From Levilactobacillus fujinensis (GTDB lineage: Bacteria; Bacillota; Bacilli; Lactobacillales; Lactobacillaceae): a DNA stretch of 64,000 bases. A program made the position numbers and the translations under genes. Of the stretch, positions 1-64,000 are shown piece by piece; the first letter of the stretch is position 1; every line of letters starts with the position of its first letter. The notes beneath the pieces are model-generated. The model was not told where the DNA came from, ran no database searches, and saw only the letters and a program-made list of their open reading frames with translations. The stretch lies in contig NZ_RHNX01000010.1 in NCBI RefSeq assembly GCF_003946335.1, positions 1 through 64,000 of the forward strand, given 5' to 3'.

Positions 1-4
1 GTAC

Positions 5-40
5 AAAAAAGAGGCCCAATTCGTAAATGAATTGAACCTC
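5..40 (-). terminator. hairpin with U-run
   Basis: Inverted repeat GAGG..CAATTC / GAATTG..CCTC. A run of six A on the plus strand at 5-10 becomes a U-run on the minus strand. It lies about 165 nt past the stop of the lectin gene at 205, behind a closer terminator, so it is a second or backup terminator. Confidence 0.5.
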
Positions 41-122
41 CGAAATTCCCTCCATCAACACCGGTTGACAAAGAGCCAAACAAAATAAGTTATACTGCAT
101 CTCTACTTCACCTAAATTCTAC

Positions 123-173
123 AAAAAAGCACCAATGATCAGCGCCTCATCTCTAAGGTGCCACCATTGATGC
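123..173 (-). terminator. terminator of the WxL/lectin gene at 205-2538
   Basis: Read on the minus strand, an imperfect stem of about 16 bp (GCATCAATGG side against the CATTGGTGC side) is followed by six U (plus-strand A 123-128). It lies about 32 nt after the stop codon. Confidence 0.65.
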
Positions 174-204
174 CTGTTACTTTCTATTCTACTGTGGTTA
201 TCGT

Positions 205-2538
205 CTAAGGTGCCAACTCCAGTGTCCAGTCAATCGTCCCCGTGTAGGAGCCGTTGACCGCCCCACCGTTCACATTGAGTAGGATGCCAGAATTACTGGT
301 CCAGTCGCTAGCAATGTTAGTCGAATTAGCCGTGCCATCCGTTGTGTCACTGGAAACAACCGTACCATCATCGCTATTTAAGGTTGTGGTTCCAGCAGCG
401 TTCTTGTAAATCAAGGCCCCATCTAGCTCACTGTCCGGAACGTTATCGTTGTACATACCAGCCGTCTTGGCAGTCACTTTCCAACTACTCCCAGCAATCA
501 ATGAACTGTCCACATCCAGACGCCAAGCACCATTCGATTCATCTCGAGGCACGGTCTGCGTCCCACTGCCGCTCAACGTCGTGGTCTCAAATGTCATTGC
601 CCCGCTGGTATCACCGAAGTCAACGGTTCCCCCAGTCACAGTTGCCGTATCACTGGCACTATAACTGCTCGACTTAGCGCTGACCTGAACTGTAGAACTT
701 CCAGCGAGCACCTTATCAATATTTACGGTAAAATCATACCCACCAGCAGCATTGGCCGTCGTGGATAAATCAATGTCCTTAGCGGCAATGTCAGTCACCG
801 TCCCATCGGGTGCCGTCATAGTCGCTGTGAGTGTCGTGTTACTTCCCGTAACGGTACTATCCGTCGAGGAAACACTTCCCTTGACCGTCGTTGCCGTGTT
901 CGCGTTAGCGGCGATCGTCTTAGGGCTAAGACTGACAGTAAATGGTGACGCTGTAATCTTGAAACTATTAGTTTTTGCACTAGTGATCGCATTATCCCCG
1001 ACAAATGAAGACACCGCTGTGGCGGAAGTTGCGGCCACATTATTGGCCGTCCCCTCAAGGGTAATGACTGCTTGATTGTTGCTACTATTCAGGTTATCCA
1101 CGTTAACATCTAATTTATTATTACTAATATCTGCGGGTGAAAGTGACTTGGTCGCGGTCGTTGAATTCGGGTAGGAGATTTCTGCTTTGTTCCAATTGAT
1201 GTTCGCCGGTAAATTCAGTGAACTCTTAATGTTGGACCAATCTTCTTCGCCGCTCTCATAGTTTAACGTATAGGTCGCCTTCACGGCATCGTTTCCACTG
1301 ACCCCGTATCCCGAAGTAATCGTCGCGTTGTTCTTAGTTTCATCGGTCAACGTTGCGGTGGAATTCACATTAGCTTGACCCGGAACTTGTTCAAAGGCCA
1401 CAACACTGGTTTCACTGTTGGTCCCAGTCGTCCCAGTGAACCCCCAGTAGACGTTGGGATCCGATTCAGAGACATCTAAATTAGAAAGATCGATACTTTC
1501 TCTCGCATACGTATTGTTGTTCTGGGGCTTAGGGGCTCCGGTCGTTGCGTCTTTATCATTGTAGGAATACGTGATGGTCCCCGTATTGCCACCATCAGTG
1601 GGCGCCGTGTAGTCTAACGTAATGTGTTGCCAGTTCCCCAAGGACATGAACCGATCCCCGGAATTATCACGGATCAACCCCCGGTGAGCAAGGCCAAAGT
1701 AATTGTAGGTACCGTAGCTGTATTGCGGGATGTTAAAAATACCACCATATCCGGTAAAGAACTTTCCTGCTTGTGGATAAGCGTAATAAGAGGTGTTCAT
1801 ATCAGGATAATTTGACGCAATGTGTTCCCCTTTAATTGTTTCATTAATATCATCATTACCCGAGCCCGGATTATACCCAATACCATTAAACACCGGATTC
1901 GTACCATCATCATTAGCCGTATATTGACCAATATCAAATGAATTTGGATCCGTTTGGTTCACTATCCAGTTTTTTGCGGGAACTGTTTGGTCAACTCCCG
2001 TATCGAACTCCAGTGCCCAGCTCTTTTGAATCGCTGAATTCTGTAAGTCGGTCGTGGTACTCCCAGCCTTTCGGGGATCCACTCCCCAGACGCCTAACGA
2101 CTCACCGGTTCCGGAAAAGGCGCTATTACTGCTATTCTGAAGAACAAAAGCTATCCCGTCACCAGGGGTTGCCCCATTGGTGCCAATGTACACCCACATT
2201 GATGCTCGCTGGTTTTTGTACATGTTAAATGATTTTCCGTTAGACCAAATGGCACCACCCGTATTCGCCGCACCATCTTGCGTCAGCGAAACACCATCGC
2301 CCTTGCTCCCCGTCAAGATTTGCGCCGCGTTGCTAATCTGACTGGTACCAGAGCCAATCGTATCCGGCTTATTAAAATAACTATTCCCCGCAACCTTAAG
2401 TGATTGTGGTGCTGAATTTAACACGGACTGCGGATCCGTCGTGACGGCTTGCCCCACAACTGTCCCGTGCCACAACCCCCAACTAAAGCTGGCCACAACA
2501 GCTCCAGTAATTGCTAACATCTTATTTCGAAATCTCAT
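205..2538 (-). CDS. secreted L-type lectin / WxL-domain surface protein
   Basis: A 777-residue exported protein likely to bind sugars and to sit non-covalently on the cell wall. Residues 1-30 form a signal peptide (MRFRNK, hydrophobic core, cleavage near VGQA). Residues about 60-395 resemble a bacterial L-type (legume-like) lectin domain, with GDGIAFVLQN, ESLGVWGVD and YWGFTGTTG segments. Next come Ser/Thr/Asn-rich Ig-like stretches. The last 130 residues are a WxL domain with WRLDV and the terminal WTLEL motif. WxL domains are known to bind peptidoglycan. The start has AAGGGAG about 7 nt upstream. It is a paralogue of the next gene (3114-5369) but has its own upstream gap. The sugar ligand is unknown. 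Confidence 0.85.
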   Translation of the reverse strand: MRFRNKMLAITGAVVASFSWGLWHGTVVGQAVTTDPQSVLNSAPQSLKVAGNSYFNKPDTIGSGTSQISNAAQILTGSKGDGVSLTQDGAANTGGAIWSNGKSFNMYKNQRASMWVYIGTNGATPGDGIAFVLQNSSNSAFSGTGESLGVWGVDPRKAGSTTTDLQNSAIQKSWALEFDTGVDQTVPAKNWIVNQTDPNSFDIGQYTANDDGTNPVFNGIGYNPGSGNDDINETIKGEHIASNYPDMNTSYYAYPQAGKFFTGYGGIFNIPQYSYGTYNYFGLAHRGLIRDNSGDRFMSLGNWQHITLDYTAPTDGGNTGTITYSYNDKDATTGAPKPQNNNTYARESIDLSNLDVSESDPNVYWGFTGTTGTNSETSVVAFEQVPGQANVNSTATLTDETKNNATITSGYGVSGNDAVKATYTLNYESGEEDWSNIKSSLNLPANINWNKAEISYPNSTTATKSLSPADISNNKLDVNVDNLNSSNNQAVITLEGTANNVAATSATAVSSFVGDNAITSAKTNSFKITASPFTVSLSPKTIAANANTATTVKGSVSSTDSTVTGSNTTLTATMTAPDGTVTDIAAKDIDLSTTANAAGGYDFTVNIDKVLAGSSTVQVSAKSSSYSASDTATVTGGTVDFGDTSGAMTFETTTLSGSGTQTVPRDESNGAWRLDVDSSLIAGSSWKVTAKTAGMYNDNVPDSELDGALIYKNAAGTTTLNSDDGTVVSSDTTDGTANSTNIASDWTSNSGILLNVNGGAVNGSYTGTIDWTLELAP

Positions 2539-3113
2539 AAAAAAGCTCCCTTCGCCCGACCCTCATCAGGCAAAAAAACATCCGGTGCACGCCCTAGTCT
2601 ACTCGTGTCCTTTTTACTGCTATCACTCAACTTATGACCCGATTACTATCTTACCAGTTAATGTATTTGTGAAAAAATGCTATTTACATCTTATCGTGAC
2701 TGGTACTACCGGTGAACTTACTTAACTGCGGCTAACCATGTCCTTCACTAAAGCTTATCACTAAATATAGTATACCATCAGAACCAAAAAGGTAAAGGTC
2801 AAAAATTAATTTAATCATAGTTGATTATTATCCTATTTATACAGCTGGTTCCTTTAGTAGCAATACTTACGACAGATTTATCGTCTGATTACGAAATCCA
2901 AAAGAAGCGCACTAACTTCCGAATGGTCCTAGCCATACCAGTAAAAGTGTAACCGGAATTTTAAGTCCTGGTTTTCCTTGCATCAGGCAATCAATCTCGA
3001 AAAAAGCGTCTTCGCCTATGTGCCTCCCAATTAGTCACCACAAAAATAACTGCTACAGCTAGTCGTTGTCGACCAGATATAGCAGCTACTTTCAAACGTA
3101 TTCAACTCATTGT
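2539..3113. other. intergenic region between the two lectin/WxL genes
   Basis: No convincing reading frame. It holds the leader and presumably the promoter of the 205-2538 gene. Just upstream of its ribosome-binding site is a small hairpin CCTGATG/CATCAGG followed by a C/T-rich stretch. At the far end is the terminator of the 3114 gene. No clear -35/-10 pair was found. Confidence 0.5.
3043..3087 (-). terminator. terminator of the 3114-5369 gene
   Basis: Stem CTGCTA..GTCG / CGAC..TAGCAG at 3051-3086, with a plus-strand A-run at 3043-3047 giving U on the minus strand. It begins about 27 nt after the stop. Confidence 0.6.
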
Positions 3114-5369
3114 TTATCCTGGTGCGTTCTCCAGTCCCCACTGAATTGTGCCCGTGTAGGTCCCAGCAACGGCCCCACTGCTAACATCCAGCAAGAGGCC
3201 AGAATCGTCGCTCCACTGACTAGTCGCATTAAACGAATCATCATCACTGGTGGTCGTCCGTTTAGCCACAACTTCGGTCGATGATCCCAGCACAACCGGC
3301 GTCGCGTCTGCCGAGGATTTGTAGACCAAATTCATCGTCGTCGCGGGCAGATTACTGGCCTGCAACGGCGCAGACATTTGCGCCGTCAACTGCCAGCTAG
3401 ACCCCGTACCACGTTGATCATCAACATTAATTTGCCACGGTCCGTCTCGCGGAACTAACATATGAGAACCGGTCAAGTCGGCCGTGTATGATACATTATC
3501 GTCAACGTTACCAAATGCTAATGGCCCGCTGACGGTAATATCCGAAATGAGATCATCAGTTGTATAGCCATCGTAGCTTAGGAGATGCAATAGCAATTCG
3601 TTTTTCCCGTGTTGCAATTTAGCCGCGGGCACCGTGTACGAGAACGTTCCCGTGTAGCCACTCGTTGTATTTCCAGAAACAGAACTAGGATCGATAGTCA
3701 TATCATCGATTGGCAAGCCATTCAAACTCCCTTGCAAGGTGAACCCGCCACTAGTGATCGGCGACCCTGATAGCTTAAATTGTCCCTTAACGGTCACATC
3801 CTGATTAGGCTCAGTCATAATCGAATCGTAGCTTTCACCAGCGAGCCACCCAATTCTAAATTGCGTCGTGGCTTTGTACACTGTATAGGGCACCATATCT
3901 GCCGTCGCAACCCCGTAAGTTCCCACAAACTTACTCGTGGTACCGCTAATGGTAGCCGTCGAGCTTGTCGGGTTGTCTTGCCGACCATAAATTGTAATGT
4001 CCGCTGTCTTATTTTTGTTGTCCAAAGCCTCACTCAGCGCAAAATTCAACTCTTGCGCACTCTGAGCCGAAGCAAGATCAATCGTCTGCGTCGTCCCATT
4101 CGCATAAGTCACCACACCAGACTTGGGGACAAAACCACTAGGCATACTAATCTTGGCTTTGGGTTGCCACTCACTCCGTCCGGAATTATACGTTAAATTA
4201 TAGTCCAGACGCAAGCGGCTCCCACCCATGATGATTTGGCCATTGGTCACGGCACTGTTGTCCGCCTGGTTATGAATACTAGTAGATGCATCGGCATCCA
4301 CTAAACCAGGAATTTGTTCGAAGACCACCAGGTTATTTTCGGCATAGGCCCCTGTCGATCCAGTAAAGCCCCAATAGGCGTGGCCCGTTCCATCGTCAAC
4401 CGTCGTTGGATCTAATTCATAATGATTCGACTGCTGAACGTCTGACGTCGTTGCCTCTCCCGTATTGGGATCCTTATCGTTGATTGTGTATACCACGTCA
4501 CCCTTACCACCACTCGTTGTAGGCGGTGTGTACTGCACGGTTAGATGATGCCAAGCCCCATTAGTCAACCAACTTCCACTATTTGCAATGGGACCATTAT
4601 GATTCATTTTGGTAAAATACGTGACGCTATCATATTTTGTCAGTTTACGATAGTAAGTTGCACCCTGCCCGGTCGCCGCCGGATAGGCAGCCGCAATATG
4701 CTGTTTTCCAGTAATCACAGCATCGTTTCCAGAAGTATTTTGATTGCCAGTTCCCAAATCAAAGCTAGTGGCAGCCTTGGCCTGATCAACAGTGACACTC
4801 GAGCTCGTATTAGGAAACGTATCAAATTCCAACGCCCAGCTCTTCTGAATAGCTTGTGCACCGACTAAGGTCGGGTAATAATTCGAAACATCATCGGGGA
4901 AACCCCAGACCCCCATTGTTTCCTGTCCTCGAGGGTTGCCATCTTTATCAACTGAGGTCGCGTTTGCACCCTGATTTTGAATCACAAAGGCCATACCATC
5001 GCCCATTTTACCCACAGCGCCATTGCCGAAATACATCCACATTGAGGCTTTCTGTTTCTGGTTTAAATCAAAGTAAAAATCATCTTTTTTTGCCCAGATC
5101 GTTCCCAATTGTCCAACGTCATTTGTTAACTGCACGGCCTGAGTATTGTTTGAATTCAACGGTGTCACGTCCGCTGAATTAGTCATTGTAGCATTATTAA
5201 ATGATGGTACATTAAAATACTGCTCAATGGGCAAGCCTTGTGGCATTGACGCCTTTGCACTTGCAAGGTCGGCATCTGCCGCCGCATCCGCATGACCAAT
5301 CAGTGGCTGGCCCAATCCCAAAATTGCAAACGCGCTGACCAATGCGACTAATAATCGCTTACATTTCAT
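3114..5369 (-). CDS. secreted L-type lectin / WxL-domain surface protein (paralogue)
   Basis: About 751 residues when started at the ATG at 5369. GAGGGGAG sits 8 nt upstream and the signal peptide then starts cleanly (MKCKRLL, hydrophobic core, GHADA). An in-frame start at 5420 would put 17 charged residues before it and is less likely. Residues about 40-370 are an L-type lectin-like domain (KMGDGMAFVIQN, ETMGVWGF, YWGFTGSTG). The middle is Ig-like. The C-terminus is a WxL domain (WQINV, WQLTA and terminal WGLEN). It is clearly paralogous to the 205-2538 product. It is separated from the csc genes upstream by about 790 bp, so it probably has its own promoter. Role inferred: wall-associated glycan binding or adhesion. 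Confidence 0.85.
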   Translation of the reverse strand: MKCKRLLVALVSAFAILGLGQPLIGHADAAADADLASAKASMPQGLPIEQYFNVPSFNNATMTNSADVTPLNSNNTQAVQLTNDVGQLGTIWAKKDDFYFDLNQKQKASMWMYFGNGAVGKMGDGMAFVIQNQGANATSVDKDGNPRGQETMGVWGFPDDVSNYYPTLVGAQAIQKSWALEFDTFPNTSSSVTVDQAKAATSFDLGTGNQNTSGNDAVITGKQHIAAAYPAATGQGATYYRKLTKYDSVTYFTKMNHNGPIANSGSWLTNGAWHHLTVQYTPPTTSGGKGDVVYTINDKDPNTGEATTSDVQQSNHYELDPTTVDDGTGHAYWGFTGSTGAYAENNLVVFEQIPGLVDADASTSIHNQADNSAVTNGQIIMGGSRLRLDYNLTYNSGRSEWQPKAKISMPSGFVPKSGVVTYANGTTQTIDLASAQSAQELNFALSEALDNKNKTADITIYGRQDNPTSSTATISGTTSKFVGTYGVATADMVPYTVYKATTQFRIGWLAGESYDSIMTEPNQDVTVKGQFKLSGSPITSGGFTLQGSLNGLPIDDMTIDPSSVSGNTTSGYTGTFSYTVPAAKLQHGKNELLLHLLSYDGYTTDDLISDITVSGPLAFGNVDDNVSYTADLTGSHMLVPRDGPWQINVDDQRGTGSSWQLTAQMSAPLQASNLPATTMNLVYKSSADATPVVLGSSTEVVAKRTTTSDDDSFNATSQWSDDSGLLLDVSSGAVAGTYTGTIQWGLENAPG

Positions 5370-5953
5370 GGGCGATTTCTCCCCTCTATCTTTGACTTCC
5401 GTAATCGCCCCCAAGAACAACGGCCAATGTGCGCATTGTTTTATGGGTAAAATTAAATAGCATAACCACTAAACCCACGTCAGCAGTTCACATTGACTGT
5501 AAATTCACAATCGGGTGACACATTTTTAACAGAATTAGGTGTCATTTTAGACGTTACAATTAGTCATTTATGTGGAATGCGTCATTTAAGCCCATTTCCA
5601 CCCGTAATCAGATGCTAGTCCCTAGTTCTAGGCTATCTGCCTAACCCCATTATACGGTATAAAGGCGAATAATCAAAGCTGTTCATGTCTAAAACTCGCA
5701 ATTAATTCCATAAACACTTTAAACGAAGAATGGTTAGCTAGTTGTGTAAATATACTAACTTGTGAGCAATTCCAATCACCCTTAAAACTTAACTTTGTAG
5801 GACAATTTTTTAACCTCAAAATAAATTTAGTGGTGTCTTGCCCCCTAATTAACCCGTAAACGTTCTTTATATAACCTTTTATGTTTGTAACTTTACCTGC
5901 CTAACTTAGCTCTTGTCACATTCGCATGACTCGAACGTGTCCATTGGCCCTGT

Positions 5954-6070
5954 GTTTGGCTGGAAGCGTTCCCCAATCCCTGGCGGCCGGAGTGCGGCTG
6001 TTTTCACTAATTTAGCTGTGACAATTCCTACTATCGCAAGAGTAACGCAAACATTTTGGCTTTCAACCTT
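5954..6070 (+). repeat. interspersed repeat, right-end fragment
   Basis: Matches the right half of the 27667 and 42310 elements: the GGCTGGAAGCGTTCCCC block, the CACTAATTTAGC block, the CGCAAGAGTAACGCAAACATTTT block, then the terminal repeat CTTTCAACCTT. The left half is missing. Confidence 0.75.
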
Positions 6071-6084
6071 TCGCTTGGCATAGT

Positions 6085-6139
6085 AAAAAACGTCACGGTG
6101 AATGAATCCGACAGTTAGTCGTTTCCGTCCACCATGACG
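6085..6139 (-). terminator. terminator of the DUF916 gene
   Basis: Stem CGTCACGGTG (6091-6100) / CACCATGACG (6130-6139), with plus-strand A 6085-6090 giving a U-run on the minus strand. It begins 24 nt after the stop. Confidence 0.7.
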
Positions 6140-6162
6140 CTTCAGTATGCCAATTTATTTAG

Positions 6163-7218
6163 TTATTTTTCATCACTATCATCGTCATCGTAGTACTCAT
6201 CGTCATCTCGGCGACGCTTCCACAAGAGGTAAATAATGATTGCGATCAACAAGAGAATCAAGATACCACCAGCAACGAACCACCAGAAGTAATTCTTTTG
6301 TTGTGGCGTATTAATTTTGTTCTTTAACGAATTGATCTGTGCTTGCGTGATACTAAAGTTCTTAACAAAGTGCCAAGTATACCCACCCTTGGCAGAAGCA
6401 TCCAAAGTTAACGTGTAATCTCCCGCTGCAAGTTTGGTGTCCCCCCAAGGAATTGAGTAGTTAAAGTTACTATTAGGTGCCATCGCCATGTTTGCTTTTT
6501 CATTGCTCAGGACAGTCTTACTTTCACCTTGTTTCGTCACTTTAGCCTTAATCTTTAGGTTCGACATAATTCCGGGTTCTGGGTTTTGTAAGTTAGCTTG
6601 AACTTGGTTATAGGCGTTAATCTGGCCGGCCTTAACCGTATTCAGCTTCATGTTAGGCCCAACGTACGCACTACTTTCACGTAAGCGAACACCGATAACA
6701 TATGCGAACTGGTTTTTAATATTAACACCCTTTGAACTGTTACCCTTGGTAGAGCCCATCTTCTTAACGAAGACACCACCTAAGATCATTCCTTTTATTT
6801 TATCGGCCGGCATCTTATATGTAACGTAAACTACCTTTTTACTCTTAGCAGGAATCGTTACCTTTTGCGAACGCGATCCAATAAAAATATCACTAATCCC
6901 AATTTTTAATGAGCTATCTTTTTTAGGATTATGGTTACTGTAATCAATGACCCCATTATCATTCGTAATCGATTGGTTAACGCCATACTGGAAAGTCGCT
7001 TTCTTTTTTCCTGAGTTAGCGATAATAATTCCCAGCTTTTGCTTCTGATTTGGCTTAACCCGTAACGCAAAATAGGTTACGGATTTATCATCCTGATTTT
7101 TAGGCAATTGCGCTGCAACGGAAAATCCTACCCCGTCCGCATGAGCGACAGCTTGCCCCCATGAACCAAAGACAAATATAGCCCCCAACAACATTAATAT
7201 TCGCAAATATCGTTTCAT
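6163..7218 (-). CDS. cscA: WxL-associated membrane protein, DUF916 + DUF3324 (CscA-like)
   Basis: 351 residues. A signal peptide (1-27, ending VAHA) is followed by a DUF916-type beta domain (about 30-150, LRVKPNQKQKLGIIIANSGKK), a DUF3324-type domain (about 155-290), a transmembrane helix near 316-337 (WWFVAGGILILLLIAIIIYLL) and a charged tail of Lys/Arg then Asp/Glu. DUF916 and DUF3324 proteins accompany WxL proteins and are thought to hold them, with peptidoglycan- and WxL-binding faces. It is the last gene of the run 9151 to 6163, 86 bp after the preceding WxL gene. The symbol follows the csc clusters of lactobacilli and rests on architecture only. Confidence 0.85.
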   Translation of the reverse strand: MKRYLRILMLLGAIFVFGSWGQAVAHADGVGFSVAAQLPKNQDDKSVTYFALRVKPNQKQKLGIIIANSGKKKATFQYGVNQSITNDNGVIDYSNHNPKKDSSLKIGISDIFIGSRSQKVTIPAKSKKVVYVTYKMPADKIKGMILGGVFVKKMGSTKGNSSKGVNIKNQFAYVIGVRLRESSAYVGPNMKLNTVKAGQINAYNQVQANLQNPEPGIMSNLKIKAKVTKQGESKTVLSNEKANMAMAPNSNFNYSIPWGDTKLAAGDYTLTLDASAKGGYTWHFVKNFSITQAQINSLKNKINTPQQKNYFWWFVAGGILILLLIAIIIYLLWKRRRDDDEYYDDDDSDEK

Positions 7219-7304
7219 GGTTCCAGCCTCCGACTTCTCACATAATACCTACATTATACCAAAAATAGCGATGACTGTCGTCACCGCTATCATCTAAATA
7301 TTCC

Positions 7305-7985
7305 TTATTGTGGTGTATCCGACAACAACCATGATAGTGTGCCGCGATACGTTTGCTGCTGTGTAACAGCAGCACTCATCACAAGTAACTTAGTAGGCGC
7401 ACTTGCATCGTAATTTAAGTTCATAATCCAAGTACCCATACCAGCATTCTTGCCAGCCCTACCAATTAATGAATAGCTTCCAATTGGCAGTAATTGGGTT
7501 GATGTCGCAACGACGCTAGGTGTTCCACTAACATTTTTTCCTGAAGGAATAAACCTCGCCGCACCTAATTCGATACTCGCTTGAGAAATGGCTGTTGAAT
7601 CCTTATCACCCACTAGGGCACTCGGCTTCACTTGCAATTGCCAGCCAGCACCGGTTGACCTTCTATCACTAATTTGAACGAAAGCCTTTGTGTTAGTGGC
7701 ATTTGAAACTATCTGAGTGCCACTAATTCCCTGCTGAACAAAGTTTAAATTAGAAACGTAATCCAAAGTCAATTTACCTGTGGAATCTGTTCCCTCACCC
7801 GGAAATTCATTGCCCGATCCATTTGGATCTTTCGGATCAACGGGTGAAGTGTCTTCATTGGGATTAAGTGTGGCTTCCGCATGTGAAGTTCTCGCACCCG
7901 AATCAGTGGACTGCGCAAGCGCGGTACCCGTAATACCAGTTCCCAGAGCTAGCGAAGCTACTATCAATAACAGATATCTAGTCAC
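7305..7985 (-). CDS. WxL-domain surface protein
   Basis: 226 residues, GTG start with a G-rich ribosome-binding site about 7 nt upstream. Signal peptide 1-24 (ending TALAQ), a Pro/Asp/Asn-rich linker (about 35-70), then a WxL domain. It begins LTLDYVSNLNF, has WQLQV in the first WxL position, and ends GTLSWLLSDTP. The final motif is W-L-L, the normal spacing. Composition and layout match small WxL proteins of csc clusters (CscB type). It lies between another WxL gene and the DUF916 gene and is probably cotranscribed with both. Confidence 0.85.
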   Translation of the reverse strand: MTRYLLLIVASLALGTGITGTALAQSTDSGARTSHAEATLNPNEDTSPVDPKDPNGSGNEFPGEGTDSTGKLTLDYVSNLNFVQQGISGTQIVSNATNTKAFVQISDRRSTGAGWQLQVKPSALVGDKDSTAISQASIELGAARFIPSGKNVSGTPSVVATSTQLLPIGSYSLIGRAGKNAGMGTWIMNLNYDASAPTKLLVMSAAVTQQQTYRGTLSWLLSDTPQ

Positions 7986-8016
7986 TGCGCAACCCCCCTT
8001 GCTTTAATTTAAAAGC

Positions 8017-8724
8017 TTAGGCCACTGTGTTAGTTGGGGCGTTAGTTAATTGCCAGTTCAGGTTAGCGGTGTAAACACCAGCAACAGTTTGTGAAGGGAT
8101 GCTGATCGTGGCATTTGTGAATGCTTCGTTCCAAGTTCCCATACCATCGCCTGCAGCAGCGGACATAACAGTTTGAACACCATTAGCAGCCCCACCATTA
8201 AGTTTTACAACTTGGGTTGTAGGAGCGCCCGTCGTACTGTCAACGGTTGTCCCATCAGCACCTACGTTGGTAGAAGTCAATGCCCCTGGATTTAAGACCA
8301 TTTGTGCACCGGTCAGTTGATGCGTTTTGCCAGCATCCTTCATCGCATCGGCAGTGGATACTTGAACGATCCAGCCGGTACTGAACCCAGCATTCTTAAC
8401 TTGTACAGGGTTATCGATGCTGCCTTGCACCCCAGTAGCATTACCATCTTTATCAGTTCCTGCTGGAACCTTGCTAGTGTCCAAAGTTAAGTCAGAACTA
8501 GCATCCAAAGTTGCAGTCCCAAAGTCGATATTTGGAACAGTAACTAATTTGATACCACCAGCATCACCAGGGTCAGTCGTGTCAGGCTTTGGCGTGTTCA
8601 AAGTTGCAGTAGCCGTCGTGTCTTTCCCAGTACTGGTAGTTGCGGCGTTAGCAGTTACAGTCGTGAATCCAAATCCAGCAACGAGTGCAGCAGTAGCAAG
8701 TAATTGTAAAGTTTTCTTAGTCAT
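8017..8724 (-). CDS. WxL-domain surface protein
   Basis: About 235 residues from the ATG at 8724, which has AGGGAG upstream and opens a typical signal peptide (MTKKTLQLLATAAL, ending ANA). An in-frame start at 8772 would sit well inside the previous gene. After a Thr/Asp/Pro linker the WxL domain shows VPNIDFGTATL, WIVQV and the terminal WQLTN. The start overlaps the end of the LPQTSE gene by 8 bp, so translation is probably coupled. With the 7305 and 6163 genes it forms the WxL core of the cluster. Confidence 0.87.
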   Translation of the reverse strand: MTKKTLQLLATAALVAGFGFTTVTANAATTSTGKDTTATATLNTPKPDTTDPGDAGGIKLVTVPNIDFGTATLDASSDLTLDTSKVPAGTDKDGNATGVQGSIDNPVQVKNAGFSTGWIVQVSTADAMKDAGKTHQLTGAQMVLNPGALTSTNVGADGTTVDSTTGAPTTQVVKLNGGAANGVQTVMSAAAGDGMGTWNEAFTNATISIPSQTVAGVYTANLNWQLTNAPTNTVA

Positions 8725-9151
8725 GATATTTATCTCCCTCAACTTGATTGTCCTTGTCTTTTCTTCTACCAATTAAAATCCCTATCCAAACGAACAACAT
8801 TAGGATGATACCCGCCATGGCCCCTAGGCCTGCGCGTTCCTCAGAAGTTTGAGGTAAGCGTCCGGTCAAACCTTGGCTTGTAGCTGGCGTTCCTTTGTCA
8901 GCACTCTGACTGACGGTAGCCCCCGAACCCGAATTGCTCACGTTCGTTGGTATCGTCGTTCCGCTGTTAGAGCCCTCATTCACGAGGTCCCCGTCGTTAC
9001 CCGATTCCAATGTTCCGGAAGTGGATGACTTTGGCGGTGTTAACTCTACCGTATAAGTTGATTGCTGGACATCGGCCCGAACGGCCATTGGAAATCCCCA
9101 ACCGACGATTAGCAGGCTCAGTATCAGCAATCCTATTTTTCTAAATCGCAT
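8717..9151 (-). CDS. cscD: small LPQTxE sortase-anchored surface protein (CscD-like)
   Basis: 144 residues. Signal peptide 1-26 (ending VRADV), a Ser/Thr/Gly-rich stalk (27-98), sorting signal LPQTSE near 99-104, a hydrophobic helix (about 109-129) and a positive tail (GRRKDKD). LPQTxE is the usual sortase A substrate form in the L. plantarum/brevis groups. It is the first gene of the csc run and lies beside a class A sortase gene (9680-10408). This fits CscD proteins, which are short and carry the only covalent wall anchor of the complex. The symbol is by analogy. Confidence 0.85.
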   Translation of the reverse strand: MRFRKIGLLILSLLIVGWGFPMAVRADVQQSTYTVELTPPKSSTSGTLESGNDGDLVNEGSNSGTTIPTNVSNSGSGATVSQSADKGTPATSQGLTGRLPQTSEERAGLGAMAGIILMLFVWIGILIGRRKDKDNQVEGDKYHD

Positions 9152-9262
9152 CGCTGTCCCATCCTCACATCCTTGATCCTTGTAGCCTCTTCAACTTGCA
9201 ACGTACCATTTTCATGGTGTTTGTTTGAATCATCTGATGACCTCTCATCTGATTACATTGTT

Positions 9263-9291
9263 ATAGTACCACGCATTTTGAGTTCTGTCCA
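9263..9291 (-). promoter_or_regulatory. putative promoter of the csc operon
   Basis: On the minus strand: -35 TGGACA (9286-9291), 17-nt spacer, extended -10 TGGTACTAT with TACTAT at 9263-9268. It leaves a leader of about 105 nt before the ATG at 9151. Confidence 0.55.
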
Positions 9292-9349
9292 CAATTAATC
9301 ATGTGTGGTACAAAACGCGTCCTGTAGAATTCTTTTATCCCATCAATAT

Positions 9350-9401
9350 CGTTTTATAGTATAAACGTCATTACAGTTAAAACGTTATTATATCAACGTT
9401 T
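9350..9401. promoter_or_regulatory. two adjacent AAACG palindromes upstream of the csc promoter
   Basis: Perfect inverted repeat AAACGTT-N8-AACGTTT at 9380-9401, and an adjacent near-palindrome CGTTTTATAGTATAAACG at 9350-9367. They lie about 60-110 bp upstream of the csc -35 box, as activator sites often do. The regulator is unknown. Confidence 0.4.
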
Positions 9402-9621
9402 GTTGCTCATTCATCACTACAGTACAGTTGGTACTTTTGGTAGACTAACTTGAAAAATATCGTTTGATAAGCGAATTTCAATGTTTGTTCATAGGGTGTT
9501 TGCTCAGTTAGATTAGTCGCTGGTATTGTAACGCAACCTTTGAAAGCCCTTGCAAATAGCCATGCTATCGACATTACAGTCTTAAAGGCGCCTTAAAAAT
9601 TTCACAAGCATAAAAAATCAT

Positions 9622-9661
9622 AAAAAAATAACATTTTTTGCTTTTTGGGCAAAAAACGTCA
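9622..9661 (-). terminator. terminator of the sortase gene
   Basis: Stem ACATTTTTTGC / GCAAAAAACGT (one G-U pair on the RNA), with runs of A on the left and T on the right, so it may work on both strands. It starts about 20 nt after the sortase stop. Confidence 0.65.
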
Positions 9662-9679
9662 TTTTTCGAAGGATTCCCT

Positions 9680-10408
9680 TCAATATTTATTGTTAAAACT
9701 TCCTTGAAACCCTTTTTGAACCGATGCTGGTGCGTTCTTATAAGCCATCTGCTTGACGTAAGTCCCCTGGATCATTAACCGGTTAGCACCAGTTGCATCA
9801 CACGTAATCAGTGTGACCAACTTCTTTTGCGTCTGCGCAACCACCTGTACGTCGGTCGCTGGAATAAACTTACGCACGCTGACCTTATACACATAGACCT
9901 TCTTCGCATTAGTTAGGTAGATAGACTGACCAACTCTGGTCTTCCAATAGAGTGGACTAAACAAGAGCGTTTGTGAACTCATATGATGCCCAGCTAACGG
10001 GTAATTTCCTTGCCCCATTGTCTGGTCTGGTCGCATGGTTCCCGCCGTTAAAGCAAGCACTTCATTGCTGACGCCCTTAGCAATCGGTAAATGAATCTTA
10101 GACTGCGGCATGAGGATCTCCCCAACTACGTGAATATCAGCCGTATTCCAACGCGCCTTGGCCACCGTCGAGAAGTCTAAGGATTTAACCTTGCTGAAGT
10201 CGTAGGAAGCCTTTTGCTTCTCATTTTTCTTAACTGACTTCTGCGTAATCTGTGGTTGATAGGACGAAATCAACCAATTCTTGATCTGCTCGTTAAAAAT
10301 CAGACCCAATGAAATCACAATTAACACTAGAAAAATTACCGACCAGAACCACCGCCACCGGTGCTTCTTGGGTTGTTGCTTCTCTGCCATGGTTTTCCAC
10401 TTCCCCAT
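9680..10408 (-). CDS. srtA: class A sortase
   Basis: 242 residues. A basic N-terminus and a signal-anchor helix (about 19-38) precede a sortase fold. The catalytic triad is visible: His141 in LAGHHM, Cys203 in TLITC, Arg210 in NRLMIQG. Sortase A cleaves LPxTG-type signals and joins the protein to lipid II. The neighbouring CscD-like LPQTSE protein is an obvious substrate. It might be either the housekeeping sortase or a cluster-dedicated one. An alternative start lies at the ATG at 10390. Both ribosome-binding sites are weak, so the start is uncertain. Confidence 0.9.
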   Translation of the reverse strand: MGKWKTMAEKQQPKKHRWRWFWSVIFLVLIVISLGLIFNEQIKNWLISSYQPQITQKSVKKNEKQKASYDFSKVKSLDFSTVAKARWNTADIHVVGEILMPQSKIHLPIAKGVSNEVLALTAGTMRPDQTMGQGNYPLAGHHMSSQTLLFSPLYWKTRVGQSIYLTNAKKVYVYKVSVRKFIPATDVQVVAQTQKKLVTLITCDATGANRLMIQGTYVKQMAYKNAPASVQKGFQGSFNNKY

Positions 10409-11020
10409 TTATCTCTTCGCTGTGAAGTTTACCCTATTTCTTACAAAAAGGAAACAGGAACGATTGGGGGGTACCGGAAACAAAATAGCTTGTCAGGGTG
10501 CCTAACAGCGCCAATGCTGCTCGTTTCTCTGTTCCGAGAGGAATTGTCCCGGCCGCGTGTCACACCCCTTAAACCGGTCGCCATTCCCCTACAGCTTGTC
10601 AAGTTCTCTCATAATTATCTCGTGGTCTGCACCTAAAGACCCACAAAGTAGTTATCACAACCTGACCGGTCACTTACTGATCGGTGGTTACCCGTACCTG
10701 ATTGGCCACTTACCAATTAGCAATGCAACGTTCTGTGGCGTGCCAAAACGCTTACCCATAGATAAGTATTTAATTAACTCACCGTCCACCGCAAACCACC
10801 TATCGCCTGTATTTCTTCAATTAATGACCGAACGCGCGGATCATTGCCCCAACCTGTCTACTATTTCTGTAAATAGGTGCTATTTTCTTCTGCCAAATAT
10901 AATTTTACGCCATTAAGGCTATACTCCCACCGCAACTAGTCCCCCTATAATTTTGATTTGTCTGTGTAAGCACCCTTGACGTCACAACTTAATTAGTACC
11001 CGACTGCTTGCATTGTAATT
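10409..11020. other. long non-coding stretch upstream of srtA
   Basis: No frame with convincing composition or a ribosome-binding site on either strand. It holds a diverged tandem repeat at 10661-10732, described separately, and presumably the srtA promoter, which I could not define. Confidence 0.4.
10661..10732. repeat. diverged 36-bp direct repeat
   Basis: Two adjacent units start at 10661 and 10697, each beginning CCTGA and containing GG(T/C)CACTTAC. In the first 25 bases nearly all differences are transitions. Function unknown; possibly paired regulator sites. Confidence 0.4.
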
Positions 11021-11240
11021 TAAGGATTGAAAGTTTCAAAACACCTATTTTGACCGTTCTCGCAACAATACTGTAGCTAAAGCTAGGCAATATAGCCCTA
11101 TCATCATCTTCCCAGCCGGCAAATTTAGGCGAGAAACGGTGCAAACACAACTTGAAACCTCTAAAGGACCGCGTCTCCAATCTTACTTTTCTATCAAATC
11201 AGCAGAAAGTTCACTCATCGGCTTCAGCCAATATCTGGCA
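11021..11240 (+). repeat. interspersed repeat, degenerate left-end copy
   Basis: TAAGGATTGAAAGTTTC at the left matches the terminal repeat. After it come eroded forms of the family's blocks: GGCAATATAG, CATCATCTTCCCAGCCGGCAAAT, GTGCAAACACAACTTGAAACCTC, AAAGGACCGCGTCTCC. Confidence 0.65.
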
Positions 11241-11333
11241 GTTGCCAAAGCAATAAACCAGATTCAGTTGTTCAATTCTAGTCTCAGTAGCATCGTGACG
11301 GTATTTAGGATCTTTCAACCGCAATAACTGCAC

Positions 11334-11366
11334 AAAAAAATCCGGTAACGGATAAACCGTACCGGA
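11334..11366 (-). terminator. terminator of rpmE2
   Basis: Stem TCCGGTA (11341-11347) / TACCGGA (11360-11366), with seven plus-strand A at 11334-11340 giving a U-run on the minus strand. It begins 25 nt after the rpmE2 stop. Confidence 0.85.
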
Positions 11367-11390
11367 TCAGACAAATCATAAATTTTATAA

Positions 11391-11642
11391 TTAGTCGTTG
11401 GATAAGCCGTACTTCTTGTTGAAACGATCCACAGCACCATCGGCTTGAGTAAACTTTTGCTTACCAGTGTAGAATGGGTGGGAATCTGAAGAAATTTCGA
11501 CACGGATCAATGGGTAAGTGTTACCATCTTCCCATTCAACCGTTTCAGCTGAAGTTGCCGTTGAACCAGACAAGAACTGGAAACCAGTACTTGAGTCTTG
11601 GAACACAACTTCGTGGTAATCTGGATGAATTCCTTGCTTCAT
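11391..11642 (-). CDS. rpmE2: 50S ribosomal protein L31 type B
   Basis: 83 residues, the full length of type B L31. It begins [20 protein letters not shown] and contains [12 protein letters not shown] and [14 protein letters not shown]. The Cys ligands of zinc-binding type A L31 are absent, as expected for the zinc-independent paralogue. AAGGAG lies upstream of the ATG. It follows murA by about 100 bp on the same strand and ends in a strong terminator, so it may be read from its own or the murA promoter. The Zur-box zinc importer at 34 kb is separate. Confidence 0.95.
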
Positions 11643-11743
11643 AATGTATTACGCTCCTTTGCCCTGAACCATTTACTGGAACAGAGATTGATTTTAATCG
11701 TCAACCGTTGAATTATAACATGAAACCAAGCCTGCGGCAATGG

Positions 11744-13030
11744 CTAATCTTGGCCATTCTCCACCAGACTATCCTCAACGATTTCTACATCGGCGTTTAA
11801 CGCCGTTAATTTATCTACGATTCGATCGTATCCGCGCAAGATATTATCCGCTTGGCTGATCTCCGTATCGCCATCGGCCATTAACCCAGCAATCACCAGC
11901 GATGCACCAGCCCGAATTTCACCAGCCTGGACCTGTGACCCCATCAGATCGTTCGTCGGGTCGACCACAATGGTTCCCTCCTCAGAACGAATATTGGCGC
12001 CCATCTTCCGCAGCTCGGCAATGTGCTTGATTCGTTTGGGATAAATCGTATCGATAACCACACTACTCCCATCTGCTTTGAACAACAACGGCGTAATTGG
12101 CTGTTGTAAGTCCGTCGCGAATCCTGGGAATGGCATCGTTTTAATCTGAATGGGCTTTAAGTTGTCCGCGCGAGGCACATAAATACTGTCCTCGTTGATT
12201 TCTAACGGCACACCCATTTCAATCATTTTGGCGGTGAAGGCTTCCAAGTGTTCTGGAATGACGTTCTTCAAAACGACGCCATCCCCCACTGCAGCCGCCA
12301 TCGACAAATAAGTACCGGCTTCGATCCGGTCCGGAATAATCGTATGTGTATTCATCGCCCGCAACGTGGCAACACCTTCGATTCGAATCACATCGGTTCC
12401 CGCCCCACGGACGTGAGCACCCATGTTATTCAAGAAGGTCGCAATATCGATGATTTCCGGTTCCTTAGCCGCATTTTCAATCACCGTTGTGCCGACCGCT
12501 TTAACAGCCGCCAAGATGGAATTGATCGTCGCACCAACAGAGACCATATCTAAGAAGATACGGGCCCCGTGTAAGCCTTCAGGTCCAGTCGTGATGCGGA
12601 CCGTTCCATCATGTTCCTCGACCGAAGCACCCAAAGCTTTGAATGCCTTAATGTGCTGGTCGATTGGCCGTGGCCCAATATTGTCGCCGCCAGGAAAACT
12701 TAGTGTGGCCCGTTGGAACCGCCCCAACAAGGACCCCATAAAATAATACGACGCCCGTAAGCTCTTGATGGCCTTACTTGGGAGTGGTGCCTCTACGATT
12801 TCCGTAGGGTCAATGGTCAAGACCCCCTCTTCAAACGTCGAGTGCACGTTCATTGATTTCAAAATTAACATTAGGTTATGCACATCAAGAATATCCGGTA
12901 CCGTATCGAAGCGAACCGGTGTATCAGCTAAAATTGCTGCCGGAATTAATGCTACTGTGCTATTTTTAGCGCCGCCAATCGTCACTTCACCTGTGAGGCG
13001 TTGGCCGCCATGAATAATCATTTTCTTCAT
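11744..13030 (-). CDS. murA: UDP-N-acetylglucosamine 1-carboxyvinyltransferase with Cys-to-Asp active site
   Basis: 428 residues from the ATG at 13030 (GTGAGGAA upstream; the reading frame stays open further upstream but without family similarity). It catalyses the first committed step of peptidoglycan synthesis, adding enolpyruvate from PEP to UDP-GlcNAc in the cytoplasm. The N-terminus [20 protein letters not shown] and the loop [14 protein letters not shown] are typical of the family. The catalytic loop normally reads PGGC; here residue 116 is Asp (codon GAC, plus-strand 12683-12685). In other bacteria the Cys-to-Asp form is active and insensitive to fosfomycin. Many Firmicutes have two MurA paralogues, and this one beside rpmE2 fits the MurA2/MurZ copy. 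Confidence 0.93.
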
Positions 13031-13216
13031 TGTGATGTGTTCCTCACTTAATTTTTCTTCCATATAATTCCATACAGTCAGATACCATGATAAATAATGC
13101 CAGGCAAAAAGACAACTGTTTCCCGGCATTTCGGGCAAAATGTAATATTTCTCGTGCACATTTACGTGATTTTCACATAATTTTATTAATAACACGAGTT
13201 GCGCCTACTAAACCAC

Positions 13217-13753
13217 CTACAACACCACGTCACGCATATCATCCAAATCTTTCGCCAGAATAGTGTCGATAATGATACGTGTCAGCTGTTGTGGGGTCTC
13301 CGGCATACCATCTTTGACCCATTTTTTCAAAATACTTTGGAGCCCGGCCCCAATGTAGACCCCCTGATAGTTGTTGATCAACGGTGGTTCCGGTCCGCTT
13401 GTCCTCATCAACTCCTGCATGCGTTCCAACAACTGGGTCTTGCCCTCGACAAAGACGAGGTTGCTGAGCTTCTTATCGCGATAAAAAGCCGTCAGTAGGT
13501 GTTCCAAGGCCTGGGTGGGTGTCTCCCCATCCAGTGGATTGAGCGAGGTCACAAAGGCCTTCTCGATGCTTTCGACGCAATCATAAATGTCGTTATAATA
13601 CCGGTAGAACGTGGTGCGGTTAACGTCGGCCTGTTCACAGACTTCGGTGACGGAAATCGCGTTGATCGGTTTACTTTCCAATAAGGACAGCACGGTCTCT
13701 TGAATCACCTGCTGAGTGTACTGGGCCCGGCGATTATTTTTCACACCAACCAT
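13217..13753 (-). CDS. TetR/AcrR family transcriptional regulator
   Basis: 178 residues. The N-terminal helix-turn-helix spans about residues 10-58 (AISVTEVCEQADVNRTTFYRYYNDIYD). The C-terminal ligand domain resembles the TetR_C group of lactobacilli. It is divergent from the ABC exporter gene at 13944, with 190 bp between, and so is the likely repressor of that exporter. The shared gap holds an inverted repeat that overlaps the regulator's own upstream region. Confidence 0.88.
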   Translation of the reverse strand: MVGVKNNRRAQYTQQVIQETVLSLLESKPINAISVTEVCEQADVNRTTFYRYYNDIYDCVESIEKAFVTSLNPLDGETPTQALEHLLTAFYRDKKLSNLVFVEGKTQLLERMQELMRTSGPEPPLINNYQGVYIGAGLQSILKKWVKDGMPETPQQLTRIIIDTILAKDLDDMRDVVL

Positions 13754-13772
13754 AAAGACTCACTCCCATAAA

Positions 13773-13856
13773 TGCAACAGTTATGCGTAATTTGTTGCGT
13801 TAACAACAGTTCTGCTAACATTGCTGATTGCCAGCGGCACTGTTTGTTTTTAGAAT
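13773..13856. promoter_or_regulatory. divergent tetR / ABC exporter control region
   Basis: Plus-strand promoter for the exporter: -35 TTGCCA (13828-13833), 17-nt spacer, -10 TAGAAT (13851-13856). Inverted repeat GCAACA-N13-TGTTGC at 13774-13798, next to GTTGCGTTAACAAC, is a candidate TetR operator. On the minus strand a weak TTGTTA-N17-TAACTG pair for tetR overlaps this repeat, suggesting autorepression. Confidence 0.45.
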
Positions 13857-13943
13857 ATAAGACACAGTGTTGCAGTAATGCCATTTTATCAGAAAAAATG
13901 CTGGAACGATAGTCATACTCAGAATATGAAAGGATTATTTTAA

Positions 13944-16280
13944 ATGCTGGAACTCAAACACATCAAGAAATACTACTACGTCGGCGATTCGGTCACTAAG
14001 GCCCTCGACGACGTTTCTGTTGCTTTTCGTTCCCAGGAGTTTGTCGCCATCCTCGGGCCCAGCGGTTCCGGGAAGACGACCATGCTGAACGGCATTGGTG
14101 GCCTGGACATCTATGATTCCGGCGACCTCGCCATCGAAGGCAAGTCGACCAAGGATTTCTCCGAAGCCGATTGGGACGCCTACCGAAACAACTCTGTGGG
14201 ATTCATTTTCCAAAGTTACAACATCATTGGTCACTTAAGCATTCTCGATAACGTTGAAATGGGGATGACACTGAGTGGTGTCCCCAACCAAGAAAAGAAG
14301 GAGAAGGCGCTCAAAGCCCTCGACCGGGTCGGTCTGACCGACCACATTGGTAAGAAACCTAACCAACTATCTGGTGGGCAACTGCAACGGGTCGCCATCG
14401 CGCGGGCCATTGCTAACGAGCCCGAAATTCTACTGTGTGACGAACCAACCGGCGCCCTGGATACCGAGACCAGCGATGAGATCATGCAACTGATCAAAGA
14501 ACTGTCCGCTGAACGCCTAGTTATCATGGTCACGCATAATCCTGATTTGGCGCGACAATACGCCGACCGGATCATCGAATTTGCCGATGGAAAGATTCAA
14601 CACGACTCCAACCCCTACGACGAACACGCCGATGCCGAACAATTTGAGTTAAAGAAAACGAAGATGACTTTCTGGACGGCGCTGAAGTTATCCTTCAACA
14701 ATATTCGGACCAAGAAAGGCCGGACCGCGCTGACGGCATTTGCCTCCAGTATCGGAATCATCGGTATTGCCATCGTTTTGGCGCTATCTAACGGCTTCCA
14801 GGCGCAGATCAACAAGACCCAAGCCAACACGCTGGCTCAGTTTCCTGTGACCATTTCACAGACGGCCACGAGCACCACGGGTGGGACCAACAGCAATGAC
14901 AAGGTCAAAACCAGTAAGTCCAGCAAGGTCACGGCCAAGGTCAGTGACGCGGATAAGGCAACTCATACCAATAAGCTTACCAAAGGTTACTTAAACTACG
15001 TTAAAAAACTCGACAGTAAGCTGAGTAAAAACGTGACCTACACCTATTCGACCGGGATGAACTTATTGCGTGAGGTAAATGGCAAGACCAAGACGGTCTC
15101 CTTCTCCAACACTGACAGTAGTAATGCGAGCTCCGCAAGTGCGATGTCCGCAGCTATGGCCAACTCGACCGGGGTCGGCGTCTCCGTCTACCCCAGTGCT
15201 AACGATGGTGGCACGACCTTTCTGAAGAAACACTACAAATTGTTATCTGGTGCCTACCCTAAGGGCGCCAACGACGTGGTTCTGATTGTCGACCGCGACA
15301 ATTCGACCAACATCAACGCCCTGAAGAACCTAGGTTACACCGTCAAGGACAACCAGAAGTTCAACTACAGTAAAATCGTTGGTACGACCATCAAGGCCGT
15401 CAACAACGACGACTACTACCAAAGCCTACCTACCGGGAATTATGTTCCTAATAAGGCAACGACTTCCTTGTACAACAAGAATGACAATACTACCATTAAA
15501 ATCGCTGGAATCTTGCGGGTCAAGTCGAAATCATCCGAGAACGTCTTGGCTTCCGGAATTGCCTACAGCGACAAGTTGACCCAAAATATGATTCAGGCCA
15601 ACAAAAACTCCAAGATCGTTAAGGCCCAAAAGAAGGCCGACAGCAATGTAATCACTGGCCAAAACGTTGATAGTACGACCAAGAAGACGCTGGTCAGCTA
15701 TCTGGGGGGCTCGACCACACCCGCTAGTATCCTGATCTACCCAAATACGTTTAAGAACAAGGACAAGGTCCTAAGTTACTTGGACAAGTACAACAAGGGC
15801 AAGAGTAAGGCAGACAAGGTCATCTACACGGATATGGCCGGTACGGTCTCCAGCTTGACGGGTGGTCTGATGGATGCCATCACCTACGTTCTGGTAGCTT
15901 TCGCTGGTATTTCACTGGTCACGAGTATGATCATGATTGCCATCATCACCTACACCTCCGTTCTAGAACGGACCAAGGAAATTGGGATTCTGAAGGCCTT
16001 GGGGGCACGGAAAAAGGATATCACCCGCGTGTTCGATGCTGAAACCTTTATCCTCGGTGTCGGTTCCGGTGCCCTGGGCGTTGTGATTGCTTGGCTGTTG
16101 ACGTTCCCCATCAACATCGTCTTGCAAAACATCACCGACCTCAGTAACGTCGCGCACCTCAACCCAATTCATGGTATCGTGCTGATCATCATCAGTACCG
16201 TCCTGACCATGCTGGGTGGCCACATCCCTGCACGGATGGCGGCCAAGAAGGACGCGGCAACAGCTTTGCGTTCGGAATAA
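13944..16280 (+). CDS. ABC transporter, ATPase-permease fusion (MacB/FtsX type)
   Basis: 778 residues. Residues 1-225 are an ATPase: Walker A GPSGSGKT 38-45, signature LSGGQ 142-146, Walker B ILLCDE 162-167, then the switch His in VMVTHN. A first membrane helix follows near 270-290. A long extracellular region of about 370 residues is rich in Ser, Thr, Asn and Lys. Three C-terminal helices carry the FtsX-like core ([19 protein letters not shown]). MacB-type transporters are mechanotransmission pumps for peptides, antibiotics or lipids rather than channels. The substrate is not evident. GAAAGGA lies 9 nt before the ATG. Control by the divergent TetR gene is inferred. A composite hairpin element follows the stop. 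Confidence 0.9.
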
Positions 16281-16300
16281 GCTTTGTTTCATGGTAAATG

Positions 16301-16519
16301 AAAAGGAGAGTGGGACATAAGGCGGTTAGTTTGCGAGCATTAACGTGATAGCAGGAATTATGCCTGATTCTGGCATAATTTTTGCTATCGGGTTAAGCGC
16401 AACAAACTGCCTTATGTCCCACGTTTCGGCACCATAGTGGCGTAAACAAAAGTTGCTTCTTTCAGAATTATTAGATTCTGAAAGGAGCAACTTTTTGAGT
16501 TATGTCCCACTCTCCTTTT
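16301..16519 (+). ncRNA. composite 3'-UTR hairpin element (GTGGGACA family), full-length copy
   Basis: A perfect 20-bp inverted repeat bounds the element: AAAAGGAGAGTGGGACATAA (16301-16320) and its complement at 16500-16519. Inside is a long nested hairpin at 16310-16422 with GATAGCA/TGCTATC and AATTATGCC/GGCATAATT stems. A linker with GGCACCATAGTGGCG follows, then a terminator hairpin at 16447-16496 with loop ATTAG and a U-run. It starts 20 nt after the exporter stop and probably ends its transcript. Related copies lie at 20002, 31749 and 57750. I do not recognise a named RNA family. Confidence 0.65.
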
Positions 16520-16527
16520 GGTATGTG

Positions 16528-16672
16528 CTGAAGGTTGAAAGTTCTCAAATACTCATCATGACTGTTGTCACAACGATATGGAAACTAAGATTGGGAAACT
16601 TAGTCCAGTCATCGCCTTACCAGCCAGCAAATATGGGCTGGAACGGTGCGAACCCAACTTGAAGCCTCACGT
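16528..16672 (+). repeat. interspersed repeat, left half
   Basis: Begins with the terminal repeat CTGAAGGTTGAAAG, followed by TGACTGTTGTCACAACGATA, CATCGCCTTACC, ATATGGGCTGGAACGGTGCG and AACTTGAAGCCTC. The right half is missing. Confidence 0.8.
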
Positions 16673-16712
16673 TGATCCATGGCAATCACTCCCATGCGTT
16701 CAACACCGGCAC

Positions 16713-16765
16713 AAAAAACAGCGTTATCTGGACATCGACCGTAATCGGTGTCCAGATAACGCTGT
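16713..16765 (-). terminator. terminator of alsS-alsD
   Basis: Perfect 17-bp stem (ACAGCGTTATCTGGACA and its complement) with a 15-nt loop. Plus-strand A 16713-16718 gives the U-run. It begins 13 nt after the alsD stop. Confidence 0.9.
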
Positions 16766-16777
16766 CTGATTTATAAC

Positions 16778-17488
16778 TTAACCTTCCGCTTGGTGCACAT
16801 CTTCCTTGATGTTATCCTGCGCGAAATCGTGTTGTCGGTAGTCATCGTTGTCAACAGGCAAGTGCTGTTCCAACGTTGAAAACAGCTGGATGCTGACGTC
16901 ACCAGTGACTGCTGCAAAATCTAGCAGGTGGCCGCCAAAGGTATGGTCGTCCGCCAAGAAATGGTGGTGGAATCCGCCCACAGCAATGCCGTCAAACAGT
17001 TGTGGTGAGTAGTAGCCAATTAACGTCCCGGCGACCTCATCACGGGTGAAGACGCTCTGTTGCTTAGCCGTTTCGGCCAATGACTTGTACGGTTGGCTCG
17101 ATTTGGCAACCGCCCGGGTCTTCACGCCACTAAATGTCCCGGTAATTTTAATCGAGAAGAACGCGTTCTGTAACCCACTCAGCTCCAAAATCTGTTGGTT
17201 CAAATCCGTCTTGCTGGCAGATTCCACCGACATCAGAGGTTGGTAGTCCGCAAAGTGACTGTTGGCAAATGGCAACGTGAAGTCATCGCCGACCACGTGA
17301 ACTTCGCCGCGACTATTGACCTGATAGGGCTTGCCCGCTAAGATGATCAGCTCGCCATCCAGACCTTCACCAGTCCCAATTCCGGTATCACCGTGTTGCA
17401 GCAATTCCTTCATGGTCAGCGTCCCGGTCAAAAGGCCAGGAACCAGTAATGCTAACGTACCGTGTTGATAAAGTGTGTCTGTTTTCAT
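16778..17488 (-). CDS. alsD: alpha-acetolactate decarboxylase
   Basis: 236 residues, the usual family length. It converts alpha-acetolactate to acetoin in the cytoplasm, which consumes a proton and drains excess pyruvate. The zinc-binding region GGFHHHFLADDHTFGGH is present near residues 155-171, and the N-terminal Gly-rich segment (GDTGIGTGEGLDGELIILAG) is typical. It starts 13 bp after the alsS stop and shares a terminator, so alsS-alsD is an operon. Confidence 0.95.
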   Translation of the reverse strand: MKTDTLYQHGTLALLVPGLLTGTLTMKELLQHGDTGIGTGEGLDGELIILAGKPYQVNSRGEVHVVGDDFTLPFANSHFADYQPLMSVESASKTDLNQQILELSGLQNAFFSIKITGTFSGVKTRAVAKSSQPYKSLAETAKQQSVFTRDEVAGTLIGYYSPQLFDGIAVGGFHHHFLADDHTFGGHLLDFAAVTGDVSIQLFSTLEQHLPVDNDDYRQHDFAQDNIKEDVHQAEG

Positions 17489-17501
17489 TCGATTACTCCC
17501 T

Positions 17502-19178
17502 TTAGCTGAGGACGTCCTCTAATAATTGTGACTTCAACTTAAGGTTATCACGGTAGTCAACCGGAATCTGAACTACAACGGGGCCGTCAGACTTGAAGGC
17601 TTCGTCTAAGATCTTGCCCAGATTGGCAGCATGGTCAACTCGCAATCCTTTGGCACCAAAGCTTTCAGCATACTTCACGTAGTCCACCGGACCAAACTTA
17701 ACGCCGGCGTCTTTGCCGTATTTCGCCAATTCTTGGAACTTAACCATGTCGTAGTAACCGTCATCCCAAATCAGTTGCACGATTGGCAAATGTAAGCGGA
17801 CAGCCGTTTCCAGATCTTGGCCAGAGAACAGGAAGCCCCCATCCCCAGCAACAGAAACGACTGGTTGGCCTGGACGTTCCAGCGCAGCAGCAATCGCCCA
17901 AGGTAAGGCAACCCCTAACGTCTGCATTCCGTTACTGAACAGTAGGTGACGGGGTTGGTAGCTCCGGAAATAACGGGCCATCCAAATGTAAAAACTCCCC
18001 ACATCAACCGCCACCGTAGTGTCATCGTTGACTTTTGCTTGTAAAGCCTGGATGATAGCCAGTGGGTGAATCCCATTAGCATCATCGGCAGCAGGCACTT
18101 GCGCTTGGTCGTCAAAGGCTTTTCGGTGTTCGCTCAATTCCTTCTGAACGTCATCGGCCAATGCCCAGCCAGCTGGCAACTTGTCAGCGATAGCGGTCAC
18201 CGTCTTAGCAATGTCAGCCTTAACCACCATTTCTGGTTGGTAATCGGTTGAAATTTCAGGAACGATACTATCAATGTTAATGACTTCCCCATTACGGTCG
18301 GTATTCCAGATCCGCGCTTCGTATTCCACGGGATCGTACCCAACGGCAATGACGAGGTCACTACGTTTCAGCAAGCTGTCCCCAATTTGGTTACGGAACA
18401 GGCCAACCCGGCCAAAGTAGTCGCGCACTAAGTCATGTGCAACCACCCCAGCGCCCTGGAACGTTTCAACAACGGGAAGATCAGCTTGCTTGAGCAAGGC
18501 CCGAATCGCAGCCGTTTCGGCTGGTGCGGAGGCCCGCATGCCGGCTAAAATGACCGGTAATTTAGCAGCTTTGATCTTGTCAACAATGCTAGTAATCGTG
18601 GCGTCATCAGCGACACCCTGATTGACCGTTGGCACTGCCCCAATTTCTGGGCGGTCAACATCACCGTTCAAGACGTTTTGTGGCAGGGAGATAAACGTTG
18701 CCCCAGCCTTAGCGGAGCGTGACGTCTGATAGGCGTTGGCAAAAGCTTCGGATAAGTTATTGGCGTTTTGAACTTCCACGCTGGACTTGGTTGCGGAATC
18801 CATCAGTTCCTTACTAGGAATACTTTGATGGGTCAACCGACCGAGGTCATCTTGGGGCACTTGGCCACCCAAAGCGATGACGGGGTCCCCTTCGGCAGTA
18901 GCCGTAATCAGGCTGGTCGTCATGTTGGAAACACCGGGACCAGAAGTCGTCGCAACGACCCCAGGTTTACCGGTAACCCGGCCGATTCCGGAAGCCATCA
19001 AGGCCGCATTCTGTTCGTGACGCGTTACAATTAGTTTTGGTGTGCGTGGATCTTTGCTATACTGTAAGCCTTCAAACAATTGGTCAACCTTGGCCCCAGG
19101 AATACCAAAAACGTATTTGATTCCCTGATTGATCATGCTTTGGATCAATGCTTGTGCACCTGTTTTTGAAGTTGTCAT
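17502..19178 (-). CDS. alsS: catabolic acetolactate synthase
   Basis: About 558 residues from the ATG at 19178. A TTG two codons earlier is too close to the GGGG upstream. It is thiamine-diphosphate dependent and condenses two pyruvates to alpha-acetolactate. The ThDP glutamate lies in the N-terminal VTRHEQNAALMASGIGR. The cofactor motif GDGGFLFSGQDLETAVRLHLPIVQLIWDDGYYDM (start and end visible) lies near residues 440-470. The lack of FAD-type extras and the pairing with alsD indicate the acetoin-forming AlsS rather than a biosynthetic IlvB. It is controlled from a promoter facing the MarR gene. Confidence 0.95.
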   Translation of the reverse strand: MTTSKTGAQALIQSMINQGIKYVFGIPGAKVDQLFEGLQYSKDPRTPKLIVTRHEQNAALMASGIGRVTGKPGVVATTSGPGVSNMTTSLITATAEGDPVIALGGQVPQDDLGRLTHQSIPSKELMDSATKSSVEVQNANNLSEAFANAYQTSRSAKAGATFISLPQNVLNGDVDRPEIGAVPTVNQGVADDATITSIVDKIKAAKLPVILAGMRASAPAETAAIRALLKQADLPVVETFQGAGVVAHDLVRDYFGRVGLFRNQIGDSLLKRSDLVIAVGYDPVEYEARIWNTDRNGEVINIDSIVPEISTDYQPEMVVKADIAKTVTAIADKLPAGWALADDVQKELSEHRKAFDDQAQVPAADDANGIHPLAIIQALQAKVNDDTTVAVDVGSFYIWMARYFRSYQPRHLLFSNGMQTLGVALPWAIAAALERPGQPVVSVAGDGGFLFSGQDLETAVRLHLPIVQLIWDDGYYDMVKFQELAKYGKDAGVKFGPVDYVKYAESFGAKGLRVDHAANLGKILDEAFKSDGPVVVQIPVDYRDNLKLKSQLLEDVLS

Positions 19179-19225
19179 TAGCAATACCCCATTCTTAGAT
19201 TTAAATTTGAAATTAAATTTAGTTG

Positions 19226-19279
19226 TGTTGACAAATCAACATGAGTTCATCATAATAGCTGTAAGTTGTTTTGTCAACA
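19226..19279. promoter_or_regulatory. face-to-face alsS / marR promoters with twin operators
   Basis: Plus strand (marR): TTGACA 19228-19233, 17 nt, CATAAT 19251-19256. Minus strand (alsS): TTGACA (19277-19272), 17 nt, TATGAT (19254-19249). The -10 boxes overlap. Each -35 lies in a 16-bp palindrome: TGTTGACAAATCAACA at 19226-19241 and AGTTGTTTTGTCAACA at 19264-19279. The whole layout is mirror-symmetric about 19252.5. Binding by the MarR product at 19317 is inferred. Confidence 0.8.
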
Positions 19280-19316
19280 TGAAAATCCATGAAAGTTTGT
19301 GAAAGGAGTTTTCCCA

Positions 19317-19736
19317 ATGAAAGATCTCGGTTACTTAGCACAAGACATCTCGATTCTTCACCGAAAATACTACAAGGATACCCGTGAGTCCTTCAAAGAA
19401 TTGGGGCTTAACCCTACGGCGGCTTGTGTTTTACTGACCGTCCACGAGTACCCCCAGGTCAACCAGAATCAGGTGGCCAAGTCACTCGTCATCGATAAGG
19501 GACTAACCACCCGCGAGGTCAATAAGCTCCAAAGTCTCGACTACTTAGCGAAAACGGCTGGCAGCGGTAAGGCACAACTCCTGACACTCACAAAAACTGG
19601 TGAGGCCGTCGTCGACCAAGTCCAAACCATTCGTCGTAGCTGGTGGCAGGCCCGCTTTGATGAGACTGGTATCGACGCCCACAGCCCCCTGATTCCAGCG
19701 ATTGAAGCGGCAGTTGCTAGTATTATTGATGACTAG
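19317..19736 (+). CDS. MarR family transcriptional regulator of alsSD
   Basis: About 139 residues from the ATG at 19317 (GAAAGGAG 8 nt upstream; an in-frame start at 19299 precedes this site and is unlikely). Winged helix-turn-helix: NQNQVAKSLVIDKGLTTREVNKLQSLDYL as recognition region (about 51-80), then a wing with KAQLLTLTKTGEAV. It is divergent from alsS with overlapping promoters. This suggests a local regulator that senses an acid or pyruvate-related signal, but no ligand can be read from the sequence. Confidence 0.88.
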   Translation: MKDLGYLAQDISILHRKYYKDTRESFKELGLNPTAACVLLTVHEYPQVNQNQVAKSLVIDKGLTTREVNKLQSLDYLAKTAGSGKAQLLTLTKTGEAVVDQVQTIRRSWWQARFDETGIDAHSPLIPAIEAAVASIIDD

Positions 19737-19739
19737 ACT

Positions 19740-19912
19740 GGCTTAGTAGAAAAGCAAGCTTGGAGACTCGGTACTTGCGAGGCTTCAAGTTGTGTTCGCA
19801 CCGATCTAGCCCATATCTGCTGGCTGGTAAGACGATGATTGGACTGTGTTGCCTAGCTGTAGCCGCAGCATGACTGTTGTATTGCTGTTACAACAGTCAT
19901 ACTAGATGTTTT
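19740..19912 (-). repeat. interspersed repeat, left half, reverse orientation
   Basis: Contains, reversed, the family's blocks: CTTAGTAGAAAAGCAAGCTT, GGAGACTCG, GGCTTCAAGTTGTGTTCGCACC, CCATATCTGCTGGC, and the ACAACAGTCAT end. It starts 3 nt after the marR stop codon and may supply the end of that transcript. Confidence 0.75.
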
Positions 19913-19937
19913 GCAAATTTCAATCTTTAAATAGCAG

Positions 19938-19975
19938 AAAAGAGCCTGGGATAATAACTCCCCAGGCTCCTTTGA
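19938..19975. terminator. bidirectional terminator between marR and pyrG
   Basis: Stem GAGCCTGGG / CCCAGGCTC (19942-19969), flanked by AAAA on the left and TTT on the right. For pyrG it is the terminator hairpin that follows the GTGGGACA element, as in the other composite copies. Confidence 0.75.
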
Positions 19976-20001
19976 TATCTCCGAATTTATAGTGCTAAAA
20001 C

Positions 20002-20112
20002 GTGGGACAAAAGGCAGCTGAATCCGCTTAAAACTGATAGCCAAATAATCCAAACCCGGGATTATTCGGTTATCAGCCTTAATGCTCGCCAGCTAATCGC
20101 CTTTTGTCCCAC
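20002..20112 (-). ncRNA. GTGGGACA 3'-UTR hairpin after pyrG
   Basis: Outer stem GTGGGACAAAAGGC / GCCTTTTGTCCCAC and an inner stem AACTGATAGCC..AATAATCC / GGATTATT..GGTTATCAG. On the minus strand it begins 14 nt after the pyrG stop and is followed by a linker and the terminator at 19938-19975. Stems differ from the 16301 and 57824 copies by paired changes that keep the fold (for example CATAAG/CTTATG against CAAAAG/CTTTTG). Confidence 0.65.
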
Positions 20113-20125
20113 TCTGCCTTCAAAT

Positions 20126-21772
<1,647 letters not shown>

Positions 21773-21776
21773 TTAT

Positions 21777-21887
21777 AAAAAAAGCTCCCTATCCATTGCG
21801 AATAGGGAGCTTTACCGTCCAGTTGTCCTTGCTACAAGTAGCAGGGAGCCCAAAAAACATAATACCTGCTTTTAGGGAGGAGGTCAA
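21777..21887 (-). promoter_or_regulatory. pyrG promoter and CTP-sensing attenuator
   Basis: On the minus strand: -35 TTGACC (21887-21882), 17-nt spacer, -10 TATTAT (21864-21859), then 7 nt to a start at GGGCTCC (first G at 21851). The leader ends in terminator stem AAAGCTCCCTAT / ATAGGGAGCTTT (21813-21781) plus U-run. This matches the B. subtilis pyrG system. There, low CTP stalls polymerase after GGG, extra G residues are added by slippage, and the poly-G 5' end pairs with the GCUCCC arm to block termination. Confidence 0.88.
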
Positions 21888-21901
21888 GCGAACGACGACA
21901 T

Positions 21902-22558
21902 TTATTTTTGTTGCTCGTCGTCCTCTTCATCATCGTCGTCAGATTCGTCATCGTCGGCTGAGAAGTCAAGATTATCATCTTCATCGTCGTCCGGCGTTTC
22001 CATTTGGGAAAGCTGGTCTTCGATACCATCCGGAATATCTTCCGAATCGTCTTCTTCATCATCGTCGTCGATGCCTAAACCGGTCTGCAACTTACCCAAA
22101 TCAGGGGTCGTTGAACCAGTATCATCGTCATCGTCGTCATCAGCCGCGTAGCTGGTGTCGTCGTCCTCTGGATCGTCATCGTCGTAATCGATCACGTCAT
22201 CATCGTCGGTCGTGTCGGCCAAGAAGGCGTTAACCTTCTTACGCTTCTTACGCTTAGGTTGATCTTCATCTTCCTCAGCGTGAACCGTCGCTTCATCGAT
22301 GGATTCAAACGGATACCAAGTTCGCAGTCCCCAAAGGTTATCACCCAGAGAAATGAAACTACCATCGACATTTAAATCCGTATAGAATTGGGACAGCCGG
22401 TCACGAATCTCTTCGTCGCTGTCGCCCAAATACGATTGGACGGCGTTGGCTAAGTCGGCAAACCCCATCACGTCGCCGTGTTGAGACAAAATGGCGTGAG
22501 CAACTTCGATCATTGATAATTCCTTTTTATTCTGGCCCTCAAAGACTTTTAATTCCAA
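21902..22558 (-). CDS. rpoE: RNA polymerase delta subunit
   Basis: About 218 residues with a TTG start at 22558. Family proteins begin at this [20 protein letters not shown] segment, and AAAGGA lies about 11 nt upstream; a GTG at 22579 is the alternative. The N-terminal domain (1-90, HARE-HTH fold, [34 protein letters not shown]) is followed by a tail of almost only Asp and Glu from about residue 125. The delta subunit displaces RNA and DNA from RNA polymerase and speeds recycling. It lies upstream of pyrG as in other Firmicutes. Confidence 0.95.
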
Positions 22559-22602
22559 ACTGGTGCACGTCCTTTCCACAGTCTACGAAATATGATACTC
22601 GT

Positions 22603-23043
22603 TTATGCCGTAAATTGCAATCTAATCTTGTAGTTCCCGACCAAATCGTCGTTGGCATAAAGCAGGTAATCAATCTTAACATTGCCACTAAACGGCTTTT
22701 GCTTGAAACTGGTCTCCAAGTACGGTGTGACCGTCTCAATCGGCATAATACCATAAGGCGTGCTATACCGGGCCGTGACTCGCTTGCCACTGACAAAATG
22801 GAGCCGCAGTTCGGCCTCAGCATTTCTAGTCAGGTGGACTTCACCATCCGGCGTAAACTTCATGGTAACCGGTGTTTGTTCACCCGTCTCTTTATTCGGC
22901 TCCAAGTACCGCAGATAGAGGTTGCTGCCCATCTGGACCAGCTGACCATCCACGTCCAAACGGTAATCGGAAACATTTTCGTCTTGCTTGATATGCGTTT
23001 CCAAGTGAATCATAACGGGCACCCCCGTAGATAATTGATCCAT
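22603..23043 (-). CDS. DUF1934 domain protein (YwiB-like)
   Basis: 146 residues, matching the length and layout of the DUF1934 calycin-like beta-barrel family of Firmicutes. Visible features are GVPVMIHLETHIKQD at the N-terminus, GSNLYLRYLE, and a C-terminal NVKIDYLLYANDDLVGNYKIRLQF strand pair. GGAAGGG lies before the ATG. It is 44 bp upstream of rpoE on the same strand and probably cotranscribed with it. Molecular role unknown. Confidence 0.85.
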   Translation of the reverse strand: MDQLSTGVPVMIHLETHIKQDENVSDYRLDVDGQLVQMGSNLYLRYLEPNKETGEQTPVTMKFTPDGEVHLTRNAEAELRLHFVSGKRVTARYSTPYGIMPIETVTPYLETSFKQKPFSGNVKIDYLLYANDDLVGNYKIRLQFTA

Positions 23044-23246
23044 TTACACCCTTCCTTTCCGCGAATTGTCTGGCCTAATTATAGTTCATTTTCCATGGAA
23101 AACCTACCATTTGTGTAATTGGATTTTCGTTACTCCGGCTTCGGTCAGCGGGTACGCCTCTGGCTGTCGGAAATTCTGTCTGTTGTGGGGAATGCCTAAC
23201 GAGAGTGGAACAAAATATGACGCACGCCGTCAAACCGGCCAAACAA

Positions 23247-23274
23247 TGACGTAGCAAGCGTTTTCTAGTATAAT
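23247..23274 (+). promoter_or_regulatory. putative promoter of the lipL-HD-HAD operon
   Basis: TGACGT (23247-23252), 16-nt spacer, TATAAT (23269-23274). It leaves a leader of about 185 nt that includes hairpin GGTCATC / GATGACC near 23379-23406 without a U-run. The leader may be regulatory, but I recognise no riboswitch. The rest of 23044-23464 shows no gene. Confidence 0.5.
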
Positions 23275-23464
23275 AAGACGTTGAAGTCTGTCTACGGCGA
23301 GTAGAACATCAAACACCGTCTTTAGACTTACGCTAGTCTATTTATCCGTGTTTCCTTTACGCTATTGATGCGTTGCCGTTGGTCATCAAAGTGCCACCTG
23401 ATGACCACACGACCGGATATAACCATTTTACGACCCAAACCTAAATAAAAAGGAAGGTGGGACT

Positions 23465-24292
23465 ATGGGTCCCTTTGCTTTACCGACTACAACCATTCAA
23501 ACCGTGACCACGCCCATTTTGGCCACAAAAAAAAATCAAGCGTTCGGGTATACCAATGCCCTGTTAGACCTCGTGGTGACCCTTCAGCAGCCCATTTTGC
23601 ACTTCTGGACCATGCAACCGACCGTTATCATGGGACTGAAGGATAAGCGGCTGCCAGACCTTAAAGCGGCAATTAGAGCCATTCAGGGACACGGTTACGA
23701 TTACGTGCTTCGCAATTCCGGTGGCTTGGCCGTGATCAGTGACGGTGGCGTGCTCAACGTTTCCCTATTTACACCGCTGACCTCGCCCCCCATCAGCGTT
23801 GACGCAGCCTATGCGCAAATGATGCAACTGGTGGCCGCCGCCTGGCCTGAACTGGCGATCGATCACTACGAGATTACCCGTTCCTATTGTCCCGGCGACT
23901 ACGACCTTAGCGTTAACGGTTTAAAAATCGCCGGTATCGCGCAACGGCGGAGTCCTCACGCGCTGGTGACCATGCTCTACCTCGGCGTGACTGGCAATCA
24001 GACCGCACGTGGCGAAATCGTTCGTGATTTCTACCACGCTGGGTTAGGCGGCCACACCAACGACTGGGATTTTCCAAACGTTGACCCCGCCGTCATGACC
24101 ACGACGGCTGCCTTGCTCCAACAAGACATGACCGTGGCTGACGCTCAAACTCGCTTCATTACGGCCTGCCAAACGGCCGGTCTCACCGTCGAACGTGAAA
24201 AACTAGCCACTTTAATGGCCACACCCACATTCACTACGGCGCTCGACCACGCCACCGCGCAGATGGCCCGCCGCCAACCGCAACTAGACTAA
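23465..24292 (+). CDS. lipL: octanoyl/lipoyl transferase, LipL-like
   Basis: 275 residues, biotin/lipoate ligase fold. The segment RNSGGLAVISDGGVLNVSL (about 83-101) matches the RRxGGGAVxHD region, and SYCPGDYDLSVNGLKIAGIAQRR carries Cys142. In B. subtilis LipL the equivalent Cys forms a thioester while passing octanoyl groups from GcvH to E2 subunits. A lipoate-protein ligase would lack this Cys, so amidotransferase activity is more likely. GGAAGG lies before the ATG. It starts an operon with an HD hydrolase 19 bp downstream, the same pair as ywfL-ywfO of Bacillus. Confidence 0.82.
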   Translation: MGPFALPTTTIQTVTTPILATKKNQAFGYTNALLDLVVTLQQPILHFWTMQPTVIMGLKDKRLPDLKAAIRAIQGHGYDYVLRNSGGLAVISDGGVLNVSLFTPLTSPPISVDAAYAQMMQLVAAAWPELAIDHYEITRSYCPGDYDLSVNGLKIAGIAQRRSPHALVTMLYLGVTGNQTARGEIVRDFYHAGLGGHTNDWDFPNVDPAVMTTTAALLQQDMTVADAQTRFITACQTAGLTVEREKLATLMATPTFTTALDHATAQMARRQPQLD

Positions 24293-24311
24293 CCTATGAG
24301 GAGGAATCACT

Positions 24312-25676
24312 GTGAACTACGCCCAAGCACGTTTACCCCGGGAGAAAGTCTTTCGGGACCCCGTGCACAACTATATTTACGTGCAACACCAGATTATCTT
24401 AGATTTGATCAACACCCGGGAATTTCAACGGCTCCGGCGCATTAAACAGCTGGGAACCGCCTCTTTGATTTTTCACGGCGCCGAACATTCGCGTTTCACC
24501 CACTCACTAGGCGTTTACGAAATCACGCGGCAGATTTGCGACAACTTTCAACGCAACTACCCCACCAAGGTACCGGGCGATGGCGGTTGGGACGACCACG
24601 AACGCTTAACGGCATTGTGCGCGGCCCTGCTCCACGACATCGGCCACGGCCCTTACTCACACACGTTTGAACACATCTTTCACACCGACCACGAAGCCAT
24701 CACGGCCGAAATCTTGACTTCACCAGAAACGGAGGTGAATCAGGTTCTGCGGCGGGTCAGCGCGACCTTCCCCGCCGAAGTCGCCAGTGTCATTCAGAAA
24801 ACCTACCCGAATCCACAAGTTGTTCAGATGATCTCCAGTCAGATTGACGCCGACCGGATGGACTACCTCCTACGTGATGCCTACTACACCGGCACCCAGT
24901 ACGGGACGTTTGACCTGACCCGGATTCTGCGCGTGATGCGCCCTTACAAGGATGGCATCGCCTTTGCCATGAACGGGATGCACGCGGTCGAAGACTACAT
25001 CGTCAGCCGCTTTCAAATGTACCAGCAAGTCTACTTTCACCCCGTCTCCCGTTCCATGGAGGTCATTTTGGATCACCTGCTCGGCCGGGCCAACGAGCTC
25101 TACCAAACGGGGCAAAGTGATGAGAGCTTCATTCCTCACTTGCTATTGCCCTTCTTCGATCACGAATTCAACCTACAAGACTACCTAAACTTGGACGATG
25201 GCGTGTTGACCACTTACTTCATCCACTGGCGCCAGTCACCCGACGACATTTTAGCCGACATGGCCCACCGCTTCTTGGATCGCAAACCGCTAAAGAGTGC
25301 CGTGGTCACCGAAGACACGGCGACGCTCTTACCACAGCTACAGGACATGATTCGCTCCGTGGGCTTCAATACCGACTATTACACGGCGACCGACAATAGT
25401 TATGATCTCCCGTACGATGATGCTTACGACCCCAAGGTGACCCACCCATTGACACAGATTGAATTGCAAGAACCGGATGGCACGCTACAGGAACTCTCGA
25501 CGGTCTCCGACTTGGTCAATGCCATTCGGGGAAAATTCACCGGGGATCAACGCTTCTTCTTCCCAAAGGAAATGTTGAACCCGGGCGATGACGCCCCCGA
25601 GATCTTCCAACCGATTTATGATAACTTCGGCCGTTACATTCAAAACAACCAACTTATTCACCCAAAGGAGAACTAA
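24312..25676 (+). CDS. HD-domain phosphohydrolase (YwfO-like, dNTPase family)
   Basis: 454 residues, GTG start with GAGGAGG upstream. The HD metal site is visible: His in [12 protein letters not shown] (about 56-67), HD in [19 protein letters not shown] (about 97-115), and the distal Asp in [18 protein letters not shown] (about 177-194). These fit the dGTPase-related group that hydrolyses dNTPs to nucleoside plus triphosphate. The exact substrate is not readable. It is the second gene of the operon with lipL, and the HAD gene starts 4 bp after its stop. Confidence 0.87.
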
Positions 25677-25680
25677 TTTC

Positions 25681-26490
25681 ATGACGATCAAATTGATTGC
25701 AATCGACATCGACGGCACGCTACTTAACGAAAAGAACGAACTCGCCCCAGCCACGGTTGCGGCCGTGAAAGCAGCTAGTGCCCAGGGGATCAAGGTCGTC
25801 CTGTGTACCGGTCGACCTTTGACTGGCGTACAGCCTTACTTGGATGCCATGGACATCGCTGGTGACGACCAATATGCCATCACGTTTAACGGCTCGGTCG
25901 CCCAGACGGTGGCCGGCAAGGTGCTGACCAACCACTCATTGACCTACGACGACTTCATTGACCTTGAAGCCCTATCCCGGAAGCTACAATCCCATTTTCA
26001 AATTGAAACACCGGATTACATCTACACGGCCAACAAGAACATCAGCGCCTACACAATTGCCGAAAGCTACCTGGTCCGAATGTTGATTCGATACCGCGAA
26101 GTTGGTGAAACCTCTCGCAACCTGACTATTTCTAAAGCGATGTTCGTCGATGATCCAGCAGTCATTACGCGTGTCAAAGACAACATGCCCGAAAGTTTCA
26201 AGAAACGCTTTAGCGTCGTTCAAAGTGCGCCGTACTTCATCGAGGTCATGAACAACCATGCCAGCAAGGGTGGCACCCTTGCCGAACTGGCTACACAACT
26301 CGGCATCACAGCCGATGAAGTCATGACATTAGGTGATCAAGGCAACGACTTGACTATGATTAAATATGCCGGTCTCGGGGTTGCCATGGGCAATGCCATC
26401 GATGAGGTCAAGGAAGCGGCCCAAGCCGTGACGCTGACCAACGCCGAAGACGGTGTGGCCGCAGCCATACGGAAGTACGCACTGAACTAA
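25681..26490 (+). CDS. Cof-type HAD-superfamily phosphatase (YidA-like)
   Basis: 269 residues from the ATG at 25681 (AAGGAG 10 nt upstream; the reading frame stays open into the preceding gene but has no site there). Motif I is [11 protein letters not shown], motif II Thr lies in VVLCTGRPL, motif III is Lys in HASKG, motif IV is [14 protein letters not shown]. The C2-type cap sits between. These are cytoplasmic sugar- or nucleotide-phosphate phosphatases with broad substrates. Last gene of the operon. Confidence 0.92.
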
Positions 26491-26529
26491 AGGCTTGTGA
26501 AAGAAAGACACGTCATGAAAGTTAAACTG

Positions 26530-26650
26530 GAATCGTTCCCGCACAACTAGAGGAATTCCTGACTGCCGGCGTGTCCCTATTTTCACTAACTCATTAGGAG
26601 CACTTCGTACTGTCACAAGCGTAACGTGATCATTTTAGCTTTCAACCTTT
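26530..26650 (+). repeat. interspersed repeat, degenerate right end
   Basis: Eroded right-half blocks: CTGGAATCGTTCCCGCAC, CTGACTGCCGG, TTTTCACTAACT, TACTGTCACAAGCGTAACG, CATTTTAGCTTTCAACCTT. Confidence 0.6.
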
Positions 26651-26670
26651 AATTTTGAACAGTAGCATCT

Positions 26671-26711
26671 AAAAAAGCGTCTTCTCTGAGTTAATTCGAG
26701 GAGACGTTTTT
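26671..26711. terminator. bidirectional terminator
   Basis: Stem GCGTCTTCTC / GAGGAGACGT with A-run on the left and T-run on the right. It serves the HAD gene (plus) and the HigA-like gene (minus). Confidence 0.8.
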
Positions 26712-26742
26712 AGCTGGATAATTTTCAACTTACTGCTTTGAA

Positions 26743-27024
26743 TCACGCCGCCGCTTCTTGTTGCAGTTTCTGAAATTGCTTATCGTAACACAACCCAAAA
26801 TCGGCTGGAATTTTTAGAATCGGTTCTAGTTGTTGCGCAAACTGAGGCGTAATGGCTCTATTTCCTTGCAGCACAGCTTTCACATAGTCAACTGGCGCAA
26901 ACGTCTCTTGCGCCAAATCTTCCGGTAATATCTCTAAATACCAGCGTGCATCGGCAATACTTTCTCCAGGCGCAACTGGGCGATTCAGTTTAAACTCTAC
27001 TTGCTTATTTATCACGATAATCAC
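26743..27024 (-). CDS. HigA-like XRE-family protein, no partner toxin
   Basis: 93 residues, GTG start with AAGGAG only about 4 nt away, so the start may be a few codons downstream. The APGESIADARWYLEILPEDLA segment and YVKAVLQGNRAITPQFAQQLEPILKIPADFG resemble the PGE...ISRVLNGKRAITPEMALRL pattern of HigA/VapI antitoxins: a helix-turn-helix followed by the conserved ITP..A..L segment. No HigB or RelE-type toxin gene adjoins it. It could be a solitary regulator or the remnant of a toxin-antitoxin pair. Confidence 0.6.
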   Translation of the reverse strand: MIIVINKQVEFKLNRPVAPGESIADARWYLEILPEDLAQETFAPVDYVKAVLQGNRAITPQFAQQLEPILKIPADFGLCYDKQFQKLQQEAAA

Positions 27025-27234
27025 TAATCTCCTTAACCGGTATTTTTACAACATTGGCTTTAATTAGGATTGAAATTGCATTCTGACATTTTTCGTTACA
27101 TCAACTGCATAATAGCCTCTAAGATTTCCCACCAAAAGATGCCATTGTGATGGTGGGAAATTTGATATTTCACTTAAGTAACAGCAACTCTTCCCTCAAT
27201 CGTTTTACAGTGCTTTCCGGTTAATCAGGTTAAC

Positions 27235-27273
27235 AAAAAAGGACATTCTCCACTTTCTCAGCGGAAAACGTCC
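27235..27273 (-). terminator. terminator of the DUF3899-like gene
   Basis: Imperfect stem GGAC.TT.TCC.CT / AG.GGA.AA.GTCC with plus-strand A 27235-27240 as the U-run. It begins 11 nt after the stop. Confidence 0.75.
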
Positions 27274-27283
27274 CCAAGTTATT

Positions 27284-27646
27284 CTAAAGTGTAAAGACGA
27301 TTCCCAAAACCAGGTAACAAGTCCCAGAAATCAACCCAAATCGGGCCGGCGCGTTGACGACGATCGGTGCATTTTTAGCGGTCGCCACATGATGAACCTC
27401 GACCTTTTCTCCGGGCATGAGGTCTTCTTTATCCTTTCGACTTTGCCGCCGGAAAAGGTGCCGCCATCCCGTGAACAAGTGTCCTTTTAACAGAACACAG
27501 ATGGCGCCAAATACGATGAGGGCGAGACCGACCAGAAATAAAATATTGCCGATCACCATTAACGGCTGTCCCAACAGTTTCATGACTAATGCCACCAACA
27601 CTCCCGCCGCTACGGTTCCCGTCGCCCATCTCTGCCAACTATTCAT
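27284..27646 (-). CDS. small membrane protein, DUF3899-like
   Basis: 120 residues with three predicted membrane helices (about 10-25, 32-54 and 101-119). Between helices 2 and 3 is a basic loop with GHLFTGWRHLFRRQSRKDKED. Size, helix spacing and the basic loop resemble DUF3899 proteins of Firmicutes, whose function is unknown. A repeat element is inserted 20 bp upstream of the start, so its original promoter may have been displaced. Confidence 0.65.
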   Translation of the reverse strand: MNSWQRWATGTVAAGVLVALVMKLLGQPLMVIGNILFLVGLALIVFGAICVLLKGHLFTGWRHLFRRQSRKDKEDLMPGEKVEVHHVATAKNAPIVVNAPARFGLISGTCYLVLGIVFTL

Positions 27647-27666
27647 GTAATCACTCCTAATACTTA

Positions 27667-27933
27667 CTAAAGATTGAAAACTCTAAAACACCTAGTATGC
27701 TTGTTAACAGCTAGACTGAGACTAGGCAACGTCGGCCAACCATCGCCTTACCGGATTACGTCGTGGGACGACCTGCGCTTTCAGGCGAGCTGGAAGCCAG
27801 TCCTTGGGCTGGAGGCATTCCCCACAGCCGGCAGAATCCCTAGCAGCCAGAGTACGACCGTTTCAACTAGTTTAACGGTGACAACGCTTACTGTCGCAAG
27901 AGTAACATGAATATTTTAACTTTCAACCTTCAG
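27667..27933 (+). mobile_element. MITE-like element, 267 bp, with target-site duplication
   Basis: Left end CTAAAGATTGAAAA, right end CTTTCAACCTTCAG: near-perfect terminal inverted repeats. It is flanked by direct repeats ATACTTA at 27660-27666 and 27934-27940. Inside are the left-half blocks (GGCAACGTCGGCCAACCATCGCCTTACC) and right-half blocks (GGCTGGAGGCATTCCCCACAG, AACGGTGACAACG) joined after an internal deletion. No reading frame of note. Confidence 0.8.
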
Positions 27934-27942
27934 ATACTTACT

Positions 27943-27981
27943 AAAAAACTTGAGCCAACGCACAGCGCTGCTCAAGTTTTT
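27943..27981. terminator. prs terminator
   Basis: AAAAACTTGAGC / GCTCAAGTTTTT stem, symmetric, able to work on both strands. It begins 8 nt after the prs stop. Confidence 0.88.
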
Positions 27982-27988
27982 GTCATCT

Positions 27989-28969
27989 TTATTGTTCATG
28001 ACTCCGAAAACGGTTCTTGAACAATGGGCTGACCGGCCGGTTTTCATTGATCCGTTTGATAGCTTGACCAATCAGGGGACCAACCGAAATTTGTTCGATC
28101 TTATCGATTTGCTTATCGGCCGTTAATTGAATTGAATCCGTCACAACCAATTTCTTAATTGGCGAATTCTTGATTCGCTCAATTGCGGGACCAGACAGAA
28201 CTGGATGGGTACAGCTCGCGTAAACTTCTTTAGCGCCAGCCTCCATCAATGCCTTGGACCCTAAAGTGATCGTCCCAGCGGTGTCAATCATATCATCGAT
28301 CATGATGCAACGTTTACCTTTAACGTCCCCGATGATGTTCATGATTTCTGCGACGTTAGCCCGCGGACGCCGTTTGTCGATAATAGCAATCGGTGCCTTG
28401 AGAAATTCGGCCAATGCCCGTGCCCGTGTCACACCACCATGGTCAGGTGAAACGACGACAGCATCTTCTGCCAAACCGTTGCTTAAGAAATAGTCCGCCA
28501 GTAACGGTGCGCCCATCAAATGGTCGACCGGAACATCGAAGAATCCTTGAATCTGCGCAGCATGTAAGTCTAACGCTACGACCCGCGTTACACCGGCCGT
28601 TTGGAGCATATTTGCGACTAATTTAGCCGTAATGGGTTCCCGTGACCGGGCTTTACGATCTTGACGCGCGTAACCGTAGTACGGAATGACCACGTTAATG
28701 GTCGCCGCACTTGCGCGCCGTAAAGCATCGATCATGATCAGCAATTCCATCAAGTTATCGTTGACGGGTGCTGAAGTCGACTGAATCACATAAACGTGAC
28801 TGCCCCGGACACTTTGTTCAATGTTGATCCGGATTTCACCGTCACTAAAACGATCCACCGAAGTCTTCCCTAATTCGACACCAACCTCGTCAGCAATCTT
28901 TTGCGCCAACGGTTTGTTGGAGTTTAACGCAAAAATCTTTAATTTAGGGTCAAAATATTGCGTAGCCAT
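27989..28969 (-). CDS. prs: ribose-phosphate pyrophosphokinase
   Basis: 326 residues from the ATG at 28969 (GGAGGAAA directly upstream). It makes PRPP from ribose 5-phosphate and ATP for purine, pyrimidine, His, Trp and NAD synthesis. Visible are [21 protein letters not shown], the flexible-loop segment [17 protein letters not shown], and the PRPP-binding loop [14 protein letters not shown]. It follows glmU by 83 bp. The gene order purR-glmU-prs is that of other Firmicutes. Confidence 0.97.
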
Positions 28970-29052
28970 AATTTCCTCCAATAGCAACTAGTCTGCCTGA
29001 ATTTACTACAACAATTTTATGCTATCGGGTCGGGAAACACAAGACCTTCAGC

Positions 29053-30432
29053 TTAATCTTCACCACGATATGGTAGTTTCTGATAGTAATTAGGCTTGTT
29101 GGTTTGCCGTTGCCGGGCAATTGCCATGTCATATTTGTTGACAGCGTCGGTAATTGTTGAGCCTGCCGCAATGAAACTGTGGTCGGCCACAGCCAATGGT
29201 GCAACCAGATTTGAGTTCGATCCAATAAAGGCATCATCGCCCACAACGGTCTCATGCTTATTCTTACCGTCGTAATTAACGAAGACGACACCACAGCCGA
29301 CGTTGATGTTCTTGCCGAGCTTGGCGTTACCAACGTAGGTCAGATGACCGACCTTCGTGCCTTCACCAATCGTAGCTTTCTTTACTTCGACAAAGTTACC
29401 AAGGTGTACCTTAGGCCCAATGTGTGATTCTGGACGCAAATGACTGTTTGGTCCAATGTTGCTCCCGGTCGCCATGTCGGAATCTTCCAACAGAGAAGAC
29501 GTCACGGTCACGTGGTCGGCCAACTTAGCGTTCCGTAATTCGGAGTGCGCCCCAATGTAACAATCTTCGCCAATCACCGTGTCGCCCTTCAGTAAAACGC
29601 CAGGCTCGATAATCGTGTCTGCACCGATCTTGACGCCGGCATCAATGTAAGTTGTTTCAGGATCAATCAACGTGACCCCGTCTTGCATATGCTGCCGGTT
29701 GATCCGGTCACGCATGATCTTGGTAGCAGCGGCCAAAGCTACCCGGTCGTTAACTCCCATGGATTCATCGAAATTGGCCATTTGGTATGCCGCAACGATG
29801 TCTCCTTGGTGCTTCAAAATTTCAATGACGTCGGTCAGGTAATATTCACCTTGGGCATTATCGTTGGACGTTTCATGAAGCGCCTTAAATAACTTCTGGT
29901 TGTCAAAAACGTAAACACCGGTATTGATTTCGTGAATTTCTTGTTCTTCGGAGCTGGCATCCTTTTGTTCAACGATTTTTTCAACGATGCCAATATTGTT
30001 ACGAACAATGCGGCCATAACCGGTTGGGTCCGGCGCAATCGAGGTTAAGATGGTTGCTGCGGCATGTTTCGCTTCGTGGTAGGCAAAGAGGTCTTCGAAC
30101 GTTTCAGCACGGAACAACGGTGTGTCCCCACTAACGATTAAAGTTGTTCCTTCTTCATTCTTTAAGATGGGCTCCGTTTGTAACACGGCATGCCCCGTCC
30201 CAAGCTGCTTGGCTTGCAGGGCGTATTGCGTCCGGTCACCAAGGGTGGTCTTGACGTCATCAGCACCGTAGCCAACGACCGTCACAATTTTATCCATGTT
30301 GGTTTGTTCAACCTGCGTCAACACATGATCAACCATGGCCTTGCCACAAACCTGATGCAACACTTTATACAATTTTGACTTCATCCGGGTGCCCTTGCCG
30401 GCTGCGAGGATAATGGTATTTCTAGTCGTCAT
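29053..30432 (-). CDS. glmU: bifunctional GlcN-1-P acetyltransferase / GlcNAc-1-P uridyltransferase
   Basis: 459 residues, full length. The N-terminal uridyltransferase (1-230) has [18 protein letters not shown] and the metal Asp in VSGDTPLF. The C-terminal left-handed beta-helix (about 250-455) is built of hexapeptide repeats ([26 protein letters not shown]) and ends in the acetyl-CoA site. Makes UDP-GlcNAc, the substrate of MurA encoded at 11.7 kb. Starts 20 bp after purR. Confidence 0.97.
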
Positions 30433-30452
30433 TTCTAAATATACTCCTAGCT

Positions 30453-31283
30453 TTATTTAGTTTCGTCGCCAAAAATCTGTGTGAGATAGTTCCCTGGTGT
30501 CACGCGAATCTGTTCGTCTGCCGTCTGAATCTTCAAGAGCGACGTATACTTGCTAACGGTCCGTTGTCCAGCAAAGTCGCCTTCAGCAAATACCGCCACG
30601 CCAGCCAATTGTGAATCAAACTCGTCGACTAATGAGCGCAGACCACCAACGGTTCCGCCACCCTTCATATAATCATCGACGATCAACACCCGTGAATTTG
30701 GCTTCACACTGCGCTTGGACAGGGCCATACGTTCGATACGCTTGGTCGAACCAGAAACGTAGTTCACACTCACGGTCGACCCTTCGGTGATTTGCGAATC
30801 GTGCCGGACAATCACAAACGGCACATTTAGATAGTTAGCTACGCTTTGTGCTAATGGAATTCCCTTGGTTGCCACGGTCACGACCACGTCGACGTTTTGG
30901 TTCAGATACTGGGTCGCCAGAATTCGTCCGATTTGCCGTAAAGCGGCTGGTCGGCCAAGAATATCTGACATGTACACGTAGCCCCCTGGGAGGTAACGGT
31001 CGGCTTCAGATAATTCTGAAATCATTTCATCAACGAATTGTTCGGCTTCTTCACGTAGGATATACGGAATGAACCGCGCACCACCAGCAGCACCAGGAAC
31101 CGTCTCCAGAAGACCGGTTCCCCGGGCTTGGAAAGTTCGCTTCAAGATGGTCAGGTCTTCACTGATGGAAGACTTAGCCGACTCGTACCGAGCTGCAAAA
31201 AAGGTCAATGATACCAATTGATGCGGCCGTTCCAATAAATACCGGGTCATGTCCACTAACCGGTCACTTCTTCTGACTTTCAA
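30453..31283 (-). CDS. purR: pur operon repressor
   Basis: 276 residues with a TTG start at 31283: family proteins begin MKVRRSxRLVDMT, and GAGGTG lies 6 nt upstream; the GTG at 31292 overlaps that site. The N-terminal winged helix (to about 75) is followed by a phosphoribosyltransferase fold whose PRPP loop [16 protein letters not shown] is present. PRPP releases it from PurBox DNA when purines are short. A PurBox lies over its own promoter. It is cotranscribed with glmU and prs. Confidence 0.95.
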
Positions 31284-31326
31284 CTTCTTCACCTCAACTA
31301 TTTCTTTAGAGTTAATTGTAAAGCTA

Positions 31327-31352
31327 ATTTTAGCATAAATGTTCGGGTTTTT
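31327..31352 (-). promoter_or_regulatory. PurBox and extended -10 of purR
   Basis: On the minus strand AAAACCCGAACATT (31352-31339) matches the PurBox core CCGAACATT. An extended -10 TGCTAAAAT (TAAAAT at 31332-31327) follows. A box over the -35 region implies autoregulation by PurR with PRPP as signal. A clear second, inverted box was not found. Confidence 0.65.
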
Positions 31353-31399
31353 CGCGATATTTTCGTGAGAAATGGAAAAACTTACGGCAGATGATTTTC

Positions 31400-31735
31400 T
31401 GTAAGCGGATGAAACCCGTTCACACCGGCTATCACCTGGGCTTATTACAAATTTTGAATTATGGGGGAGATTGCGCGTTTAAGAACACCACCTGCGGCTA
31501 GGAAAGTCTGGCGCCTTGGCCAACGGTGCTCCAGACACAGTCAACTAGTGCTCCCCAGCACATTCGGCCGCTACAGTTCAATCCAACCTTACTCCGGTCT
31601 GTCACGTGAATTCAAGCAATGACCATCGATAATCACAATTTAGCCGTTGATGGCCACAGCGCTTTCAATTTTCCCAACAACCCGCGTAAACGCGAATTCC
31701 GAACGGTCGTGATCGTAGCCATAGAAAAATGAGAC
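31400..31735. other. non-coding stretch upstream of purR
   Basis: No gene seen. The GC-richer part (31490-31620) has scattered resemblance to the interspersed repeat family but is too eroded to assign. Confidence 0.3.
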
Positions 31736-31748
31736 TGGGAAATAACAC

Positions 31749-31975
31749 AAAAGTTGCTCCTTTCAGAATCTAACGATTCTGAAAGGAGCAACTTTTATTT
31801 ATGCCACTATAGTGCCAGAACGTGCGCGCCATAAAGCAGTTTGTGACGCTCAACCCGATAGCAAGCGGAATCTCTGGCAGCCGGAATACGGTTGTTTCAC
31901 CCAGCTTAGCGGTGACAACCCTCACTGTCGCAAGAATAACAGGAACACTTTAACTATCACCGTTGTAACAACGAT
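31749..31975 (-). repeat. truncated 3'-UTR hairpin element joined to a repeat fragment
   Basis: Perfect terminator hairpin AAAAGTTGCTCCTTTCAGAATC / its complement at 31749-31797, linker GCCACTATAGTGCC, then the 3' half of the GTGGGACA hairpin to about 31858. There it switches, within the shared GATAGCAAGCGG, into the right half of the interspersed repeat (to about 31955). On the minus strand the element still follows a stop codon, that of znuB, as the intact copies do. Confidence 0.6.
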
Positions 31976-31988
31976 TATACTGCCAAAA

Positions 31989-32786
31989 TTACTCAGCCGT
32001 TTGGAGTTTCTGCCAGCCAAGGGCGATGAAGTAGAAGACGGCTTCGATTGCCGCAATAAAGAAGGACACTGGGTAGTTCGTCACATAGCTCAGCGTCAAA
32101 CCACTCCAGACACCGACCAGTGCCAGCACGATGGCCAAGACCATCATGCCACCGACCGTGTGGGCAAAATACTTTGCAGTCGCCGCGGGCAATGTGAGCA
32201 GGATAAATATCAGTAACGATCCCACGATTTGCGCCGCAACACTCACGCTCAGTGCCAGTAAGACCAAGAAGGTTACGGATAGCGCGTTAGTCCACAGTCC
32301 CTTGACCCGTGCTCCGGTGTGGTCGAACGAATCGAATTTCAAGAAACGATAGATGACGAACACGACCAGCAACACCAATAAGGACAACCACAACATCTGC
32401 TGAACATCGCCAGCACTGATGCCGATGACACTCCCAAATAAAATGCTAGTGGCGTAACTCGCATTTTTATTGGCTAACGATAAGAACAGAATCCCCATCC
32501 CAATAAAGAGTGCTGAGATGGCACTGGTTGCCGCTTCCCGGCGTTCACTGCGGGCACTCAATTGGCCCACGATAACCGAACTAACGACCGTAAACAGGAG
32601 CATCCCGTTCAACGGTGCCCACCCGGCAAAGACCCCAAAGGCCGCACCAGAGAACCCAATTTCAGATAACGTATGCGTCAAGAAGGACATGTTTCTGGCA
32701 ATCACGAAGACGCCCATGATACCACAGATGATGGCAATGATGGTCCCAGCCGCGAAGGCGTTGCGCATAAATTCATAACTAAACAT
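31989..32786 (-). CDS. znuB: zinc ABC transporter, permease
   Basis: 265 residues from the ATG at 32786 (GGGAGG upstream). About eight membrane helices of the ABC-3 family. The start MFSYEFMRNAFAAGTIIAIICGIMGVFVIARNMSFLTHTLSEIGFSGAAFG and LLTLPAATAKYFAHTVGGMM are typical of ZnuB/AdcB/MntB. Zinc rather than manganese is inferred from the Zur-type box upstream of the operon. The start overlaps the ATPase gene by 8 bp. Start and end of the gene are intact. Confidence 0.88.
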   Translation of the reverse strand: MFSYEFMRNAFAAGTIIAIICGIMGVFVIARNMSFLTHTLSEIGFSGAAFGVFAGWAPLNGMLLFTVVSSVIVGQLSARSERREAATSAISALFIGMGILFLSLANKNASYATSILFGSVIGISAGDVQQMLWLSLLVLLVVFVIYRFLKFDSFDHTGARVKGLWTNALSVTFLVLLALSVSVAAQIVGSLLIFILLTLPAATAKYFAHTVGGMMVLAIVLALVGVWSGLTLSYVTNYPVSFFIAAIEAVFYFIALGWQKLQTAE

Positions 32787-33477
32787 TTTCGCCCTCCCAA
32801 ACCTTTTCCTGCGTAAGGCCACCGATTGGCCCTTGTTCTGCGCCATTTGGCGTCAACATCAAGTACTGCGAACTGTATTTACGCGCCATCGGAATGTCAT
32901 GCGTGACAAACAGCACGGTCAAATGCAGCGACTTGTTCAACTCAATGACCAGGTCTAAGAGTTCCGTTTTAGTCACGGGGTCTAAACTAGCTGTCGATTC
33001 GTCTAGAATCAACAGGTTCGGTGCCTCCACCAACGCCTGAGCGAGGTAGGCCTTCTGCTTTTCCCCACCAGATGCTTGTCCAATCGGTCGATTCGCGATG
33101 GCTTCTAATCCTGTGCGCGTCAAAATCGTCTGGACTTTTTCCCGTTCTTTACGTGATAACCACGGCCACTTCCAGCCGGTCAAGTTTAGCCCGACAAAAT
33201 CACGCATGGTTAAGGGGTAATCCGCGTCGATATTTCGAAATTGTGGGACGTAGCCAATTTTGACTTCGTTGGCATTGGGCAAGTAAGCGACCTGCCCGTG
33301 CGTGGGCCGCAACTGATGCAATACGGTCCGCATCAACGTCGTCTTGCCCACCCCGTTTTTACCGACGATACTCCAGAATTCGCCTTGCCGAATCGTCAGA
33401 TTGAGGTCGCTAAAGACTGGATGATTCGGGAAAGTGACCCCGAGATGTTCCAATTTTAAAATGGGTGCTGCCGTCAT
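32779..33477 (-). CDS. znuC: zinc ABC transporter, ATPase
   Basis: 232 residues from the ATG at 33477 (AAGGAG upstream; the open frame continues into the previous gene). Walker A GKNGVGKTTLM (about 36-46), signature QASGGEKQKAYLAQAL, Walker B LLILDESTASLD, and H-loop His in VLFVTHDI. It lies between the binding-protein gene (2 bp gap) and the permease, so the three are one operon: znuA-znuC-znuB. Confidence 0.9.
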   Translation of the reverse strand: MTAAPILKLEHLGVTFPNHPVFSDLNLTIRQGEFWSIVGKNGVGKTTLMRTVLHQLRPTHGQVAYLPNANEVKIGYVPQFRNIDADYPLTMRDFVGLNLTGWKWPWLSRKEREKVQTILTRTGLEAIANRPIGQASGGEKQKAYLAQALVEAPNLLILDESTASLDPVTKTELLDLVIELNKSLHLTVLFVTHDIPMARKYSSQYLMLTPNGAEQGPIGGLTQEKVWEGENV

Positions 33478-33479
33478 AG

Positions 33480-34376
33480 TTACTTCTCCTTTTGCTGGAT
33501 CCGTTGGACTTGCTGATACTGTTTCAACATCCACGTCCGGTAGTCTTGGTTGGCGGGCATGGTCTCGGTCACCTTGACGACGGGAATGCCGTACTTTTTG
33601 GCCAAATGGACCATATTCGTCACGTTTTTACTGGTATTCTGCGTATTCTCCACAAAGAATGCGACGCGGTGATGCTTCAGTTGCGACTGTAATTGGGTAA
33701 TGTCAGCTGGTGTCGGGTCGCTATCTTCCTCAATGGACTGGGCAAAGTGCCCGTCACTGATACGGTAGCCCATCGCAGTCAGGGCAAAATCAAAGACCGG
33801 CTCACTGACCGCCACCCGTTGTCCACGCCCATTTTTCGCGAGTTGCTTGGCTAAGCGTGGCAAGACCGTCAGCTGGCGTTCATAGGCCGCTCCCCGTCGA
33901 CGAAAGGCCTTGGCATGGGGGGGATCAATTTTACTAAACTGGGTCACCAAGTGGCGGGTGACTTTAATCATCACATTAGGATCTGACCACAAATGAGGAT
34001 TGTCCCCAGTCTGCTTGCCCATCAGCTTGCCAATGTTGAGCGTCTTGGTGCCGGAGTCCTGATTGGCCTGAACGACGCGGTCCATCCAGCTATCATAGCC
34101 GAGACCATTTTCAATCACCACATCGGCTGTGGCAACCTGTTTAGCTGTCTTGACGTCTGGCTCGTAGCTCTCGGCGTCGATACTGGGACTGTTAATGACC
34201 GTAGTCACCTTGCCCTGCTGCCCTAAAATAGCCCGGGCCGCCTCGCCGTAAAAGTCTAGTGTGGCGACCACATTAATCTTTCCCGACCGTTTCGGCGTCG
34301 TTGTCTGACACCCAGCCAGTATTAAAATTGCCGCCAAACTCATGATTAGCGTTAAAACCCGTGACCACTTCCGCAT
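33480..34376 (-). CDS. znuA: zinc ABC transporter, substrate-binding lipoprotein
   Basis: 298 residues from the ATG at 34376 (AGGTGG 6 nt upstream). The lipoprotein signal ends in LILAGC, with lipidated Cys near residue 22. Cluster A-I metal-binding fold. Candidate ligands: the His of the TGDNPHLWSDPN segment, the conserved EP in RVAVSEPVFDFAL, and the Glu of FFVENTQN. The long His-rich loop of many ZnuA proteins is missing. Captures the metal outside the membrane and passes it to ZnuB. A Zur-type box lies in its promoter. Confidence 0.88.
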   Translation of the reverse strand: MRKWSRVLTLIMSLAAILILAGCQTTTPKRSGKINVVATLDFYGEAARAILGQQGKVTTVINSPSIDAESYEPDVKTAKQVATADVVIENGLGYDSWMDRVVQANQDSGTKTLNIGKLMGKQTGDNPHLWSDPNVMIKVTRHLVTQFSKIDPPHAKAFRRRGAAYERQLTVLPRLAKQLAKNGRGQRVAVSEPVFDFALTAMGYRISDGHFAQSIEEDSDPTPADITQLQSQLKHHRVAFFVENTQNTSKNVTNMVHLAKKYGIPVVKVTETMPANQDYRTWMLKQYQQVQRIQQKEK

Positions 34377-34394
34377 GTTCATCCACCTTTTATG

Positions 34395-34447
34395 TAAATG
34401 ATAATGATTACCATTTAGTATTCTACCAGAAACTGAAAGCTTGTCAA
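34395..34447 (-). promoter_or_regulatory. znu promoter with Zur-type box on the start site
   Basis: On the minus strand: -35 TTGACA (34447-34442), 16-nt spacer, -10 TAGAAT (34425-34420). Directly downstream is a 23-bp palindrome at 34395-34417, TAAATG.TAAT-N-ATTA.CATTTA with one mismatched pair. It matches the TAAATCGTAAT-N-ATTACGATTTA form of Bacillus Zur boxes. It covers the expected start site, fitting zinc-dependent repression. Confidence 0.85.
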
Positions 34448-34471
34448 TAAGTCTCAAAATTGACCAGACGA

Positions 34472-34508
34472 AAAAAGGGAGAGTCCCGCATGGGGCCCTT
34501 ACCTTTTA
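34472..34508 (-). terminator. terminator of the alpha/beta hydrolase gene
   Basis: Imperfect inverted repeat AAAAAAGG.AGAGTCCC / GGGGCCCTTACCTTTT; the plus-strand A-run gives the U-run. Confidence 0.55.
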
Positions 34509-34561
34509 GGCAAATCTTTCAATTCAATTAAGTTCAAAGTTAGTTATCTGCCAGCAATAAC

Positions 34562-35503
34562 TTAGCCCACCACGTACGGCTGCAAGAAATCCGCGACCAT
34601 TTGATCGTAACGTTCGGGATCTAGCTTGCGGGTCTCAATGTGTCCCGCAACCGGATCACGATACTTCTGTTTTGGACCAGCCGCTGCCTGGTAGAGAATG
34701 TTGAGATTCGTGACCGGCACCGTTTCATCATTAGCGCCTTGAATCAACAGTAATGGCAATCGTGTCTTCCGCAATTGGCCGGCGATATCACCATCTGCCA
34801 ACCGGTAACCAGCCAAACGTGAATATTGATCGGCAATCGGAAGCGTTGGCGTTGTTGGCACATGGTACTTGTGGTGCAAGCGGAACCGGGCCTCAGCCAT
34901 GACGGAAGCGTACCCGGAGTCGGCCACCACCGCCTTCACGTTGCTGGGAAGTTCTTCCCCAGCAGTCGCCATAACGGTGGCGGCCCCCATGGAAATTCCC
35001 AACAGAACAATCTGACTATCTTCGCCACACTTATTGAGAATCTCTTGAATCCACCCTTGATAATCAATGCGATCCGGCCAGCCATAGCCAATGGTACATC
35101 CTTCGCTTTCACCATGTGCCCGCGCATCCGGCATTAACACATCGTAACCCCAATCATGAAAGGTCCGGGCCCAGGGAATCATTTGCTCGCGAGCGTGGCC
35201 TAACCCGTGCGCCAAAATGACGACCTTCGTCGTTGGGTGGTCAGCGGCAATGAAGCTTGACCGTAAGACCAGACCATCTAAACTTGTTTGCGTCCACTCA
35301 ACCGGATGCTGACGTAGATACCACGCATTATCCGCCGGTGCATTTTCCGCAATTGCCCGCAGTTTGGACTTTCGACGTCCCCGTGAGAAGGACTTCGTGA
35401 TTGCCTGATATACAACCGCTGAACCACCTAAAACGCCAACTGCACTAGCCGTGGTCGCAACCACCGCACCAGTGACCCACTTTTGCCAAGTCTTCAACTG
35501 CAC
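34562..35503 (-). CDS. alpha/beta hydrolase with N-terminal membrane anchor
   Basis: About 313 residues if started at the GTG at 35503. The start is unsure: the frame stays open to a TTG at 35545, and no start has a strong ribosome-binding site. A hydrophobic helix (about 10-35) tethers or exports the enzyme. The hydrolase core has oxyanion segment VVILAHGLGHAREQM, nucleophile Ser in LLGISMGAATVM, catalytic Asp in LIQGANDETVPV and His in VAGHIETRK. This is the YqkD-type group of lactic acid bacteria. Substrate unknown, probably an ester or acyl chain. No operon partners. Confidence 0.82.
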   Translation of the reverse strand: MQLKTWQKWVTGAVVATTASAVGVLGGSAVVYQAITKSFSRGRRKSKLRAIAENAPADNAWYLRQHPVEWTQTSLDGLVLRSSFIAADHPTTKVVILAHGLGHAREQMIPWARTFHDWGYDVLMPDARAHGESEGCTIGYGWPDRIDYQGWIQEILNKCGEDSQIVLLGISMGAATVMATAGEELPSNVKAVVADSGYASVMAEARFRLHHKYHVPTTPTLPIADQYSRLAGYRLADGDIAGQLRKTRLPLLLIQGANDETVPVTNLNILYQAAAGPKQKYRDPVAGHIETRKLDPERYDQMVADFLQPYVVG

Positions 35504-35601
35504 GACCCCATTTCGTTTTTTGTTTGTTACCTTAACTGTACCCAAAATTCGTGAGGAGTGCCACTATTTACGTCAGTTTTGACGCGTCATTTAACTGCTT
35601 A

Positions 35602-35740
35602 CTGAAGGATGAAGGGTCTAAAACGCCCATCATGACTGTTGTCACAACAATACTGAGACTAAAATTGGGCAACTTAGGCCAGTCATCGTCTTACCGGCCG
35701 GCAGCTATGGGCTAGAAACGGTCCGAACGCAACTTGAAAG
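35602..35740 (+). repeat. interspersed repeat, left half
   Basis: Terminal repeat CTGAAGGATGAAGGGTCTAAAAC, then CATCATGACTGTTGTCACAAC, CATCGTCTTACCGGCCGGCAG, CTATGGGCTAGAAACGG and AACTTGAAAGCC. The right half is missing. The rest of 35504-35809 shows no gene. Confidence 0.78.
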
Positions 35741-35809
35741 CCTAAGTATCGTTCAGATTTTTCAATAACCGCAACTCACTTTCAGGAAGTGGCGGTCACA
35801 ATTAGTCGC

Positions 35810-36139
35810 TTAAATCCACATAACAATAACTAAAATCGTCGCCAATACTAGGCGGCTAATGTGGTGGGACCAGTGAAAGCTCTTTAGCGCCTTACCATGA
35901 AGCATAGCTGCGACGACTATCACTAGGATCAAGCCTGTTCCTACCCACACGAAAGCTGGCCGTAAGAATAGCACAACGACCCAAGCCACTAGCATGCTGA
36001 GGACGTTGGCCATCCCCGTTGCCTGTACGAGAACATTTGATTGGCGATAACTCTGCCAATTGACTAGTGTTACCACACCCATTACTGAAAGGTAGGTTAG
36101 AATCAAGCCTTCTCCAATTAGTCGAACCATGGCGATCAT
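35810..36139 (-). CDS. small membrane protein of unknown function
   Basis: 109 residues with four predicted helices (about 8-27, 39-58, 61-81 and 91-109) and little soluble part; the loop before the last helix has HGKALKSFHWSHHISR. AGGA lies about 5 nt before the ATG. I recognise no family. Repeat fragments flank it on both sides. Confidence 0.55.
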   Translation of the reverse strand: MIAMVRLIGEGLILTYLSVMGVVTLVNWQSYRQSNVLVQATGMANVLSMLVAWVVVLFLRPAFVWVGTGLILVIVVAAMLHGKALKSFHWSHHISRLVLATILVIVMWI

Positions 36140-36207
36140 CCCATTCCTGATGAATTACTCCCATCATAGGATAGCCCACCAAGACCTAGCAACTTATAAT
36201 TGCCAGT

Positions 36208-36432
36208 TCACTCTGTGTCCGTCCGAACGTCTTGCTCAGTTGATTCTGATGAGCATTTGTCCCGTAGCTTTGACATTTGACCATGCAGCAGTTGAAATAA
36301 CGCCAACTGGGTTCGCTTCGTTTTCAATGTCGTGTTTAACTCCGCTGCTAGTCCTGTATCCAAGCGTCGTTGCTCCCTTGCCACACGTCTCACCTCTGGT
36401 AACAGAATGCCGGACTTGGTCACGAAAGACAA
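36208..36432 (-). CDS. possible small charged protein
   Basis: About 74 residues with a TTG start at 36432 (AAGG 8 nt upstream). The middle, PEVRRVAREQRRLDTGLAAELNTTLKTKRTQLALFQLLHG, looks helical and amphipathic, and the tail is acidic. It is 68 bp upstream of the small membrane protein on the same strand. There is no family match I can name, and it may be a chance frame. Confidence 0.3.
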   Translation of the reverse strand: MSFVTKSGILLPEVRRVAREQRRLDTGLAAELNTTLKTKRTQLALFQLLHGQMSKLRDKCSSESTEQDVRTDTE

Positions 36433-36465
36433 TAAAAGCACCTTATAAATTTCGTTATTGAATTG

Positions 36466-36612
36466 TGCTTAAACTTTAGCAACCATTTGGGATTTAGTGA
36501 TTGGAATTGACCTGCACAATCAGAGCCGGAGTGCGACCAGAACCACTAATTTAGCGGTGCCAATTCCTACGATTGCAAGAGAAAGGTAAGCATTTTGACT
36601 TTCAGCCTCTTT
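36466..36612 (+). repeat. interspersed repeat fragment
   Basis: Shares GCTTAAACTTTAGCA.CCA, TTAGTGATTGGAATTGAC and GCACAATCAGAGCCGGAG with the 42310 element, then the right-end blocks CACTAATTTAGCGGTG and GACTTTCAGCCT. Confidence 0.75.
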
Positions 36613-36732
36613 AGTTTCGTTATGCAAATATCATTGTGAACAAGGGCCGTCATTCAGTTACTATAGTAACAAAAAGAACCTCATCGGCTTCAAATTCAAG
36701 CCAACAAAGTTCTCAAAATACGTCTATCTTAA

Positions 36733-39121
<2,389 letters not shown>

Positions 39122-39214
39122 CTAAAAATAATTCGATTATGTGGTTCGCCTACTATGAAGACACGCTTGGCGTCTGAAACTCACCGGCGGCCCAACGAAG
39201 ACCATTTCCTGATA

Positions 39215-39264
39215 AAAATACGATACCGGCCGACCCAATTGCGAGCCATCCTGTATCGTATTTT
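39215..39264 (-). terminator. terminator after the ROK repressor gene
   Basis: Perfect 12-bp stem AAAATACGATAC / GTATCGTATTTT. It ends the symporter-repressor transcript 12 nt past the stop. Confidence 0.85.
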
Positions 39265-39275
39265 CGTGAAGTCTG

Positions 39276-40442
39276 TTAGTGATGAAAAATCAGTCGCGTT
39301 CCGTTCATGTTAAGCACCCGGTGAATGGCGAGTGAAGCGCCGCCTAAAAGCGTTGCATACTTCACATCCTTCGACATGACCAGGGGTGGCACCAACGACA
39401 TGAACCCCAATTTCATCTGAATATTCTTTAAAATTTCAGGCAACCGGTCAATGAGTGGTGAATTGAAGAACACCATCTGCGGATCATACGCCGCAATCAA
39501 GTTACTTGTGACCAAAGCCAGGTAGTAACAGAAATCCTCGAGTAATCCCATAATCGCCTCGTCCTCGACTTGGTAGTCGTTGACCAATTGATTAAGGTCA
39601 TAGTTCTTAGCCTTCTTCAGCACCCGCGCCTTCTCTAGCAAAGCGGTCTGTGACCACTCCGCGTCGAAACTGGCGAGCTTCGAGAGCGGCCGACGATGAT
39701 CACGCGACTCTTGAATAATGGTCTGCCCGATTTCCCCGGCTTGACCGTAATTACCCGTATAGAGCTGCGTGTTGAGGATAATCCCCGCACCGACGCCCTC
39801 ATGAATGCTGACGGACACAATGTGCTCAAGTTCCTGCTTACTAAAGTCCTGTTCAAACACCGCCGACAGGTTCGCTTCATTTTCCATCACAATGGGCACC
39901 TGGTACCGATCGTGGAAATAGCCGACAATATCAAAGTCCGCATAATCCACAAACGGTGACGTAATGACCTTGTTATGGTAAACGACCCCGAAGATGGCAA
40001 TGGAAATTGCCTGCAACCCGTTGACCACCTCGAAATGGGGTAGTTGATTGATCAGACCTTCCATCTTAGTCACAACATCTTCAACCGACTGATTATCAAT
40101 GGGACTCGTACTATACGCCAATGCTCGGCCATCCATTTGGGTGACAAGTAACTCCACGACGTCGCCAGAAATACTGAAGTTGATCACGTAGCCGTAAGTT
40201 GCATTGAATGCCGCTAACTCCGGCCGTCGACCACCAGTACTGGTCCCCCGAGCTTCACCAAGGCTGGTCACTAATTTCCGTTCGATGAAAGATCCAATAA
40301 TATCGGAGACCGTCACCTTATTTAGTCCCAAAAGTTTTGAGACCGCGTTCCTGGAAATCGGACCATGATTGACGATGGCTTGAAGAACCGAACGTTCGTT
40401 GTGAATGCGCATAACGTCCTTATTAATAATCATCTGAGTCAC
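39276..40442 (-). CDS. ROK-family transcriptional repressor (NagC/XylR type)
   Basis: 388 residues, GTG start (or ATG at 40433). The N-terminal winged helix has PISRNAVSKLLGLNKVTVSDIIGSFIERKLV (about 28-58), then the family hinge GTSTGGRRPELAAFN. The ROK sugar-binding domain follows (about 85-380); it has no intact ATP-phosphate motif, so it is a sensor and not a kinase. Cotranscribed with the GPH symporter (13 bp gap), so it likely controls the locus in response to the imported sugar. Confidence 0.9.
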   Translation of the reverse strand: MTQMIINKDVMRIHNERSVLQAIVNHGPISRNAVSKLLGLNKVTVSDIIGSFIERKLVTSLGEARGTSTGGRRPELAAFNATYGYVINFSISGDVVELLVTQMDGRALAYSTSPIDNQSVEDVVTKMEGLINQLPHFEVVNGLQAISIAIFGVVYHNKVITSPFVDYADFDIVGYFHDRYQVPIVMENEANLSAVFEQDFSKQELEHIVSVSIHEGVGAGIILNTQLYTGNYGQAGEIGQTIIQESRDHRRPLSKLASFDAEWSQTALLEKARVLKKAKNYDLNQLVNDYQVEDEAIMGLLEDFCYYLALVTSNLIAAYDPQMVFFNSPLIDRLPEILKNIQMKLGFMSLVPPLVMSKDVKYATLLGGASLAIHRVLNMNGTRLIFHH

Positions 40443-40455
40443 TCACTTTTTCCGA

Positions 40456-41871
40456 TTAGTCTTCTTTAGATTCGTCGTCGTCTTCGGCGTTTTCACGTGC
40501 ATGCTTTTCAGCCAAGTCGCCTTGCATCTGCTTTTCGATGCCGTCAACGTGGTAGAACATCAGCGCGATACCTGAAAGCGCGAAGCCCAACAGTGGAACC
40601 CAAATGTAGTTCAATTCGATACCGTGTAAGGCACCTGCGGATTGTGTATGGTTGGCAACGTAACCAGTACCAGTCAAAATCCAACCGGTGATCACACCAC
40701 CAATACCCATCCCTAACTTCGCACTGAAACTAGAGAAGGAGGTAACGATCCCTTCGGCACGGACACCGTTCTTCCATTCACCGTAATCAACGGCGTCAGC
40801 AAGCATAACGGCAATCAAGCCAGAAACGAACCCAGTCCCCATGTAACCAACAACGGTGGCAAAGATAATCATAGGAACACTAAGACTGTTAGCACCGAAG
40901 CTCAAGAGTAATTGACCCACAACGGCCAAGATCATCCCACCGAGCATGGTGTTCCGCTTACCCAACCACTTAGAGGTAGCTGGCGTTAAGACAACGGCAA
41001 TCAGAGAAACAAATTGTAAACTCAGGATCAATGAAGCTAACGTTGCATCGTGCATGTTGTACTTGAAGAAGTAAACAGTAACTTGCGAACGCGTTTGCAT
41101 CCCCATCCAGTAAATGAAGTTAATGAAGATGATGATGGCCCATGGCCAGTTACGTTTCAAAGCTTTCAAGGATTCCTTAATTGGAATAGATTGACGAGAG
41201 CTCTTCGTTTGTACCCGTTCGTTCGTGTACTTGAACACGAAGTAGAAGATAACAATAACGATTACAGCAACAATCAAGGCCCAGATGAACCAGCCACGTG
41301 CGCTAGTCGTTGAACCGTGACCGAAGAAGGCAACCATGGTCAGCGTGATACCAGTAATAATAGTGGCACCGGCAGTTCCCATGAATTGACGAATGGTCGA
41401 CAACGTAACCCGTTCTTGTGGGTTACTAGTCAATGATGGCAAAATAGAAGTAATTGGAATGTTAACGGCTGAATACAGCACATCAACACCAATATAAGTA
41501 ATGTAAGCCCAAACTAACTTACCCGTTAAACTCATGCTTGGCGTGGTGAAGACCAGAACACAGAACACCGCGAATGGAATTGAGAACCATAACCAGTATG
41601 GCCGACTCTTCCCCCACTTAGTATGCGTATGGTCAATCATGATACCCCAGAATGGACCATCAAAGGCATCCACAACCCGGGCAGCCAGGAACAGAGTCCC
41701 AACAGCAGCAGCACTGAGACCAAAAGTATCAGTGTAGAAAATCATTAAGTACGTCCCAACCATTTGGAAGGACAAGTTGCAAGCGAAATCACTAAAACTA
41801 TAAGCGATTCGTTCATTCCAAGGAACCATGTTTTTCGTGGTAACCTCGGCTTTGGCAGCGTTTTCACTCAT
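40456..41871 (-). CDS. GPH-family sugar:cation symporter
   Basis: 471 residues from the ATG at 41871 (AGAGGTG upstream). Twelve membrane helices of the glycoside-pentoside-hexuronide family. MVPWNERIAYSFSDFACNLSFQMVGTYLMIFYTDTFGL and the cytoplasmic loop DAFDGPFWGIMIDHTHTKWGKSRPYWLW carry family hallmarks. The tail is acidic, with no PTS IIA domain. It imports an unphosphorylated glycoside, probably a beta-glucoside such as cellobiose given the GH1 and kinase genes. A CcpA site lies in its promoter. Confidence 0.88.
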   Translation of the reverse strand: MSENAAKAEVTTKNMVPWNERIAYSFSDFACNLSFQMVGTYLMIFYTDTFGLSAAAVGTLFLAARVVDAFDGPFWGIMIDHTHTKWGKSRPYWLWFSIPFAVFCVLVFTTPSMSLTGKLVWAYITYIGVDVLYSAVNIPITSILPSLTSNPQERVTLSTIRQFMGTAGATIITGITLTMVAFFGHGSTTSARGWFIWALIVAVIVIVIFYFVFKYTNERVQTKSSRQSIPIKESLKALKRNWPWAIIIFINFIYWMGMQTRSQVTVYFFKYNMHDATLASLILSLQFVSLIAVVLTPATSKWLGKRNTMLGGMILAVVGQLLLSFGANSLSVPMIIFATVVGYMGTGFVSGLIAVMLADAVDYGEWKNGVRAEGIVTSFSSFSAKLGMGIGGVITGWILTGTGYVANHTQSAGALHGIELNYIWVPLLGFALSGIALMFYHVDGIEKQMQGDLAEKHARENAEDDDESKED

Positions 41872-41931
41872 ATGAAGCACCTCTTAGAAGTAAGTGTATG
41901 ACGGTGATAAAAAATTCAATTTCCAATGCAA

Positions 41932-41960
41932 ATCATACTGTAACCGCTTCCAGTTGTCAA
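41932..41960 (-). promoter_or_regulatory. symporter promoter with cre site in the spacer
   Basis: On the minus strand: -35 TTGACA (41960-41955), 17-nt spacer, -10 TATGAT (41937-41932). A cre-like site at 41939-41952 (TGTAACCGCTTCCA, one mismatch to the consensus) fills the spacer, predicting catabolite repression by CcpA. Motif AAAAATTCAATTTCC occurs at about 41910 and again at about 42076, where it forms AAAAAATT-N10-AATTTTTT. It could be the ROK operator. Confidence 0.75.
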
Positions 41961-42309
41961 TAGCTATTTTGGGATAATCTACCTATATCAAGTTCTAAAC
42001 GAAATTTAATAGAAATATTTATATGAAAGCGTTGACAATTAACAGTTGCTCGGCTACACTATTGGTGACGATTAAAAAATTCAATTTCCGAAATTTTTTG
42101 TCAGAGGTGTTGTTCGTTAGAACTACCGAATTGACGCGGCATGAAGCCCCGTCTCAGTTGTTTTATACCCGGATTTCGCTCCGAGTAGTGTTGGCGTCCA
42201 GCCCACGTCGACCAAATTAAAGCGAGTTGGTTGTTTACATATTTATTTTTGAATTTAATTTGGGGTACTCCAGTGAGATTGGTCGTTGGGGTACCCTTTT
42301 TGCGTGTTA

Positions 42310-42914
42310 CTGAAGACATGAAAGTTCCAAGACACTCATTATGACTGTTGTCACAACGATACGGGGTCTAAAATTAGGCAACGTTGGCTAACCATCGCCT
42401 TACCGGCCGGCAGATATGGGCTGGATCGGTGCGAACACAACTTGAAGCCTCGAAAGGACCGAGTCTTCAAGCTTGGTTTTCTACTAAGCCAGCAGGAAGC
42501 CCACCTGCCGACTAAGTAGAACGACGCGCCTGAGCCCATATCTGCCGACCTCTCGGCTGACGTAGTTGGTCTGAGGCAACAAGGATCATGCCGTTAGGAA
42601 CGCTGTTGAGTTATGCTTAAACTTTAGCAGCCACTTGGGAGTCAGTGATTGGAATTGACGCGCACAATCAGAGCCGGAGGCGGTCAGGGATGCAGCTAGC
42701 CGTGTCGACGATGCTAGTCGGCGTTTTTCCCGGCTTACATCGTGGGACGACCTGGGAGACGCCTGATTTTGGCGGCTTTCAGGCGAGCCGGAAGCCCGTC
42801 CTTTGGCTGGAAGCGTTCCCAACAGCAAGCGGAATCCCTGGCAGCTGGAGTGCGACCAGTACCACTAATTTAGCGGTGACAATTCCTTATACAGCTACTA
42901 ACGGATTCAACCTT
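42310..42914 (+). mobile_element. MITE-like element, longest copy, about 605 bp
   Basis: Starts CTGAAGACATGAAAGTTCC and ends GGATTCAACCTT. It carries all blocks in order: the left part to the CTACTAAGCC segment, a central part with TATCTGCCGACCTCTCGGCTGACGTAG and GCTTAAACTTTAGCA, GTGGGACGACCTGGGAGACGCC, GGCTGGAAGCGTTCCC, and the CACTAATTTAGCGGTGAC right part. The right terminal repeat is partly deleted, and no duplication is visible. No open frame is supported. Stretches outside it within 41961-43094 show no gene. Confidence 0.72.
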
Positions 42915-42987
42915 CTCCCTTACGCATAGCTAAGGAAAGTTCAGTTACCGAAGTGACTATTTGAAGCGATTTACGACATAAATTGAC

Positions 42988-43047
42988 TAAAAGGAGCGAT
43001 CTACTCGTCGCCACTTATTCGTGGCAAACGGGCAAATCGCTCCTTTT
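42988..43047. terminator. terminator after the ispE-UDG operon
   Basis: Perfect stem AAAAGGAGCGAT / ATCGCTCCTTTT around a 35-nt loop, T-run on the plus side, A-run on the minus side. Probably bidirectional. Confidence 0.75.
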
Positions 43048-43094
43048 TGAGTTTTATCTTGATTGCGTAAACCAAGCAACTTTTTAAAACCGGT

Positions 43095-43676
43095 CTAATT
43101 CATGATCTCGTGAACCCGTTGTTGGAGTTCCGGAACCACCGACTCCACAAACCACGGATGTTGATGTTGCCAGCCATAGTTGAGCGGCGATGGGTGAACT
43201 AATGGAAAGTAGTCCGGCAAATAGTCGGCATAGTGTGCGACCGTTGCGGTTAACGTTTTTTCGTGATGCGTCAGATAGGCCTTCTGGGCATACTGCCCAA
43301 TCAATAACGTCAATTTGATATTAGGCATCAATTCTAGCAGTGGCGCGTGCCATTTTTCAGCGAAGCCTTTCCGCGGTGGCAGATCTCCCCCGTGCTCGTG
43401 CTTTCCGGGATAGTAAAAATCCAGTGGCAATACCGCCAACCGACCTGAATTGTAAAACTGATCCTTAGTCACGCCCATCCAGTCTCTGAGCCGGTTACCA
43501 CTGGTGTCATCCCAAAATGTCATAGATGCTTGCGCTTGACGACTAGGCGCTTGGCTGACCAACAAAATTTCCGCGCCAGCCGTCACATGATACAGCGGTA
43601 AAATCCCCTGAGATGTGAAGTCAGCGTTTTGCGGATCATCTTGAATTGCTTGAAAAATTTCGTCTGCTTTCGTCAT
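43095..43676 (-). CDS. uracil-DNA glycosylase family protein
   Basis: 193 residues from the ATG at 43676 (AAGGA 8 nt upstream). Motif 1 region reads ILLVSQAPSRQA, then ISOCOT-like loops, and near the C-terminus HPSPLNYGWQHQHPWF, the HPSPL motif of the superfamily. The GQDPY-type motif of classical Ung is missing, so it belongs to a divergent branch of lactic bacteria, and base specificity is open. It starts 25 bp after ispE and is probably cotranscribed with it. Confidence 0.8.
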   Translation of the reverse strand: MTKADEIFQAIQDDPQNADFTSQGILPLYHVTAGAEILLVSQAPSRQAQASMTFWDDTSGNRLRDWMGVTKDQFYNSGRLAVLPLDFYYPGKHEHGGDLPPRKGFAEKWHAPLLELMPNIKLTLLIGQYAQKAYLTHHEKTLTATVAHYADYLPDYFPLVHPSPLNYGWQHQHPWFVESVVPELQQRVHEIMN

Positions 43677-43701
43677 TACTGCCATCCTTACGCCATCCAT
43701 T

Positions 43702-44556
43702 TTAAGGTAACGGCCGAACCAAATAGACTTCCCGACAGAAACCTTTCATCCCATTAAAGACTCGTTGGGCGCGTGATTGCTTGCCACACAGGCCAAAAAC
43801 GGTCGGCCCAGTCCCACTCATCTGGGCAGCGTCGGCACCAAACTTCATCATCTGTTGCTTCAACTGCGTGATTTCTGGATAACGACGGGCTGTTAACGGC
43901 TCTAACGCATTCCCCATGACCGCGCACATCGCCTCAATATCTTGATTCCGAACTGCGCGCAATAGAGCGTCGATATCTGGATGCTCCAGATTGTCATACC
44001 GAATCTGCTGTAAAATACTGGGCGTGGAAACACTGACCTTCGGCTTGGCTAGGACAACCCAGGCCGCCGGCAATTTGGACAACGGTGTAATCCGTTCTCC
44101 CCTGCCACGAACGTGCGCCGTACGACCATAAACGCAGTACGGCACATCGGAGTCAATCTGCAAGCCTAGTTCCGCCAGCTCTTGCCAGCTTAAATTGAGG
44201 TGCCACAGCTGATTAAGCCCCCGCAGAACCGCCGCTGCGTCGGATGATCCACCACCGAGACCAGCCGCTACCGGGATATTCTTCTTGATGCGGATATTGA
44301 CCCCTTCATCAACGTGATATTTTGTTTGGAGCAAATGTGCTGCCTGAAATGCTAGATTTCGCTGATCATTGGGCAAAAAGCCACTATCCGAGGCTACCCG
44401 GATGCGTTTGTGCTTGGTTAGTGTTTGAATTTCGACATAGTCCGCCAAGTCCACGGACGTCATGACCATGTTCCACTCCTCCGCCCCATCTTGGTGGTGA
44501 TAGGGGGTATCGAGCCCGAGGTTTATCTTGGCAGGCGCCTTTTCAATCAGTTGCAT
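43702..44556 (-). CDS. ispE: 4-diphosphocytidyl-2-C-methylerythritol kinase homologue
   Basis: 284 residues, full length, GHMP kinase fold: N-terminal EKAPAKINLGLDTPYHH, ATP loop NIPVAAGLGGGSSDAAAVLRGLN (about 94-116), and C-terminal MSGTGPTVFGLC. IspE phosphorylates CDP-methylerythritol in the MEP pathway. Yet this window also encodes HMG-CoA reductase of the mevalonate pathway, and lactobacilli normally lack the rest of the MEP route. The gene holds the ancestral ispE place between veg and purR and keeps all motifs, so it is functional but perhaps with another role. Confidence 0.93.
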   Translation of the reverse strand: MQLIEKAPAKINLGLDTPYHHQDGAEEWNMVMTSVDLADYVEIQTLTKHKRIRVASDSGFLPNDQRNLAFQAAHLLQTKYHVDEGVNIRIKKNIPVAAGLGGGSSDAAAVLRGLNQLWHLNLSWQELAELGLQIDSDVPYCVYGRTAHVRGRGERITPLSKLPAAWVVLAKPKVSVSTPSILQQIRYDNLEHPDIDALLRAVRNQDIEAMCAVMGNALEPLTARRYPEITQLKQQMMKFGADAAQMSGTGPTVFGLCGKQSRAQRVFNGMKGFCREVYLVRPLP

Positions 44557-45208
44557 GAGCTCACCTTAATTCTAAATAGGCCACCGCCTACCATTCTCGT
44601 GAATCTGATTAAGCCTATTATACTATGGTTACTCCCAAAAGAAAAAGGGTTCTCCAAGCGCTGTGAATTCTTTCTGGAAATACATAGAGAAAGCCGGCTT
44701 GCTGCTGACTGGTGATGCACGACGACCGCCAGAGATTCTGTTGGCTTCGTGTTTGAAGACGCGCTGCAAGTTGGATTAGCACCGTTGCCAGCCCCTATCT
44801 GGCACCCCGGTAAGGTAAGGCAAAGCAACCACAACGTTCTCAAATTTTGTTGCTAAGAAATTTTGGGCAAAATAAAACCGGACCGCCTCTTTACTATTCC
44901 CAAATGGGGATTACCAGAAAAGGGGTTTAGTCAGGCACAGTTCACAAACGCAGAACCAAGAGTATGAATTTATATTACGGGAAAAAAGTGAAGAAACATG
45001 CTACATTTAAGTAGAAAAGGAAGCAACCAAATCAAGTGATAGCTTTGTATTGGTAAATAACACACTCGACTCAGTGGCTTTTTTCTGTCCCCGGCATATC
45101 TAAAACCAGTGGCGGTAAGACAACCATGGTTAGCAAGGTTGGGGGGCGCCGGAGAGCGTAAGGAATTTTATACCGCTTATTATTAATTTGGTTGTTATGG
45201 AGATGCTA
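44557..45208. other. non-coding region with degenerate repeat
   Basis: No gene seen. Between about 44690 and 44850 is an eroded reverse copy of the interspersed repeat (TTCGTGTTTGAAGACGC, GCAAGTTGGATTAGCACCG, CCCTATCTGG, CCGGTAAGGTAAGGCAAAGCAAC). The remainder (44900-45190) is AT-rich. Confidence 0.45.
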
Positions 45209-45895
45209 ATGAATACGCAACGAAAATTAAACATTGCTACTGTTTCCTTTAGTCTAATCGCCGGAATCCTATTGTCTATCAAGATAACTGATTATTATCA
45301 ACTATCAAAGATGTGGGTGGATCATCCTGACGCCCACTTAAAGAATTATATTTTGATTCTTTGGATTTTGGTAATCATTTTAATCTTAAATGATTTAGTA
45401 TGGTTTTATTTTCGCACTAAAGAGTTAAATTTTAAAACATGGCTAAACTTTAGTATTCTAGTCGTAACTTTGAGTGGCTATATTTTTCAATTCACACAGT
45501 CTCCCAATTATAAGAGCTACCATGTAACACCTTATCCAATAAGCGCTGTCACAGTTGAAAAACAAGTAAATTCCAAGTCGTATAATCCATATAAAGACTT
45601 CCCCATTTACTTCTATAGAAAGACAGATCACTCATATAAAGACGTGAACCATCTAATTCGCCTGTATTCATTAGAACAAAGTAATGATCTACCCAGTATT
45701 AATATGGCAACTTTAGAAAAAGAGTTGGGCAAGAAAAGATATGATGTCGTTATTAAAAATGCAAAAATAAACGCTAACAACGCTTTCTTTGTGAAATATA
45801 CTGACTCTAATGCCAATTCTCGTAGAATTACATTTAATAATCTACAAAAATCAGGGAATCTAAATAAAGCATTGAAATTCATTGACAATCACTAA
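45209..45895 (+). CDS. AT-rich membrane protein of unknown function
   Basis: 228 residues from the ATG at 45209 (GGAG 6 nt upstream; two earlier in-frame ATGs lack a site). Helices near 8-30, 42-63 and 77-95, then a soluble C-terminal half of about 130 residues rich in Lys, Asn and Tyr. I recognise no domain. It is clearly more AT-rich than its neighbours, uses Asn/Lys/Ile codons heavily, runs against the surrounding minus-strand genes and splits ispE from veg. These are signs of recent transfer. Terminator and repeat element follow directly. Confidence 0.72.
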   Translation: MNTQRKLNIATVSFSLIAGILLSIKITDYYQLSKMWVDHPDAHLKNYILILWILVIILILNDLVWFYFRTKELNFKTWLNFSILVVTLSGYIFQFTQSPNYKSYHVTPYPISAVTVEKQVNSKSYNPYKDFPIYFYRKTDHSYKDVNHLIRLYSLEQSNDLPSINMATLEKELGKKRYDVVIKNAKINANNAFFVKYTDSNANSRRITFNNLQKSGNLNKALKFIDNH

Positions 45896-45942
45896 GCTCA
45901 AGCAGTTGTTCAATTAACACACCTTTATCCCATTTACTAATT

Positions 45943-45991
45943 AAAAGCCCTCCCCTATCCAGTGATGATTGCGGCTTAGGGGAGCGCTTTT
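45943..45991 (+). terminator. terminator of the AT-rich gene
   Basis: Stem AAAAG..CTCCCCTA / TAGGGGAG.GCTTTT, 48 nt after the stop. A MITE-like copy is inserted two bases beyond it. Confidence 0.8.
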
Positions 45992-46000
45992 AGTTACCAG

Positions 46001-46453
46001 CTAAAGGTTGAAAGCCAAAATGTTTGCGTTACTCTTGCGACAGTAGGAATTATCACGGCTAAATTAGTGGAAAACAGCCGCACTTCGGCTCTGACTGTGC
46101 CCGTCCATTTCGAACGCTGAATTCCAGGTAGGTGTTAGAATTCAACACGGCGCAATAGCTATTTCTAATAGGCATGATCTATGTTGCCTCAGACCAACTA
46201 CGGTAGCCGAGAGGTCAGCAGATATGGGCTCAGGCGCGTCGTTCTACTTAATCAGTGGGTGGTGGTTCCTCGTTGGCTTAATAGAAAACCAAGCTTGGAG
46301 ACTCGGTCCCTTCGAGGCTCCAAGTTGTGTTCACACCGATTCATCCCATATCTGCCGGCCGGTAAGGCGATGGTCGGCCAACGTTGCCTAATTTAGACCC
46401 AGTATCGTTGTGACAACAGTCATAACGTGTATTTTGGGACTTTCAACCTTCAG
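46001..46453 (-). mobile_element. MITE-like element, 453 bp, with target-site duplication
   Basis: Outer ends CTAAAGGTTGAAAG and CTTTCAACCTTCAG form a 14-bp terminal inverted repeat with one mismatch. Direct repeats TTACCAG lie at 45994-46000 and 46454-46460. It carries left and right blocks in reverse orientation plus the hairpin module CTTGGAGACTCG..CGAGGCTCCAAG. This is the best-preserved copy in the window. No gene inside. Confidence 0.85.
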
Positions 46454-46521
46454 TTACCAGTCAACTCGGCGTTACTACTGGTTAACTCATTACATCACAG
46501 TGACAGAAATGTCCGCAAAAT

Positions 46522-46541
46522 AAAAAGGCCGCAATCGGCCC
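46522..46541 (-). terminator. veg terminator
   Basis: GGCCG-CAAT-CGGCC with plus-strand A 46522-46526 as U-run, only 7 nt after the veg stop. Confidence 0.7.
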
Positions 46542-46547
46542 AATTAT

Positions 46548-46784
46548 CTATTCATCAAAGTCAACTTCGATGTTCTTGGTTAAAATATCGGTGTAACTGT
46601 ATGAAACCCGTTCAAACGAGTTTTCGTCTTGGTCTAGATCCACTACGAAAACGGCTGGATAGGTTTCCCGAAGAATTCCATGCCGCTCTGTCGTCTTCTT
46701 ACGCCCGGCCTGTGCAATCACCATCAACTTTTCGCCGATGCGATCGTCCAGTTTGTTCTTAATGTTCGCTAAACTTGTTGGCAT
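46548..46784 (-). CDS. veg: Veg family protein
   Basis: 78 residues from the ATG at 46784 (AGAGGTG upstream; a longer frame lacks support). MPTSLANIKNKLDDRIGEKLMVIAQAGRKKTTERHGILRETYPAVFVVDLD, read in two parts, matches Veg of Bacillus almost throughout. In B. subtilis Veg is abundant and promotes biofilm matrix expression. It lies between rsmA and ispE, its usual place in Firmicutes. Confidence 0.93.
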   Translation of the reverse strand: MPTSLANIKNKLDDRIGEKLMVIAQAGRKKTTERHGILRETYPAVFVVDLDQDENSFERVSYSYTDILTKNIEVDFDE

Positions 46785-46883
46785 GCACTTCACCTCTGTG
46801 AAACAATTATAACATCGTTTCACAAAAAACGCAAATTATACCACAACCGGCTTAAAACCGCAAGAATCCTCAATTGGTAAGGG

Positions 46884-47774
46884 TTACATAAGTCCTTCAT
46901 TGTGAAAAGCATTGGTCAATTCGATGAAATTTATCAAGGTTAGCCGCTCTGGGCGGAGTTGACGAGAAATTCCAGTCTGATTTAAAGCGGCTTCAATTCG
47001 TTCACGGACTTCTGGTTGTTTCCCGAAAATCCCCTGTAAATTGTTCCACAATGATTTCCGGCGATGAGCGAAGCAGCCCTTAACAAACTTGAAGAGGGCC
47101 TGGTCTTCGTACGGTTTAACCGGTAACGGGTCGCGACGGGTCAACCGAATGATTGCCGAGTCAACGTTCGGTTGTGGAATGAATGCCGTCCGGGGAACCG
47201 CAAAGGCTACCTCAACGTGCGCGCGGTATTGCATAACCACCGACAATGATCCATACGCCTTGGTGCCGGGTTTAGCGACCAAGCGGTCTGCAACTTCGGC
47301 CTGCATCATGACCACAATCGTATCAAACGCCACGTCGCTCTGCAGAACACCCATCAAGATCGGTGTCGTGATGTAATAAGGCAAGTTCGCAATTAATTTC
47401 AGTGGATGACCGGGCTCAAAATCATGCTTGACCACTTCTGGCAAATTCGCCTTTAAAATGTCTTGATTGATGACCGTGACGTTGTTGTAATCCATCAACG
47501 TTTCGTCCAAGACTGGCAGGAGGTTCTCATCGATTTCAAATGCCACCACATGATACGCTTGTTTGGCGATTTGTTCGGTCAAGGCACCAATCCCAGGACC
47601 AATTTCGATAACATTATCATGAGCGTTCACATCGCCAGCCGCCACAATGTTGCGTAAAATATTCAGGTCGGACAAGAAGTTCTGGCCTAAACTCTTCTTC
47701 GCAACCAAGTGGTACCGGTTGAGAATCGCTTTAGTCCGGGCTGGTGACCCAATTTCTGGTACGCTGTTATTCAT
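46884..47774 (-). CDS. rsmA: 16S rRNA dimethyladenosine transferase
   Basis: 296 residues from the ATG at 47774 (AGGAG 7 nt upstream). Dimethylates the two adenines in helix 45 of 16S rRNA; loss gives kasugamycin resistance. SAM site [14 protein letters not shown], acceptor motif [12 protein letters not shown], and C-terminal helical domain. The start overlaps the end of rnmV by 8 bp: both act on rRNA and are translated together. Confidence 0.96.
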
Positions 47775-48336
47775 TTGCATTCTCCTTTGCTCGAACCCGC
47801 TTCAAAGCCGCGGCAAAATCTGCCGGCTGGATGCTAAACATCCGCAAGCGTTTCTCGAGCTGTTTGCCATTAACGTAACCGATCTGCAAGAGTTCGCCGA
47901 GTTGTTCCCGTCGCTCTTTGGCCCCAGCGCCACCAATCAGTCCAGCGGCCAACAAGTCCTCATGAGTAATCAAGGTTGGCGCCGCCGTAGTTTCCGTGTA
48001 CACGTGATCTAGTGCGGCTCGAATTGCTTCAGGACTGGCATGCTCCACACCCAGTGAGCCACCGGCCTTGTCTGGTCGTCCTTCGGCTTTAGGTAAAAAG
48101 GCGTGTTTGGCGTTTGGAACGGCCTCGGCCACAATTTTACGAATCTTTTCGCCAGAGAAATCAGGATCGGTAAAAATGATGATACCGCGTTGGTCGGCTA
48201 ATTTTTCAATTAAGGCCAGCGTGTCGTCATCAATAGCAGAACCGCGCGTCTCAATGGTATCGGCATTGACCGCCCGGTTGATCTGCTTAGTATCGTCCTT
48301 ACCCTCGACCACGAGGACCTCTTTAATCTTCTTCAT
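47767..48336 (-). CDS. rnmV: ribonuclease M5
   Basis: 189 residues. TOPRIM domain with Glu in [13 protein letters not shown] and the DxD-like [14 protein letters not shown]. Matures 5S rRNA together with ribosomal protein L18. It overlaps the end of tatD by 14 bp and the start of rsmA by 8 bp. Confidence 0.94.
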
Positions 48337-49102
48337 TTATTTTGTAAAACTCCTCTGCATTTTTAAACGTGGCAGCAGCGATTTCTTCCGGTGTCGTTTC
48401 CCGTTCCTTGGCAATGGCCTCAACGGTGTAACGCGTGAATCCGGGTTCGTTCTGCTCCCCACGATGCGGTTCCGGCGTCAAATATGGCGCATCAGTCTCG
48501 ACCATCATGACGTCTAGCGGCGTGGCCCGTACGGAATCATGGACTTCATGAGCGTTCTTAAAACTGGCGACCCCGGAGTAGGAAATGTGCATACCCAAAT
48601 CCAAAAACTTTTTCAGCCATTCCGGATTACCGTTGAAACTGTGCATAACACCACCGATTTCACTAATACCAGCTGCTTTAATGATCCGATAAGTGTCTTC
48701 AAAGGCATCGCGGTTGTGGACAGCGATGGGCTTACCAACTTCTTTAGCAATCGCAATTTGCCGGGCAAAAACTTTACGCTGAACGTCCTGTGGCGACGAA
48801 TCCCAGTGATAGTCCAGTCCAATTTCGCCCAAAGCCACGACTCGGTCATCGGCCAACTGTTCTTCCAATAGCTTCTCAGCTGCGGCATCGTAATTCTTAG
48901 AGTCTTCTGGATGCCAGCCAACCGCCGCATAGAGTTGCGGATATTGGTGAGCCAACTTGATTGCGTCGGCGTTCAGTTGCGTGTTGGAACCAATGTTGGT
49001 CATCTTGACAACGCCCAAATCGGCCGCCCGTTTCAGGTAGCCGGGCACGTCGTTAATAAATTCCTCGCTGTTCAAATGCGTATGCGAATCAAATATCTTC
49101 AT
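48323..49102 (-). CDS. tatD: TatD family metal-dependent hydrolase
   Basis: 259 residues. Metal site begins with FDSHTHLN, then Glu in LGEIGLDYHWD, His in PIAVHNRD, His in GVMHSFNG, and Asp in METDAPYL. TatD proteins are 3'-5' nucleases on single-stranded DNA or RNA ends. First gene of the overlapping tatD-rnmV-rsmA operon, downstream of metG as in other Firmicutes. Confidence 0.93.
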   Translation of the reverse strand: MKIFDSHTHLNSEEFINDVPGYLKRAADLGVVKMTNIGSNTQLNADAIKLAHQYPQLYAAVGWHPEDSKNYDAAAEKLLEEQLADDRVVALGEIGLDYHWDSSPQDVQRKVFARQIAIAKEVGKPIAVHNRDAFEDTYRIIKAAGISEIGGVMHSFNGNPEWLKKFLDLGMHISYSGVASFKNAHEVHDSVRATPLDVMMVETDAPYLTPEPHRGEQNEPGFTRYTVEAIAKERETTPEEIAAATFKNAEEFYKINEED

Positions 49103-49140
49103 CGAATTCCTCCTTGATTTTTAAGAGTTAATCTCAAGGT

Positions 49141-49262
49141 TAAGCACTAAAGGTTGCGTGCTAACTTTTAGTGTAAATCAATAACGTTTCTATAGGCATA
49201 ACCTATGACCAAGTCAGCCGGTCGGTTAGACGATGCCTGAACATTTTAGTCTTAGTATCGTT
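49141..49262. repeat. interspersed repeat, degenerate
   Basis: Begins CTAAAGGTTGCGTGC. It carries weak forms of the ATAGGCATAACCTATG, CAGCCGGTCGG, AGACGATGCCTGA and TCTTAGTATCGTTG blocks in reverse orientation. Confidence 0.45.
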
Positions 49263-49280
49263 GCCAGAAGAAGGTGCTCA

Positions 49281-49336
49281 TAACCAACAAAACGCGGGTT
49301 GGCGTCTCATCGACCCGCCGCCCACGTTTTGGTTAT
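49281..49336. terminator. long hairpin after metG
   Basis: AACCA.CAAAACG / CGTTTTGGTT outer stem with inner CGGGT.GGCG / CGACCCG. It lies 18 nt after metG; the T-rich run is on the plus side, so termination of metG is plausible but not certain. Confidence 0.55.
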
Positions 49337-49353
49337 GGTTATTTTTGAATTTT

Positions 49354-51417
<2,064 letters not shown>

Positions 51418-51462
51418 TTATTCCGTTGTTTTCGGGTTAAAATTCAATGTAAATTCTAATTA

Positions 51463-51468
51463 AGTATA
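51463..51468 (-). promoter_or_regulatory. metG -10 element
   Basis: Extended -10 TGCTATACT on the minus strand (TATACT at 51468-51463), about 72 nt before the ATG, with a poor -35. No T-box core (TGGNACCGCG) was found in the leader. Confidence 0.5.
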
Positions 51469-51472
51469 GCAT

Positions 51473-51509
51473 AAACCCCGGTTCAGCCATAGCGCTTTAC
51501 CGGGGTTTT
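51473..51509. terminator. terminator between the GH43 operon and metG
   Basis: AAACCCCGG / CCGGGGTTT stem of 9 bp, 18-nt loop, U-run on the plus side and A-run on the minus side. Between it and the GH43 stop (51510-51703) there is only an eroded repeat fragment and no gene. Confidence 0.75.
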
Positions 51510-51703
51510 ATATCTTAATTTTAGGGGATAATTACCCAAATCGAGCTGAAAAATTAAAGCCCTTGAGGTCATGTAAATTGGTCATACTGCAACTGCCAGG
51601 GATTTCATCTGCTGTGGGCGTACTCCGTTTCCCCGACTCGGCCGACGACATTCTAGCTCTGATTTTACGCCGTTGAAGGTTACCCCTGCACCGCATACCG
51701 CAC

Positions 51704-52573
51704 CTACTTGATGATCAATTGCTGGTTCTTTTCACCCACGGGTAGAAACTTCGGATGCTCCTGATAAAAATCATTCGGCGAATGCAAAACATATCGTTTT
51801 TGTCCGGTCAACGTCGTAAATAGCATGCCATGGCCCCCCGTTTCAATTACTGGATCGGGTAACTGTTGCCAATCGCCAAAGATATCCCCGGACTTAGAAA
51901 TAGCCTGTCCAACTGAATATCCCGCATTTCCCCAGCTTGACCACAACATCACTAGGGAACCATCGGGCTGTTGATAAACAGTTGGTCCATCAGCAAAGTA
52001 GGCATCCCCCTTAATTCCAAACTCCTTTTCTGCAAATGGCACTGGTTTCGCCCACTTGGCTTCTGCAGCCGAGAATAAACGAACCGGCTCGCCGACTGTC
52101 TTAGTCCAATCGTCAGTCAAAGCTACCGCACACATATCGCCTTGTGGCACGTCCTGTAACGTATGCGAGTAAACTAAGTAGGACCGACCATCCTTTTCAA
52201 AAATTGTTGCATCGATTGCTTCACTGTCTGCTGCGGTCAATTGTGTCACGTAGTGGTAGGGACCCAATGGCTTATCCGCTTTGAACAAGTTAATGGACTT
52301 CTTCCGATGCGCACCACCTAGGGTCGTTACCAGGTAGTTCTGGCCATTATGTTCGTACGCTTCCGGCGCCCAGTAGTTTTCTGTTGCCCAAAAGCCCTCT
52401 GGTCGATGAAAGACCTCATTAGGCCCCTGCCAATTTTCAAGGTCTGAACTGACATAGCAGTCAAAACCATCCATCTCACCCCAACACGATTGACTACGCG
52501 TGCCAAATAAATAATACTTACCATCTTGAACAAGAACATACGGATCACGAATATTGATATCAGCTGTTTTCAA
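51704..52573 (-). CDS. GH43 glycoside hydrolase
   Basis: 289 residues, TTG start with GGAGGAAA upstream. Five-bladed propeller of family 43: catalytic base Asp in NIRDPYVLVQDGKYYLFGT (Asp 9), transition-state Asp in SEAIDATIFEKDGRSYLVYSH, and the segment ADGPTVYQQPDGSLVMLWSSW where many members have EGP. No signal peptide, so it acts inside on imported oligosaccharides, likely removing arabinose or xylose. It is the third gene of the GH2-MFS-GH43 operon. Confidence 0.85.
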   Translation of the reverse strand: MKTADINIRDPYVLVQDGKYYLFGTRSQSCWGEMDGFDCYVSSDLENWQGPNEVFHRPEGFWATENYWAPEAYEHNGQNYLVTTLGGAHRKKSINLFKADKPLGPYHYVTQLTAADSEAIDATIFEKDGRSYLVYSHTLQDVPQGDMCAVALTDDWTKTVGEPVRLFSAAEAKWAKPVPFAEKEFGIKGDAYFADGPTVYQQPDGSLVMLWSSWGNAGYSVGQAISKSGDIFGDWQQLPDPVIETGGHGMLFTTLTGQKRYVLHSPNDFYQEHPKFLPVGEKNQQLIIK

Positions 52574-52605
52574 ACTAGTTTCCTCCCACCATTAGATTAT
52601 CCTTT

Positions 52606-53820
52606 TTAAGCATTTTCCGTTTTTCCAGATTGACCAAAGGCCTGTTCGACAATTTTTCTTTGCAACCCAATTGCGGCAATCAAAATGCACAGAACCAGGC
52701 TAGCCAGACCACTGGTCGTGAAAATATTTAACGCTGATGTATCGCTGCCGGCCAAAATATTCATTAAGAATGGACTTGCAAAGCCGCCAATCGCCAACCC
52801 AGCCGAGTAAACACCAATCGACATCGGGACACTGGTCTTATCAGCAGAAATTGAAATTAAGTAGGGATATTGGGCCATGCACAGGCTTAATGCGGCACCG
52901 GACAAGAAACTACCAACCCCAATCATAATCATTGAGTTCGCAAAGCCGATAATCAAGAACGATAACGCCATTAACAAAAATGATGAACTAATCGTATAGT
53001 TTTTTAGGACCTTAGCTAACGATCCAACGATAATTCCGCAGAGCAACCCACCTAGTAGCCCAATCATTGAGAGACCACCGGCTAGGGCGCTACCACCAAG
53101 ATGATGCGCGGTCACGAACAATGAAATATTGTTGGAAAAAACATTGTACAGTACCATTGAACAGAAACCACCTAATGCAATGAGCCACGTAAACTTATTC
53201 ACGGAAATTTTAGTCTTCTCGACAGGTGAATTTTTCGTCTGAACATTTTCCACAGCTTCACTCTTATGCAATGGCAGCGCTATCAAAACAATGATTAAAA
53301 TCAGAACTGGAAAGAGATAGGCCAAATAGTTGTTCACCCAGGATTTGGCGGCTAAGACGCCTCCTGCAAAAATAACCAGCATTGCCCCAAAGTTCGTAAA
53401 CGCTGTGTTCTTTCCCATAACATCCTGCCGTTGATTTTCCGGCAACTCTTCCGTAATCAAAACCTGAACGATGTTCGTCACCATCCCTTGGCCAAACCCA
53501 ATTACAGCAGAACAGACTAACAGAAAACTTAAACTAGCATGGTATACCAGCGGTGCCAGTCCTCCTAAGCAAATCAGGGCAACACCGGTAATCGCCAAAT
53601 ATTTATGTGGCATCCGCCCGGCAGCTAATCGCCCAATGACCAATCCAGCAATCAAGGCAGCCAGGTTTGGAATCGACGTCAGCATCTGAACAAACGTATT
53701 CCCTGCATGGAAAGCTTGCGCAATCGCAGCGTAGGATGGTGATGTTGTCAATGAGATCATCGACAATGTACTTAAGGCTAAAATTCCAACTTTTCTTGAT
53801 AATATACTCTTCGTCGCCAT
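52606..53820 (-). CDS. MFS transporter
   Basis: 404 residues, twelve predicted helices, ATG with AAGGAG upstream. Major facilitator fold with GLVIGRLAAGRMPHK as the loop 2-3 motif and a GLLGGLLCGIIVGSLAK repeat. Between two glycosidase genes (12 bp and 32 bp gaps), it probably imports the oligosaccharide that they degrade. The substrate is not readable from the sequence. Confidence 0.85.
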   Translation of the reverse strand: MATKSILSRKVGILALSTLSMISLTTSPSYAAIAQAFHAGNTFVQMLTSIPNLAALIAGLVIGRLAAGRMPHKYLAITGVALICLGGLAPLVYHASLSFLLVCSAVIGFGQGMVTNIVQVLITEELPENQRQDVMGKNTAFTNFGAMLVIFAGGVLAAKSWVNNYLAYLFPVLILIIVLIALPLHKSEAVENVQTKNSPVEKTKISVNKFTWLIALGGFCSMVLYNVFSNNISLFVTAHHLGGSALAGGLSMIGLLGGLLCGIIVGSLAKVLKNYTISSSFLLMALSFLIIGFANSMIMIGVGSFLSGAALSLCMAQYPYLISISADKTSVPMSIGVYSAGLAIGGFASPFLMNILAGSDTSALNIFTTSGLASLVLCILIAAIGLQRKIVEQAFGQSGKTENA

Positions 53821-53832
53821 TATAATCTCTCC

Positions 53833-56283
53833 TTAATTAACTTTGATTTCAGTCGTCACTTCTGCTAAATTCTCGGCCGCAACACGAACCGTTACTGTCC
53901 CCGAGCGCTGTCCTAAACGAACGATTCCAAGGGCCTGCCCCTTAAATAGATGCTGTGTAGGTGTCGTAAAACCTTCTTCTGGACACGGATCACTCGTCCC
54001 CAATGCCTGTAGTGTCCCCGGACCGGTGACGGTTACCCTAATGTCACTGGTATCAATTGGATTACACAAACCATCTTGGTCAACTGCTTCAATTTCAATA
54101 AAGCATAAATGGTCTTCTCCGGATTGAATCTGTGCATTATCAACTTGCACGGCTAAATGATTCGTCGCCTGAACTGTCTGTAAGTTGCTTTCACCGACAA
54201 CGACACCATGCTTATAGGTCACTGCTTTCAAGGTTCCTGGCTGATAGGTCAATTGCCATTTACTGTAAAATTTTTGAAAATCATCACCAACTGGTTTCTT
54301 TCCTAAGGACTGATCATTCAAAAACAGTTCGACCTCATCCCCCGTTGCGTAGACTTCTACAATGATTGGTTGATCATCAAATCCCGGCCACGTCCAAGAG
54401 TGTTCCGAATCGGTCCATGACCAATTGCTGACAAACATCTTCTTACCAAAGTTTTCAGGCCGCTGAACGGCAATGTATGGCTCATTTTGTTGGCGATTCC
54501 AGATCATCGATCGCCAATACGAAACGGGCTTGCGATTACCAGTCAAATCAAAATCACCACAGTAAGCCGTTACCCACGGATAAGGGGCCGTGAAGGACTG
54601 ATTACCGTCATCGGGTACTAAGCGGCCAACGCCGGTCTCTCCCAAATAATCCCAAGCCGTCCACGAGAAATCGCCTAAGACGTACGGATGCTGCGTGACT
54701 AAATCCCAATTGGTCGCTAAATCTGATGGATTTGTTTCCGTTCCAATAAAGACTCTGTGCGCATCCCGTTGATGATCAAGTTCATACCGCGCCGCCGCAT
54801 AATTGTAGCCAATGATATCTACCATGTCACAGGACTCCGCAATTGCTTCGGTCGTGATTGGATGCGTATTGACCAACGGCATAAGTTCCTTAAAGTTATT
54901 CATCAAATCATTGATATTTTCCTGACTCATTTTGGTCTTCAGTGAAGCTGCAATCTGTGGTAATTTGTCCATACTAGATAAGGTTGGATTAATCGCATTA
55001 AGCACATACCGCGTCGCGTCCAAAGACCGAATCTTATCGATAAACTTCCGGCCCCAGAAAGCGGATGTCTCGGTTCCCGTCTCGGGAATTTCATTGCCAA
55101 TGGAATAGATAATGACAGACGGATGATTGAAATCTTTGTTGACCATTGCCGTGAGGTCTTGTTCCCATTGCTGTTCCATGTAGAGTGCATAATCATAAGG
55201 CGTTTTGGGTTGCGTCCACACATCGGTAAATTCATCGATGACGAGCATGCCGTACTTGTCGCACGCAGCAATTAATTTGTCATTCATTGGATTGTGCGCC
55301 GAGCGAATTGCATTGTAGCCAGCCGATTTAAGTCGTTTAACCTTACGTTCCTCATTATCCTTAAAGATGGCTGCCCCCAAGAATCCTTCGTCAGGATGAA
55401 CACAACCACCTTTCAGGTTAATCACTTTTCCATTCAACATTAGGCCTTGTCGATTGTTTAATGCCAGGGTTCGGACACCAAAGATAGCTGACTCCTTGTC
55501 AACAATTTCATCGGCCACTAATAAGGACACCCGACACCGGTATAAATTCGGCGTAGCCACGGACCATAATCTTGGCGATGCTAAATAAATTCTGGTTGAA
55601 AGTTCAAGCTTAGAAGTCGACTTTAAATTGACCTTCTCAAGTCTGCTTGCAACAACCTGCTCTTCGCTATCAAAAATCTCATATTTCAGATGAACCGTCT
55701 TCGCACCAATTTCCCGATTAACTAGTTGTGCGCTCACAACTAACGTCGCATTATCCGCATCCGCACTTTCCGTTTGAATATGAACGCTATCGTCGCTGAG
55801 GCGCAATGGCTGACCAAACAATAGCCACACATCATCGAAAATTCCCGACCCGGTATACCAGCGACTAGCCGGTTGCGCTTTATTTTTCACAACAACTTTG
55901 ATCGTGTTGGTTTGACCAAAGACAACGTAGTCCTGAACGGCAACCGTAAAGCCGGTATAACCATAGGGATGGCGGCCAACGACCTGGTTATTGACTAAAA
56001 TCGTCGTATTTCCCATGACACCTTTAAATTTCAAAAATACTTCCTGATTTACATGTTGCGCATCAATCAAGATTTCCTTGACATACTCATAGTCTTCACC
56101 AGCGAAGAATCCCATGTCTGATCCTGTATCATTTTCTGCACGTCTCTGCGTTCGCAGCATCCCATCGTAGGGCAAGTCGACATTAACGTCATGGATCTTT
56201 GCGGTACCACCTGACACTTGATCACTAACATCCGTAGTCCCATTCTTTACTTTCCAAGACTCATTAATTAAAATAGATTCCAT
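53833..56283 (-). CDS. GH2 beta-glycosidase (probable beta-galactosidase)
   Basis: 816 residues. The N-terminal sugar-binding jelly roll (1-175) has the phrase ASRWYTGSGIFDDVWL. An Ig-like domain (about 180-275) leads to a TIM barrel with GGCVHPDEGFLGAA and IRSAHNP. Acid/base Glu lies in IIYSIGNEIPE (about 399), nucleophile Glu in VFIGTETNP (about 505). Extra beta domains form the C-terminus. No signal peptide, so intracellular. Family 2 includes beta-galactosidases, glucuronidases and mannosidases; the GGCVHPDE type is mostly galactosidase-like. First gene of the operon. Confidence 0.88.
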   Translation of the reverse strand: MESILINESWKVKNGTTDVSDQVSGGTAKIHDVNVDLPYDGMLRTQRRAENDTGSDMGFFAGEDYEYVKEILIDAQHVNQEVFLKFKGVMGNTTILVNNQVVGRHPYGYTGFTVAVQDYVVFGQTNTIKVVVKNKAQPASRWYTGSGIFDDVWLLFGQPLRLSDDSVHIQTESADADNATLVVSAQLVNREIGAKTVHLKYEIFDSEEQVVASRLEKVNLKSTSKLELSTRIYLASPRLWSVATPNLYRCRVSLLVADEIVDKESAIFGVRTLALNNRQGLMLNGKVINLKGGCVHPDEGFLGAAIFKDNEERKVKRLKSAGYNAIRSAHNPMNDKLIAACDKYGMLVIDEFTDVWTQPKTPYDYALYMEQQWEQDLTAMVNKDFNHPSVIIYSIGNEIPETGTETSAFWGRKFIDKIRSLDATRYVLNAINPTLSSMDKLPQIAASLKTKMSQENINDLMNNFKELMPLVNTHPITTEAIAESCDMVDIIGYNYAAARYELDHQRDAHRVFIGTETNPSDLATNWDLVTQHPYVLGDFSWTAWDYLGETGVGRLVPDDGNQSFTAPYPWVTAYCGDFDLTGNRKPVSYWRSMIWNRQQNEPYIAVQRPENFGKKMFVSNWSWTDSEHSWTWPGFDDQPIIVEVYATGDEVELFLNDQSLGKKPVGDDFQKFYSKWQLTYQPGTLKAVTYKHGVVVGESNLQTVQATNHLAVQVDNAQIQSGEDHLCFIEIEAVDQDGLCNPIDTSDIRVTVTGPGTLQALGTSDPCPEEGFTTPTQHLFKGQALGIVRLGQRSGTVTVRVAAENLAEVTTEIKVN

Positions 56284-56314
56284 CTAAACCGCTCCTTAAC
56301 TTGTTGGTTTTTAC

Positions 56315-56326
56315 GAAAGCGCTTTC
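56315..56326. promoter_or_regulatory. cre-like palindrome between GH2 and araC genes
   Basis: Perfect palindrome GAAAGCGCTTTC, the core of CcpA cre sites, 32 bp upstream of the GH2 start. The outer TG/CA positions do not match. It suggests catabolite repression of the operon. The AraC sites were not identified. Confidence 0.6.
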
Positions 56327-56442
56327 CTAATTGACAAGTCCTATCTTACGGGACGGGCGCCTTAAATTTGGTATCATTTCTTTACCTATTCAGACATCCA
56401 TGTACCTTTTTTAAACATCATTAGCTAGTGAGGTGAACGCAA

Positions 56443-57477
56443 TTGTCCGAACAAGATTTTTTCGTACACAAGAATTTACGCACAGAGCGAGAGGAAAAAG
56501 TATCTATTGCGGAAATTCGGTCAACGCGACAAAGTGACTATGATATCTCTCTCGAAACATTCGAAAAAGGCGCAACGACAAATTATTTCTATCGTTACAC
56601 CTTAAATAAAAACTCAGCATTTTCAATGAATACACAGGAGTCAAAGTACTTTGAAAAATTCAATCTTCTCCATGCGCAAAACTATTTTGTCCTCATTTGT
56701 CCGCTAAAAGGTGAGCTTTCTGTCAACCTTGATGGTCATGTTGTGAAGCTAAATGAGGGTGATGTTTGCATTGTGGACAAGAATCTATTTCACACAGAGG
56801 TTGCTCGGCAAAATGAAGTTCAGACTTTCTTTTTAAATATTTCGGCGGACTTAATGCGGCAATTATTCAATAATCGTTTTGTTTATTTTCACCGTTCAGG
56901 TGCGGTTTTCGACTTTTTTCAACAGACACTCGATGAAACAACAACTGAGAAGCAAGCCCTCATTCTAAAACGAAATTATTCGCCGGCAAAGATTGCCTCA
57001 GTTCTAGTTGGCTTTTCAGCTATTGAAGCCGAGTTCAAAGTAAAACAATCTGGTTTTGTTTTCATGCTAAAAGGACTGCTGGTCAGACTGCTAGACGCCC
57101 TGGCCAATGGCAACCTCTATACTGGATCTGCTATTCGCGTACTCTCCCCTGAACGTAATATTGTCATTCAACAGGTTAAGCAACTTATCGACCTTCGAGA
57201 GGCGAAAATTTCCTATGTCGATTTAGGTGCGGCGCTAAAATATAACGGTAATTATTTAAACCGACTATTTCAAAAAGAATACGGCCTTTCCATTAAGCAA
57301 TACAGTAACATTGTCTGTATCCGTCGCGCAGACTACCTCCTTATCAACTCCAACAAATCGGTTAAAGAAATCATTTCCCAACTTGGCTTTACGAATCGTA
57401 CTAGCTTTAATCGCCTCTTCCAACAGAAACACGGCATGGGACCAGCAGAATATCGTAAAGAACACCAGGTTCACTAA
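56443..57477 (+). CDS. AraC family transcriptional regulator
   Basis: 344 residues, TTG start with GAGGTG upstream. N-terminal cupin-like sensor (about 60-200, with LSVNLDGHVVKLNEGDVCIVDKNLFHTE). The C-terminal double helix-turn-helix (about 235-340) has AALKYNGNYLNRLFQKEYGLSIKQY and SVKEIISQLGFTNRTSFNRLFQQKHGMGPAEYR. It is divergent from the GH2-MFS-GH43 operon and is the likely sugar-responsive activator. No other target is obvious. Confidence 0.9.
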   Translation: MSEQDFFVHKNLRTEREEKVSIAEIRSTRQSDYDISLETFEKGATTNYFYRYTLNKNSAFSMNTQESKYFEKFNLLHAQNYFVLICPLKGELSVNLDGHVVKLNEGDVCIVDKNLFHTEVARQNEVQTFFLNISADLMRQLFNNRFVYFHRSGAVFDFFQQTLDETTTEKQALILKRNYSPAKIASVLVGFSAIEAEFKVKQSGFVFMLKGLLVRLLDALANGNLYTGSAIRVLSPERNIVIQQVKQLIDLREAKISYVDLGAALKYNGNYLNRLFQKEYGLSIKQYSNIVCIRRADYLLINSNKSVKEIISQLGFTNRTSFNRLFQQKHGMGPAEYRKEHQVH

Positions 57478-57479
57478 CA

Positions 57480-57670
57480 GCGGCAAAACCGGGTTCAGGT
57501 GCGTCGTTCTATTAAGTCAAGGAGTGTTTAGTAGAAAAATAAGCTTGCAGACTCGGCATTTTCGAAGTTTTAAGTTGTGTTCGCACCGATCTAGTCCCAT
57601 AGTTACCGGCCGGGTATGGCGATGGCTGGACAACAGTCATATGTCATGGCTTAAACCTTTCAGTTATCAG
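57480..57670 (-). repeat. interspersed repeat, left half, reverse
   Basis: Reverse blocks: GGTGCGTCGTTCTA, AGCTTGCAGACTCGGC, AAGTTGTGTTCGCACCGATCTAG, GGCCGG, GACAACAGTCAT, and right terminal repeat CTTAAACCTTTCAG. It starts 3 nt after the araC stop. Confidence 0.7.
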
Positions 57671-57749
57671 TTTTAAGCGGAGCCGGCTACTTTTTCACCC
57701 GTTTCGGTAATATAGATTTGGAAACACAAAAACATACTAAGATTAGCTC

Positions 57750-57936
57750 AAAAAGTTGCTCTTTTCAGAATCTAATGATTCTGAAAAGAGCAACTTTTAT
57801 TTACGCCACTATGGTGCCGAAACGTGGGACATAAAGCAGTTTGTTGCGCTTAACCCGATAGCAAAAATCATGCCAAAATCAAGCATAATTCCTGCTATCA
57901 CGTTAATGCTCGCAAACTAGCCGCTTTATGTCCCAC
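57750..57936 (-). ncRNA. composite 3'-UTR hairpin element (GTGGGACA family) after the DUF72 gene
   Basis: On the minus strand, 24 nt after the DUF72 stop: hairpin 57936-57824 (outer stem GTGGGACATAAAGC / GCTTTATGTCCCAC, inner GATAGCA / TGCTATC), linker with GGCACCATAGTGGC, and terminator hairpin 57800-57750 (AAAAGTTGCTCTTTTCAGAATC and its complement). Compared with the 16301 copy, paired changes keep both stems. Confidence 0.65.
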
Positions 57937-57959
57937 TCTCCACCGCTGACTTTATTCTT

Positions 57960-58805
57960 TTAAAACAAATCCAACTGCTGTGGCGCCAAATTCGCCCAAT
58001 GTAAGCCTAGAATCGCCTGCAACCGTTGCGCATTCGGTGCGGCATCTCGGCCGGAGTTGTTGTTGAAGATGACGCAGACATTTTTTGCCTGTTGATCTAG
58101 CCGTTTAGCCAGTGCCGCAAAGTTCTGCAGCTCCTCTTCTGAGTACCGATACAGCGTCCGCGTCTTACGCCAGCTAGCGCCTTGATTAAACCAGCCTTGC
58201 GCGTTGCGGCCGTGCAAGCGGACCACCGCCAGTGCCGATGTCGTCACTGTGTCGATCAACGGAATCCCATCGTTTAAATTATGCGGTTCGTCGGTCGTCA
58301 CGTTGGTCAACTTCAGTGACTTGAGATAGTCCAGCACGTCGGTCGTCATCCCCGGTGTTGCGAACCAACTCGGGCTTCGAAACTCAACGGCTACTGGCAG
58401 ATTGCCCATCTGCACACGCACGTCACGGAGATACTCAATGTTGGCCGTCGTCCGATTGAAAAACGGCGGAAATTGAAACAGCACCGTTAACAACTTGCCA
58501 CTGACTACCAGGGGTTGAATGGCTTCCTTAAACTGCTCAAATACCGTTGCCAATGCCACTGCATCAACTGGCTCCTTGCGATTGTGCTTGGTCATGACCT
58601 GATTCGCCTTCAGAATATACTGAAAGCCATCCGGCACGGTAGCGGCCCACTTGCCAATCGTAGTCTGCCGCGGAATCCCATAGAATGGCGTATCCAGTTC
58701 AACCACCGGAAAATGGCCCGCGTATTCAGTTAAGGTCACTGGCCGATCTTCACCGCCAATCAACGCCGGGTGCTCGGTCCAAGTGGTTAACCCAATACTA
58801 ATCAT
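57960..58805 (-). CDS. DUF72 family protein (YecE-like)
   Basis: 281 residues, ATG with GAGGAGG upstream. TIM-barrel family DUF72: ISIGLTTWTEHPALI, VELDTPFYGIPRQTTIGKWAATVPDGFQYILKANQVMTKH, VAVEFRSPSWF, and a C-terminal CVIFNNNSGRDAAPNAQRLQ segment where the family has its NNH.G.A motif. Widespread, role unknown. It stands alone between repeats. Confidence 0.9.
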   Translation of the reverse strand: MISIGLTTWTEHPALIGGEDRPVTLTEYAGHFPVVELDTPFYGIPRQTTIGKWAATVPDGFQYILKANQVMTKHNRKEPVDAVALATVFEQFKEAIQPLVVSGKLLTVLFQFPPFFNRTTANIEYLRDVRVQMGNLPVAVEFRSPSWFATPGMTTDVLDYLKSLKLTNVTTDEPHNLNDGIPLIDTVTTSALAVVRLHGRNAQGWFNQGASWRKTRTLYRYSEEELQNFAALAKRLDQQAKNVCVIFNNNSGRDAAPNAQRLQAILGLHWANLAPQQLDLF

Positions 58806-58841
58806 CCGCAGAGTCCTCCTCTAAGATTTTTAAACTAGTTA

Positions 58842-59025
58842 CCAAAGGTTGAAAACCAAAATGTTTGCGTTACTCTTGCAGCAGTAAGAATTATCACGGC
58901 TAAATTAGTGAAAACAGCCGCACTCCGACCGTCAGGGATTCCGCTTACTGTAGAGAACGCCTCCAGCCAAAGGGCGGGCTTCCGGATCGCCTGAAAGCTG
59001 CCAAGTTCAGGCGTCTCCCAGGTCA
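58842..59025 (-). repeat. interspersed repeat, right half, reverse
   Basis: Begins CCAAAGGTTGAAAACC, then AAAATGTTTGCGTTACTCTTGC, TTATCACGGCTAAATTAGTG, AACAGCCGCACTCCG, CTCCAGCCAAAGGGCGGGCTTCCGG and GGCGTCTCCCAGGTC. It lies just before the DUF72 gene. Confidence 0.82.
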
Positions 59026-59065
59026 TCATCGCCAACAAATAGAAACGCCACCCCCCGGGTAAAAC

Positions 59066-59392
59066 CTATTTAAACCGCTCGAATTGCTTGATCAGTTCAG
59101 CCTCGGGCGTGGTCAGGCGACCGCTAAGCTGACTGATCAGCCGTTTCCCCGCTAATCGATCATTGTAGCGAATCCCGGTGACACACAAATCGATCAAGGC
59201 AAACAGTGCCGTCACCAGTACCGCCTGTTGCCGCGTGAACGTCACGCTAAATAGTGTGACTAGCTGACCGTTGAACGCCACCTGTAAAATACCATAGATG
59301 ACCAAGGTGTCCGGAATCAGTTGCAGAAAGCTAAGCCAGCGTAATCGCCGGACCAACTGCTTGAGTTGATGAATCACTTCTTGATGGCTCAT
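59066..59392 (-). CDS. small membrane protein of unknown function
   Basis: 108 residues with a basic amphipathic N-terminus and two helices (about 18-40 and 53-71), then a soluble charged C-terminus. It starts 5 bp after the Sir2 stop and is the last gene of the mvaA operon. No family recognised. Confidence 0.6.
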   Translation of the reverse strand: MSHQEVIHQLKQLVRRLRWLSFLQLIPDTLVIYGILQVAFNGQLVTLFSVTFTRQQAVLVTALFALIDLCVTGIRYNDRLAGKRLISQLSGRLTTPEAELIKQFERFK

Positions 59393-59397
59393 GCGCG

Positions 59398-60102
59398 TTA
59401 CCCCCGGACCTGGAGTTCGTTAAAGAAGTCAGTGGCGTCGGCTTGGACCATATCATAGTCAAAGCCTAAATCTAATTTTTCCTGATTCACAACGACTACT
59501 TTGGCCGCACTGTTTCTGTAATCGAGTAAACCAGCAAACGGGTAAACGCGCATCGACGTCCCAACGATAACCACCAAATCGGCCTGATTCATGGCCGCCA
59601 CAGACCGTTGAATGTTCGTTTCGTTTAGTCCCTCATCGTAGAGCACGACGTCTGGCCGTAACCAACCGCCATCCACGTCATGGTGTGGGTCCTTCAGATA
59701 GTCCTGCCACGCCACTTTAGCGCCGCAGACCTGGCAGTGCACCTGGTACATGTTGCCGTGAAATTCCACCAGATGCTTGGTGTGGGCCACGTTGTACAAG
59801 TTGTCGATATTTTGCGTAATGACCATTGCACGGTCCTGTTGCGTCAAGGCCGCTTGCTTTTCGTGAATGACGTTGGGGGTGGCATCCGGGTAGTAGAGGT
59901 TCTGTTTTACGTAATCGTAAAATACATCTGGTTCCTGAACTAAACAGGTGTGACTCAGATAATACTCGGCGTTGCGGTGTCCAGTGTATAGGCCATTTTT
60001 CGACCGATAATCTGGAATCCCAGAAGGCGTCGAGACGCCCGCACCAGTTAAAAATACAATGTGCTTCGCCTCGTCAAAGGTTGCTTGTAAGCTCGCTTCC
60101 AT
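59398..60102 (-). CDS. Sir2 family NAD-dependent deacylase lacking half of the zinc site
   Basis: 234 residues from the ATG at 60102 (AAAGGA 9 nt upstream). Sirtuin core: FLTGAGVSTPSGIPDYRS, ITQNIDNL, and catalytic His in LVEFHGNMYQVHC. NAD is used to remove acyl groups from lysine. Sirtuins have two Cys pairs holding zinc. The first (CQVC) is present, but the second is replaced: DPHHDVDGGWLRPDVVLYDE reads where RCPKCGG..RPDVV is usual. Some lactic acid bacterial sirtuins seem to share this. It is part of the mvaA operon. Confidence 0.87.
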   Translation of the reverse strand: MEASLQATFDEAKHIVFLTGAGVSTPSGIPDYRSKNGLYTGHRNAEYYLSHTCLVQEPDVFYDYVKQNLYYPDATPNVIHEKQAALTQQDRAMVITQNIDNLYNVAHTKHLVEFHGNMYQVHCQVCGAKVAWQDYLKDPHHDVDGGWLRPDVVLYDEGLNETNIQRSVAAMNQADLVVIVGTSMRVYPFAGLLDYRNSAAKVVVVNQEKLDLGFDYDMVQADATDFFNELQVRG

Positions 60103-60123
60103 ACCCAATCATCCTTTCTAAAA

Positions 60124-61089
60124 TTAACGCAAGATGTATGGCATCTTCAACTGTTTGAAGAGGTCTTCCACCGACATATCATAGATCTTCGTGTAATAAT
60201 CCGGCGTGTCATCCTTCGGTGCTGGTGACGGCAAGACAAAGGCGTTCTGCTGATCAGCCCGGTTAAAGCCAACGTAGCCGCGCCGCTGGGTCGTCTTTTC
60301 GTGCATATCTGAATGGTACAGTTCGAAAATTTGCTTGACGGTCAAGCTTAGTTGACGCTTGGATAGCACACTGGTCAGCGTTGTGAATTCCGTATTGTGC
60401 AGTGCTGGCAAATGCCAAGCCTCTAATTGGGCGTCGAATGCCTTGAACAATTTGACTACGTTACGGCGTAAGGTAAACGGCGAATCCACTGGCTTTTCGC
60501 TAATGATATCGTATAACTTCCGCGCGGCAGCGTAACTAATTGGATAGTCGCGCTTGAACTGGGCGATGATTTTATCGTTGTCAAGGCCAAAGAAGACCAG
60601 TGCATCCAACAGTGTCAGCGTTCGCAACGTCATTTCATCATCGACCGGTGTGGGTTCCGGCTTGAGTGTCGCCGTGACCCCATTTAAGTATAGTCCCGCA
60701 ATCTCATCAGTGATCAGTCCATGCTTGCGTTGTTCACTAACTACCACAATGTGGCTCACGATATCATAAAGCTCGGTCCCCATGATCATCAATTGTTCGT
60801 CGAGCTGGGGTTGGCCGGTCGTCAACGAGAAGAAGACTTGGGGGAAACCAGACAGGATCATTAGCAAATGAACCAGTTCGTGAGAAGCCGTGTAATTTGG
60901 TGCCGTCAAATCGGCGACCTGAATATTAATGTCCTTACCCATTTGAACCTGTTGGGCTTGGTCGTGACGGACGAAACCCGCTTGGAGTTCACCAATAAAT
61001 TGAACTTCGACTTTGCCGGGATAGAGCGCGTTAACCTGATTTAAGAGGCCTTGAACCTCATCGTTTAATTGCACATCTTTTGCTTGCAT
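60124..61089 (-). CDS. HExxH-containing protein (IpaB/EvcA-type annotation)
   Basis: 321 residues. Near residue 70 is ASHELVHLLMI, an HExxH zinc-protease-like motif with an Ala-Ser lead as in many metallopeptidases. The rest is mostly helical. No signal peptide or membrane helix. Similar proteins near HMG-CoA reductase genes of lactobacilli are, as I recall, labelled IpaB/EvcA family, but that label gives no function. The third zinc ligand cannot be named. It starts 15 bp after mvaA; Sir2 follows at 21 bp. Confidence 0.65.
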   Translation of the reverse strand: MQAKDVQLNDEVQGLLNQVNALYPGKVEVQFIGELQAGFVRHDQAQQVQMGKDINIQVADLTAPNYTASHELVHLLMILSGFPQVFFSLTTGQPQLDEQLMIMGTELYDIVSHIVVVSEQRKHGLITDEIAGLYLNGVTATLKPEPTPVDDEMTLRTLTLLDALVFFGLDNDKIIAQFKRDYPISYAAARKLYDIISEKPVDSPFTLRRNVVKLFKAFDAQLEAWHLPALHNTEFTTLTSVLSKRQLSLTVKQIFELYHSDMHEKTTQRRGYVGFNRADQQNAFVLPSPAPKDDTPDYYTKIYDMSVEDLFKQLKMPYILR

Positions 61090-61104
61090 AATTTTTAAGT
61101 TCCC

Positions 61105-62361
61105 CTATTTCTTTAAATTTGCCTGACGAACGGCTTGAAGTGCCGCCGTCGCTTGCGCCGTGGTCGGCTGCTTGAATTGGGCCAACCGTTGCGTCACGGC
61201 TGGTAATTCTGTTGGGGTCGCTCCCACGGACAGTGCTAGTGACTTGCGCTGAAGCGACATGTGACCACGCTGAATGCCATCGGTCACGAGTGCCCGCAGT
61301 GCCGCCACATTCTGTGCCAGCCCCACGGCGGCCGTCATGCCCATGAGTTCACGGGCGTTGTCAACCTGAGCGAGTTGCTGGTTTATCTGCACTAACGGCA
61401 ACACCTTGGTCGCCCCGCCAACGAAGCCAAGCGCTAAAGGAATCGTCAGTTCACCGTGCAGGACTCCTGCACTGACCCACCAGCGACTTAGGCCTTGATA
61501 ACGCCCATTTCGGCTAGCATACGCGTGCACGCCACTTTCGACGGCTCGCCAATCGTTGCCCATGGCAAGCACCACGGCATCGATACCGTTCATAATCCCC
61601 TTGTTGTGAGTTACGGCGCGGTACGGATCGACCTGCGCGTAATCGCTAGCCTCAGCAATTCGTTTGGCCACTGTGGCACCCGCAATTGTCTTCGTCTTTA
61701 ACTGCCCAACCGGCACGGCACAACTCGCCGTTACCAGACTGTGCGTGGCGTAATTACTAAGAATACTCATCAAAATATCCACGTCGAAGTGTGCCTTGAT
61801 TTCGGTAGCGACGGCTTCAGTCAGCGTGTTGACTAAATTGGCTCCCATCGCCTCACCAACGTCGATGAACAGGTCTAAGGAGACCCAGTCCGGCGGCAAA
61901 ATACGAACGCGCAAGGACCGAGCGCCGCCACCGTGCGTGAGCAACGTGGGGTGCGCCGCATCGGCCACCTTTAGGAGTTTCTTCTCATGGCTCATCAGCC
62001 AATCCTGTAAGTGCTGTGGATCACGGACGTGGCTAAACACAATCTGGCCCATCAACTCGCGCCGAGAGACTTCGGTCGTGATTCCTGTAGCGCTAGTCAG
62101 CAAACGGCCACCATTGCTGGCAGCGGCAATCACTGACGGTTCCTCGGTCACCATGGGAACGGCCACGTCGCACCCGTTGACCCGCAGATTGACAGCCACC
62201 CCCTCGGGCAACCCATAAGTCGTTAAATAGTTTTCAATTAAATCTTCATCGGTGGCCTGCCGACGCTGTGCCAGCAATGCCAATTGTGCCACCGTCAAAT
62301 GACTGGTACGCGCAAGCTGATCGCGTCGTACCCGATAAGGTAACCGGTAAAAAGCCGTCAT
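61105..62361 (-). CDS. mvaA: hydroxymethylglutaryl-CoA reductase, class II
   Basis: 418 residues, ATG with AAAGGAG upstream. Makes mevalonate from HMG-CoA for isoprenoids. The N-terminus FYRLPYRVRRDQLARTSHLT and the EEPSVIAAASNGGRLL block are class II traits. VGEAMGANLVNTLTEA and the Asp-containing GNDWRAVESG block follow. It runs in reductive direction in Gram-positive cocci and lactobacilli despite the usual degradative label. It leads the operon with the HExxH protein, Sir2 and a small membrane protein. Confidence 0.94.
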   Translation of the reverse strand: MTAFYRLPYRVRRDQLARTSHLTVAQLALLAQRRQATDEDLIENYLTTYGLPEGVAVNLRVNGCDVAVPMVTEEPSVIAAASNGGRLLTSATGITTEVSRRELMGQIVFSHVRDPQHLQDWLMSHEKKLLKVADAAHPTLLTHGGGARSLRVRILPPDWVSLDLFIDVGEAMGANLVNTLTEAVATEIKAHFDVDILMSILSNYATHSLVTASCAVPVGQLKTKTIAGATVAKRIAEASDYAQVDPYRAVTHNKGIMNGIDAVVLAMGNDWRAVESGVHAYASRNGRYQGLSRWWVSAGVLHGELTIPLALGFVGGATKVLPLVQINQQLAQVDNARELMGMTAAVGLAQNVAALRALVTDGIQRGHMSLQRKSLALSVGATPTELPAVTQRLAQFKQPTTAQATAALQAVRQANLKK

Positions 62362-62431
62362 CGACCATCGACTCCTTTCAATCGTGTAAATATTGCGAAG
62401 CTAGTGCGTGTCGCTTATTGTACGAACGCTT

Positions 62432-62971
62432 CACAGGCTTCGGTCGGTCCCCACAGTATGGGCGTCTGCCAGCCGCAGAAAAAATCCACAGTCCCTAAAC
62501 CACTCTCTCTAACACCCACCACTAGGTAGCGAAAGGCCACTGGAAAATCCAGTCAACGTTAACTCGTGTTGCCGGAGCCGGAGGAGACTAGGTACGGAGT
62601 CCGTGTCGGTGCTGTTAGCTAGCGTTTCTGCTAGGTTACAGCACGGGACGGCTTGGAGACTCGCTCTTGGCGGCTTCAAGGTGAGACCGAAGACCGCTGC
62701 ATAGGCTTCGGTCGGTCCCCACAGTATGGGCGTCTGCCAGCCGCAGGTAAAATCCCCATAATCACTAAACCAATCTCTCCAACAACCCACCTCTAGGTAG
62801 CGAAAGGCCACCGGAAAATCCAGTCAACATTAACTCGGGTTGCCGGAGCTGGAGGAGACTAGGTACGGAGTCCGTGTCGGTGCTGTTAGCTAGCGTTTCT
62901 GCTAGGTTACAGCACGGGACGGCTTGGAGACTCGTCTTTCGAGGCTCCAAGCCGCCTCTGAAGACCGCTCT
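62432..62971. repeat. tandem 268-271-bp non-coding repeat between mvaA and ppx
   Basis: Two near-identical units begin at about 62436 and 62704 (GGCTTCGGTCGGTCCCCACA) and run through CTAGGTAGCGAAAGGCCAC, GGAGACTAGGTACGGAGTCC and GGTTACAGCACGGGACGGCT. Inside is stem GTGCTGT.A.CTAGC / GCTAG.T.ACAGCAC. An inverted, diverged stretch CGTAGTACCTAGTCTCC follows at 62999-63015. The GGGACG..TGG.AGAC..TTGGCGGCTT and CTGCCAGC blocks align with the centre of the 42310 MITE-like element. No reading frame is convincing. Confidence 0.75.
62920..62954. terminator. strong hairpin downstream of ppx
   Basis: CGGCTTGGAGACTCG / CGAGGCTCCAAGCCG with one mismatch and a 5-nt loop. It shares its sequence with the hairpin module of the 46001 element. 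It lacks a U-run, so intrinsic termination is doubtful. Confidence 0.45.
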
Positions 62972-63030
62972 TCAGGCTTCAGAGGTCGCCCCACGGACGT
63001 AGTACCTAGTCTCCGCAGGCGGCATCAGGG

Positions 63031-63951
63031 TTACCGTTGACTCAGGTATTCCGAGATGATGCCTTCGCGGACGCCGCTTTCGGAGAAGATGACCCTATCC
63101 GAATCCAACATCTGCAGCAGTGTCACCAACGGCAACATCCCGCCAATGATAATGTCGGCACGTTCCGGCTCCAAGCCGGAGATTCGCCGTCGTTCGGCTA
63201 GTCGCACTTCCAACAACCGTTCAAAGGTCTTCATAACCTGGCCGGTAGTCAGTCGGTAACCGTGGATATTTTCCACGTGTAAGATTTTTTGCTGCTGCCG
63301 ATTCATCCGGGCCAGCGTCCGATTCGCGCCACCCAACAAGACAAGCGGGAGGTGTTTCGCATCATTTAGCCACCAGATGTCCTGAAGCCGTTCGCGCAGA
63401 AAGACCTGAGCCGAGAAGAGGTCAACGGCTGTCACTTGGTCGTCGAGATGAAACTGTTCGGAGAGGTTGACGGCACCAAACGGCACACTGATCAGATTGG
63501 CATCACGACTATTTTTTACGTGGACCAGTTCACAACTGGCCCCACCGGTATCCAAAAGGAGACAGTCCTTAATTTTCAAGCGGTTGACGGCCCCTAAGTA
63601 GTCATAGTAGGCTTCCTGATCACCCGACAGCACTTCAAGCTGAATATCGGTTGCCTCGGCCACGCGTTTCAAGAAATCATCGCGGTTACGCGCTTGACGC
63701 ACTGCCGCTGTCGCAATCCCCCGGACAATTAAATGGGGAAGTTGTTCATAGTAGGGCCGAAACGACTTTAACGCCGCAATCGTGCGGTCCATCGCATTCG
63801 GTTGGAGAATTTTCTCGGGCCCCATGCCCTCTGACAAACGACTATCGACCTTGACTCGGTTAACTTCCCGATAGGTGCCGTCATCGTGCAGCTCATTAAC
63901 GGCCATGCGGACCGAATTTGACCCCAAATCAACAATGGCTAAATTTTGCAT
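63031..63951 (-). CDS. ppx: exopolyphosphatase / guanosine pentaphosphatase family
   Basis: 306 residues. Actin-like ATPase fold: MQNLAIVDLGSNSVRMAV phosphate loop at the start, DxGGASCELVHV second loop (LLLDTGGASCELV, about 138-150) and a third Gly loop in LVLLGGANRTLAR. It is the short form without the HD-like C-terminal domain of E. coli Ppx. It hydrolyses polyphosphate or pppGpp. In lactobacilli it usually neighbours polyphosphate kinase, but the next gene lies outside the window. Confidence 0.9.
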   Translation of the reverse strand: MQNLAIVDLGSNSVRMAVNELHDDGTYREVNRVKVDSRLSEGMGPEKILQPNAMDRTIAALKSFRPYYEQLPHLIVRGIATAAVRQARNRDDFLKRVAEATDIQLEVLSGDQEAYYDYLGAVNRLKIKDCLLLDTGGASCELVHVKNSRDANLISVPFGAVNLSEQFHLDDQVTAVDLFSAQVFLRERLQDIWWLNDAKHLPLVLLGGANRTLARMNRQQQKILHVENIHGYRLTTGQVMKTFERLLEVRLAERRRISGLEPERADIIIGGMLPLVTLLQMLDSDRVIFSESGVREGIISEYLSQR

Positions 63952-64000
63952 TGTCTATCCCCCATTTCAACTTAGCCGAAGTAGTCCACACCAATTGCGT

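Follow-up and report, generated by a model that had tools for sequence, protein, structure and literature searches.

What is the 453-bp segment at positions 46001–46453 of a 64,000-nucleotide stretch of Levilactobacillus fujinensis DNA (the window), what moved it there, and what is kept in its interior? A preliminary description had proposed a MITE-type element with 14-bp inverted ends and a 7-bp target duplication, moved by a transposase supplied in trans.

An element with inverted ends and a target-site duplication

The boundaries proposed for the element are correct (Table 1). Its two terminal inverted repeats (TIRs) are complementary at 13 of 14 positions, and the heptamer TTACCAG is exact on both flanks. 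The element also lacks genes, as had been claimed. No transposase gene is present, the longest open stretch is 98 codons, and the longest open reading frame (ORF) contained entirely in the element, among those of 50 aa or more, is 71 aa. The left neighbor is a hypothetical gene (45188–45895, + strand), and the right neighbor (46548–46823, − strand) is presumably a Veg-like gene.

Table 1. Features of the element and of two further copies in the window
Feature	Position	Strand	Basis
MITE, non-autonomous, 453-bp one-domain form	46001..46453	+	ends and copy alignment
Left TIR, CTAAAGGTTGAAAG	46001..46014	+	sequence reading
Right TIR, CTTTCAACCTTCAG as read, CTGAAGGTTGAAAG on − strand	46440..46453	-	
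Target-site duplication TTACCAG, left	45994..46000	.	
Target-site duplication TTACCAG, right	46454..46460	.	
CTTCGG, point of the absent second inverted domain (~170 bp)	46083..46088	.	copy alignment
Retained folding domain	46204..46370	-	covariance model R1, 50.0 bits, E 1.3e-8
Second complete short element, 267 bp	27667..27933	-	one exact TIR, right end with 2 mismatches; TAAGTAT on both flanks; coordinates derived from the 267-bp distance between ends
Decayed near-full-length copy	42319..42914	+	domain at 42395–42559; coordinates converted from locus L013

Plasmid and phage sequences gave no match to the element, in a search from which records close to the source genome may be missing. Within the open-licence PMC literature, no published description of the repeat was found by title or by the start of the abstract. 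The TIR sequence string, used as a literature query, returned no paper whose title concerned bacterial repeats.

Dispersed copies and precise insertion

The source genome (G000; 3.0 Mb in 103 contigs) contains at least 60 BLAST pieces of the element, itself included, with 40 of 273 candidates scored. The other pieces are 76–96% identical to it. Allowing at most one mismatch, CTRAAGGTTGAAAG occurs at 142 sites in this genome and a reversed control pattern at 2, so the enrichment of the TIR is above chance. The preliminary description had looked to the genus for the terminal repeat and to copies elsewhere for duplications, and both are there. Of 35 congeneric genomes, 23 contain the exact TIR (control, 0), and 21 distinct elements carry a target-site duplication (TSD) of 6–9 bp. 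An exact 32-base core pattern found 76 stretches in a named genome collection, all of them within six Levilactobacillus species; the source genome's own record is possibly absent from that collection.

The 21 elements derive from 28 TIR pairs with at most 2 mismatches per end, a list confined to pairs flanked by a repeat of 5 bp or more, from which 7 second reads were removed. Their TSDs are 7 bp long in 14 cases, 8 bp in four, 6 bp in two and 9 bp in one. When misses are included, 12 of 20 TIR pairs from two congeneric species (G030 and G015) are flanked by an exact TSD of 7 bp or longer, and the other 8 have no exact TSD.

Two elements, L003 and an L. koreensis element (L162), sit within another dispersed repeat that also has empty copies. 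With the flanks of L003 joined, the target TTTACGC is present once in both of the empty copies displayed. For L162, the target TTGCTGA is single and exact in three of the five empty copies displayed and carries 1–2 changes in the other two. These flank alignments are those of precise insertion with a 7-bp duplication. Two of the 16 spanning rows in the empty-site search were set aside, since in them the tandem pair at locus L252 had aligned to itself. The empty sites foreseen in the preliminary description were thereby found at related sites for two other copies, and not for the 46001–46453 site itself. At the orthologous site in sister species, the intergenic DNA is too diverged or is occupied by other copies, and no empty site was seen there.

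Several side observations were made among these copies. The repeat that hosts the two insertions belongs to a further dispersed Levilactobacillus repeat or repeats, seen at L037, L018, L014, L034, L105 and L216, with one core GCTGAAACGTGGGACAAAAGGC. An 894-bp copy in the source genome (L019; G000:C10:4724-5617) has exact ends and an 8-bp TSD; part of its interior is replaced by more than 300 bp absent from other copies, possibly captured host DNA. One 3.0-Mb genome (G373, genus g21) holds 324 exact TIR sites, a striking expansion. Its elements are ~320 bp long, and two of them are adjacent in L252.

The ends are shared with an IS4-family insertion sequence

A family-wide scan found the TIR in 70 of 397 genomes and 15 of 40 genera. 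One TIR pair among those listed, from a genus other than Levilactobacillus (L247), lies 1565 bp apart and encloses a single long gene. This IS has exact TIRs and the TSD GCTTCAG. NCBIfam model NF049925 places its transposase in the IS4 family (E 3.9e-140), and the Pfam matches are to DDE_5, DDE_Tnp_1 and DDE_Tnp_1_7; in the PDB the transposase has no sequence relative at E 0.01. An intact 1559-bp IS with exact TIRs and the TSD CTGATTAA is present in a genome taken as L. koreensis (L267, G018). The YREK signature can be read in the partner IS transposase, and in the koreensis protein it takes the form Y-(2)-R-(3)-E-(6)-K.

Thirty loci were examined in other genera. Among these, eight of ten IS copies of 1562–1567 bp have a TSD of 6–8 bp, six of them 7 bp; the remaining two have a 5-bp repeat (L391) or none (L390). 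Four further, shorter pairs lack a TSD, and 16 loci have no pair at all. The partner IS of 1559–1567 bp is thus represented with a 7–8 bp TSD at L247, L267, L392, L393, L394, L404, L405, L413 and L417, and with a 6-bp TSD at L414.

Within Levilactobacillus, 15 of 35 genomes contain relatives of the transposase at E 0.001, many of these relatives being fragments. Among the near-full-length copies, that of G018 has exact TIRs, whereas that of G009 is interrupted by a stop codon, its ends are mismatched and it lacks a TSD; those of G019 and G010 are of a more distant type with different ends. The source draft genome yielded 0 transposase candidates related to the partner IS, and the transposase was likewise not found in the TIR-rich genomes G017, G033, G027 and G015. 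In other genera, we compared TIR-rich genomes (22 of the 25 genomes outside Levilactobacillus that have 4 or more TIRs; G108, G210 and G269 were left out) with TIR-free genomes of the same genera. At E 1e-10, 12 of the 22 TIR-rich genomes have the transposase, against 2 of the 26 TIR-free ones (Fisher p 0.0005). This co-occurrence links TIR to IS and is partly circular, because IS copies themselves bear the TIR.

On contig C77 of the source genome, an IS256-type transposase lies ~260 bp from a TIR. IS256 was considered as the partner and rejected, since this IS has inverted ends of its own. At L115 (G000:C77:3015), an exact TIR adjoins an unrelated IS, and the bases that follow it resemble the partner IS end. 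This TIR could be a worn end of the partner IS, although the resemblance is a weak indication.

The description by De Palmenaer et al. (2008; PMC2266710) gives the ISPepr1 subgroup of IS4 a length of 1500–1600 bp, ends of the form YT-AA-YTT---A, direct repeats of 7–8 bp and the YREK signature. On that description the partner IS is alike in length (1559–1567 bp), in its repeats, mostly of 7–8 bp, and in YREK. Its ends, CTAAAGGTTGAAAG, agree with the subgroup at 7 of 8 defined positions, with G rather than Y at position 7. The MITE differs from an ISPepr1-type IS in having no transposase, and its similarity to the IS is limited to 19–24 bp at the ends. Since the two have the ends alone in common, the element is unlikely to be a simple internal deletion of the IS.

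The identification of 46001–46453 as a MITE with IS4/ISPepr1-like ends is therefore supported, and the ends, which the preliminary description did not recognize as those of a named IS family, have a near match in that subgroup. The proposal of movement in trans is supported by the dispersed copies, their TSDs, the two related empty sites and an autonomous IS that shares the ends.

The element is a shortened form of a two-domain structure

Full copies are ~620 bp long in the source genome and 615–644 bp in G030. They are laid out as TIR, domain, linker, inverted homologous domain and TIR, with each domain ~170 bp long. Covariance model R1, which describes one of the domains (186 positions and 65 pairs, built from 13 G030 copies), gave 132 matches in 98 sources, a chosen subset of loci. 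In L051, L257, L249 and L263, R1 matched two domains on opposite strands; at its threshold, it left the second domain unmatched in the source genome's own full copies. A model built from the second domain (R2), run on 20 loci, found both domains in all nine two-domain source-genome copies given (L007, L008, L010, L011, L012, L015, L016, L020 and L029). The second domain scored 89–142 bits and the first, on the opposite strand, 28–37 bits. In a 450-bp copy (L002) R2 matched the first domain only, and in the element at 46001–46453 (L001) it had no match.

The element is thus a shortened form with one of the two domains. Full copies carry the missing domain between two CTCCGG repeats, and the shortened copy has CTTCGG at that point. 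Six copies share the 450-bp one-domain form, so the shortened form has probably itself transposed. Five further copies lack the first domain through five different junctions near the stem base, two of the five being truncated. Such varied junctions are expected where a hairpin forms in DNA.

Further weak copies of the domain lie elsewhere in the window, at 11107–11237, 57481–57620, 62584–62684 and 62840–63025. In G005, two domain copies (L350 and L353) are found in units of ~280–290 bp with inverted ends CTGTCTTAAAA or close to it. To judge from these ends, the domain perhaps also rides with other transposases.

The domain is widespread and also occurs without the ends

Of 201 Lactobacillaceae genomes, 41 have R1 matches at E ≤ 1e-5, and these represent 10 of 40 genera. 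In a 299-genome draw of the class, whose share of other Lactobacillaceae is incompletely listed, the source genome alone matched at 1e-6. By these model matches the domain appears so far only in Lactobacillaceae.

Many domains and zero exact TIRs are found in G005 and G032. Self-alignment of 24 loci (eight from tujiorum, four from fuyuanensis, five from G032 and seven from G005) gave a boundary in 23. The unit measures ~163–199 bp in 21 of these; the other two, both from tujiorum, have units of ~310 bp. Seven of eight hammesii units are longer, at ~410–445 bp, and one is 188 bp. A further check, with G077 and G009 added, covered 38 loci whose domains come either from TIR-poor or TIR-free genomes or from places outside a genome's TIR elements. 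None of them has a TIR pair within 2 mismatches, and three (L351, L375 and L382) have a single TIR-like end within that limit. Among 299 domain matches in the loci examined, with repeated reads of one place retained, a TIR-like sequence (up to 3 mismatches) lies no more than 300 bp away in 150 and is absent from that range in 149. A local search for empty sites of end-less domains gave spanning matches in 58 of 257 queries. Those examined in detail are element-internal deletions, and no clear end-less insertion was seen. The end-less copies could be worn elements that have lost their ends.

Compensatory changes in the fold

In a model-fitted alignment of the domain (A4; 126 distinct sequences), 63 of 65 pairs show double-sided changes. 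Cells with a double change number 1212, against a mean of 354 after shuffling and at most 178 with slid partners, in an alignment that, being fitted to the covariance model, leans towards structure. Double changes far outnumber one-sided ones in the domain (1212 to 114), compared with 150 to 81 in RNase P. Under a tree-based null, 28 of 55 pairs pass when all 132 matches are used; restricting the set to the best 100 matches leaves 16 of 55. In a sequence-only alignment of 69 full copies, one pair falls below E 0.05, at 48% canonical, and no canonical pair is significant.

Is this fold kept as RNA or as DNA? The exceptions at paired positions are balanced in the domain, with 242 G-U (95 of them from one mostly G-U pair) and 247 A-C, compared with 442:1 in RNase P of the genus. 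The RNase P reference covers 30 congeneric genomes (28 distinct sequences) out of 35 with a match, and its structure was predicted with G-U allowed, which favors G-U. With Watson-Crick-only structures, the GU:AC counts are 22:15 in G030, 22:32 in the source genome, 22:13 in koreensis, 17:4 in enshiensis and 12:1 in RNase P. The decay of dead copies adds G-U and A-C equally. The parity of the two points to DNA rather than RNA, though not conclusively. Folded as single-strand DNA, the domain at 46204–46370 departs only moderately from expectation (z −2.8 and −2.0). Taken together, the evidence favors DNA over RNA fairly well but does not settle the choice.

Discussion

We put the probability at roughly 0.87 that the element at 46001–46453 is a gene-less MITE with IS4/ISPepr1-type ends, moved in trans, whose full form has two domains and which has lost one of them here. 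An IS4-type transposase with the same ends would have moved this copy, although none was found in the draft genome, and the reaction would be cut-and-paste, as is known for the family. The missing domain was most likely lost through slippage between the CTCCGG repeats at the hairpin base.

For the interior our reading is more tentative. A fold kept with compensatory changes and no clear strand bias suggests that an extruded or single-stranded DNA form plays a role or leaves a trace. The domain may be a folding DNA module of ~170 bp, with a branched hairpin kept at the DNA level and recognized in its extruded or single-stranded form, which spreads both as inverted pairs in the MITE and as end-less copies. 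We regard this as possible, short of an even chance. In such a scheme, candidates for recognizing the folded DNA would be a recombinase, the transposase, or a host factor of replication or of repair.

Other explanations bear on these readings to different degrees. An immobile functional intergenic element, such as a terminator or regulator, might have been duplicated along with the genome. The domain is indeed mostly intergenic: by crude ORF calls (100 aa or longer) in 75 sources, with 23 edge matches set aside, 12 of 148 domain matches fall within an ORF call, each of ~100–150 codons. Gaps that bear the domain are convergent in 25 of 82 cases, compared with 53 of 279 for all gaps, but this enrichment is modest. 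The target duplications and precise empty sites require insertion and contradict immobility for the TIR-bounded form. We hold this explanation to be very improbable, although an end-less domain might still be of this kind. It is considerably less remote, but still unlikely, that the folding domain is a non-coding RNA cargo whose compensatory changes preserve an RNA structure. Pair conservation as strong as that in the model-fitted alignment would suit an RNA, as would the stable folds of the whole element as RNA (z −4.7 for one strand and −4.8 for the other). Some subsets also lean to one strand with Watson-Crick-only structures, enshiensis at the ratio given above and domain B of G030 at GU 14 : AC 4. 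The overall balance of G-U and A-C, so unlike RNase P, speaks against an RNA, as does the excess of A-C in the source genome under Watson-Crick-only pairing. Rfam, too, gave no match over the element at the gathering score or at E up to 5.

A neutral interior deserves more weight than either, although we think it somewhat doubtful. Here the covariation would be a by-product of quasi-palindrome correction by template switching, with no selection. Mutations of this kind are documented, and template switching predicts both the large excess of double over one-sided changes and the lack of strand bias. The repeated domain deletions near the hairpin base fit as well. Correction accounts for matching arms, however, and not for the topology and length that are kept. 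Moreover, a domain recognizable in 10 of 40 genera, and TIR-less in several species, is more than would be expected of neutral filler. Template-switch correction could nonetheless account for part of the covariation.

How does the element compare with known repeats? Bcr1 repeats of the Bacillus cereus group are mobile and non-coding, ~155 bp long, with a conserved fold and a 5-bp target duplication. Judged by this general description, they and the element are both mobile non-coding repeats with a conserved fold. Bacterial MITEs, as presented in a review (PMC10969869), are typically AT-rich; QMITE2 of Coxiella has direct repeats of 7–9 bp and TIRs of 23–29 bp. Going by that text, the element is like them in being non-coding, bounded by TIRs and a TSD, high in copy number, mostly intergenic and stably folded. 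It differs in its greater length (~450–640 bp), in the G+C content of the Levilactobacillus copies (48–55%), in its two homologous inverted domains with measurable covariation, and in having a domain that also occurs without TIRs. The end-less domain is like REP/BIME and stem-loop repeats, as outlined in two papers (PMC2817692, PMC2267715), in being dispersed, palindromic, mostly intergenic and non-coding, and unlike them in its size of ~165–200 bp and its branched fold. The ends make the element a member of a known MITE type. What is new is the domain in inverted pairs, which also occurs without ends.

The analysis indicates which transposase is the partner and brings to light an extensive family of repeats in the lactobacilli. 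MITE interiors are usually regarded as free to drift, whereas here a fold is conserved across many genera and its covariation does not behave clearly like that of an RNA. With young and old copies to compare, the family offers a natural many-copy system for separating selection on a DNA hairpin from hairpin deletion and quasi-palindrome correction. If the DNA-fold reading is true, the module would count as an independent element of structured DNA and not as filler.
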